Part shown: positions 1 to 28,471 of the stretch, one piece after another
How positions within the stretch are numbered: position 1 is the first letter of the stretch
How the letters are laid out: every line of letters begins with the position of its first letter
IMG/VR virus record: IMGVR_UViG_3300047994_000119
Coordinates: 1-28,471 of that record
From: a virus
DNA: 28,471 nt
Reading direction: 5' to 3' (one strand)
Notes under the pieces: model-generated
The model's input: the letters and a program-made list of their open reading frames with translations, nothing else
Databases searched by the model: none
What the model was told of the DNA's origin: nothing
Translations under genes and position numbers: made by a program

Positions 1-1
1 G

Positions 2-188
2 ATACCTTTACAAATGCATTAAATTTATCAGGGAATGATTCGATAAACTTTTCTGCCATCAATAAAGCTATTCCATCGATATCGCCGATACCTCTTTCCC
101 CAATTGTTTTTGTATAATTTTCAAGTGCAAGTTGAATTGCAGAAATAGCCTCATCTGCCTCGACTGGGTATTGTTTTAAATTTCTCAT
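2..188 (-). CDS. Small phage protein, 3' end cut by window edge
   Basis: An open frame of 62 codons starts at the ATG at 188-186 and runs off the left edge without a stop. It begins MRNLKQYPVE and looks mostly helical and acidic. The ATG overlaps the TGA of the upstream gene as ATGA, the usual sign of translational coupling in this operon, and there is no separate Shine-Dalgarno. The family is not recognised and the C-terminus is not visible. Confidence 0.6.
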   Translation of the reverse strand, partial: MRNLKQYPVEADEAISAIQLALENYTKTIGERGIGDIDGIALLMAEKFIESFPDKFNAFVKV

Positions 189-433
189 TTGTGTACTTTG
201 TGTACTTTGTGTACTTTGTGTAAACATTTGTGTCTTACTTTCTTATCACGGCGTCTGTTTTCTAGTTTGTAAAATATAGGCGAAGTTTCCGAAAAAACTG
301 AATGAGAAACTATAAGTCCATTCAACATACCGTGCATATAATCGACACAGTGATTTCTATCATCTACAAATTGTCGTTGAATTGCTATTAAGCCTTCGAG
401 CGTTGTTAGTTTTCTTGTTAGATCTTTAGTCAT
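185..433 (-). CDS. Hypothetical protein with C-terminal VHK repeats
   Basis: An 82-residue basic protein of unknown function. Its start codon lies inside the last codons of the upstream DpdA-like gene (8-nt overlap), and its stop overlaps the next start as ATGA, so it sits in a tight operon. The last 11 residues, HKVHKVHKVHK, are encoded by a 9-bp DNA tandem repeat, so the C-terminal length probably varies between relatives by repeat slippage. No domain is recognised; the reading frame is supported mainly by operon geometry. Confidence 0.55.
   Translation of the reverse strand: MTKDLTRKLTTLEGLIAIQRQFVDDRNHCVDYMHGMLNGLIVSHSVFSETSPIFYKLENRRRDKKVRHKCLHKVHKVHKVHK
188..223. repeat. 9-bp tandem repeat, about four copies
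   Basis: The 9-mer tttgtgtac is repeated head to tail three times, with a fourth copy ending in aa. It encodes the VHK repeats at the C-terminus of the 82-residue protein and abuts the ATGA junction with the following gene. Such repeats are prone to replication slippage. Confidence 0.85.
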
Positions 434-1985
434 CTAAATTGATTAAATCTTCTTTATCAAGACTTGCAAGTTCTTCGCCTGTTATTTCGTGTTCTTCGTT
501 TATTTCTTCTTCTACACCGAATAATGATCCAAATGTGGTAACTTCTTTTTTGTTACCGAAACTTACATAGTCAAGAAATGCTTGATTTTGCCTAATCATA
601 TTATACGGGTCTTTTGTCGATGGGTCAAATAATACCTCAACAAAGTTGTTGAAAAATAATATAGAATTAGGAACAAACTTACTAATATTTGTTTCCTTAG
701 ATTTGTTTCTTAATTGATACCAATCTCTATAATCGATATTTTTTCTTGTTGCGTATTCTATATCAGCAAGTCTATTAATTTCTTGCACTGCTTGTATATG
801 ATTATATACATTATGCGCCATAACTAAAGCATAAGTGGTTGTATCCCAACTTGTTTTACCTTCCTTATTATGCTTATTTAAATCACCCGGGCCCATTACA
901 CACATATCACTAGCATATAACCGTTCCATTATAGGACCCTGAAAGGGCATCGCAATTTTTTTATTCTTTAGACACTTATCATCGATACCTCTACCCATTG
1001 CATAGGTAAGTTGATCAGCCTTAAAGTAATTATAGTTATAAGAAAGTGCATATCCTCCAGCAGCTACAAAAGGTGATGCTGCATCGAAGCTAATATTGAT
1101 ATTCGGATTATCATATTTACGAAGTAAGCGCTCGATAGATGTTAGATAACATGCCCAATCAAGTCGACCTATACCAAGAAAGTGGATCCAATCTTTACCA
1201 TCAAGTAAGCCGTCGTTTCGAAGATCAATTATTCTTTCAAGAACAGTCATCATGTTCTTCATGTTAATACCAGCAAATGCCCACCCTTCTAGTGTGTGAG
1301 ATTTTGGATATCCCATTGCTTCTACTGCTTCTGGAATACTATAAGGAATTACACGTTCATACCATGTTTTAGAATTTGTATTATCGCTGCCGGATAGAAC
1401 ATTTAGAAATTTTGTTGCACCAGGAATACGATTTTTCATAAAGTATTGAAGATTGTATTCTGTAACATCAAGACAGTCCTCAAACTTTGTTAATCCAGTC
1501 TTAGCACTTAGGGGAGGAAGTGCAGCAAAAGCTGGAACATCTAATGTCATCGACCAATCTGCTGTATGCTCGAGATAACGTAAAATTTCTTCTCTTAGTT
1601 TATCTCCGGCGGGTGTTTTAACAGTTGCCCAATCAAGTTTAATAACTCCTGTGGCTACCTGATAGCCACCGCTATCTCCCAATAATATGTTTTTATTCCT
1701 ATTTCTTTTGTGAATCATAGGTTCTCTATCATCGCATTTATCTAACTTTCTTTCGGCGTGTCCTGCACTGTATAATGAATAGGGATAATGGAAATAAGAA
1801 TTATCTGGGTTAAGAAAGTCTAAACCCTGTATTCCTAATTCAAATTTTTCCGGTACTCGTTCTTTAGGTATAAAATTAGTATCTGATAAATCTTTTCCTA
1901 AATGTGTTGTATAAAATCCCGAAATAGCTGGCAAATATTTTGCCCAATTTCCTTCTTTGTGTCTTTTTCCTAAATCAATTGTCAT
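426..1985 (-). CDS. dpdA: DpdA-like DNA guanine transglycosylase (TGT-superfamily)
   Basis: A 519-residue protein with hallmarks of the tRNA-guanine transglycosylase fold. GDSGGYQ near residue 104 matches the TGT substrate-binding DSGGFQ. HFLGIGRL near residue 270 matches the conserved LGxG strand. ISFDAASPF near residue 300 supplies the Asp expected to be the nucleophile. Phage members with this divergent arrangement are usually DpdA enzymes, which exchange guanine in DNA for a 7-deazaguanine such as preQ0 and so protect phage DNA from restriction. The CxCxxC zinc site of tRNA TGTs is not seen, which argues against ordinary tRNA queuosine insertion. No queC, queD, queE or folE lies in the window, so the base precursor would come from the host or another phage region. 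It lies downstream of the replication genes. The family is fairly confident; DNA rather than tRNA as substrate is inferred. Confidence 0.6.
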   Translation of the reverse strand: MTIDLGKRHKEGNWAKYLPAISGFYTTHLGKDLSDTNFIPKERVPEKFELGIQGLDFLNPDNSYFHYPYSLYSAGHAERKLDKCDDREPMIHKRNRNKNILLGDSGGYQVATGVIKLDWATVKTPAGDKLREEILRYLEHTADWSMTLDVPAFAALPPLSAKTGLTKFEDCLDVTEYNLQYFMKNRIPGATKFLNVLSGSDNTNSKTWYERVIPYSIPEAVEAMGYPKSHTLEGWAFAGINMKNMMTVLERIIDLRNDGLLDGKDWIHFLGIGRLDWACYLTSIERLLRKYDNPNINISFDAASPFVAAGGYALSYNYNYFKADQLTYAMGRGIDDKCLKNKKIAMPFQGPIMERLYASDMCVMGPGDLNKHNKEGKTSWDTTTYALVMAHNVYNHIQAVQEINRLADIEYATRKNIDYRDWYQLRNKSKETNISKFVPNSILFFNNFVEVLFDPSTKDPYNMIRQNQAFLDYVSFGNKKEVTTFGSLFGVEEEINEEHEITGEELASLDKEDLINLDD

Positions 1986-2058
1986 TTAACAGTGTCCCAT
2001 TCTTATTGAATATCATAAATTTAAAATTGTAACCTAAAGAGATACATGCTCATGGAAA

Positions 2059-2283
2059 TCATTGGAATAATCTATAGTTTAGTTCTTTAAGAAATTCTTC
2101 TACTGTCCAGCCACAATCTATAACAATTTGATGATATAGATGATGAAGTGTAAATCGGAATGTATATGGATTTACTGTAAGATTATTGCTAACCTTACTT
2201 TCAACAGTCTTGTAATCTGCTCTCTTTAGTCTTGCGAACGTCTGGTCTTCATTTGATATCGTAGGTTGGGTTTCTATTGTCAT
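2059..2283 (-). CDS. Small hypothetical protein (74 aa)
   Basis: A short protein of unknown function in the clamp operon. The ATG at 2283 has AGGA seven nucleotides upstream and overlaps the end of the preceding gene by 35 nt. The C-terminal half (TVNPYTFRFTLHHLYHQIVI) looks folded, with alternating hydrophobic residues and two His. About 70 nt without any clear signal separates it from the DpdA-like gene. No family recognised. Confidence 0.6.
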   Translation of the reverse strand: MTIETQPTISNEDQTFARLKRADYKTVESKVSNNLTVNPYTFRFTLHHLYHQIVIDCGWTVEEFLKELNYRLFQ

Positions 2284-2500
2284 CTACTAATCCTGTTATT
2301 TGTAATAGTTTTAATACATAACCGGGTTCTTCCTTGAACCGACGTATTTCTGCATCCATCCATGGTTTCATCTCGGGATCACTTAGTCGCACCGGTTCAC
2401 CGTTTGGCCAGCGGCTGCCATTTTTCCTAGCAGCCTCAAGGTCTCTCCAAGTGTGATAGTCAGGATACTTCAATGCATTAAAAGTATTGTCTAAATACAT
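2249..2500 (-). CDS. Small hypothetical protein downstream of clamp (83 aa)
   Basis: Starts at the ATG overlapping the TAA of the clamp gene (TAATG), so it is translated by coupling with gp45. The sequence is rich in Trp, Pro and charged residues (HTWRDLEAARKNGSRWPNGE) and ends in an acidic tail. It is far too short to be the gp62 clamp-loader small subunit (about 190 residues in T4). Function unknown. Confidence 0.6.
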   Translation of the reverse strand: MYLDNTFNALKYPDYHTWRDLEAARKNGSRWPNGEPVRLSDPEMKPWMDAEIRRFKEEPGYVLKLLQITGLVDDNRNPTYDIK

Positions 2501-3231
2501 TAATTCTTACCGGCCGGTACAATATAGCTGTACTTTCCAATACCGCTATCGATGTCAATCTTCAATGCACCCATATCGGAAAAATTCATCTTGCAATCTG
2601 CAGCATCAGCAAGCTTCAGAATACTTAAAACTTGAGAAAGTGGATATGACCATTGTTTCAGCGTACCTGTAACACCGGTAGCAAAAGGAACAGTTGCTCG
2701 GTCTGTAGGACCATTACCAATTGAAAAATACAGTGTACCTTTTTCTATACTAACAATAAATCGCTTTTCGAATCCGCCTAAAATACCCATATATGTCGAA
2801 AGTGTATTAATAGCCTTCTTTGTCGGTGTGATTGTTAAATTCCATGTTGCACCTCTAAATGGTGGAACCTTAATCTGTTCGTTGATCATTGTTTCACTCA
2901 TAAAGCGATAGTTTGCTACTAATCCTGCTTTATTATCGAACTTGATTTCTACAGGTGTATCTACGTTACCTTTTGTTTCCTTTACTACTTCTATAGTAGA
3001 TTCGGAATGTATTTCCATATTACCTTTTAATACCGCAAGGCGCGAAAGTCCAATGGTGGTATTGATATCTGTAATAGGTTGATACATATCACCAAATATA
3101 ACAACAGTCTTATCGGCATCAATTGCTTCGATCTTTGCTTCTTTGTCGCTGCCAATAACTTTTACCATTTCTATAAAACCTAATCCAGCAGTGTGTTTCA
3201 CAATGTCTTTAAATGAATCTAATATTGTCAT
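2500..3231 (-). CDS. 45: DNA polymerase sliding clamp (T4 gp45-like)
   Basis: A 243-residue protein, close to T4 gp45 (228). As in that family it is built of alternating beta-strand and acidic segments, with a conserved-looking C-terminus GKYSYIVPAGKN. gp45 forms a trimeric ring that tethers the DNA polymerase and, in T4, also activates late transcription with gp33 and gp55. AAGGA lies just before the ATG at 3231, and the gene overlaps the preceding small gene by 23 nt. It sits directly downstream of the two-piece DNA polymerase, whose C-terminal end (LFDFSAF) resembles a clamp-binding peptide. This is a divergent member identified by length, composition and context, not by a unique catalytic motif. 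Confidence 0.75.
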   Translation of the reverse strand: MTILDSFKDIVKHTAGLGFIEMVKVIGSDKEAKIEAIDADKTVVIFGDMYQPITDINTTIGLSRLAVLKGNMEIHSESTIEVVKETKGNVDTPVEIKFDNKAGLVANYRFMSETMINEQIKVPPFRGATWNLTITPTKKAINTLSTYMGILGGFEKRFIVSIEKGTLYFSIGNGPTDRATVPFATGVTGTLKQWSYPLSQVLSILKLADAADCKMNFSDMGALKIDIDSGIGKYSYIVPAGKN

Positions 3232-3460
3232 GTTTTTCCTTATTTAATTTCAAAACGGGCATTACTGTACCAGATGCTAGTCTTACAAACGAATATGTAT
3301 CCGATAAATTATTAACCTCGCCGGGCAGAACACTCTTTACTTCGAGCTTTATTTTAGTACCGCCCTCTGGTACCTGATCGAATAAAGTTTCTACTATAAA
3401 ATATTGTTTTTGTGGGATGCCGTCTTTTTCTTTGGGCTGTCCAATAAAATACTCTTCCAT
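3209..3460 (-). CDS. Small hypothetical protein upstream of clamp (83 aa)
   Basis: An 83-residue probable beta-rich protein (MEEYFIGQPKEKDGI at the N-terminus, hydrophobic strands later). GGAG lies 8 nt before the ATG, and a strong sigma70-type promoter lies just upstream, making it the first gene of a clamp transcription unit. It overlaps gp45 by 23 nt. In T4, genes regA, 62 and 44 lie near gp45, but this sequence resembles none of them. Function unknown. Confidence 0.65.
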   Translation of the reverse strand: MEEYFIGQPKEKDGIPQKQYFIVETLFDQVPEGGTKIKLEVKSVLPGEVNNLSDTYSFVRLASGTVMPVLKLNKEKHDNIRFI

Positions 3461-3483
3461 AGAGAATTCTCCTTATTTGTTAC

Positions 3484-3512
3484 ATTGTAATGTGTTTCGT
3501 GTTGAATGTCAA
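3484..3512 (-). promoter_or_regulatory. Sigma70-type promoter before the clamp unit
   Basis: On the minus strand TTGACA (3512-3507) and TACAAT (3489-3484) are separated by exactly 17 nt. The -35 is perfect and the -10 matches 5 of 6. It lies in the 56-nt gap after the polymerase C-terminal gene and would drive 3460-3209, gp45 and downstream genes as an early unit read by host RNA polymerase. Confidence 0.75.
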
Positions 3513-3516
3513 ATGT

Positions 3517-4665
3517 TCAGAATGCGCTAAAGTCAAACAAAAGTTCGAGGTGAGCATGTTCTTTATTTGTACGAGATAAATCCCAGTTTAGAACACCTAC
3601 AAGATTTTTTACCTTTTGATCTACTATACCAGCCATCATATCTTCACTATCGAATGGTAAGTTTAAGAACCATTCCGGTAAATGAACTTCGTCGACAGGG
3701 TATGCAATACTTGATAATGTGTTCTCACTTGTTTCTTTTAGCTTGCAAACAACAATTTTTTGTCCGTCGACAATACGCATAGAATGTTGATCCATGTGCA
3801 TATCTTTTAATCTATTCCACGCAAGACTTGCTGTAACATGTCCGGGGACATGTAAATTACCTACAATCTGTCCTTTCGATTTAGCTATAGCAGCCAACTC
3901 AATTTTTTCCCGATAATGAGATAACTTATTTACGGCTCGTGGAGTACCTTGCTGCCATGGCTTCATATTTTCAAATTTTTCCTTAAACTTTTTAATTTTT
4001 TCAATAACAAAGTTTTCACCTTTATTACATAAGGTATCCAATAAGATCTCAGATAAAAATTCTTGTACAAACTTAGGAGTATCTGCTCTTTTCAAATCTA
4101 ATCCCATTGCCTTTACTTTACCGGGCTTATCACCTACATCAAGTCTAATACCATCTTTATCAAACATCAAACAAGCATAACGTTTCTTTACAATCCATAA
4201 TCCGCTTTCGGAAACTGTTTCTCGTGAACTAGCTATAACACCAGTTGATCTCTTAATTGGAACATTCAATGTAGTATAAAGAAAATCAGGAAATGTTGCT
4301 GATACTGCCTTAGCAAGTGAATTATAAGTATCAATAATGCTTTCTTTTGTCCATTCTACTTCACCTGCATCAATTTCTTTTCTTAGAACTGGATATGCTG
4401 AGAAGTAGCAGGAATTATGTAGTAAAATATTATTACCAAAGAACCAGGGCTTACTTTGATTTTTCATACCAATATCATAGACATATTCATCTTCTGCCTT
4501 GCAAACTTTTCTTACGGATTTTACCTTTGCCTTATGTAATGATATTTCCTTTTGTGGTTGAAATTTAGTAAGATAGTGCTGTACTTCTTTATATAACTCG
4601 GCAGTATCTTTTAATGGCGATAATATTAATTTCTTTAGGGCGTCTGCTAAATCTTTACTTTCCAT
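3517..4665 (-). CDS. 43: DNA polymerase gp43 C-terminal part with C-intein half
   Basis: A 382-residue protein. Residues 1-84 form a leader plus the C-terminal intein half: block F around EYVYDIG (59-65) and block G ending NNILLHN (78-84), followed by Ser85 as the +1 extein residue. From Ser85 the sequence (SCYFSAYPVL) continues polymerase motif C from the partner protein, then the thumb region. The last residues, LLFDFSAF, resemble the clamp-binding tail of T4-type polymerases. Spliced to the N-terminal protein it would give a polymerase of about 982 residues (T4 gp43 is 898). The start ATG has AAGAG 6 nt upstream and lies 9 nt after the TAA of the partner gene, in the same reading frame. 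Before splicing neither half has a complete active site. Confidence 0.85.
   Translation of the reverse strand: MESKDLADALKKLILSPLKDTAELYKEVQHYLTKFQPQKEISLHKAKVKSVRKVCKAEDEYVYDIGMKNQSKPWFFGNNILLHNSCYFSAYPVLRKEIDAGEVEWTKESIIDTYNSLAKAVSATFPDFLYTTLNVPIKRSTGVIASSRETVSESGLWIVKKRYACLMFDKDGIRLDVGDKPGKVKAMGLDLKRADTPKFVQEFLSEILLDTLCNKGENFVIEKIKKFKEKFENMKPWQQGTPRAVNKLSHYREKIELAAIAKSKGQIVGNLHVPGHVTASLAWNRLKDMHMDQHSMRIVDGQKIVVCKLKETSENTLSSIAYPVDEVHLPEWFLNLPFDSEDMMAGIVDQKVKNLVGVLNWDLSRTNKEHAHLELLFDFSAF
4414..4665 (-). other. Split intein, C-terminal half
   Basis: Residues 1-84 of the polymerase C-terminal protein. The core C-intein is about the last 40 residues, with the penultimate His83, terminal Asn84 and following Ser85 needed for splicing. 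The first ~40 residues are charged and helical and replace the place where an endonuclease would sit in a full intein. Confidence 0.8.
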
Positions 4666-4674
4666 ATAAATCTC

Positions 4675-7110
4675 TTATTCCTTTAAAATTTTAATTTTAT
4701 CTTTATCATCTACTTTTATAGATATTAATATATCCGAATCTAGAATATCTAATGGCTTTACAGAAATAAGTTTACCATCTCGTTCAACCATTACAGAATG
4801 ATCTTCTGTGACGGTAATAATATTTCCCAACTCGTCTTCAATTTCGTACAAATATTTAGATACCTTATGTCGATAGATGTATTCAATGTGTCCTAGGTAC
4901 GGTTCGTCGATTTCATCATTATATGTCATTACCATTAAATCTGGATCATAGGCATATTCTTTATCACCATCATTCCAAAATTCGTTACACCCATTAAAAA
5001 GGTCTTCAACAGTTTGTTGACCTTTTGAAGAATAATGAAGTGTAGAAGAAATTTGACTGTCTGTATCTCCGTACACAATAGATTCTCCGTAATGGTCATA
5101 GTTTCCTGTAATCATTTCATTTGTCTTCGCAGCCATATGCTTTGTAATTGTTCTGCCAGTTAATGTAGTAGATTGACCAAGTCTTTGATCAAAGAACCTA
5201 CTACCAGCATTTAATAATGCACCATAAGCCGAGTTTAAATTAATCTTCTTTACAAGCTGACGTTTATCCCAGAATCCTATAATTCTTTTTAACGCCTTTT
5301 GATCTCTATGAATTGCTTTACCATCTTTTACCATCAGGCTGTGCTGATTCATATATTGAATTACACGCTTCTTAGAACCTTCGTCGATAAGTTCTTTTAA
5401 CTTTTTAGGTTTATATACTTCGGATTCATGATATGGATTTGCTTTTATTTCTACATCAGTAATATCATCATTTGTAAATATATCATTAGGAACTTTTACA
5501 CCTTCGATTTTAGAATTATCTTCTATATCTGTATAATTTGTCATAATACCTTGTAGTATTTTACGCTCATTATACCAACGTGTTAATAGTCCTGGAATAA
5601 CACCATCGATATCTGTTCTAAATATTGTACCATTAGCACTAATACACCATGGCTGTCCACTAAAGATTAAATCACTAAGTTCTTTTCCTGTAACTTCAAA
5701 TTGCTGACCATCCTCCATATCGAGTATTAGTTTATTAGCAATATCTTTATCGTAGAAATCATTCATTTCGAGAACGTGGAATCTATCGTTCCACCAGGAT
5801 GCAAATGTATGTTTGCTACCCATCGCTTCCCACATAGCTATTTCTTCATTTGTTCTATCAAGTCTAATTTGTCCAACAATAGTCTCGGGGCTCATATTCA
5901 GAGCTCTCATAACAGATGGATACAAAGATTTCATATCAGTAGATGCTATCCACTTATGTAATCCTTTTCTTGGAGTGGCTACCCAGCCACCAGCAGCACG
6001 ATTACTTTCGTTTTCTTTACCGTGTTTTTTATCAGGGCAAATCATATTACGATTATGCGCTTCTATAATAACAGCTTGATCGGTAACTGCTACGGCACCC
6101 ATTGTTGTTTGGATAAGAACGCAGTTAGCATGAGCGATAGAATTTGCTAAGTCTACGAATTGTAATTTTTTATCAAGTTTATCTAATAATCGGGTATCTT
6201 GAATATTATATTCTAAAAACTTCTTGAAATCATCATTATACAATTCGTCCAAAGTACCTTCGTACTCGACTTTTGTTTCATTAAGTTCAATTTCTGCAAT
6301 AGAGTTTAACTTATAACTATGACGTTCTTCGTAGTTATATTTCTTATAAAGTTCGAGATAATCTACGTGTACCCGACCAATCAGATCGTATGTAGATTCA
6401 GTCTTACCGCCGCGTTCAATTTCACGAATCCTTGGTTGTTGATCCCAAAGGCACATTTTTCTTGCTTCTTGTTTTCCCAGTACTTTTTTAATTCTATTTA
6501 CAATATAAGGAATATCATAAAAAGAACTATTCCATCCACTGAGTATATCTGCATCTTCGATAACATCCATAAAAGCTTCGAGCATTTCTCCTTCTTTATT
6601 AAAGAGAACTACATTGCCGACTTCATCAGCGATAGCTTGAGCTTCTTTCCACGATAATGTGTCTGGTGGCACAGCTAGACAGATAATTTCATCAAGCCAT
6701 TGTAGATGCACGGAAATAGAAGTAATCATATTATCAGCATCTGCAGGATCTGACCAACCTGATTCTTTATCAAAACTAGTTTCGATATCGAAAAAAGCAA
6801 CATTAAGTACAGGTGCATCAACATGCTGGTAATTTTGTGCTAAACAACGAAAAATAGGATCAACATCTGTTTCCCATTTTTTTACATTACCCGATAAGGT
6901 CTTTAGAAGTTTTTGTTTTTCTGTATAGGTACGTGGCGAGATTTTCTTTACAGAATCACCGTAAATAGTCTTATGTGTACCTCTCGGATCTGATATATAA
7001 AAATGAAAGTCAGGTTGAAATTCTCGGTAAACTCTCTTGCCGTTTACTCTTTCTACTACCTTGATTGTTTCTGCTTCGCCATTTTTTTTAAAATAGGAAT
7101 CTACGTACAT
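4675..7110 (-). CDS. 43: DNA polymerase gp43 N-terminal part with N-intein half
   Basis: An 811-residue family-B replicative DNA polymerase fragment. Exonuclease motifs: DIE at 108-110 (Exo I), N194/D199 in WNSSFYD (Exo II), Y301/D305 in YNIQD (Exo III). Polymerase motif A is DMKSLYPS (392-399), motif B is KKINLNSAYG (621-630), and motif C begins YGDTD at 680-684. At Ser685 the sequence turns into an intein: about 127 residues with a block-B-like NIITVTEDH, ending at a TAA. The remaining polymerase is encoded by the next gene. The insertion point is the same YGDTD/S site used by archaeal Pol inteins, including the split PolB of Nanoarchaeum. It follows the DsbA-like gene directly, under the promoter at 7404-7432. 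Proofreading polymerase activity is expected only after trans-splicing. Confidence 0.9.
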   Translation of the reverse strand: MYVDSYFKKNGEAETIKVVERVNGKRVYREFQPDFHFYISDPRGTHKTIYGDSVKKISPRTYTEKQKLLKTLSGNVKKWETDVDPIFRCLAQNYQHVDAPVLNVAFFDIETSFDKESGWSDPADADNMITSISVHLQWLDEIICLAVPPDTLSWKEAQAIADEVGNVVLFNKEGEMLEAFMDVIEDADILSGWNSSFYDIPYIVNRIKKVLGKQEARKMCLWDQQPRIREIERGGKTESTYDLIGRVHVDYLELYKKYNYEERHSYKLNSIAEIELNETKVEYEGTLDELYNDDFKKFLEYNIQDTRLLDKLDKKLQFVDLANSIAHANCVLIQTTMGAVAVTDQAVIIEAHNRNMICPDKKHGKENESNRAAGGWVATPRKGLHKWIASTDMKSLYPSVMRALNMSPETIVGQIRLDRTNEEIAMWEAMGSKHTFASWWNDRFHVLEMNDFYDKDIANKLILDMEDGQQFEVTGKELSDLIFSGQPWCISANGTIFRTDIDGVIPGLLTRWYNERKILQGIMTNYTDIEDNSKIEGVKVPNDIFTNDDITDVEIKANPYHESEVYKPKKLKELIDEGSKKRVIQYMNQHSLMVKDGKAIHRDQKALKRIIGFWDKRQLVKKINLNSAYGALLNAGSRFFDQRLGQSTTLTGRTITKHMAAKTNEMITGNYDHYGESIVYGDTDSQISSTLHYSSKGQQTVEDLFNGCNEFWNDGDKEYAYDPDLMVMTYNDEIDEPYLGHIEYIYRHKVSKYLYEIEDELGNIITVTEDHSVMVERDGKLISVKPLDILDSDILISIKVDDKDKIKILKE
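4678..5058 (-). other. Split intein, N-terminal half (Pol motif C site)
   Basis: Residues 685-811 of the polymerase N-terminal protein. Ser1 follows YGDTD. A segment with LFN then YAYDPDL resembles the layout of the Nanoarchaeum PolB N-intein, from memory. Block B carries TVTEDH with the expected Thr and His. No LAGLIDADG or HNH domain is present, so it is a mini split intein. Confidence 0.8.
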
Positions 7111-7362
7111 TTAACCGAGCCCACCGGCCTTATATAGATCTTCTAATTCGTCAAATGCTTCCCGTTGGTCGTTCATGGAACCTTTCTGACAGATCTTAAT
7201 AAGTTTGTTTAGCTGTGCCGGTTTGACTTCAAGTTCTTCTGCGATGGATTTTACGGTATCGTTTAGTCCTGCTTTTAAGTCTTCGCATTCTTGTAATACC
7301 TGCACACCGTCGGCTACTAGCTGTTTTAGTCTTGCAACATTTTCAGGTGAAAGTTTTGCCAT
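7111..7362 (-). CDS. dsbA: DsbA-like small DNA-binding/late transcription protein
   Basis: An 83-residue helical, acidic protein starting MAKLSPENVARLKQLV. Its layout resembles T4 DsbA (about 89 residues, a double-stranded DNA-binding protein linked to late promoters): a long first helix, a central segment like SIAEELEVKPAQLNKLIKI, and a final acidic helix DELEDLYKAG. The ATG is preceded by AAAAGGAG and a strong sigma70-type promoter. The polymerase N-terminal gene starts immediately after its stop, so the two are co-transcribed. The assignment rests on remembered helix pattern and size, and another small helical phage protein is possible. Confidence 0.5.
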   Translation of the reverse strand: MAKLSPENVARLKQLVADGVQVLQECEDLKAGLNDTVKSIAEELEVKPAQLNKLIKICQKGSMNDQREAFDELEDLYKAGGLG

Positions 7363-7403
7363 TTGACTCCTTTTACTTGTTATACTTACTTAGCTTTTCC
7401 CAA

Positions 7404-7432
7404 AGTATAGCAGCCTAGTTATTGAAAGTCAA
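7404..7432 (-). promoter_or_regulatory. Sigma70-type promoter for dsbA-like gene and polymerase
   Basis: Minus strand TTGACT (7432-7427), 17-nt spacer, TATACT (7409-7404): both boxes match the consensus at 5 of 6 positions. It starts right after the stop of the preceding gene and leads into the DsbA-like gene and the split polymerase, as expected for early or middle replication genes read by host polymerase. Confidence 0.75.
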
Positions 7433-7437
7433 AAATT

Positions 7438-8172
7438 TCAACGAGAGCCGTAGGCATCACCTGTTATAGGATCGTTAGTTCCCTTGTATGATTGTGGATC
7501 ATAACCGTGTATTACAGAATAAAGACCTTTTTCCCTCGGAGGTACTTTAAATTCATCTCTAAATCTATAAATCTGGTCCGGCATAACTCTATCAATCCAT
7601 TCTACTATAAATGGTCTTACATCTATACCTGGATTTTTTTCTTCTAAAGCAGCAATTTGATCTGTAAATTCATCATCAGAAATTAATTCCTGTATATAGA
7701 TAGGAGCAATGGTAGCAGGAATCGGCCTATTCATTATTTCCTTAAGTGCATCAAAATCTTCATCACTTAATGGTATTCTTTGAATTGCTTCATTTAATTT
7801 TTTTACAGGGCGAATAGCATATCTTACTGCACCATACTCTATATCTTTTTTATCACGAGCAAGTCTTGCACGTTTTGCTGTTGCATATGGACCACTAACT
7901 TTTTTACCTGATTTAGGATCATATACTTCGTACTGTTCGATATCAGATTCTGCAATATGATGCATACTTCTAAATGTGTTTTTTAATTCTTGATATTCGT
8001 CTCTTAGTCGTGATTTTAGAAATTCTTTACCGTTTGGTGTGGTATTAGGATCCATAATTTTATCAACATATCGAGACATTCTAGATTGAATGTAATCAAT
8101 CTTTGCTGCCGTTCTCGGAGAGATACTTTTATCACTTATTGTTTTTGGTAATAGTATTTCTAAAATTTTCAT
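7438..8172 (-). CDS. Hypothetical phage protein (244 aa)
   Basis: A 244-residue, charged, mostly helical protein starting MKILEILLPK. A central segment (YEVYDPKSGKKVSGPYATAK) looks like a small beta-hairpin domain followed by Arg/Lys-rich helices. The C-terminal third is acidic with aromatic residues and ends in GDAYGSR. It follows the nucleotidyltransferase gene with a 2-nt gap and ends at the dsbA promoter. No catalytic motif is visible and the family is not recognised. Confidence 0.7.
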   Translation of the reverse strand: MKILEILLPKTISDKSISPRTAAKIDYIQSRMSRYVDKIMDPNTTPNGKEFLKSRLRDEYQELKNTFRSMHHIAESDIEQYEVYDPKSGKKVSGPYATAKRARLARDKKDIEYGAVRYAIRPVKKLNEAIQRIPLSDEDFDALKEIMNRPIPATIAPIYIQELISDDEFTDQIAALEEKNPGIDVRPFIVEWIDRVMPDQIYRFRDEFKVPPREKGLYSVIHGYDPQSYKGTNDPITGDAYGSR

Positions 8173-8174
8173 TC

Positions 8175-8723
8175 TTATATTGACTGTCTTAGTCCCTTCT
8201 TTGTATTTCTGAGTAAAAGTTCTCCTACTCTCTTATTTATCGCTTTTGGTAAATTCGATAAAAATTTTTCATCTTCTCCGTTTATTGCAAACTCTCTAAG
8301 TTTCGATGCACTTATACCTTCTATACCTTCCATTAAAGGATCACGGTTTCCAGCAGAAATAACTTCAAATATAAATCCCCATTTTTCAGCGTAGGGAGTC
8401 ATTCTAGATGAAAATTCATTTATTTGATCACTACCAACAACAAGAAAAATATTATTATATTTTCCTTTAAAACTTTCCAATGCTTGAAATGGAGTTTTAA
8501 TTGCAGGATCTTTAGAGATAGATACTCCGGGGAATGCTGCTTGACAGACACGAAGTTTAAATGACCATTCTAATGGATCGGTAGGCGGCTTATAGGTTTG
8601 AGAGAGAAATACCTTATGGTCAGCTTTGTAATTTTTAGCAGTTTCAACAAGACACGAAATAAGTTTTTCATGTCCTATAGTCGGTGGTGCCATCCGGCCA
8701 AATGTAAATACAATAGAACTCAT
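8175..8723 (-). CDS. Cytidylyltransferase-like nucleotidyltransferase
   Basis: A 182-residue protein of the HIGH-type nucleotidyltransferase superfamily, which includes NMN adenylyltransferase, pantetheine-phosphate adenylyltransferase and glycerol-phosphate cytidylyltransferase. The N-terminus VFTFGRMAPPTIGHEKLI carries the first strand, a Gly-rich turn and a TIGH version of the HxGH motif (15-18). A later GISASKLREF matches the ISSTxxR nucleotide-binding motif. The strand FLVVGSDQINEF is a typical middle strand. It transfers a nucleotidyl group from an NTP to a phosphorylated acceptor. The acceptor cannot be told from sequence: NAD salvage or surface-sugar activation are possible. It lies between the holin-like gene and the 244-residue gene. 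Confidence 0.75.
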   Translation of the reverse strand: MSSIVFTFGRMAPPTIGHEKLISCLVETAKNYKADHKVFLSQTYKPPTDPLEWSFKLRVCQAAFPGVSISKDPAIKTPFQALESFKGKYNNIFLVVGSDQINEFSSRMTPYAEKWGFIFEVISAGNRDPLMEGIEGISASKLREFAINGEDEKFLSNLPKAINKRVGELLLRNTKKGLRQSI

Positions 8724-8745
8724 TGCTTATTATAGCAAGTTATTT

Positions 8746-9054
8746 TTATAAAGTCTTTGGTGGCTTTGGTAAATCATTATTAGATGATTGTGGTGGAGAA
8801 TTTAAATATTTTGCTTGATCAGTTCTTGCACCATCTTTGGTATCAAGAAATTTATTTAATCCTGCTGTACCTGTTCCATACGCTAAATATGCCATGAAAT
8901 AATCAATAGTCATACCACCTAAAATAACAAGCTTCCACATAAACACTGTTGCAGCAACTGCCACCAATAATGCAATAAGTCTCGACGAAGAATATCTACC
9001 TGTTGCATTATCTTGCAATGATTCTTTGATAATTTTTCCGATAGTTTTAAACAT
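8746..9054 (-). CDS. Small two-helix membrane protein, holin-like
   Basis: The ATG at 9054 is chosen over an upstream ATG at 9090 because GGAG lies 5 nt before it and a late-promoter-like GATAAATA ends 17 nt upstream; this gives 102 residues. After a short amphipathic N-terminus there are two hydrophobic segments (SRLIALLVAVAATVFMWKLV and DYFMAYLAYGTGTAGL), then a hydrophilic Pro/Ser-rich tail. Size, late promoter and position after the fibre genes suit a holin or other lysis-related protein, but no holin family is specifically recognised. No endolysin is next to it in the window. Confidence 0.6.
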   Translation of the reverse strand: MFKTIGKIIKESLQDNATGRYSSSRLIALLVAVAATVFMWKLVILGGMTIDYFMAYLAYGTGTAGLNKFLDTKDGARTDQAKYLNSPPQSSNNDLPKPPKTL

Positions 9055-9071
9055 AATAACTCCTGTTATCA

Positions 9072-9079
9072 TATTTATC
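9072..9079 (-). promoter_or_regulatory. T4-type late promoter motif (GATAAATA)
   Basis: GATAAATA on the minus strand, 17 nt before the ATG of the holin-like gene. It matches the T4 late box TATAAATA at 7 of 8 positions and is one of six such boxes placed 17-29 nt before start codons in this window. Confidence 0.6.
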
Positions 9080-9095
9080 AATAATAGCAAATTTT

Positions 9096-11303
9096 TTATC
9101 CGTACCTTTGTGCTAACGCAACTTCTAATCTACCCCAGGTAAAGGAGTCAGAATTGTATTGAGTATTATCAAATGTTACCAAGTATTGTTTGTTAGCTAC
9201 CGGAAATAACATAGGGTGAGGCTGAGTGGTTGAACCACCCGAAAAAGTAAATGCAAGCGATCCTTCAAAAATCATGTTTTGATTATAGATTCGACTCGAT
9301 GTACTAGCACCTGCCGGTCCACCTACGATCACATGGTATTGTCCGCTATTATAAACAAGCTTTGCTCCTTCGTATCCTGTATGAGTTGGGTCTGATCCAA
9401 TTGCTATCCAATTTATGAGATCAGTGCTATAAGCAAGTGCTGCATAAAATGGGCTTCCAGCAAAAGTCGTGTTTGTTGTAATAGCATATCCAATAAGCCA
9501 TCTCGAATTAGCTGAATCGTATACCATCATTGCATCGTAGGCACCGGGATTAGATCCAGTCTGTGGAAGATTTAACTGCGTCATTCCCGAAACAACATTT
9601 GATCCTGTAAGTATATCACCTGATGTAAATAGCCCGTAAATAGTTTGAATTGAGCCACCGAAACCATTACCCCAGGTTCCGATAATCATTCGTCTGTTTC
9701 CGTTAGGGTAACGAATAATATGTGCTGATACATCTCCGTAAATTTTACCACTTCTTGAAACCATAATAACTGAATTTAACGTAGTATTTCCTGTAGATAG
9801 ATCAAGTGTAATTACTCCGGTCGACCCAGAACCGGTCGGGTCAGGAATAGTTGCTGAAAGCTGAACCTGTGTTCCATTTACATATGGAGAACCATCTTCA
9901 TTTGTAACAACAGTAAGATCTCGAATACCTACACCACCGAAACGACCTATAGTGAGATCTTGATAAGACCATGTTGAATTTCCGCCGCCATTAGCTAAAT
10001 TAAATCCTGCAGTCCATCCAACAAGATTTCCTATAATTCTAGGATCAAAATAGGGAGACAGATCAGACATAGTAATTGCTGACCATCCATTACCGGTGTC
10101 TAACCAAGCAACCGCTGAGGTTCCTACAATTGATAAGGCTACTCTATAAGATCCACTAATATAAGGGATTGAAACCGTATTAAGGAAGTTTGATGTTCCG
10201 TTGATTTTAGCTTGTATAAACATTGTGCCTGCTAAATGATCTATAGCAGCCAAAATAAAGTTGTTTACGTCCTTAACTAGGCCGACTCCACTGATATCGT
10301 ACCCACTTGCACTAGAATTTATAATGGTAGGATTTACAGATACAAATACCTGAGGCATTATGAGAGTCATAGTGTTCTGTTTAATTAAATCATTTTCAGA
10401 TCCGGTATGTGTGATTGTCATAGCATTTCCGGCAATGGATGTCACGCCCGGTGTATTTTCACTGTACTTTGTAAACTGGCCGGTGTCAGATGAAAATGTT
10501 TCAATATAATCAATTAAAGTAGAAGGCTGAGGTTGAAACCATGTAGTGTATGTAGGAGTAAAAATTGCAATCGACGATAAAAGCTGATCTACATTTGTAG
10601 GGCTTGGAAAAGGTCCTGTAGGCACTGGACATGTATTACCGGTGTACCTGGCTACGCCATTTGTAATTCTGACTTCATCAATATATCCATTCATAAATTC
10701 GACATCAGCACGATCAGATCCTATAAAAAGCTGATATGGATTTGACCCAAATGAAGATCCATTCACAACAGTATCGAGTGCTCCATCCACATACATGCGA
10801 AGCTGTGATCCGTTCATAACCCATACAATAAAATGCCATGAATTAAGTGACATTACTATACTACCAGTAATATTTGTACCTGTGCTACTGTAAAAAAATA
10901 TTCTAGGTGGACCGTTTGGAGTCAGCGCACATGACCAACCAACATCACCGCCGGGTTGTCTTTTCGATACAACACCTCGTGCTCTATTTGTACTATCATT
11001 TCCTGTAACATAAACCCAGGCCTCAATAGTGGCACTTGTGCCCGATGGTATATCCAATACAGAAGTATTAGGAGTAGTAATATATTGCCCTGATCCATTT
11101 ACTAGCAGAGATGAAGGACCCCATTTACTCTGAGTTTCGGACATCGAGGCATTACCGCCACTTGTAAATTGAAGATGATTAACACTCGAATCAATAAAAG
11201 ATGTACTTCCTGTTGTACCATCAAGATGAAGTAAAAGAGCTACATTTGCTATATATGGATCGGGGCCCGGATTTCCTCGATGTCTACTAAGTACAGGAAT
11301 CAA
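9096..11303 (-). CDS. Tail fibre/receptor-binding protein with LamG and beta-propeller
   Basis: A large virion fibre-type protein (735 residues from the TTG at 11303; an ATG at 11327 would add 8). The TTG is preferred because GGAG lies 7 nt upstream and TTGA overlaps the stop of the previous fibre gene. Residues 20-230 form a laminin-G/concanavalin-like jellyroll, with strands such as ATIEAWVYV, LRMYVDGAL and the closing GYIDEVRITNGVARYTG. The C-terminal ~270 residues repeat blade-like units (GDVSAHIIRY, YDAMMVYDSANSRWLIGY, YEGAKLVYNSGQYHVIVGG, PHPMLFPVANKQYLV), similar to a GH43/GH32-type five-bladed propeller with candidate acidic residues in the first three. It probably binds or trims host surface glycans. 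Enzymatic activity is inferred. Confidence 0.75.
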   Translation of the reverse strand: MIPVLSRHRGNPGPDPYIANVALLLHLDGTTGSTSFIDSSVNHLQFTSGGNASMSETQSKWGPSSLLVNGSGQYITTPNTSVLDIPSGTSATIEAWVYVTGNDSTNRARGVVSKRQPGGDVGWSCALTPNGPPRIFFYSSTGTNITGSIVMSLNSWHFIVWVMNGSQLRMYVDGALDTVVNGSSFGSNPYQLFIGSDRADVEFMNGYIDEVRITNGVARYTGNTCPVPTGPFPSPTNVDQLLSSIAIFTPTYTTWFQPQPSTLIDYIETFSSDTGQFTKYSENTPGVTSIAGNAMTITHTGSENDLIKQNTMTLIMPQVFVSVNPTIINSSASGYDISGVGLVKDVNNFILAAIDHLAGTMFIQAKINGTSNFLNTVSIPYISGSYRVALSIVGTSAVAWLDTGNGWSAITMSDLSPYFDPRIIGNLVGWTAGFNLANGGGNSTWSYQDLTIGRFGGVGIRDLTVVTNEDGSPYVNGTQVQLSATIPDPTGSGSTGVITLDLSTGNTTLNSVIMVSRSGKIYGDVSAHIIRYPNGNRRMIIGTWGNGFGGSIQTIYGLFTSGDILTGSNVVSGMTQLNLPQTGSNPGAYDAMMVYDSANSRWLIGYAITTNTTFAGSPFYAALAYSTDLINWIAIGSDPTHTGYEGAKLVYNSGQYHVIVGGPAGASTSSRIYNQNMIFEGSLAFTFSGGSTTQPHPMLFPVANKQYLVTFDNTQYNSDSFTWGRLEVALAQRYG

Positions 11304-14300
11304 GTTAAATCTCCACCAAGTATCCATGTATCTGGATTTACTTTTGTAATCATAATATTAGAAAATTGAGTTCTCGGAGTATAACTTGAGGAAGTAAGTA
11401 AAGTAACTGTACCTCCATCACCGACAATTGTAGTTTGTCCAGTTCCAGTAGGAATAATTAGAAATTGAGTACCTACCCTAAAGTTTGCAGAAGCAATACT
11501 AGGAATTATTATTTGATTAGCTCCTGAATTAAATATTGTAACGACTCCATAATATCCAGTTGATGCTGGTGCATCTTGTAATTGCAATTTATATGAAGAG
11601 CCTGTTTGTGCATTTACTGGAAGTCCGGTAGGACCAGCACAAGATTTTCCTAAAAATACATTCATCACTGATACATATTGCGGCTGCGAGGTCAACCTGA
11701 TAACTGTACCTTGATTGAGCGCTGGTGAATCGCCGGGTGGTACAGAGACTACAGGTGTAGTCCATGTAGCAAAGGTATCGGCACTTTCGGACCAAAACCA
11801 ACCTTGATCAGTATACTTGTCGAAATAAATTCTCCAATTTCCACTATCCGTTTTTACAAGTGATGGTCCTTCAATAGGAAAACCAAATCCGGCCCAGTTA
11901 GTGCTGCCGTCCTGCACGGTAGTATAGCCCGATGTGAGAGAGGTAGAAGTCGCATAACCCAACATCTGTGCTAAGTTATTTTTAAACCAAAGATAGTATG
12001 TTCCGCTAATCTTAACGATAGTAGGATCTAATAATGATGAAGGGAACCCACTACCGGTAATCTGAACAGGTGATGTCCAAGATCCGCTTACATTTGTTCC
12101 TGTTGTTGGATGAATTTCATATATGTTAAATCCATTTACATGGTCGCCGTTGGAACTAGCACAGAAAATTAAATGTATAGATCCGTCGTCGTCTATAAAC
12201 CATTCGGGCGCCCACACAAATTGAACACCTGTAATTGCAGTAACATCTATATTTGGAAACTGAGTCCAATTTACTAAATCAGTAGAAGTAACAAGTCCAA
12301 TGCTTGTCGTAGATCCAGCATATGGATTATTAATAGGAGGATTAGTAAATGCTACCCACCAAGCACCGTTAATGTAGGCCATGGTTGGATCACGGACTGC
12401 GCCAGTTGACGGAGTAAAAGCATCTCTAATAAGCCAATTCCAACTTTTTCCATCAGTAGAAACTGCTAAATGAAGTGTCATGTCAGCATTTTGGAAAGTG
12501 CTCATTATAAATGGATTTCCGGTTAATGCTGATCCCGTTGGTGCTGCCCAGACTGGTGCTGCTCCATCAACTGCCGTTAATACATTACCCGGTGTCGGCA
12601 GAACTGAGTTAATTTGCCATTCACCATTTGGTAATATACGAAGCTGCTCGGTGTTACCAGTTGAAACAATGAAATTACCGCTAATATTTCCAGGACCAGT
12701 AGAATTGAATGTGTTGTATCCAACAACAATAGAAACATCTGGGGTTGATCCAGACGTATTAGTGGTGCTACTATTTCCAGAACTAATTATAATCTTGCCG
12801 GGGGAGCCGGCAGTTGTATCAGTCCAATTGCTGCTTCCAGCAGTTATTGAAATATTTCCTGCTGATCCGGTACCTGTAACATATCCACTGGTAAGCATTA
12901 TATTACCGGTTGATGATGTTCCTCCGGATGGTGCTGTATTAACAGTAAAATTTCCGCTTTGTTGAGATAAACTTGACCCGGTATTAAATGTTATATTTCC
13001 GCCCAGGCCGTTATTAGGTCCGCTGTTACCCGATATAAAGGATATAGAACCGCCGTTACCACTTGATGTAACGCTTCCAGTAGTAAATGTTAAATTACCT
13101 GCATTACCATTCTGAGTTGAGCCAGTTGTAATATTGATTGGGCCTGCACTACTATTCTGAGTCGAACCCGAAACAATAGATATACCTCCACTGTTCGAGT
13201 TAGATGATGTACCACTAGTGATTGTTATACTACCTGCATTGCCATTTGGATTATTACCGGCATAGATACTAACATTACCCGTATGCGATCCATCTAAAGA
13301 GTTACCGGCACCGAGTATCAAATCACCAGCAGTACCGTTGTCTGAATCACCGGATTTGATTGTTATATTTCCGGCTTGAACGTTTGGAGAATTTGCGGTT
13401 GTAATAAAGACTGAACCTGTGGGTCCGCCACTATTTAATCCTGTTGTAATTAAAACATTTCCGGTTGGGGCGCCGCCGCCGGTAATTTGTCCGGAAGAAA
13501 TTGAAATTGTTCCCGTCGGTCCTGCAATCTGATCTGCGGTAACAATAGTAATTGCACCTGTTGGTTCATTTGGATGATATCCTGCACCAGAAGTAAGTGT
13601 GATTGAACCCCCGGGGGAACCGATACCGGCTGTTAGAACTATACTGCCACCCAGGTTACCAGGATAATCTCCGTATGTAGGATCGTTTAATATTCCGGCA
13701 GTATTACCGGCAGTAATATTTATTGATCCACCAAAATCTCCATTCCCGGCAGTAAGATTTAAGATTCCACCGACAGAAGTACCCACGGTGTTTGCTGTAT
13801 TGGTAGTATCCCCATTTCCTGCGGTAATATTTATAGCTCCGCCGCCTGCATTACCACTACCCGAAATTAATTGAACATTAGCACCTGATCCGGATGTCGA
13901 TGAACCAGCACCAAGAAAAAGCGCACCTGGTACAGTTGCTGATCCAGCAGAAAGAATAACCGATGAAGCTCCTGTAGTACCAGGGGATGTCATACCAAGA
14001 AGTGCATTTCCCGTATTGCTACTATTAGTAGCTGTCATTATAGACACCGTAGAGTTGGGATTAGAAACGCTACTTACACCAGTAGTTGAATTAACCTGAA
14101 GTGAGTTATTCGAGACAATATACGTTAGGTTAGGAGAACTCGAGACCGATGGTCCAGTTCCGTATACAATTTGATTTAGAGGGATGGAGATTGTTCCGCC
14201 GCTGCCGCCTCCATCAACATTAATAAATGCTTTCTTTACTGAATCATATTGTAACGTTTGACCATCTACAAGATCTTTTAAATAAAAGGTCGGTACATAT

Positions 14301-14335
14301 TGATTTAATAAGCTGTTCATTCCCACAATAGACAT
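11300..14335 (-). CDS. Giant tail fibre: Gly-rich beta-solenoid plus GH43-like propeller
   Basis: A 1011-residue virion protein. The ATG at 14335 is chosen because GGAG lies 7 nt upstream and a late promoter box 29 nt upstream; the frame extends further but into RNA-like DNA. Residues 1-45 (FYLKDLVDGQTLQYD) look like a virion attachment segment. Residues ~130-560 are a long run of 15-20-residue repeats of the type GNAGSITITSG, a probable beta-solenoid shaft. Residues ~600-885 form a propeller with GH43-like blade starts: RDPTMAYINGAWWV, WAPEWFIDDDGSIHL, LLDPTIVKISGTYYLWF and EGPSLVKTDSGNWRIYF, giving the Asp/Asp/Glu arrangement of that clan. The last ~110 residues are a beta-rich tip. It is likely a receptor-binding depolymerase. 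Its polysaccharide target is unknown. Confidence 0.8.
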   Translation of the reverse strand: MSIVGMNSLLNQYVPTFYLKDLVDGQTLQYDSVKKAFINVDGGGSGGTISIPLNQIVYGTGPSVSSSPNLTYIVSNNSLQVNSTTGVSSVSNPNSTVSIMTATNSSNTGNALLGMTSPGTTGASSVILSAGSATVPGALFLGAGSSTSGSGANVQLISGSGNAGGGAINITAGNGDTTNTANTVGTSVGGILNLTAGNGDFGGSINITAGNTAGILNDPTYGDYPGNLGGSIVLTAGIGSPGGSITLTSGAGYHPNEPTGAITIVTADQIAGPTGTISISSGQITGGGAPTGNVLITTGLNSGGPTGSVFITTANSPNVQAGNITIKSGDSDNGTAGDLILGAGNSLDGSHTGNVSIYAGNNPNGNAGSITITSGTSSNSNSGGISIVSGSTQNSSAGPINITTGSTQNGNAGNLTFTTGSVTSSGNGGSISFISGNSGPNNGLGGNITFNTGSSLSQQSGNFTVNTAPSGGTSSTGNIMLTSGYVTGTGSAGNISITAGSSNWTDTTAGSPGKIIISSGNSSTTNTSGSTPDVSIVVGYNTFNSTGPGNISGNFIVSTGNTEQLRILPNGEWQINSVLPTPGNVLTAVDGAAPVWAAPTGSALTGNPFIMSTFQNADMTLHLAVSTDGKSWNWLIRDAFTPSTGAVRDPTMAYINGAWWVAFTNPPINNPYAGSTTSIGLVTSTDLVNWTQFPNIDVTAITGVQFVWAPEWFIDDDGSIHLIFCASSNGDHVNGFNIYEIHPTTGTNVSGSWTSPVQITGSGFPSSLLDPTIVKISGTYYLWFKNNLAQMLGYATSTSLTSGYTTVQDGSTNWAGFGFPIEGPSLVKTDSGNWRIYFDKYTDQGWFWSESADTFATWTTPVVSVPPGDSPALNQGTVIRLTSQPQYVSVMNVFLGKSCAGPTGLPVNAQTGSSYKLQLQDAPASTGYYGVVTIFNSGANQIIIPSIASANFRVGTQFLIIPTGTGQTTIVGDGGTVTLLTSSSYTPRTQFSNIMITKVNPDTWILGGDLT

Positions 14336-14347
14336 AGTGGATCTCCA

Positions 14348-14372
14348 GATAAATATCGTTATAGTATTTATC
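14348..14372. promoter_or_regulatory. Divergent pair of late promoter boxes
   Basis: GATAAATA on the plus strand (14348-14355) and the same octamer on the minus strand (14372-14365) form a perfect inverted repeat with a 9-nt spacer. The minus box lies 29 nt before the giant fibre start. The plus box points toward the omega-RNA-like element at 14464. Confidence 0.5.
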
Positions 14373-14463
14373 AAAAAGTTTGAATATGAATTACCGGTGA
14401 CACTATGATTTATTGATACAGAAGGCCATTGGACGACAAATATTTGATTCCGATGTTTATATA

Positions 14464-14603
14464 GAGCGTAAAACCATACGATCTTTAGTCGTATGGATGT
14501 AAGCGAGTTTGAAGCCACTTGTTGATAAGAGGCATATGACTCAAGTTGATGAGGTATCGATAAAACAGGAAGCTACTGGACCTTTAGTCCACAGGTAGTT
14601 CAC
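14464..14603 (+). ncRNA. Omega-RNA-like element, copy 1 (IS605/TnpB-type right end)
   Basis: Starts with a 46-nt module (14464-14509) holding an 8-bp hairpin CCATACGA/TCGTATGG around TCTTTAG, followed by ATGTAAGCGA. It ends with GGAAGC and a second hairpin (CTAC+TGGAC / GTCCA+GTAG, loop CTTTA) followed by GTAGTTCAC at 14595-14603. From remembered IS200/IS605 elements, a GAAGC-hairpin-GTAGTTCAC end is typical of the right end and of TnpB omega-RNA, where the guide begins after TTCAC. No TnpB or Y1 transposase gene is present here. The 3' part is antisense to the last codons of the 91-residue tail gene. It could be a transposon remnant, an orphan guide RNA or a regulatory hairpin. Confidence 0.5.
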
Positions 14604-14816
14604 AAAATCGGTATAACTATTATTCGTGGCGATCCGGGCAAGATCCTTAATACTAGCAGCTGGTATAGCGGTAAAATAAACCAACTGATTAATAGTTGAG
14701 TTACATTTTACATAACCGTCGGGAAGTGATGATATTGCTGTGTCGCTGAGACTAAAGAAACTAAAGCTGTCGAATTTATTCAACAGAGTATTATAGTCTA
14801 TGAAAAATAATTTCAT
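14541..14816 (-). CDS. Small tail-region protein, possibly truncated by element
   Basis: A 91-residue protein starting MKLFFIDYNTLL, 22 nt downstream of the 145-residue gene and without a strong Shine-Dalgarno. Its last ~20 codons are written by the opposite strand of the omega-RNA-like right-end hairpin, so the original C-terminus may have been replaced when that element arrived. It contains no recognised domain. Position between tail genes suggests a tail or fibre-assembly role. Confidence 0.55.
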   Translation of the reverse strand: MKLFFIDYNTLLNKFDSFSFFSLSDTAISSLPDGYVKCNSTINQLVYFTAIPAASIKDLARIATNNSYTDFVNYLWTKGPVASCFIDTSST

Positions 14817-14838
14817 AGATTAGTGAATAAGTTAATAA

Positions 14839-15276
14839 TTATAGACTTAGAAGGCATTTGTCGATTTGACCCCATTGCCATGATTGCCATTCCGGATTTA
14901 TTGGAATCGGTTGAATATAATCTCTAGTAACAACTGCCCTTAAGAAAACAAAATTTCCTATAAAAGAGGTTGCTATTGATCCTGTATCTCCACCATTAGC
15001 ACCTGTAGGTGCTAATGGATCAATAGGGAACGGAATATATGGGGTATCTATATCTCCTAAAGGATTTATTTTAATCCAAAACCAATCTTCAGGTTGTGGA
15101 TTTAATGCAAGTGTTCCCTGAATTCCAAATCCGCCTACAAAATTTTGATAGATTACCTGTACAGTATGAATACCATCGGTATATCCATAGTAAGCATCTC
15201 CTTTAATCGGATCACCAATAACGTTCCACTTTGTGCCCGTGTTCGTCATCATTAGAACTGATTTTCTGAGTGCCAT
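14839..15276 (-). CDS. Probable tail/virion structural protein (145 aa)
   Basis: A 145-residue beta-rich protein (GYTDGIHTVQVIYQNFVGGF; EDWFWIKINPLGD; a Trp-rich end WQSWQWGQID). AAGGA lies 6 nt before the ATG and a late box GATAAATA lies 23 nt upstream, so it opens the tail-fibre late operon behind the terminator of the ClpA-like gene. The composition suits a tail or neck component. No specific family is recognised. Confidence 0.65.
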   Translation of the reverse strand: MALRKSVLMMTNTGTKWNVIGDPIKGDAYYGYTDGIHTVQVIYQNFVGGFGIQGTLALNPQPEDWFWIKINPLGDIDTPYIPFPIDPLAPTGANGGDTGSIATSFIGNFVFLRAVVTRDYIQPIPINPEWQSWQWGQIDKCLLSL

Positions 15277-15299
15277 TTTTGATCCTTCTTATAATGTAT

Positions 15300-15307
15300 T
15301 ATTTATC
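15300..15307 (-). promoter_or_regulatory. T4-type late promoter motif (GATAAATA)
   Basis: GATAAATA on the minus strand 23 nt before the ATG of the 145-residue tail protein and just downstream of the clpA terminator, so it would begin the fibre transcription unit. Confidence 0.6.
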
Positions 15308-15325
15308 ACAGGCACTTGTTTAGTC

Positions 15326-15350
15326 GTTAAAAACCGCCCGAAGGCGGTTT
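15326..15350 (-). terminator. Rho-independent terminator after clpA-like gene
   Basis: On the minus strand AAACCGCC-TTCG-GGCGGTTT (15350-15331) is a perfect 8-bp stem with a stable UUCG tetraloop and a run of five T. It follows the clpA-like stop at 15368 and separates the chaperone unit from the tail-fibre unit. Confidence 0.9.
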
Positions 15351-15367
15351 GTGGGAGTTTTTATTTA

Positions 15368-17581
15368 TTAAGCCTGTACAGAAATCTGAACTGGTTCTGT
15401 AATGTCATATTTAATATCTCCATTATTAAGAGTAAATATGACGTGCCCTCCATTAGATAACTTGCCAAACAAAATCTCTTTAGATAATGGTTTCTTAATT
15501 TTAGTTTCAAAGAGTCTCTCGAATGGTCTTGCACCCATTTTAGGATCGTATCCTTCTTTGGCTAGCAACTCTCTAACTTCAGAAGTAACAGTCAATGTAA
15601 TATTTTTAGATGCAAGCATTTCTTCAGTCTTCTCGACTTCTGCGTTAACAATCAATGCCATTTCTGTCATTGTAAGTTTAGTAAATTTAACTATAGAATC
15701 TAAACGATTACGAAATTCAGGACTTAAGAAATTCTTAATTTCTTTATCTACTGCACCAGAATTATCTTGATCACCAAACCCGATTTTTAATGTCTCGGCA
15801 TCTCGGGCACCGAGGTTAGCTGACATAATAATAATTACATTAGAGAAATCAACAGTCTTACCCTTAGCGGAAGTTAATCGTCCATCATCCATAACTTGCA
15901 ATAAAACTGTTAATACATCGGGATGAGCTTTTTCAATTTCATCGAGCAATAAAACGCAATTTGGATTTGAGTCAATTTTTTGTATAAGTTGCCCTTCGCC
16001 CATTTTACCTTCGCCGTGACCGACATATCCCGGAGGAGCACCAATTAACTTAGCGACGGTATGTTTTTCCATATATTCTGATAAGTCGAAACGAATAAGC
16101 TCTACACCAAGTGCCTGAGCAAGTTGCTTCGCAGTATATGTCTTACCAGTTCCTGTGGGGCCTGTAAACAAAAAGCTACCGATAGGCTTAGAGGGAGTCC
16201 GAAGACCAGCTTTAGACATATAGATAGCTTCGACTAATTTATCAATTGCATCATCTTGACCATAAACTTTGTTCTTAACTCTCGTTGCAAGATTCAATAG
16301 TTGATCATTTGCTTTTATATCCATCATTTGCGAAGGAATACGTGCAATCTTTGAAGCCTGATCAAGAACAATTTGTTTGGTAACAATTGCTTCTTCCATC
16401 AATTTAGATACTGCTGCTGCCGAATCCATTATATCGATAGCTTTATCTGGAAAGAATTTTTGCTTCATATAACGATCTGCCAGATCAACACACAGATCCA
16501 AAGAACCTTCCTCAAAAGTAACACCGTGAAATTTTTCGTATTGATATGCAATACCATTTAGTATTAATTTTGTTTCTGCAGCAGATGGCTGATTAATATC
16601 GTATTTTTGGAAACGACGCAGCAGGGCTTTATCCTTTTCAAAATGTTCATGAAATTCATCATATGTTGTAGCACCGACACACATAAGTTGTCCCTTAGCC
16701 AACATTGGTTTAAGTAGATTGCCAGCATCCATTTGACTACCGGTAGTAGATCCTGCACCAAGTATCATATGAATTTCATCAATGAACATAATAACATTTC
16801 CGAGTTTCTTGACTTGATCGAGTACGCCCTTCAATCTTTCTTCAAAGTCTCCACGGAATTTAGTACCTGCAAGTAATGCACCTAAATCCAAACTATATAT
16901 TACTTTTTCTTGCAATGCCTTAGGCACTTCTTTTTTAGTAATTTTTAGTGCAAGACCTTCGGCTAACGCAGATTTTCCTACGCCTGGTTCACCGACATAA
17001 ACTATGTTGTTCTTCTTACGACGTGCAAGAATTTCAATAGTGTCTTTTATTTCTTTCTCTCGGCCAACTACCGGATCTATGAATCCATCTATAGCTTCCT
17101 TATTTAAATTTTTTGCATATAAGTCTAATGGAGTTTCATCAGCCTGACCTTGTTTATCTTCAGACTTACGGAATTGAGCAATCAGTTTCTCACGAGTCAC
17201 ACCATGTTTTGATAGAAAATAATAAGCATGACTAGTTTCTTCGCTTAATATACTAACAAGCACGGCTTCATTTGTAAGTTCATTTCTACCACTAAATACA
17301 AGCTGAGTTAATGCACGCTGAAATGTACGATTTAGTACCTGTGTACGCTTTGCCGGAACATCCTTTAGCGCCACAGGTTTCTTCATTGCAGGATCACCAA
17401 GAAATGCAATAGTATCTGCTTTAATTTTTGCTGGTTGAGATCCAATTCCGAGCAATAATTCGTTAATATCTTTTTCATGTAATAAAGATAGCAGAATATG
17501 TTCTAAAGTCACATATTCATGATTATTATCATTAGCAATCGAAACTGCTCGTTCTACCATCTTTTCGGCTTTTTTACTCAT
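15368..17581 (-). CDS. clpA: ClpA-type AAA+ unfoldase
   Basis: A 737-residue Clp ATPase with the ClpA layout. It has an N-terminal Clp repeat domain (residues 1-140), a first AAA+ module with Walker A GEPGVGKS near 196 and Walker B VIMFIDEIH, and a second with Walker A GPTGTGKT near 472 and Walker B CVLLLDEIEKAHPDV. The C-terminal small domain includes GARPFERL. No long middle coiled coil is present, so it is ClpA- rather than ClpB-type. IGF near residue 600 sits where ClpA carries its ClpP-docking IGL loop, so the enzyme could deliver substrates to host ClpP; no clpP is seen here. AAGGA lies 5 nt before the start, and the gene follows the DnaJ-like gene by 8 nt. It probably remodels or degrades host or phage proteins. 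Confidence 0.9.
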   Translation of the reverse strand: MSKKAEKMVERAVSIANDNNHEYVTLEHILLSLLHEKDINELLLGIGSQPAKIKADTIAFLGDPAMKKPVALKDVPAKRTQVLNRTFQRALTQLVFSGRNELTNEAVLVSILSEETSHAYYFLSKHGVTREKLIAQFRKSEDKQGQADETPLDLYAKNLNKEAIDGFIDPVVGREKEIKDTIEILARRKKNNIVYVGEPGVGKSALAEGLALKITKKEVPKALQEKVIYSLDLGALLAGTKFRGDFEERLKGVLDQVKKLGNVIMFIDEIHMILGAGSTTGSQMDAGNLLKPMLAKGQLMCVGATTYDEFHEHFEKDKALLRRFQKYDINQPSAAETKLILNGIAYQYEKFHGVTFEEGSLDLCVDLADRYMKQKFFPDKAIDIMDSAAAVSKLMEEAIVTKQIVLDQASKIARIPSQMMDIKANDQLLNLATRVKNKVYGQDDAIDKLVEAIYMSKAGLRTPSKPIGSFLFTGPTGTGKTYTAKQLAQALGVELIRFDLSEYMEKHTVAKLIGAPPGYVGHGEGKMGEGQLIQKIDSNPNCVLLLDEIEKAHPDVLTVLLQVMDDGRLTSAKGKTVDFSNVIIIMSANLGARDAETLKIGFGDQDNSGAVDKEIKNFLSPEFRNRLDSIVKFTKLTMTEMALIVNAEVEKTEEMLASKNITLTVTSEVRELLAKEGYDPKMGARPFERLFETKIKKPLSKEILFGKLSNGGHVIFTLNNGDIKYDITEPVQISVQA

Positions 17582-17589
17582 TAGTTTCC

Positions 17590-18402
17590 TTAGATATCAA
17601 TAGTTTCTCTACGTGACATAGCCTTCAGGGCTTTTATTTCTTCTTCAGATAAGTTTTTCGGAATAGTAATAGATATTCTTATAAGCAAATCACCTGTTTT
17701 ATTTAGTTCGGGATTTTTCATTCCTTTGCCTGATAATTTTACAATCTGCCCATTTTGTATACCGGCAGGTATACTAAACTGTAACTTACTTCCGTCGAGG
17801 TGCTCAATAATTGCTGTTAAACCAATCATTGCTTCAATTGCATTTATTTCAATATCGACCAACAAATCATCATTAGCTCTTTTAAACTTATAATGCGGCT
17901 GTATGTCAATTCTAAACATTTTGCCGCCGGCATATAGTCGTGTCGCTGGTCGAACACCTTGCGGAATAACAAGATGTGTATCTTTATCAACTTTTACTGT
18001 TTTACCTGTGTAAGCATCAGTAAGATTGATATTTACTGTAAATGTCTGAGGAGAAGACGAAGATTGTGTACCGAACCCGTGTTCGTTAAATTTAAATCCG
18101 GCGCGGCCACCAAATATATTATTAAATATTTCATGAAACGCTGAAGGATCTATATTTTGCGTAAATCCTCCATTTCCTTGTTGGAAATCATGTCCATAAT
18201 TGTCATAGGAAGTACGTTTTTGAGGATCAGAAAGCATTTCATATGCTTCTTTAGCTTCTTTAAATTTTTCTTCTGAACTCGGGTCATCCGGATTTCGGTC
18301 AGGATGAAATTTCATCGCAAGTTTGCGATAAGCTTTCTTAATATCGTCATCGGATGCATTTTTAGGCACGCCAAGGACGTCGTAATAGTCCCTTTTGCTC
18401 AT
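17590..18402 (-). CDS. dnaJ: Class B DnaJ/CbpA-like co-chaperone
   Basis: A 270-residue J-domain protein. The J domain is residues 1-70 with the HPD motif at 33-35 ([10 protein letters not shown]) that stimulates Hsp70. A Gly/Phe-rich segment follows (about 75-115). The C-terminal substrate-binding beta domains (from [15 protein letters not shown]) match DnaJ/CbpA. The CxxCxGxG zinc-finger repeats of classical DnaJ are absent, so this is the CbpA-like class B form. No dnaK is present, so it would act with host DnaK. It lies between IF-1 and the ClpA-like gene on the same strand. Its Shine-Dalgarno is weak (AAAGAAA). Confidence 0.92.
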
Positions 18403-18476
18403 ATTATTTCTTTAAGTTAACCACTCAAACACATTTGATGGCAATTCACTAATTAAGAATACTTAAATCTAACTCA

Positions 18477-18698
18477 TTAGAAACGATATGTAATTCTTCC
18501 TTGAGATAGGTCATAGACTGACATCTCAATCTCAACTTCATCGTCGAGGAGAATTTGAATATTATTCTTTCTAATTTTTCCACTAATAACTGCATTTAAG
18601 ACATGCCCATTTTCAAGTTTTACTTTAAATCGAGCTCCGGGACTTGCATCTGTTACACGTCCTCTCGTAATAATCATGTCGTTACTGTCTTTAGCCAA
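18477..18698 (-). CDS. infA: Translation initiation factor IF-1 homologue
   Basis: The S1-like OB-fold protein IF-1. [20 protein letters not shown] and [12 protein letters not shown] match the strongly conserved E. coli IF-1 segments [20 protein letters not shown] and YDLSKGRIVFR. The start is taken as TTG at 18698, one nucleotide after the upstream stop and preceded by AGGA. It gives 73 residues beginning MAKDSND, close to E. coli IF-1 (72 residues, MAKEDN); an earlier TTG at 18719 would add 7. IF-1 binds the 30S A site during initiation. A phage copy may bias initiation toward phage mRNAs or replace host factor. It lies between a virion-type gene and the dnaJ-clpA pair. Confidence 0.92.
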
Positions 18699-18699
18699 G

Positions 18700-19455
18700 T
18701 TATTTAGTCCTATATTCAAGTCTTGTGTTACTGAGCAATACTACTTTATCATCCCTATTGATGCAAAGGTATTTTCCTAAAGGAATAACATCACAGTTAC
18801 CAAGCATGCCCCTAAGCACGTTGACTTCATATGACTTATGTCCTACTCCAAAGGCAGACTCGCTCAAAAAGTTTCTACCTATAACTACATCATAATCGCC
18901 TACGTCAAACACCTCAGCAACTATAATTTTACCACTACTTGTAAGTGTAATAGTATTTCCATCTAATGTCAAGCCGGTAATCATGGATTCTGCAAAGAAT
19001 CTATTAATATTTTCTTTCATTGATTCCACTTTAAATTTATCCTTAGTTACATATTTTTCCGGCTCAATAATAATATAATTAAACAATTCCGGATCATTAA
19101 ATTTAAATACGTGTCCTTGTGACAGATATGTTCTTACTGACCATTCTTGTTTACCCGATACATTCTCGACATCTTTTAATAAAGCTTGAAACTTATTTGG
19201 AAAAGAATCATCTCTCGACATTTCGACGAAAACGAGATAGCGCCCTTCTTCGTCTGTATTGGGACTTACTTCAACATCCAGGGTGTCGATAAACCCTCTT
19301 TGGATGAATGTATTTAGGTCTTCTGCCGGTTCCTGATCATTTAGGTAAAAAGCCACTACTATAACTTCTTTTACATCACCGGCTTTTGGTTCAAACTCAT
19401 CAATAGAAACATCGGGCAAGATAGTACCTGCTAGATCGCCATTCTTTAGACTCAT
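18700..19455 (-). CDS. Probable T4-like phage virion-associated protein (251 aa)
   Basis: A 251-residue acidic protein. The N-terminus ([20 protein letters not shown], then [20 protein letters not shown]) recalls, from memory, a conserved structural protein of T4-like cyanophages; this was not checked. It ends with a beta-rich segment ([17 protein letters not shown]). It overlaps the preceding gene by 4 nt and IF-1 begins one nucleotide after its stop. No enzyme motif is seen. Confidence 0.65.
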
Positions 19456-20030
19456 ACTTGTTCCTCTGGCTCAGGTGGCTGTTGTTCGTCTCCTCCCTGA
19501 CCTTCCATACTTGTATTAACATCTTGCTGATCTTCTTGTGGCTGCTGCTCTTCGTCGAAAGCATCTGCAAGATCTGCGTTGGTTTGTTGTATATCTTGTT
19601 GAATGACATCATCGATTTGTTCTAATCCACGATTTATATATTTTAAAGGTAGCTCGATTGTGACTAACCAAATCTCATGTTCAGCCATCTTTGCTCTCTT
19701 AGACTCGGGATCTCTCCAATCCTGTGGACCTGTGACTTTTACTGGCTTCTTAAATATACCTTTTCTAAAGTTTACTTTAGCTCCTAATTTTGTTAGTCGT
19801 AGTCCGCCATTTGGATCAGGCATCATAGAGTAAGGATACATCCAAACTGTTTTATACCAATAACGTTTAATTTCTGGACCTTCTACAAGTTCACCAAGTA
19901 TCCAATTTTTGTAAGCAAATACTTCAGCATTGTCTAAAGTTCTTTCAAACTCGAGAAGGGTGTCCAGAATGGTGTCTCCCTTTGATATTGCTACTAAAGT
20001 TTTTTTTATGGATTCTAAATCAGTAGACAT
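19452..20030 (-). CDS. Conserved phage protein, acidic Gln-rich tail (192 aa)
   Basis: Starts at the ATG at 20030, which has AAGGA 6 nt upstream; an upstream ATG at 20051 falls inside the HNH gene without a ribosome site. The first ~135 residues form an aromatic-rich domain (AYKNWILGELVEGPEIKRYW; YKTVWMYPYSMMPDPNGG). The last ~55 are a low-complexity Gln/Glu/Asp tail. It overlaps the 251-residue gene by 4 nt. Function unknown; pairing with a probable virion protein suggests a structural or assembly role. Confidence 0.7.
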   Translation of the reverse strand: MSTDLESIKKTLVAISKGDTILDTLLEFERTLDNAEVFAYKNWILGELVEGPEIKRYWYKTVWMYPYSMMPDPNGGLRLTKLGAKVNFRKGIFKKPVKVTGPQDWRDPESKRAKMAEHEIWLVTIELPLKYINRGLEQIDDVIQQDIQQTNADLADAFDEEQQPQEDQQDVNTSMEGQGGDEQQPPEPEEQV

Positions 20031-20544
20031 ATTTTTCCTTACAATTCTCAAAATGATATTTTACCATCGATCCACCAGCACCAATTTTCGAACAATAAGG
20101 ACATTCAACTGGGATTATTTTTCTTCCCTTATGAGGATTTGCCTTTCCCTTGTTTGCTAATCCTATTTTTATCTTTGTTGATTCTTTACAAGGTCTTTTT
20201 CCAGCTTCGGAAATTAGCAACTTTGTTTCATCAGAGAATATTTGTTGTTTCATCGCTTCGGAAAATTTTCTCCTTAGCCAACCGAACATCTTATTATTTC
20301 TAACAACATTTCCACCAGAGACCGTCATCATCTTTACTGCCAATACAAGATATCTATTTTCCGGATACATCTTCACTAATAACTGATGTGCAACATAATG
20401 TTCTTCAGGAGTCAATCTAACAATATTTTCTTTATTATTTCCACCCATACATTTTGGAATAATATGATGTCTTTCATATCCTTCGTCGATATTTCGAGTT
20501 TTAGCTCGTTCTATCAACCGATTATAATGCATCTTGTAATTCAT
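20020..20544 (-). CDS. Free-standing HNH homing endonuclease
   Basis: A 174-residue endonuclease from the ATG at 20544 (GAGGG upstream; the frame extends further without support). The HNH core is RHHIIPKCMGGNNKENIVRL followed by EEHYVAH. Next come NUMOD3-like DNA-binding helices (SDETKLLISEAGK, ESTKIKIGLANKGK) and a C-terminal zinc knuckle CPYCSKIG...HFENC. Such enzymes cut alleles lacking the gene and spread by repair. A late-promoter-like box lies 17 nt upstream, and its last codons contain the ribosome site and start of the next gene, as if it had inserted between that gene and its promoter. Confidence 0.88.
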   Translation of the reverse strand: MNYKMHYNRLIERAKTRNIDEGYERHHIIPKCMGGNNKENIVRLTPEEHYVAHQLLVKMYPENRYLVLAVKMMTVSGGNVVRNNKMFGWLRRKFSEAMKQQIFSDETKLLISEAGKRPCKESTKIKIGLANKGKANPHKGRKIIPVECPYCSKIGAGGSMVKYHFENCKEKYVY

Positions 20545-20561
20545 TTTTGCCCTCTTTTGAT

Positions 20562-20569
20562 TATTTATC
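20562..20569 (-). promoter_or_regulatory. T4-type late promoter motif (GATAAATA)
   Basis: GATAAATA on the minus strand, 17 nt before the HNH start. It would transcribe the endonuclease and the following virion-type genes, and may originally have belonged to the latter. Confidence 0.55.
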
Positions 20570-20646
20570 TGTATCTGGTTACTTTTTGAAAGATTTGAAA
20601 ATAACCATAGGTATAACACTCTATATTAACTATATCAGATAAGTAA

Positions 20647-20674
20647 ATGGTATGCACAATACACGCGATACCAT
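20647..20674. promoter_or_regulatory. Inverted repeat in the phoH leader
   Basis: ATGGTAT and ATACCAT are perfect 7-bp arms around a 14-nt loop in the phoH leader, about 80 nt before the TTG start. It could be an operator or an RNA hairpin. No convincing -35/-10 pair was found nearby. Confidence 0.35.
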
Positions 20675-20753
20675 TATCGTCGTCTCTCAGGATGGGCAGT
20701 CCTTGTCCGATCCCCCTTCACACCAAAATAAATCTATCAACAGGAGTACAACC

Positions 20754-22553
20754 TTGAGCAAAAATCGTAAAATGACAGCGAAATCGCCGTCGCAATCTCG
20801 TCACACCCGTACATACGATGAACAATCAACTAATGTCGTTAAATTAGGTAATCGTAATTATAAAAAAGTCGAGATGATTCCACGTAATACAGCACAGGAA
20901 GAATACGTAGAAGCTTTGCTTGAAAAAAGAATGGTCTTCGCTGTGGGTCCTGCCGGAACAGGTAAAGCACAACCACTTCATTCTAAAATAAAGATACCAA
21001 ATGGATGGACTACAATGAATGATATTAAAGTAGGAGATAAGGTATCTACTCCAAACGGAGGGACTGCTAATGTTATCGGAATTTATCCGCAGGGTAAAAA
21101 AGAAATTTACACAATTACCTTCACTGACGGAAGAACTGCAGAGTGTTGTAAAGAACATCTATGGGAAGTATTTTATCCAGATAATTGGGGAGATAATTCG
21201 AAAATATTAAGTCTTGACGATATTATAAAGTTACAGAATAAATTTAGGAAAAAATTACAAGTTAGATTAATTAATCATGAAAATATAGATGATATTAATT
21301 TACCAATAGATCCATATTTACTCGGATGTCTACTCGGTGATGGCAATATTTCAATAAAAGGTAGAATTAGCTTTAGTTCATCAGATGTTACTATTGTGGA
21401 AAAATTAAACAAAATAATACCAGATGGCGAATTTATTCATAAATCCAATTATGATTATGTATTTAAATCCGGTGGAAAAGGATCTGGAAACAAACTAAAC
21501 AAATTTGGATCGAGATTACGAGATGAATTAAGTAATTTAAATTTATTTGGAACAAAATCTAATAACAAATTTATTCCAGAAATATATCTTAATTCATCTA
21601 AGGAACAGAAAATAAAGATGTTACAGGGATTATTAGATACAGATGGATATGCTGATAAGAAAAATAACGGATTATACTTTACGTCAGTAAGTAAAATTAT
21701 GGCTGAACAAGTACAATACCTGGTACGATCTATCGGCGGTACTGCTAAGATAACATCAAAGACACCATCATTTACATATAAAGGTATAAAGAAATATGGA
21801 CAAGTAGCCTATGATGTGAAAATTGACTATAATTGTAAAACTGATCTTGTAAGCCTAGATAGAAAGAAACAATGTCTAAAAAATAATGGACAATACATCA
21901 AAAACAATCGTATAGGAATTTCGAAGATTGAATATACATCTATTGCTGAGGCACAATGTATTATGATTGATTCTCCAGATCATCTATACATTACCGATAA
22001 TTTTGTCGTAACTCATAATACACTCTTAGCAGTTCTTCGAGCCATTAAGGCACTAAGAGAACAAGAGATTTCAAAGATTATTCTAACTCGCCCAGCAGTT
22101 AGTGTAGACGAAAAGCATGGATTTTTGCCAGGTGACCTAAATGCAAAAATGGAACCATGGACAAGACCAATCTTTGACGTATTTGAAGAATATTATGGCT
22201 TGCAGGAAACAAAGAGAATGCTAGATGAAGGTACAATCGAGATCGCCCCGCTTGGATTTATGCGTGGTAGAACATTCAAGTATTCATACATCATTGCTGA
22301 CGAAATGCAAAATGCTACACCAGATCAGACAAAAATGTTATTGACACGTATTGGTGACGGTAGCAGCATGGTCATCACAGGTGACCTAAAACAACACGAT
22401 CGTGGGTTTGATAAAAATGGTCTCAAGGATTTTCTTGAGAGACTTGCTAAAAATAATACTTGTTCTATGGCAGTCTGCACATTTAGACGTGAACATATTG
22501 AACGTGATCCGTTAGTAGCCGAAGTTCTTAAGATATACGGAGAAGACGAATAA
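20754..22553 (+). CDS. phoH: PhoH-like ATPase interrupted by an intein
   Basis: PhoH-family P-loop ATPase, common in marine and T4-like phages; its cellular role is uncertain (RNA-related or phosphate-stress ATPase). The start is taken as TTG at 20754 with CAGGAG 7 nt upstream; an upstream ATG at 20652 lacks a ribosome site. The extein gives GPAGTGK before and TLLAVLRAIKAL after the intein, rebuilding Walker A GPAGTGKT on splicing. Walker B YIIADEMQN and the conserved GDLKQHDR follow. Removing the 351-residue intein leaves about 248 residues, the usual phage PhoH size. It is the only clear plus-strand gene, ending at a terminator shared with the convergent membrane-protein gene. Without splicing the P-loop is broken and the ATPase should be inactive. 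Confidence 0.92.
   Translation: MSKNRKMTAKSPSQSRHTRTYDEQSTNVVKLGNRNYKKVEMIPRNTAQEEYVEALLEKRMVFAVGPAGTGKAQPLHSKIKIPNGWTTMNDIKVGDKVSTPNGGTANVIGIYPQGKKEIYTITFTDGRTAECCKEHLWEVFYPDNWGDNSKILSLDDIIKLQNKFRKKLQVRLINHENIDDINLPIDPYLLGCLLGDGNISIKGRISFSSSDVTIVEKLNKIIPDGEFIHKSNYDYVFKSGGKGSGNKLNKFGSRLRDELSNLNLFGTKSNNKFIPEIYLNSSKEQKIKMLQGLLDTDGYADKKNNGLYFTSVSKIMAEQVQYLVRSIGGTAKITSKTPSFTYKGIKKYGQVAYDVKIDYNCKTDLVSLDRKKQCLKNNGQYIKNNRIGISKIEYTSIAEAQCIMIDSPDHLYITDNFVVTHNTLLAVLRAIKALREQEISKIILTRPAVSVDEKHGFLPGDLNAKMEPWTRPIFDVFEEYYGLQETKRMLDEGTIEIAPLGFMRGRTFKYSYIIADEMQNATPDQTKMLLTRIGDGSSMVITGDLKQHDRGFDKNGLKDFLERLAKNNTCSMAVCTFRREHIERDPLVAEVLKIYGEDE
20967..22019 (+). other. Class 3 intein with LAGLIDADG endonuclease in PhoH
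   Basis: A 351-residue in-frame intein between GTGK and TLLA. Residue 1 is Ala instead of Cys or Ser. The class 3 signature is visible: Trp66 after the block B His (EHLW), Cys331 in block F (QCIMIDSPDHLY), and Thr as the +1 residue after VVTHN. Two LAGLIDADG helices, YLLGCLLGDG (117-126) and MLQGLLDTDG (218-227), show a complete homing endonuclease. Class 3 inteins splice through the block F Cys rather than residue 1. Confidence 0.9.
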
Positions 22554-22557
22554 AACA

Positions 22558-22580
22558 AAGCCGCTTTAAGCGGCTTTTTA
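22558..22580. terminator. Bidirectional terminator between phoH and membrane gene
   Basis: AAGCCGC-TTTAA-GCGGCTT with T5 on the plus strand just after the phoH stop. The minus strand reads the same stem followed by TTTGTTTT after the convergent gene, so it can serve both. Confidence 0.9.
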
Positions 22581-22581
22581 C

Positions 22582-22917
22582 TTATTGTGCTGGTTGCTTT
22601 TTAGTAGGACCTAATTCATCTAATTGACGCTGATATCTATCACGTAGAGCCTGATTAATGGGTGATAGTTGCTGATTCTTGCTTTGTGCTTTTGTAATAT
22701 CGATCTCAAATAGCTTATCTTCTAGCATTTGTCTACGAAGAGTATTTGCTGTATCTTGTATTGCTTTAAAAGTGGCTGATTTGTCTTTTTCGACATCAGC
22801 TGCATGTGCATATCTAGCATCAACAGCAAATAATGCCCCGACCAATGCGATGATTGTGCTTGATGATCCCAACATGATTTTCCATGGATTATCTTTAACT
22901 GATTGCATTATTTCCAT
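22582..22917 (-). CDS. Small membrane protein with coiled-coil (spanin- or holin-like)
   Basis: A 111-residue protein. The ATG at 22917 is chosen because GGAG lies 7 nt upstream and a perfect late box TATAAATA ends 20 nt upstream; the frame extends 38 residues further without such signals. A single membrane segment (MLGSSSTIIALVGALFAVDA) follows a short cytoplasmic N-terminus. The rest is a charged helical region (DVEKDKSATFKAIQDTANTL, later RYQRQLDEL) likely in the periplasm. The topology is like an inner-membrane spanin. A lysis or membrane-adaptor role is inferred from topology and late promoter only. Confidence 0.6.
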   Translation of the reverse strand: MEIMQSVKDNPWKIMLGSSSTIIALVGALFAVDARYAHAADVEKDKSATFKAIQDTANTLRRQMLEDKLFEIDITKAQSKNQQLSPINQALRDRYQRQLDELGPTKKQPAQ

Positions 22918-22937
22918 AATATGACTCCGCAATATGA

Positions 22938-22945
22938 TATTTATA
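22938..22945 (-). promoter_or_regulatory. T4-type late promoter (TATAAATA)
   Basis: Exact T4 late consensus TATAAATA on the minus strand, 20 nt before the ATG of the small membrane protein. Confidence 0.7.
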
Positions 22946-22984
22946 CAATTGTGGTCTTTGTGATAAATGCGTATATTATTGTAG

Positions 22985-23549
22985 TGAATGTATCTGACGG
23001 GAGAGTCACTATGAGGGTATCCGTCAAACAACCAAAAAAATTATTTGGATTTAACGGAAACTTTTGTCGACGGTGTCGCCACACAAACTGAAACATAGCC
23101 TTAGATACCGTTTGGGTTGATTATATCAAAGTATACCCAGTTTACTTAAAAACTTTAGGGTGCTATGGAGCCGGCATTTCTGCCCACTGTATTGTCGTTT
23201 CATCTTCAGTCATCCACGACACAGTTCTCCGGCCGATACCTCAATCACCATTCCGGAGACAAACTTTATTTTATTTACTTGAATGCACGCCTTCTCTAGA
23301 TCCTAGAGTATACGATTCCAGTATTATGTATACTGGATGCATTTGCACCGGTAACAGCCTACCGGATAGTCGCACTTTGCTTATCGCGACTTTGATTATC
23401 GAGCCCCATTCCGGACTATTCACCAGTGCAATTATTATATCGGCACACCACCCTTAACATCTGTTTGAAATGATAAGTCAATTTTGACTTATCACGGCTC
23501 TGCGTGATTGATAGAGCCTAAAATACGATTAATCTATCTTACCGTATTT
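22985..23549 (-). ncRNA. Candidate large structured RNA (hairpin-dense gene desert)
   Basis: About 700 nt between the HAD gene and the membrane-protein gene hold no convincing gene but many perfect stems. These include AAATACG/CGTATTT (23521-27/23543-49), GGCTCT/AGAGCC (23496-501/23513-18), TGATAAGTCAA with its complement (23471-94), AGTCGC/GCGACT (23368-73/23386-91), CCGGTA/TACCGG (23348-53/23360-65), CCAGTAT/ATACTGG (23318-24/23330-36), CTCTAG/CTAGAG (23294-99/23303-08), TCTCCGG/CCGGAGA (23226-32/23253-59), and TGTCGT/ACGACA (23193-98/23216-21). AATGCA/TGCATT (23282-87/23338-43) encloses two of these, and GGGTG/CACCC (23158-62/23449-53) encloses about 290 nt. Nested stems around a closing helix indicate a folded RNA. 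The strand is assumed to follow neighbouring genes. Family is not established. Confidence 0.55.
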
Positions 23550-23650
23550 CTTATCTAATTTTTCTAATAATTTTTCTATATACCTTTCATTTTTTTGTTA
23601 TTTTATGAGTACATTTATAGACGTATGAAAATGCCATATGTCATATGATT

Positions 23651-24244
23651 TCAATAGTATTTGTTTAGTACCCAGCCAAAAATATGCTTCCACGGATCCT
23701 CTACAGGAACTTTAGGAAACAAATCAGTGTGATAGTGTTTGTTATACGGATGATTTATAAGCAATGGACTTAAGCCAGCTTCATAACCCGCTTCTGCCTG
23801 ACGCATATGATCTTCGATCCAGAAATATCCTGTACCGGCCCATTGCATTAGTGCAGATGCTTTGCTTGCACCCATTGGGAGACAATGGACTTCATCAAAC
23901 ACATCTCCGAAGAGTTTGTTTAGATTTCGTGTTCTGTAAATCTTTGAGTCAGGGTGATCACTGATACTTGTCACGGCAATAAACCTAAACCCAAGATCTG
24001 CCAACTTAGCTACATACTCAACAGAATCAGCAAAAGGCTCAAGATGTTCTACTTCGGGACCTTCGTTGAATTCCCTGATAATAGATTGTGCGAGTTCGAT
24101 AGGGATATTATGCCCTGTATGAATTCTATAATCATCTTCCGTGCCGGGTACCCTTGGGTAACCCTTTGCTGCGGCAAAGTCTCCAAAACCTTTACCCCAA
24201 TTTAGGATGCAACCGTCCACATCAGAAAGTATTATTTTGTTCAT
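23651..24244 (-). CDS. HAD-superfamily phosphatase, deoxyribonucleotidase-like
   Basis: A 197-residue haloacid dehalogenase-type hydrolase. Motif I is DVDGCILNW, with nucleophile Asp8 and acid/base Asp10. Motif II is the Thr/Ser in AVTSISD (92-93). A Lys at 128 (GASKAS) suits motif III, and Glu144/Asp145 in WIEDH suit motif IV for Mg. The cap is a short helical insert after motif I. It dephosphorylates a small phosphorylated metabolite. Phage relatives include 5'(3')-deoxyribonucleotidases, but the substrate is not determined. Its ATG overlaps the preceding stop as ATGA, ending an operon that begins with gp44. Confidence 0.8.
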   Translation of the reverse strand: MNKIILSDVDGCILNWGKGFGDFAAAKGYPRVPGTEDDYRIHTGHNIPIELAQSIIREFNEGPEVEHLEPFADSVEYVAKLADLGFRFIAVTSISDHPDSKIYRTRNLNKLFGDVFDEVHCLPMGASKASALMQWAGTGYFWIEDHMRQAEAGYEAGLSPLLINHPYNKHYHTDLFPKVPVEDPWKHIFGWVLNKYY

Positions 24245-24621
24245 AGATCGAATACGGTTTTTGCTCTAACGTTACCAAATTGATCAACAAATACAGGAGT
24301 TGTATTGTCGGGTTCATCCGCAACAGAAACCGGAGTACGATAAGCTTTGTCAAGCTCGGCCATTTGATCTTTATATTTTGTGCGAATATAATTTTCAAAT
24401 TTATCGTAATCATTGAGTCCATAGCGTGTACCGGAAATCATTTTTCGATTTGTATAATCTCCAATTGCAGAAGAATAAGAATGATGTCTCTTACGAAGTT
24501 GATCAACAAATTCGATAATTTCGTGAGTTTCCCATTCGCCAGCAATAGCTTTACCTGTTTTTGGATTTACTTTCAGACTACGCTTATGTGTAGCAACAAT
24601 GAATACTTTTTCTTTAGCCAT
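24241..24621 (-). CDS. Hypothetical phage protein (126 aa)
   Basis: A 126-residue protein starting MAKEKVFIVATHKRSLKVNP, basic in the first half and with an acidic Pro-rich segment near the end. AGGA precedes the ATG, which follows the upstream TAA directly. It occupies a position downstream of gp44, where T4 has gp62 and regA, but matches neither in length or motifs. It may be nucleic-acid binding given the basic region. Function unknown. Confidence 0.65.
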   Translation of the reverse strand: MAKEKVFIVATHKRSLKVNPKTGKAIAGEWETHEIIEFVDQLRKRHHSYSSAIGDYTNRKMISGTRYGLNDYDKFENYIRTKYKDQMAELDKAYRTPVSVADEPDNTTPVFVDQFGNVRAKTVFDL

Positions 24622-24858
24622 TTAAATTCCTATTAATAATGCTTTGTATGTTTTTAACTTCATGTACGTTTCGGATTCCATATCATAAGTTAGTATTATG
24701 GCTGCTCTATTATTGTCGTTACGTATACACACATCTAAGCCAGCAACAGTTATACCTTCATTATTTTTCTTATACATATTTCTATATTCGTCAAATATAA
24801 TATGCGAAGGGGTTTTACCTATCGAATATTCCCAGCGACCGTATATAATTTGTTCCAT
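24622..24858 (-). CDS. Small hypothetical protein after gp44 (78 aa)
   Basis: A 78-residue protein starting MEQIIYGRWEYSIG, with alternating strands (GITVAGLDVCIR, RAAIILTYD). The ATG begins one nucleotide after the gp44 TAA, so it is translationally coupled. It is too short to be a normal gp62. Function unknown. Confidence 0.65.
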   Translation of the reverse strand: MEQIIYGRWEYSIGKTPSHIIFDEYRNMYKKNNEGITVAGLDVCIRNDNNRAAIILTYDMESETYMKLKTYKALLIGI

Positions 24859-24859
24859 G

Positions 24860-25798
24860 TTATAATATTCCCTTTGCTACCATTTCTAATTCCACCAGTG
24901 TAGCACTAAGATTCAATTCAGTATCACCTACCTGACCATGTTTTACAATCCCGTCACGAATTACAAGTATGCATTTATTTTCTTTTTCTTCTGTATCTGC
25001 CCATACTTCAAGATTTTCATACATGAAGCGATAAACACCTTCATAATCTTCTTGATTAAATTTTTCACATACATGGAGGCGAGCATCTCTATATTTTCCA
25101 CTTTTAAATAAAGCAACCATTTCTATTAATGCGTCAGATGTTTGTTCGCTGTCCGCATTAGGCGAAATCAGTTTGTTTGCCTGTGTATTCGCCTGAATCA
25201 TGCTAATCCCGCGGCGTAGATCCGGGTATGTCTTCTGTACTATTTCCTGTAATGCATCCGGATCAATCTCTACTTTTTCTGTATCGAGCACATTAACAAG
25301 GCGCATATAAAATTCACTCATGTCGAGACTTTCAATATGCATACGACCTGTTTCGCATCTTGATTTAATTGCATCTGTAATTTTATTTGGATGATTACAT
25401 GTCAGTAAGAATCTTACTGAACTTGCATATTTTTCCATTGTGCCTCTAAGAACACCCTGGGCCGCCGGAGATAATCCGTCGGCTTCATCTAAGAATACAT
25501 ACTTCATCTCACCATAACCCATTGTTTCGGAAAATCGAGTAATGGTCTCGCGAATATAATCTACACCGTTATCCTTAGATGCATTGACTTCTAATACATC
25601 AAATGGATTAATACCTAATTCGTTAAGTAATAATTTAATTAGGGTTGATTTACCTGTACCCGGTGATCCAGACAGCAACATATGCGGTAATGCACCGCCA
25701 GCTATCCATTGTTCGATTTGTTGTTTTTGTTTTGGGTCCTTAAAAACATACCCGTTTTTTGTGCTGGGCCGGTATTTTTCACTCCATAACTGGTGCAT
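24860..25798 (-). CDS. 44: Clamp loader ATPase subunit (T4 gp44-like)
   Basis: A 312-residue AAA+ protein, close to T4 gp44 (319). It begins LWSEKYRPST, typical of RFC-type clamp loaders. Walker A is GSPGTGKS (44-51), Walker B is VFLDEAD (101-107), sensor 1 is LLTCNH (131-136) with Asn135, and the SRC arginine-finger motif is at 146-148. A C-terminal helical collar follows. It opens and loads the gp45 clamp at primer ends using ATP. The partner gp62 is not found, and the clamp and polymerase genes are over 17 kb away, unlike T4 where they are adjacent. A sigma70-type promoter lies directly upstream. Confidence 0.92.
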   Translation of the reverse strand: MHQLWSEKYRPSTKNGYVFKDPKQKQQIEQWIAGGALPHMLLSGSPGTGKSTLIKLLLNELGINPFDVLEVNASKDNGVDYIRETITRFSETMGYGEMKYVFLDEADGLSPAAQGVLRGTMEKYASSVRFLLTCNHPNKITDAIKSRCETGRMHIESLDMSEFYMRLVNVLDTEKVEIDPDALQEIVQKTYPDLRRGISMIQANTQANKLISPNADSEQTSDALIEMVALFKSGKYRDARLHVCEKFNQEDYEGVYRFMYENLEVWADTEEKENKCILVIRDGIVKHGQVGDTELNLSATLVELEMVAKGIL

Positions 25799-25821
25799 TC
25801 GTTATCCTTATTGTATGTAAC

Positions 25822-25851
25822 AGTGTAACGCGATGTTTCTGAGAAAGTCAA
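25822..25851 (-). promoter_or_regulatory. Sigma70-type promoter for gp44
   Basis: Minus strand TTGACT (25851-25846), 18-nt spacer, TACACT (25827-25822). The -35 box overlaps the TGA stop of the GroES-like gene. The -35 core matches the promoter before dsbA and differs by one base from the one before the clamp. Confidence 0.6.
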
Positions 25852-26177
25852 GCCCACTGAGAAAAGATAACTGCCTCCGGATCAGTGTCCGATACTAACA
25901 TTACAGATTGTGGCCACTCTACACCCCATACCTGTGTATAGGTTAAATCTTCTTCCCTAACTTTAAGCATTCTTGTCCAGCGACCATTTTCAATAAGAAT
26001 CCACTGTCCGGGTACAATATCTGTAATATCTTCTCCGACAGAATACACTTTACCCCAACGAGGGCGAATACCTTCGCTCTTTCCGTTATCATCTGGTATA
26101 ATAATACCGTTTATAATTCTTGAACCTCTTTCGAGGTCTGTAACCAATACTTTGCCCTTAAGTGCTTTAATTTTCAT
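25848..26177 (-). CDS. GroES-like co-chaperonin (gp31-like)
   Basis: A 109-residue protein of the Cpn10 fold. The opening KIKALKGKVLVTDLERGSR matches the first GroES strand and turn. NGIIIPDD is in the position of the mobile loop, with its Gly-Ile-Ile tripeptide for GroEL binding. GKVYSVGED matches the conserved core GxVxxVG. T4 gp31 (111 residues) replaces host GroES in folding the major capsid protein, and a similar role is likely. No GroEL gene is present. Its start abuts the stop of the preceding gene. Confidence 0.75.
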   Translation of the reverse strand: MKIKALKGKVLVTDLERGSRIINGIIIPDDNGKSEGIRPRWGKVYSVGEDITDIVPGQWILIENGRWTRMLKVREEDLTYTQVWGVEWPQSVMLVSDTDPEAVIFSQWA

Positions 26178-26539
26178 TATTTACTTTCTTTGTCATCTTC
26201 TAAAATTATATCTCCGCTTGGTAATTCTATTTCCTTAGAAGTTACCGCAGGTGCAGAAGGATTTGTTTTGATTGCCTTTGCTTGTGGCTGCTGAGCATTT
26301 AGATTAATTCCTGTGGCATCAGGCTGAGCACCTTTTAGTCCAGTCTTAACAATTACAGATTGCACGCGATGATTTTCTCTTGCGATTTGATCTGCAGACT
26401 TAGTAACAATTCCACCATTAGAGATTTTATCTCCACGTGCATTTACCTTCATATTACCGATTGCTGTTGTTTTTTCATTTTCTCGGCGCATTGATTCCAT
26501 ATCAATGGTGGTGCCTCTATATGTGACATGTCTGGTCAT
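26177..26539 (-). CDS. Hypothetical phage protein (120 aa)
   Basis: Starts at the ATG at 26539 (AGGAG 6 nt upstream), giving MTRHVTYRGTTIDMESMRRE, a beginning that recalls small conserved proteins of T4-like cyanophages. The C-terminal half is low complexity, Ala/Gln/Pro-rich, ending in an acidic tail. Probably partly disordered. The stop shares a nucleotide with the start of the GroES-like gene. Function unknown. Confidence 0.65.
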   Translation of the reverse strand: MTRHVTYRGTTIDMESMRRENEKTTAIGNMKVNARGDKISNGGIVTKSADQIARENHRVQSVIVKTGLKGAQPDATGINLNAQQPQAKAIKTNPSAPAVTSKEIELPSGDIILEDDKESK

Positions 26540-26540
26540 A

Positions 26541-26720
26541 TTATTCTCCTGAGTGTTTCTTTTTATAATTTTCCCAAAGTTTTCGTTGAGATTCAATATT
26601 TTCCTTCATTTTAATAAAATTCTCTATCGATGTACCGCTGCTAATAATATTATTCATTTCATCAACTAATTTTGAGTTTTCATTAGCAAATTCTATTTGC
26701 TCTTCCTTTGTCGGAGTCAT
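26541..26720 (-). CDS. Very small helical protein (59 aa)
   Basis: A 59-residue ORF starting MTPTKEEQIEFANENSKLVD and ending KKKHSGE. Its ATG overlaps the TGA of the upstream gene as ATGA. Its end contains the AGGAG ribosome site of the next gene. High Lys/Glu/Asn content suggests a single long helix or coiled coil. It closes what would otherwise be a gap in an overlapping operon, which is the main support. Function unknown. Confidence 0.65.
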   Translation of the reverse strand: MTPTKEEQIEFANENSKLVDEMNNIISSGTSIENFIKMKENIESQRKLWENYKKKHSGE

Positions 26721-27250
26721 TTTAGATAATCCTTTATGTTAAGTTTATACTTAATAGGATCAACTCGATGAACTCCTATTAAGTATAAACAGAATGACGA
26801 TACTGCCGATCCTCTTCCTACACCCCAGATAAATTTATTCTTTCTCATATAATCAATGAGGTATATAAACAAACGAAGAAGCATAATTAAATCTCGTTCT
26901 TCATATAATTTATATTCTTCGTTTACACGATCTATCTCTTGTTGTGTCTTACATTTATCTATAAGCCACGCATGCACATCGATTTGCTGATATACTATGG
27001 GAAATACCCATTCTTCGGCGCATTTACTATGAAAATCATCATAGGATAAAATTTCTTCTGGGTCTCCTAAAAAAGTTATAGTATCATTCAATAGTTCTGA
27101 TTGATATTTTTCATAAAGTTTTATTTCTTCATCAAAAATAACATTTAAATGACTAATATTTTTACCTTGCAATAAAAGTTCTCTAAGACCGTCACTTGTA
27201 AGTATTGCTTGACCGTACTTATTAGTTTTTATATTTTCTTTGGTTTCCAT
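26717..27250 (-). CDS. DNA polymerase III alpha-like fragment (GRGS motif protein)
   Basis: A 177-residue protein whose C-terminal part, FIWGVGRGSAVSSF then GVHRVDPIKYKL, closely follows the bacterial DNA polymerase III alpha palm segment GPGRGSAAGS...DPL.Y.L. In PolIII alpha this motif binds the triphosphate, and the catalytic Asp residues come shortly after, behind ERFLNP. Here the protein stops at KDYLK, before those Asp residues, so it cannot be a polymerase by itself. The preceding 120 residues are acidic and helical. It may be a nucleotide-binding remnant, a regulator, or the 5' part of a broken gene. The start overlaps the upstream gene by 22 nt. Confidence 0.65.
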   Translation of the reverse strand: METKENIKTNKYGQAILTSDGLRELLLQGKNISHLNVIFDEEIKLYEKYQSELLNDTITFLGDPEEILSYDDFHSKCAEEWVFPIVYQQIDVHAWLIDKCKTQQEIDRVNEEYKLYEERDLIMLLRLFIYLIDYMRKNKFIWGVGRGSAVSSFCLYLIGVHRVDPIKYKLNIKDYLK

Positions 27251-27939
27251 TTTTCAACTTGAATTATTCTTGCTGGTTCTTTTGTTATACCGACTGTAGA
27301 ATCAACTTCGCTGATAATTTTTTTAAATTCGTCCATCGGATCAATAATATCATCAAATACTTTATCTGTAGGAATATTTTCATCCTCTGGGTCTACAAAT
27401 TCAAAACAAAAACCATCATCTCTAAACCACCATGGAATACTATCTCGTGTTTTTCCATCTGTATAATAATTTTTGGTTAACTGTGGTAAATCATAGCCGT
27501 TATCCGAATCATCAAATGTATATTCGAGATTAGTATCATTACCTTTTAATTTTATTTCACTTACAATTAACTCTTTTCCAGCTAATGTAGATATTTTTGC
27601 ATGAAGAAGCTGTACTAAAATATCATCATGAGGATTAGTCGGGCAATGCATTGTAATGTTAGACGAAAGATTTGCAATATACAGGTCGTTTTCGTTTGTA
27701 ACATCGACTGCTACAATATTAGGTAAATTTGTATCAAGCCAAAAATAAATCTTTTGATAAGCTATTGTTGCATTATATTCCGCATCTTCTAATAGTTTAT
27801 TTTTTTTGTTAGATACTATAAGAGCTACAGAAAGTAACCAATTTACTGGAGTTAATACAGATTCTTGTATTCTAATACCTGTAAAAGAATATTCAAGAGT
27901 CATATAACTCTTGATAATATGTTTACCTTTTTTAATCAT
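27229..27939 (-). CDS. Hypothetical phage protein (236 aa)
   Basis: A 236-residue acidic protein. The first half is beta/alpha (YMTLEYSFTGIRIQESVLTP; ATIAYQKIYFWLDTNLPNIV). The second half has aromatic acidic segments (IPWWFRDDGFCFEFVDPEDE). The ATG overlaps the upstream TGA as ATGA, and the gene runs 22 nt into the PolIII-like gene, so the two are probably made together. No motif is recognised. Confidence 0.65.
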   Translation of the reverse strand: MIKKGKHIIKSYMTLEYSFTGIRIQESVLTPVNWLLSVALIVSNKKNKLLEDAEYNATIAYQKIYFWLDTNLPNIVAVDVTNENDLYIANLSSNITMHCPTNPHDDILVQLLHAKISTLAGKELIVSEIKLKGNDTNLEYTFDDSDNGYDLPQLTKNYYTDGKTRDSIPWWFRDDGFCFEFVDPEDENIPTDKVFDDIIDPMDEFKKIISEVDSTVGITKEPARIIQVEKWKPKKI

Positions 27940-28184
27940 TCTTCTAAATTACCGATATCTATTGGCTTATTTAAATCAGGGAACTTTTTCTTATATTCTT
28001 CATCCATATTTTTTGCCATTCGTTGCTGCCTTTCATCTTCGAGAGACTGAATGACTTCTTTTATACTATGTACAGTTGGAGTATGTCCTAGCTGTTTTTG
28101 ATAGTTCATATGGGTATAAGCTTTACCCAATCTATCAATAATTTCTTCGTCAGTTAATTTACTTACATCAAGGAATGGATGCAT
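27936..28184 (-). CDS. Small conserved-looking phage protein (82 aa)
   Basis: An 82-residue helical charged protein starting MHPFLDVSKLTDEEIIDRLG. GGAGG lies 6 nt before the ATG and a perfect late box TATAAATA lies 20 nt upstream. The pattern LTDEEIIDRLGKAY is like small T4-like phage proteins of unknown role. It opens the operon that runs to the GroES-like gene. Confidence 0.7.
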   Translation of the reverse strand: MHPFLDVSKLTDEEIIDRLGKAYTHMNYQKQLGHTPTVHSIKEVIQSLEDERQQRMAKNMDEEYKKKFPDLNKPIDIGNLEE

Positions 28185-28204
28185 GTTCGTCCTCCGTAAT
28201 TAAC

Positions 28205-28212
28205 TATTTATA
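28205..28212 (-). promoter_or_regulatory. T4-type late promoter (TATAAATA)
   Basis: Exact TATAAATA on the minus strand, 20 nt before the 82-residue gene. It abuts the omega-RNA-like module on its other side. Confidence 0.7.
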
Positions 28213-28215
28213 TTC

Positions 28216-28471
28216 GAGCGTAAAACCATACGATCTTTAGTGGTATGGATGTAAGCGAGTTGTGTATCAATATTTATACCTATATGATCTGTCTGTTGAT
28301 AAATATACGCATAGGACGGGTATCGTCCGAATTTACGCCTATGGAGATAGATTATAAAATCCATTTAAGGCATGTGATTTGTAGTTTTGGTAGAAGTGAT
28401 GCGCCATGTAAAATCATATGTTTCTCATTTGGTAACTATCATTGAAGTAGGAAGCTACTGGATTTTTAGTC
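28216..28471 (+). ncRNA. Omega-RNA-like element, copy 2, cut by window edge
   Basis: The 46-nt hairpin module at 28216-28261 matches copy 1 at 45 of 46 positions; the single change makes a G-G mismatch in the stem. About 190 nt later the GGAAGCTACTGGA...TTTAGTC right-end hairpin begins (28450-28471) and is cut by the window end. Between them are a nested hairpin (CATAGG/CCTATG at 28310-15/28338-43, containing GGACG/CGTCC) and late-like boxes on both strands (TATAAATA minus at 28278-28271, GATAAATA plus at 28298-28305). No TnpB coding frame is visible. It could be a TnpB-less element whose GTTCAC end and guide lie just outside the window. Confidence 0.45.

What the first reader, a model, noticed from the sequence alone, without database searches (positions are those of the whole stretch)
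3517..7110. Replicative DNA polymerase split inside motif C by a split intein
The N-terminal gene carries all exonuclease motifs plus motifs A and B, and stops being polymerase exactly at YGDTD. The next gene resumes at S-CYFSAYPVL after an intein end ...LLHN. Both precursors are therefore catalytically incomplete, and polymerase activity should depend on protein trans-splicing. The same insertion site is known for archaeal Pol inteins, including the split PolB of Nanoarchaeum. Split inteins are known in phage helicase and nucleotide reductase genes, but I do not know of this arrangement in a T4-type polymerase.
Basis: partly seen in the sequence, partly recalled or inferred. Interest (0 to 1): 0.85.

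Follow-up and report, generated by a model that had tools for sequence, protein, structure and literature searches.

The report
Jumbo-phage DNA polymerase with split intein
A large phage makes its main DNA-copying enzyme as two separate proteins whose ends form a self-splicing "split intein" that should join them; the find is real, but such split phage polymerases were already known, and the new part is that the homing-endonuclease gene that usually sits in the gap has been lost here.

Summary
On the minus strand, gene 4675-7110 encodes a family-B DNA polymerase up to YGDTD, followed by a 127-aa N-intein. Gene 3517-4665 begins with an 84-aa C-intein (...ILLHN) and resumes at SCYFSAYP. Profile hits, a confident AlphaFold model (pLDDT 90; Z 23.6 to the solved Aes123 PolB1 split intein, 9HTH), intact catalytic residues and purifying selection on both halves support a working trans-splicing intein. 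Fifteen close relatives carry an empty site with uninterrupted YGDTDSCYFSAYP, which fixes the junctions. The novelty claim fails: split PolB inteins at this DTD|S site are known in T4-like Aeromonas and Campylobacter phages and in MIJ3/PA5oct-type jumbo phages. The site also differs from the archaeal/Nanoarchaeum pol-c site (YGD|TDS) by two residues. Related contigs include apparently re-fused cis inteins. Verdict: a new, endonuclease-free member of a known kind. Splicing itself is inferred, not shown.

The parts
5059..7110 (-). N-extein: family-B DNA polymerase residues 1-684 (exonuclease domain, motifs A and B, motif C up to YGDTD)
   Evidence: Pfam DNA_pol_B_exo1 5e-23 and DNA_pol_B 8e-23; aligned with L011 and Paride
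4678..5058 (-). N-intein, 127 aa, Ser1 at 5058-5056; block B TEDH
   Evidence: Pfam Intein_splicing 3.6e-7, TIGR01445 above cut-off; 9HTH 2.6e-14 with the read-through query
4678..4704 (-). Last 9 codons of the N-intein gene (KDKIKILKE), absent from L035/L036, possibly a fossil of the 3' end of a deleted homing-endonuclease gene
   Evidence: Similarity to the 3' end of the L036 endonuclease gene, shuffle p 0.02; 0.15 with L035 and L011. Suggestive only
4666..4677 (-). Stop codon TAA plus 9-nt spacer; keeps the two genes in one frame
4414..4665 (-). C-intein, 84 aa: helical extension residues 1-45 (4531-4665) and core residues 46-84 (4414-4530) ending in HN
   Evidence: Pfam Intein_splicing 4e-4; conserved in L011, L035, L036; extension pN/pS 0.26, core 0.17 against L011
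3517..4413 (-). C-extein: rest of the polymerase, 298 aa, Ser+1 at 4413-4411, stop at 3519-3517
   Evidence: 54% identity to PA5oct-type polymerase C part; intein-free relatives with YGDTDSCYFSAYP

Best explanation
The phage's replicative family-B DNA polymerase is made as two polypeptides. The 127-aa tail of the first and the 84-aa head of the second associate and fold into one HINT (intein) domain. By class-1, cysteine-independent splicing they join YGDTD to SCYFSAYP, giving a 982-residue polymerase and releasing the intein halves. Expected steps: N-to-O acyl shift at Ser1, transesterification to Ser+1 (itself a motif C residue), cyclisation of the last Asn, O-to-N shift. The element descends from a 'fractured gene' in which a Vsr-like homing endonuclease gene sat between the halves; here that gene has been deleted, leaving the split held by a single in-frame stop. 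Shown: sequence, junctions, predicted fold, conservation, relatives. Inferred: that splicing occurs and that the phage needs it.
For: Intein profiles on both halves. Best solved match is the Aes123 PolB1 split intein 9HTH, E 2.6e-14. AF2 model of the read-through intein has pLDDT 90; VIA-align Z 23.6, rmsd 2.0 A over 158 residues to 9HTH, aligned range 1-215. Ser1, TEDH, penultimate His, terminal Asn and Ser+1 are present. Fifteen intein-free close relatives show the uninterrupted junction. pN/pS between window and L011: IntN 0.24, IntC extension 0.26, IntC core 0.17, exteins 0.19 and 0.24. L035 and L036 carry a 336-aa endonuclease in the gap; the L011 relic is its first 23 residues (18/23 identical to L035) plus its last 11 (10/11). 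The 369-kb record of sister lineage L012 has one PolB gene, no PolA hit and no intein.
Against: No expression or splicing data. Block A is divergent (SQISSTL instead of SxxGDT). Both Pfam intein matches are below the gathering score. The Shine-Dalgarno sequence of the second gene is unremarkable. The single-stop, same-frame layout leaves read-through or a nonsense/assembly artefact formally open for this one contig, although relatives L011, L035 and L036 are split with the halves in different frames. The endonuclease fossil in the window itself is only suggestive.
Confidence: 0.9

Rival explanations
1. A cis-splicing mini-intein interrupted by a single nonsense codon or an assembly/sequencing error; the real product is one continuous precursor of about 1197 residues.
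For: The two genes are in the same frame with only TAA and three codons between them; cis inteins at this site exist in related contigs (L054-L057, L041-L043).
Against: The nearest intein-bearing relatives L011, L035 and L036 are split with the halves in different frames, and begin the C gene at the same Met (MKSKDLADALKK...). A same frame is expected by chance in one case in three. The window's N-intein ends in nine codons not found in L035/L036.
Confidence: 0.06
2. TAA is read through at some rate, so that both a cis-splicing precursor and the two trans-splicing proteins are made.
For: Same frame, one stop.
Against: TAA is the commonest stop in the window and is used by 12 of 21 genes; no tRNA gene was found in the window; no known read-through signal was identified.
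Confidence: 0.03
3. The intein is dead and the two halves form a two-subunit polymerase without covalent joining.
For: Block A is divergent; split, unspliced family-B polymerases occur (Aes123 gp43 also has a plain gene break between gp43A and gp43B).
Against: All catalytic residues are kept and both intein halves are under purifying selection like the exteins; the break is inside motif C, two residues after the second catalytic Asp begins, where an unspliced 127-aa tail and 84-aa head should disturb the active site (inference).
Confidence: 0.05

Closest known systems
Split DNA polymerase B intein of jumbo phages MIJ3 / PA5oct (Wroclawvirus)
   Same: Same site YGDTD|S, two genes, 46% identity over 97 aa of the N-intein, extended C-intein, jumbo-phage PolB (PMC6892783)
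   Different: There an endonuclease gene of about 560 codons, of another type, lies between the halves; here none. Polymerase about 53% identical.
Aes123 PolB1 split intein (T4-like Aeromonas phages; PDB 9HTH; engineered CL/CLm inteins) and CP21 PolB1
   Same: Same DTD|S site, Ser1/Ser+1 cysteine-independent chemistry, HINT fold
   Different: 27% identical over 158 structurally aligned residues; C-intein of 39 aa without the 45-aa extension; Vsr-like endonuclease gene present; a further gene break in gp43
'Fractured genes' of Dassa et al. 2009 (split inteins with a free-standing, often Vsr-like, endonuclease gene)
   Same: Relatives L035, L036, L038, L050, L051 and L059 have this organisation and L011 keeps a relic of the endonuclease
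   Different: The window has no endonuclease gene. The original paper is not held here; known from citing papers and general knowledge.
Nanoarchaeum equitans split PolB (NEQ068/NEQ528), pol-c allele
   Same: Replicative family-B polymerase broken inside motif C by a split intein
   Different: Inserted at YGD|TDS, two residues earlier (PMC549080); weak sequence similarity (5oxx, E 0.006)
SCTP-2 and KP13-7 / phiKp_21 PolB inteins
   Same: Jumbo-phage PolB, motif C, related intein (SCTP-2 49% over matched parts)
   Different: Inserted at YGD|TDS; SCTP-2 is a cis mini-intein, KP13-7 is split with a 325-aa endonuclease

Membership tests
Class-1 intein (HINT splicing domain) | Splicing blocks A, B, F, G with Ser/Cys1, TxxH, penultimate His, terminal Asn and Ser/Thr/Cys+1 | tested here: met
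   Ser1, TEDH, HN and Ser+1 present and conserved in relatives; rest of block A divergent
Class-1 intein (HINT splicing domain) | HINT horseshoe fold | tested here: met
   AF2 pLDDT 90; Z 23.6 to 9HTH, many further inteins above Z 14
Class-1 intein (HINT splicing domain) | Precise insertion in an otherwise intact host protein | tested here: met
   15 intein-free relatives with YGDTDSCYFSAYP
Naturally split intein | Two halves encoded by separate genes | tested here: met
   Two ORFs with a stop between; relatives L011, L035, L036 split in different frames
Naturally split intein | Protein trans-splicing activity | not testable with these tools
   Needs co-expression of the two proteins
Fractured gene (Dassa 2009) | Free-standing homing endonuclease gene between the intein halves | tested here: not met
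   9-nt spacer in the window; gene present in L035 and L036, relic in L011
pol-c intein allele (archaeal PolB, Nanoarchaeum) | Insertion at YGD|TDS | tested here: not met
   Window site is YGDTD|S; pol-c site from PMC549080
Aes123 / MIJ3 PolB split-intein allele | Insertion at DTD|S of a phage family-B polymerase with Ser1 and Ser+1 | tested here: met

The most novel reading that the evidence does not exclude
This phage lineage shows the late part of a split-intein life cycle: an endonuclease-bearing fractured gene (L035, L036), decay of the endonuclease (L011, L047), an endonuclease-free split held by a single in-frame stop codon (the window), and re-fusion to a cis intein at the former start codon of the C half (L054-L057, possibly L042). 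Splitting of an essential polymerase would then be reversible, and this locus sits one codon from re-fusion.
Probability: 0.4. Interest if true: 0.5.

Novelty: new member of a known kind. Interest (0 to 1): 0.33.

Why it matters
An essential replication enzyme that exists only after protein trans-splicing is striking but already documented. This member adds an endonuclease-free split PolB intein with Ser chemistry and an unusually long, conserved C-intein extension, possibly of use as a cysteine-independent splicing tool. It also comes with a set of close relatives (empty, endonuclease-bearing, endonuclease-relic, endonuclease-free, cis) that makes the birth and loss of split inteins traceable.

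Tried and rejected
Rejected: same insertion site as Nanoarchaeum pol-c (two residues off). Rejected: no precedent in T4-type polymerases. Rejected as main reading: sequencing error or cis intein (nearest intein-bearing relatives are split in different frames). A scan of bacterial/archaeal genome contigs found no relative. A first intein query used the wrong frame. The Dassa 2009 and Bhagawati 2019 papers are not held. The endonuclease fossil in the window was tested against shuffles and is only suggestive. Grouping of the four close intein-bearing loci as one clade by polymerase descent was rejected (AU p 0.0018). The inteins are not markedly more alike than their host genes, so recent horizontal spread is not shown. 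Stop-codon recoding: TAA and TGA are both used as stops, no TAG was seen, and no tRNA gene was found.

Full report
What is there. The window is a 28.5-kb IMG/VR virus record. On its minus strand lie two adjacent genes, 7110->4675 (811 aa) and 4665->3517 (382 aa). The first is a family-B DNA polymerase (Pfam exonuclease domain 5e-23, polymerase domain 8e-23) with exonuclease motifs (FFDIET, SGWNSSFYDIPY, YNIQDTRLLDKL), motif A (DMKSLYPS), motif B (KKINLNSAYG) and motif C up to YGDTD at residue 684. After that come 127 residues that match Pfam Intein_splicing (3.6e-7) and NCBI's intein_Nterm model above its cut-off. The second gene starts with 84 residues matching the C-terminal part of the intein profile (4e-4) and then continues the polymerase at SCYFSAYP.

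The junctions are shown directly by relatives. A scan of viral contigs with the second protein returned 16 loci. In 15 of them (L012-L026) the polymerase is uninterrupted and reads YGDTDSCYFSAYP. One, L011, carries the same split intein. Two further scans with intein alignments gave many more intein-bearing loci, including two close ones, L035 and L036.

It should work as an intein. Ser1, the TEDH of block B, the penultimate His, the terminal Asn and Ser+1 are conserved. Both halves evolve under purifying selection comparable to the exteins. An AlphaFold2 model of the read-through intein (stop read as Gln, a device for folding only) has mean pLDDT 90 and aligns to the Aes123 PolB1 split intein 9HTH with Z 23.6 and 2.0 A over 158 residues; 9HTH is also the best hit by sequence (2.6e-14). 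The N-intein is acidic (-15) and the C-intein basic (+4), as expected for the electrostatic capture described for split inteins (PMC12707363). Splicing itself was not tested.

The two genes share one frame: between the last codon of the first and the ATG of the second there are only TAA GAG ATT TAT. In the nearest intein-bearing relatives the halves are in different frames. L035 and L036 have a 336-aa endonuclease gene in the gap, with repeat motifs (RHGEExGxxKWEEYxERQRYT) like those of the KP13-7 and Aes123 endonucleases; L038's copy matches Pfam REase_MTES_1575 at 5e-9, and Aes123's is annotated as a VSR endonuclease. In L011 the gap holds a 34-aa ORF made of the first 23 and last 11 residues of that endonuclease, 18/23 and 10/11 identical to L035, so a large internal deletion removed the rest. 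L047 keeps a C-terminal piece of such an endonuclease. In the window nothing recognisable is left except, perhaps, the last nine codons of the N-intein gene, which resemble the 3' end of the endonuclease gene of L036; shuffling gives only p about 0.02, and 0.15 with L035 and L011.

Cis relatives. L054-L057 carry a contiguous cis intein in which the end of the N-intein runs directly into MKKEFTNILNA..., the start of the separate C gene of L059. On the polymerase tree L054 is the sister of the split L059 and nested among split inteins with well-supported branches. This favours re-fusion of a split intein over descent from a primitive cis form. L041-L043 are further cis forms. Among loci where both halves were found, split forms with gaps of 977 nt or more were commonest (20 rows); endonuclease-free splits were five loci (window 9 nt, L044 109, L011 115, L084 155, L047 171), and cis forms were seven rows including near-identical contigs.

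Mobility. In a C-extein tree the window is sister to the intein-free L012 (88%), and the four close intein-bearing loci are not a clade (AU p 0.0018). The intein therefore comes and goes in this lineage. The inteins are not markedly more similar than the flanking polymerase, so recent transfer is not shown and repeated loss fits as well.

Is the polymerase essential? The 369-kb record of L012 has one PolB gene, no PolA hit and no intein. By inference the window's phage depends on this polymerase; the window fragment cannot itself exclude a second one elsewhere in its genome.

Comparison with known systems. The MIJ3 paper of 2019 reported a split PolB with a split intein and an endonuclease gene in a PA5oct-like jumbo phage (PMC6892783); that group has the same site and also an extended C-intein. 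Aes123 PolB1, from T4-like Aeromonas phages, is at the same DTD|S site, splices in trans (about 30% efficiency for the natural form) and has a crystal structure (PMC11923092). CP21, Tenacibaculum PTm1 and Lak phages show the same kind of site. The archaeal pol-c site used by Nanoarchaeum is YGD|TDS (PMC549080), two residues away; SCTP-2 and KP13-7 use that one. So this is a new member of a known kind, distinguished by loss of the endonuclease, the same-frame single-stop layout and the 45-residue C-intein extension, which is conserved (pN/pS 0.26 against L011) and predicted helical but of unknown role.

Scores. Interest 0.33: a clean and correct observation, but with direct precedents. The evolutionary series around it is the most interesting part.

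Noticed in passing
window 4666-4677: The N and C genes are in the same frame, separated only by TAA GAG ATT TAT; without the stop the frame would be one continuous precursor of about 1197 residues.
   Followed up: yes
L011:5886-6011: 34-aa ORF that consists of the two ends of a 336-aa homing endonuclease (as in L035) joined by an internal deletion.
   Followed up: yes
L054:3232-3804 (also L055-L057; L042:4016-4507): Contiguous cis inteins at the same PolB site that look like re-fused split inteins, joined at the former start Met of the C gene.
   Followed up: partly
L004 (KP13-7) and L005 (SCTP-2): Jumbo-phage PolB inteins two residues away, at YGD|TDS: one split with a 325-aa endonuclease gene, one a cis mini-intein.
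   Followed up: partly
251-kb record holding L047 (G003): Eight intein-profile hits spread over several places in one phage record, some with stops inside, suggesting inteins in several genes.
   Followed up: no
window 9096-14518: Two large neighbouring proteins, one with a concanavalin A-like domain (743 aa) and one with a glycosyl hydrolase family 43 domain and a phage tail-protein match (1072 aa).
   Followed up: no
window 15368-18402: A ClpA/B-like AAA+ ATPase gene next to a DnaJ-like gene on a phage fragment.
   Followed up: no
window, predicted genes: No TAG stop among the 21 genes examined (12 TAA, 9 TGA).
   Followed up: partly

What the first reader, a model, noticed from the sequence alone, without database searches (positions are those of the whole stretch)
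4663..4680. The two polymerase halves differ by one in-frame TAA
4665 is in the same frame as the start at 7110. The codons read GAA TAA GAG ATT TAT ATG, so one stop plus three codons separates N- and C-intein. This looks like a very young fracture of a contiguous intein of about 215 residues, with reinitiation at an ATG preceded by AAGAG. Alternatives are a stop readthrough or a sequence error. Other genes here (gp45, phoH) use TAA as a true stop, so wholesale recoding is unlikely.
Basis: seen in the sequence. Interest (0 to 1): 0.7.

Follow-up and report, generated by a model that had tools for sequence, protein, structure and literature searches.

The report
Split-intein DNA polymerase after endonuclease loss
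A jumbo-phage DNA polymerase is encoded in two adjacent pieces that should be spliced together as proteins; the single stop codon between them is most likely the scar left when a 'homing' endonuclease gene was deleted from an old split, not a fresh break in a whole gene.

Summary
On the minus strand the N-half of a T4-like family B polymerase (811 aa, 7110-4675) ends at TAA. GAG ATT TAT follows, then the ATG of the C-half (382 aa, 4665-3517) in the same frame. The halves carry a Ser-type split intein at motif C (YGDTD|S...HN|SCYFS).

'Very young fracture of a contiguous intein' is not supported. The three closest intein relatives are all split at the same place and share the C-half start Met: L008 and L075 have a 336-aa EDxHD/Vsr-like homing endonuclease gene (HEG) between the halves, and L063 has only that gene's two ends. 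Of 73 distinct loci, 48 are split+HEG, 17 split without intact HEG (most with HEG remnants), 1 truncated, 7 contiguous. On the intein tree, re-fusion alone needs 7 events for any root; fracture alone needs 20-29. The HEG-less state arose many times. The window is best read as a HEG-deleted fractured gene whose halves fell into the same frame (6 of 17 HEG-less splits do, as chance predicts).

The system is known (phages MIJ3 and Aes508; Aes123 PolB1 intein). What is new is the loss and re-fusion series.

The parts
5059..7110 (-). N-extein: exonuclease domain and palm of T4-like family B DNA polymerase, up to YGDTD (684 aa)
   Evidence: Pfam DNA_pol_B_exo1 and DNA_pol_B, phrog_262 5e-142; alignment with intein-less L010
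4702..5058 (-). IntN, the part homologous to relatives (119 aa, Ser1 to VDDK)
   Evidence: Pfam Intein_splicing 1e-5; TIGR01445
4678..4701 (-). Eight-codon tail DKIKILKE with no counterpart in L008 or L075; scar sequence
   Evidence: origin not resolved
4675..4677 (-). TAA stop of the N-half
4666..4674 (-). Nine-nucleotide spacer GAGATTTAT with weak SD-like AAGAG (4670-4674 plus preceding bases)
4549..4665 (-). C-half start and 39-aa linker MESKDLADALKKL..., conserved from the Met in L008, L063 and L075
4414..4548 (-). IntC core (45 aa) ending ILLHN
3517..4413 (-). C-extein from SCYFS to the end of the polymerase (298 aa) plus stop TGA
   Evidence: phrog_1918 7e-44 and phrog_262 1e-41; contiguous in L010

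Best explanation
This is a 'fractured' phage polymerase gene. The two halves are translated separately, the TAA ending the N-half and the ATG 9 nt downstream starting the C-half, probably by coupled reinitiation (inferred). IntN and IntC assemble a HINT domain and ligate YGDTD to SCYFS through Ser nucleophiles, restoring motif C (inferred from conserved residues, fold and biochemically tested relatives). Historically the gap held an EDxHD/Vsr-like homing endonuclease gene whose 3' end overlapped the C-half start. That gene was deleted, leaving the halves abutting and by chance in the same frame, one stop codon short of a contiguous mini-intein.
For: Nearest intein relatives: L008 and L075 are split with a 336-aa HEG whose end overlaps the C-half ATG by 11 nt; L063 keeps only the HEG's first about 23 and last about 10 codons. 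48 of 73 loci are split+HEG. HEG-less splits make 17 separate changes on the intein tree, and tblastn finds HEG remnants in most of them, E from 2e-41 to 0.002. HEG and intein distances correlate, Mantel r 0.75 against a null maximum of 0.26, so HEGs are mostly co-inherited. Re-fusion only needs 7 events, fracture only 20-29, over all rootings. IntN, linker, IntC and exteins all show dN well below dS. Catalytic positions are conserved. The read-through model is HINT with pLDDT above 90 outside the junction and linker; best PDB match is 9hth, Aes123 PolB1 split intein, TM 0.81-0.83 by target length. Named phages with N-intein / endonuclease ORF / C-intein at this site: MIJ3, Aes508, PTm1.
Against: The window's own 48-nt junction has no statistically convincing HEG remnant (p 0.02-0.45 in shuffles; rank 2-6 of 23 starts in the ATG-anchored control), so HEG loss in this lineage rests on relatives and the tree. 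In the polymerase (extein) tree the window's nearest complete neighbour L010 has no intein, and L008, L063 and L075 lie in other subclades, so the intein has moved horizontally and the HEG could have been lost in another genome. Splicing and translation were not tested. Only one record of this junction was seen.
Confidence: 0.83

Rival explanations
1. One reading: a contiguous intein of about 215 residues was recently broken by a point mutation to TAA, and the C-half is now made by reinitiation at a former internal Met.
For: One in-frame stop, halves in one frame; contiguous inteins exist at this site (L004, L082, L084, L095, L107, L142, L122); the read-through product folds as HINT.
Against: Closest inteins are split with the C-half start Met conserved in another frame; in the fracture-only model 20-29 independent fractures are needed against 7 re-fusions; the 8 codons before the TAA are not conserved intein sequence; a shared frame has the chance frequency.
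Confidence: 0.07
2. The halves were re-fused by HEG deletion into a contiguous cis mini-intein, and the TAA is a sequencing or assembly error.
For: Re-fused cis forms with a fossil C-half Met are found (L095, L084); only one record of the window exists.
Against: A single-base error at exactly this place is a low prior; 13 of the 24 ORFs checked end in TAA; L087 shows the same one-stop geometry independently.
Confidence: 0.04
3. The TAA is read through at some level, so both a cis precursor and separate halves are made; both would give the same spliced polymerase.
For: Same frame; the junction is predicted disordered (119-133), so read-through would not hinder folding.
Against: TAAG context and no suppressor tRNA in the window (the rest of the genome is not held); the C-half has its own conserved start; relatives in other frames cannot do this.
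Confidence: 0.05
4. The locus is decayed: the polymerase is inactive and another copy serves.
For: No reads, expression data or whole genome are available; only 28 kb is held.
Against: Purifying selection on every segment; intact catalytic residues.
Confidence: 0.01

Closest known systems
MIJ3 / PA5oct-type (Wroclawvirus) split PolB with split intein and homing endonuclease (PMC6892783)
   Same: Same T4-like jumbo-phage polymerase, same YGDTD|S site, same split point; N-half 53% identical
   Different: A 561-aa endonuclease gene lies between the halves there; the window has none and the halves abut in one frame
Aes123/Aes508 PolB1 cysteine-less split intein (PDB 9HTH; PMC11923092)
   Same: Ser1, PolB, typical split site, VSR-like ORF between the halves in Aes508; closest solved structure by sequence and by fold
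   Different: About 20% identity in the Foldseek alignment; the window intein has non-catalytic cysteines, a 39-aa C-linker and no HEG
'Fractured genes' of Dassa et al. 2009 (NAR 37:2560; text not held, known from citations and memory)
   Same: Split intein halves flanking a free-standing endonuclease of a Vsr-like family is the form of the window's relatives
   Different: The window is the HEG-deleted form of that arrangement
Salicola phage SCTP-2 PolB mini-intein
   Same: Same motif-C region, homologous splicing domain
   Different: Contiguous cis intein with a short linker, inserted two codons earlier (YGD|S..N|TDS)
Split PolB inteins of Nanoarchaeum equitans and Methanothermobacter (from memory, not compared here)
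   Same: Natural split inteins in family B polymerases near motif C
   Different: As recalled, the halves lie far apart in the genome and the hosts are archaea

Membership tests
Intein (HINT, class 1, Ser-type) | N-terminal nucleophile, block B TxxH, C-terminal HN, nucleophile at +1 | tested here: met
   Ser1, TEDH, ILLHN, +1 Ser; aligned with relatives
Intein (HINT, class 1, Ser-type) | HINT fold | tested here: met
   Read-through model: block means above 90 for residues 1-110 and 171-215; 9hth_B E 7e-13, TM 0.81 by target
Intein (HINT, class 1, Ser-type) | Removal restores a conserved host protein | tested here: met
   YGDTD + SCYFS equals contiguous intein-less relatives such as L010 with zero gap
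Naturally split intein | Two separately initiated ORFs, split at the canonical endonuclease site between the N-terminal blocks and block F | tested here: met
   Stop plus own ATG; C-half conserved from its Met in three relatives where it lies in another frame than the N-half
Naturally split intein | Trans-splicing activity | not testable with these tools
   Shown in the literature for relatives (Aes123, LCGC14), not for this one
Fractured gene (split intein + free-standing EDxHD HEG) | Endonuclease gene between the halves | tested here: not met
   9-nt gap; no homologue of the L008 HEG elsewhere in the window. It appears to descend from this arrangement but no longer has it
Fractured gene (split intein + free-standing EDxHD HEG) | The endonuclease of the relatives is EDxHD/Vsr-like | tested here: met
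   Invariant E, D, WH, D columns; profile hits 1vsr 0.0024 and 3r3p 'mobile intron protein' 0.0041

The most novel reading that the evidence does not exclude
Polymerase split inteins run through a reversible cycle: a free-standing EDxHD endonuclease sits in the split and spreads it; the endonuclease gene is lost repeatedly by deletion; some deletions fuse the halves back into a contiguous mini-intein that can keep the C-half's start codon as a fossil. The window is caught one stop codon before re-fusion. Natural splitting of inteins would then not be a one-way street.
Probability: 0.65. Interest if true: 0.62.

Novelty: new member of a known kind. Interest (0 to 1): 0.5.

Why it matters
How natural split inteins arise, and whether splitting is reversible, has rested on few cases. 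Here one insertion site offers dozens of loci in every state: split with HEG, HEG remnant, clean abutting halves, re-fused cis with a fossil start codon, and no intein. That makes direction and mechanism testable by comparison and at the bench. The window junction is a natural construct one codon from a cis intein. It also corrects a tempting misreading: one in-frame stop looks like a fresh nonsense mutation but is most likely a deletion scar.

Tried and rejected
HEG remnant in the window's own junction: local alignment to HEG tails gave p 0.02 (L075), 0.16 (L063) and 0.45 (L008), and to HEG upstream regions p 0.78-0.86; an ATG-anchored comparison against 23 gene starts of the same window ranked it 2nd to 6th. 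The resemblance of DKIKILKE to the L075 HEG tail is therefore not claimed. tblastn of the L008 HEG against the whole window found nothing convincing. Degenerate DNA patterns for the C-half start found no further viral contigs of this clade; the two hits in bacterial genomes (L223, L224) have no polymerase or intein homology, so they are chance. Recoding of TAA: rejected. No Rfam family in the window. Dassa 2009 and Aranko 2014 are not in the library. In the extein tree L007 is mislabelled 'none' (it is split+HEG, dropped as a duplicate of L002), and L009 and L044 end before the site, so the count of 11 changes of intein presence there is approximate.

Full report
Observation. The minus strand reads GAA TAA GAG ATT TAT ATG at 4680-4663 and the ATG at 4665 is in frame with the start at 7110. 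The upstream ORF (811 aa) carries a family B exonuclease domain, palm and an intein N-region; the downstream ORF (382 aa) carries an intein C-region and the rest of the polymerase. Joining residues 1-684 of the first to residue 85 onward of the second restores YGDTD-SCYFS, and intein-less relatives such as L010 (85% and 88% identical) are contiguous exactly there.

What the relatives show. The window's polymerase belongs to a T4-like jumbo-phage group. Pseudomonas phages MIJ3 and Paride have the same split with a 561-aa homing endonuclease gene between the halves, already published for MIJ3 (PMC6892783). Aeromonas phage Aes508 and Tenacibaculum phage PTm1 are annotated with a VSR-like endonuclease between N-intein and C-intein polymerase genes. 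In IMG/VR the closest intein-bearing loci are L008 and L075, split with a 336-aa endonuclease gene, and L063, which keeps a 34-codon fusion of that gene's two ends: MIGFRKESPYIGKFGEDVGKQKY from the start and IENLKGFWNEK from the end. All share the C-half from its methionine (M[KE]SKDLADALK), in a frame different from the N-half in these three.

Survey. Profiles of IntN and IntC were searched in all fetched loci; 73 distinct inteins were classified: 48 split with an endonuclease-sized ORF (250 aa or more), 17 split without one, 1 with a truncated one, 7 contiguous. Six of the 17 HEG-less splits have both halves in one frame, the third expected by chance; two (window, L087) have exactly one stop. 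Searching the 49 endonuclease proteins against the junctions found remnants, usually of the last 15-60 codons, in most of the 17 (for example L089 2e-41, L137 4e-37, L152 4e-24, L135 8e-21, L063 2e-10; L087 weak at 0.002; window and L209 not convincing). Retention of the tail is expected, because the endonuclease stop overlaps the C-half start in 37 of 40 loci examined, so the C-half's initiation region lies inside it (inference).

Direction. On the intein tree (73 rows, 155 columns) the window groups with L008, L063 and L075 (98/94), HEG-less splits are 17 separate changes and contiguous forms 7. If only re-fusion is allowed, 7 events suffice for every root; if only fracture is allowed, 20-29 are needed. 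HEG loss alone needs 23-24 events (cis forms counted as HEG-less), gain alone 34-37. Endonuclease and intein distances correlate (r 0.75, null maximum 0.26), so the endonuclease mostly travels with its intein. Two pairs show re-fusion closely. Contiguous L095 keeps the start Met and linker MKKEFTNILNA of split L100. Contiguous L084 (IntN 97% nt identical to split+HEG L086) joins IntN to the C-half's ATGAATGAAATC with a few bases of the endonuclease tail, across a GAT that both sides share. L084 and L086 exteins are only 59-69% nt identical, so the intein has also moved between phages. In the polymerase tree the window, L008, L063 and L075 sit in different subclades among intein-less polymerases.

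The window itself. Relative to L008 and L075, which stop right after a short xDK end, the window has lost that stop and runs 8 further codons to the TAA. The TAA is therefore new sequence at a deletion or rearrangement scar, not a point mutation inside a conserved intein. Which deletion made it cannot be read from the junction: similarity to endonuclease tails is not above suitable controls. All coding segments, including IntN, linker and IntC, have dN 0.06-0.28 against dS of 0.84 or more in all pairs, often saturated, so both halves are maintained.

Mechanism. Shown: gene anatomy, conserved catalytic residues, HINT fold of the joined segments with the junction disordered (residues 119-133, pLDDT under 50), best match 9HTH. 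Inferred: coupled translation, association of the two fragments, Ser-based trans-splicing, restoration of motif C. Trans-splicing has been measured for the related Aes123 and LCGC14 PolB split inteins (PMC11923092, PMC12707363).

Limits. The survey is capped at the best 80 loci per search and by pattern seeding; parsimony counts depend on that sample; one record represents the window; 'HEG-less' means no intact ORF in the gap, not absence of the gene elsewhere in that phage; the endonuclease label for the 48 gap ORFs rests on size, position and similarity of the nine aligned, not on a test of each.

Noticed in passing
window 20652-22553 (+): phoH-like gene carries a contiguous intein with a LAGLIDADG_3 domain inserted after the Walker A motif GPAGTGK (Pfam PhoH 7e-63, LAGLIDADG_3 9e-12).
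   Followed up: partly
window 20020-20619 (-): Free-standing HNH/NUMOD3-type homing endonuclease ORF (NUMOD3 1e-4; RHHIIPKCMGG motif) next to the phoH gene: a third mobile-element trace in 28 kb.
   Followed up: partly
L003, L004, L057, L119, L128, L133 and others: Two insertion registers at motif C: YGD|S...N|TDS in one set of inteins and YGDTD|S...N|S in the other (window included), two codons apart, with homologous inteins.
   Followed up: no
L002, L077, L121, L124, L125, L143, L145, L192: In these eight loci the gap holds a larger endonuclease-type ORF (about 560-580 aa; DUF723 in L002) instead of the 290-385 aa one, suggesting endonuclease replacement at the same split.
   Followed up: no
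L057 and L062: Nearly identical polymerases (0.025 substitutions per site), one with split intein plus HEG and one with no intein: a very recent gain or precise loss.
   Followed up: no
L084 and L086: Intein halves 90-97% identical in DNA while exteins are 59-69% identical, one contiguous and one split with HEG: recent horizontal transfer.
   Followed up: partly
window 426-1985 (-): 519-aa ORF that resembles, from memory, phage DpdA-like tRNA-guanine/7-deazaguanine transglycosylases; not searched.
   Followed up: no

Follow-up and report, generated by a model that had tools for sequence, protein, structure and literature searches.

The question raised by this locus is whether a hairpin-rich stretch without a gene, positions 22985-23549 of the 28,471-nt piece of viral DNA analysed here (the window), really encodes an RNA, and if so, of which kind. 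A first-pass annotation had claimed that the hairpins are far denser than chance would allow. We have counted 13 perfect stems (at least 6 bp, loops of 3-40 nt) in this interval, while dinucleotide shuffles contain 4.2 ± 2.1 and none of 300 reaches 13, which bears out the claim. Among the inverted repeats there is an 11-bp stem with a 2-nt loop. Along the whole contig, however, windows of 565 nt (n = 100) have a median of 7 stems, two coding windows equal the locus with 13, and the highest count, 15 stems, falls in a window starting at 23241 that overlaps the RNA. Since other stretches of the same contig have 11-13 stems, the stem count is not convincing by itself. The folding energy of the 320-nt core is -102.1 kcal/mol (z -4.43) on the minus strand and -79.9 kcal/mol (z -3.72) on the plus strand.

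The neighbouring HAD-like gene led us to 16 related viral contigs; L006 and L016 carry a clear relative in the space that separates the HAD-like gene from a small ORF with a membrane anchor, and L003, L004, L013 and L015 apparently have coding sequence at the corresponding place, as judged by eye. Pattern scans have added L020 and L027. A profile derived from the resulting five copies matches all five at E < 1e-80, with the next best E at 0.87 among the sequences then compared. We have also aligned the 3' domains of the five with MAFFT, by sequence only, and derived from this alignment a covariance model of that domain, R1. A search of 21 phage records with R1 recovers all five copies and, in the L016 phage, detects a second one (E 7e-26), which fits helices P6, P7, P8 and P9 and the pseudoknot described below. 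A near-invariant loop pattern gives 55 stretches, of which 51 are new loci; 33 of the new loci are members by R1 (cut-off of at least 50 bits), while the remaining 18 score at most 13.3 bits or nothing. In total, there are 38 copies of related 3' domains on 36 viral contigs, window included, and several of these contigs are near-identical.

Further searches have not enlarged the family. A second, broader pattern, GTTGAYATAATCAAYCC, yields 85 stretches and 48 unseen loci with no member among them; the top score is 19 bits over 29 positions (E 0.012). Weak R1 matches in G001, G013, G016 and G018 (E 0.06-3.7) have all been dropped; those of G001 and G013 lie at corresponding positions in one coding gene, and that of G016 is in coding sequence. 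For cultured relatives we have searched 50,697 phage records by blastn, which returns nothing for the window, the L016 copy or a copy of class II (see below), and the model R2 has no match in Atu_ph07, DLP_6, C48C1 or phiM12. In bacterial genomes, a pattern scan gives 46 stretches, all among the 75 loci tested, and the lone match is L075 at E 0.33.

About 15 helices make up the predicted fold, together with a long-range pseudoknot that shows compensatory changes and a second pseudoknot that is tentative. From 5' to 3', the order is P1, P2, P3, P4, P5 with inner hairpins, P6, P7, P8, P9 with P9.1 and P9.2, and P11 between direct repeats. The features are as follows in window coordinates, where A8 is an alignment of 30 distinct 3' domains.

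22995-23456, minus strand: RNA core, a class I member, with the 5' end near 23456 and the 3' end near 22995 (profile match 23461-22990); relatives in the same neighbourhood are L006, L016, L020 and L027.
23471-23549, minus strand: three tandem hairpins 5' of the core, identified from inverted repeats and the stem count.
23423-23449, minus strand: P1 hairpin GUGU/GCAC, covarying as GCGC/GCGC and GUGC/GCAC in class I and GCGA/UCGC in class II.
23392-23425, minus strand: P2, two short helices, with a loop GGAAUG common to the window and class II.
23368-23391, minus strand: P3 hairpin AGUCGC/GCGACU; in L016 just 2 of 6 pairs form in the given register.
23348-23365, minus strand: P4 hairpin CCGGUA/UACCGG, also found in class II.
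23282-23343, minus strand: P5, AAUGCA/UGCAUU, enclosing P5a (23317-23337) and P5b (23294-23308, triloop).
23227-23258, minus strand: P6, CUCCGG/CCGGAG, with both-side changes in 6 of 6 pairs of A8.
23186-23225, minus strand: P7, with GACUGAA in its apical loop; helices 2 and 3 of A8, both-side changes in 3 of 5 and 4 of 5 pairs.
23173-23184, minus strand: P8 hairpin with a GAAA (GNRA) loop, both-side changes in 3 of 4 pairs of A8.
23094-23167, minus strand: P9, enclosing P9.1 (ACCC/GGGU) and P9.2 (near-invariant loop AUAAUCAAYCC); helices 5-8 of A8.
23086-23092, minus strand: 3' side of the pseudoknot PK1, pairing with GACUGAA of the P7 loop (23205-23211).
23021-23057, minus strand: P11 hairpin (CCGUUAAA/UUUGACGG) with P11a, in the class I form; P11 of class II differs.
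23013-23016, minus strand: 3' side (CCUC) of the tentative pseudoknot PK2, with its partner GAGG in the P6 loop (23239-23242).
22994-23073, minus strand: direct repeats flanking P11, CCGUCGA at 23067-23073 and CCGUCAG at 22994-23000, which co-vary by identity across members.

Several details of the earlier description can be judged against this anatomy. P5, P5a and P5b correspond to the AATGCA/TGCATT stem and its two nested hairpins. The letters of the proposed outer GGGTG/CACCC closure exist, but the pairing is not conserved, and we have rejected it because relatives pair the CACCC side locally within P9.1. The RNA does lie inside 22985-23549, but its core covers only about 22995-23456; the stems at 23471-23549 are outside it on the 5' side, and by eye these three hairpins have no counterpart in the relatives. 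A pairing of 5' AAGG with 3' CCUU has been dropped, as it shows one-sided changes only (by eye). The P8 loop is GNRA or AAAA in several members, and P1 of class II is paired in 19 of 20 at three positions in the right register.

We have examined covariation in several ways. With the hand-chosen helices, 471 of 481 pairs in the five sequences are standard, which is a description rather than a test since the helices were selected by eye. RNAalifold on four full-length relatives gives 85 pairs, 32 of them with both-side changes. In the sequence-only alignment of five, both-side changes occur in 20 of 38 pairs, compared with 0-4 in slid controls. For A8, 93.4% of cells are paired (shuffled 74.1%, slid 27-44), and both-side changes are seen in 29 of 38 pairs and 201 cells, against 53 cells after shuffling. 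A8 has been fitted to the model and leans toward it; the sequence-only alignment was not fitted. The input of A8 was 33 loci, leaving out L113, L117, L119, L122 and L139 (score identical to that of L112), L152 (at the place of L101), and L023 and L026, which come from the records of L016 and L006. In the 5' domain of class II, 12 of 26 pairs carry both-side changes. Covariation among metagenomic homologues, which had been proposed as a check, is thus clearly present, and the alignments show that the predicted fold has been kept by compensatory changes.

The strand can be read from the same alignments. Cells with G.U outnumber those with A.C on the modelled strand, 61 to 15 in A8 (counted without one misaligned pair, columns 87 and 126) and 61 to 1 in A9, and this excess indicates that the modelled minus strand is the RNA strand. 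The first-pass annotation, correct that an RNA locus is present, had missed its strand. It had also called the stretch free of coding potential, and none is conserved: the longest sense ORF ranges from 23 to 105 aa in 33 members, and its frame and place differ. Overall, comparative analysis identifies the hairpin-dense stretch as a structured non-coding RNA of about 450 nt on the minus strand.

PK1 joins the P7 loop and the stretch after P9. In a free longest-complement test, the value is 6.64 compared with 6.05 after shuffling, and the highest of 200 shuffles reaches 6.75. An in-register test was run afterwards on 30 of the 33 rows (18 distinct), the omitted rows being near-copies of rows used. 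At the inner five positions, 88 of 90 cells are paired, a value reached in 3 of 5000 shuffles (mean 80.3), and over all seven positions, 109 of 126 are paired, a value reached in none of 5000. In addition, the second copy in the L016 phage has AUCUGAA/UUCAGAU instead of GACUGAA/UUCAGUC. PK2 would link the P6 loop to the 3' tail and is a tentative candidate: it shows few changes, is imperfect in L006, and in some relatives adjoins or overlaps the base of P11.

The direct repeats around P11 behave differently from helices. They are identical at 5.5 of 7 positions, compared with 4.1 in shuffles and 0 of 5000 as high (28 of 33 rows, 20 distinct, the omitted rows again being near-copies), with CCCAAA appearing twice in L137 and GGCA twice in L154. 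Such co-variation by identity is not explained by base pairing inside the RNA. One internal partner shared by both repeats has been considered and rejected, as CCCAA of L137 lacks a complement over a span that begins about 480 nt upstream of the 3' domain and ends 170 nt downstream of it. This lack of a partner in or near the RNA hints at an outside partner.

The copies fall into two paralogous classes, each with a fixed gene neighbourhood. Class I (six rows: the window, L006, L016, L020, L027 and L132) lies by the HAD-like and PhoH genes. In four of the six rows it precedes a small, membrane-anchored ORF on the same strand, which we call spanin-like as a putative label, the ORF having no family match; in L020 and L027 the RNA lies directly against a convergent PhoH gene. 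The label HAD-like is putative as well (the phiM12 relative is annotated with NT5C, and PHROGs gives unknown function); in the window, this flanking gene is likewise on the minus strand. Class II (27 rows) comes after an endolysin-like ORF in 17 rows and a fibre-type ORF in 3, with no upstream ORF in the locus in 7. The endolysin-like calls are made from the look of the first residues, and the one ORF tested is phrog_315 (E 3e-44). Downstream of class II there is a convergent ORF of about 190 aa and then a baseplate-hub gene (phrog_150 in the one tested). Of the 27 class II rows, 24 have their next downstream gene on the opposite strand, as do 2 of the 6 class I rows; the class II exceptions are L137 and L112, where a small same-strand ORF comes first, and one row in which the locus ends. 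No partner gene is conserved beside both classes. Both classes occur together, with a single copy of each, on two jumbo-phage contigs, G014 (369 kb) and G021 (385 kb). In L016, an ORF at 6603-7091 that by eye resembles a GIY-YIG homing endonuclease (phrog_314, E 4e-5) lies directly upstream of the class I RNA.

Upstream of class II we have observed a promoter-like element, TCAANATT-N23-27-TAAAATA, whose halves are about 25 nt apart. Eight phage records contain six matches, five within 380 nt upstream of an R1 match and one elsewhere (G035). The element is absent from G014 and G018 and has no match at the class I copies. In L116, for example, it lies about 336 nt before the R1 match, and a palindrome sometimes occurs between the halves.

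Further features of the window are recorded here in their own right.

3517-7110: a DNA polymerase gene, apparently in two ORFs divided at the YGDTDS motif, both halves having intein-like ends; by eye, a possible split intein.
20020-20619: a homing-endonuclease-like ORF with a NUMOD3 motif.
20652-22553: a PhoH gene with an intein-like, LAGLIDADG-containing insert at the Walker A motif.
26601-27000, minus strand: a stretch within ORFs that folds unusually well for its G+C content.

We have then asked whether the RNA belongs to a known family. The proposed cmscan against Rfam finds none: a scan of the whole window with Rfam 15 reports nothing in the interval at E 5, and at E 10 only RNaseP_arch (7.7 of 84 bits, E 7.1). 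At the gathering score no family, introns, RNase P, tmRNA and 6S included, has a match in 18 RNA-bearing loci or in 6 loci without the RNA, and L027 and L116 give only chance-level matches at E 10. GOLLD is often found near a tRNA island and forms a homo-14-mer cage. ARAGORN detects no tRNA and no tmRNA in the 28.5-kb window, which has no tRNA island of the GOLLD type.

GOLLD resembles the folded RNA in being a large non-coding phage RNA with many helices, a 3' part better conserved than the 5' part, and a home in very large phages. However, the GOLLD model (RF02032, gathering cut-off 150 bits) never matches the folded RNA in nine RNA-carrying records and has no match in the window record, while it scores 188-212 bits at other places in three of the nine, which serves as a positive control.

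G021:C1:160815-161233: true GOLLD, by the GOLLD model.
G022:C1:169065-169531: true GOLLD, by the GOLLD model.
G026:C1:118683-119103: true GOLLD, by the GOLLD model.

These lie 31-148 kb from the copies of the folded RNA. Since three carriers have a true GOLLD elsewhere, the folded RNA is not GOLLD. Each of these three phages thus has two unrelated ornate RNAs. ROOL (RF03087) is likewise a large ornate phage RNA of similar size range. Its model has no match at E 10 in the nine records and is silent in 14 control genomes too, so that absence is not proven by this search alone; cmscan of three members (the window, L027 and L116) does not report ROOL either (Rfam cut-off 99.1 bits). OLE RNA and HEARO are also large ornate RNAs (in part from PMC12286853), but the folded RNA matches neither in Rfam and has no partner gene conserved beside both classes. 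It is large, non-coding and phage-borne, with extensive conserved secondary structure and a pseudoknot, as expected of ornate large phage RNAs. On the comparative evidence, the best reading is an ornate phage RNA of the GOLLD/ROOL kind that is a member of neither. The suggestion of a possibly undescribed RNA has therefore held up, given covariation in related phages, no Rfam match and a distinct GOLLD in three carriers. In the open-licence literature (titles and abstract beginnings), a description of such an RNA was not found among the matches listed; it may have been reported elsewhere.

Chance clustering of hairpins, or a DNA-level structure such as an origin or packaging site, could appeal to the coding windows that equal the locus in stem number; against compensatory changes in 29 of 38 pairs, a G.U excess on one strand and better folding of the modelled strand, its probability is close to negligible. 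A ribozyme or self-processing element, intron-like or mobile, would fit the complex fold with a pseudoknot, the repeats that co-vary by identity and the homing endonuclease ORF adjoining the L016 copy. We consider it quite improbable, as no Rfam ribozyme or intron family is matched, no gene is interrupted by the RNA, and the other copies show no homing endonuclease ORF beside them.

The gene neighbourhoods raise another explanation, that the RNA acts in cis as a leader or 3' UTR element, controlling a neighbouring lysis-type gene or protecting the 3' end of the endolysin mRNA. The spanin-like ORF after class I in 4 of 6 rows, the endolysin-like or fibre gene before class II and the small same-strand ORF of L137 and L112 speak for it. 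On the other hand, the next gene is convergent in L020, L027 and 24 of 27 class II rows, the RNA is common to both classes while the neighbours are not, a pseudoknotted RNA of about 450 nt would be a large leader, and class II has a promoter-like element of its own; so we regard cis action as improbable. A monomeric trans-acting riboregulator or decoy, that is, an RNA sponge whose CYGUCAAG repeats would bind the target (a host RNA-binding protein, ribosome or RNA), would agree with repeats that co-vary as if sharing an outside target, CCCAA of L137 having no nearby complement, and with the binding of ribosomes by GOLLD in pull-downs (according to PMC12286853). Structure, however, takes up most of the RNA, and we hold this account to be unlikely, if still credible.

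The reading we prefer, to which we give a probability of roughly 50%, is that the locus encodes a large, ornate non-coding RNA that acts in trans and represents a new class found in jumbo-type phages. The analyses above show that the fold is conserved and an ORF is not, that two paralogous classes each keep to a fixed neighbourhood, and that the RNA has no match in Rfam and differs from the co-carried GOLLD. The RNA would be transcribed separately, as suggested by the nearly private promoter-like element just upstream of class II; given that a convergent gene usually follows, it would probably act in trans. It might be made late, as its neighbours are endolysin, fibre and baseplate genes. GOLLD and ROOL assemble RNA-only cages (PMC12286853), and the folded RNA may similarly be a self-folded architectural RNA, perhaps a homo-oligomer, which could assemble or sequester a partner late in infection. 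A more specific picture, which we put forward as doubtful, is a further unrelated ornate class that assembles into a defined RNA-only particle like those of GOLLD and ROOL. In some jumbo phages, several ornate RNAs would then be present as a set (one or two paralogues plus GOLLD), the paralogues possibly co-assembling or being stage-specific, and the CYGUCAAG segments would be docking sites for one shared outside partner.

To our knowledge, very few large ornate phage RNAs have been described. The functions of GOLLD and ROOL are still open, and the folded RNA would offer an independent case for asking why phages build such RNAs. The new class has 30 distinct members, occurs in two paralogous forms within one genome and co-occurs with GOLLD, and its compact size (about 450 nt) together with clear covariation makes it suited to structure work.
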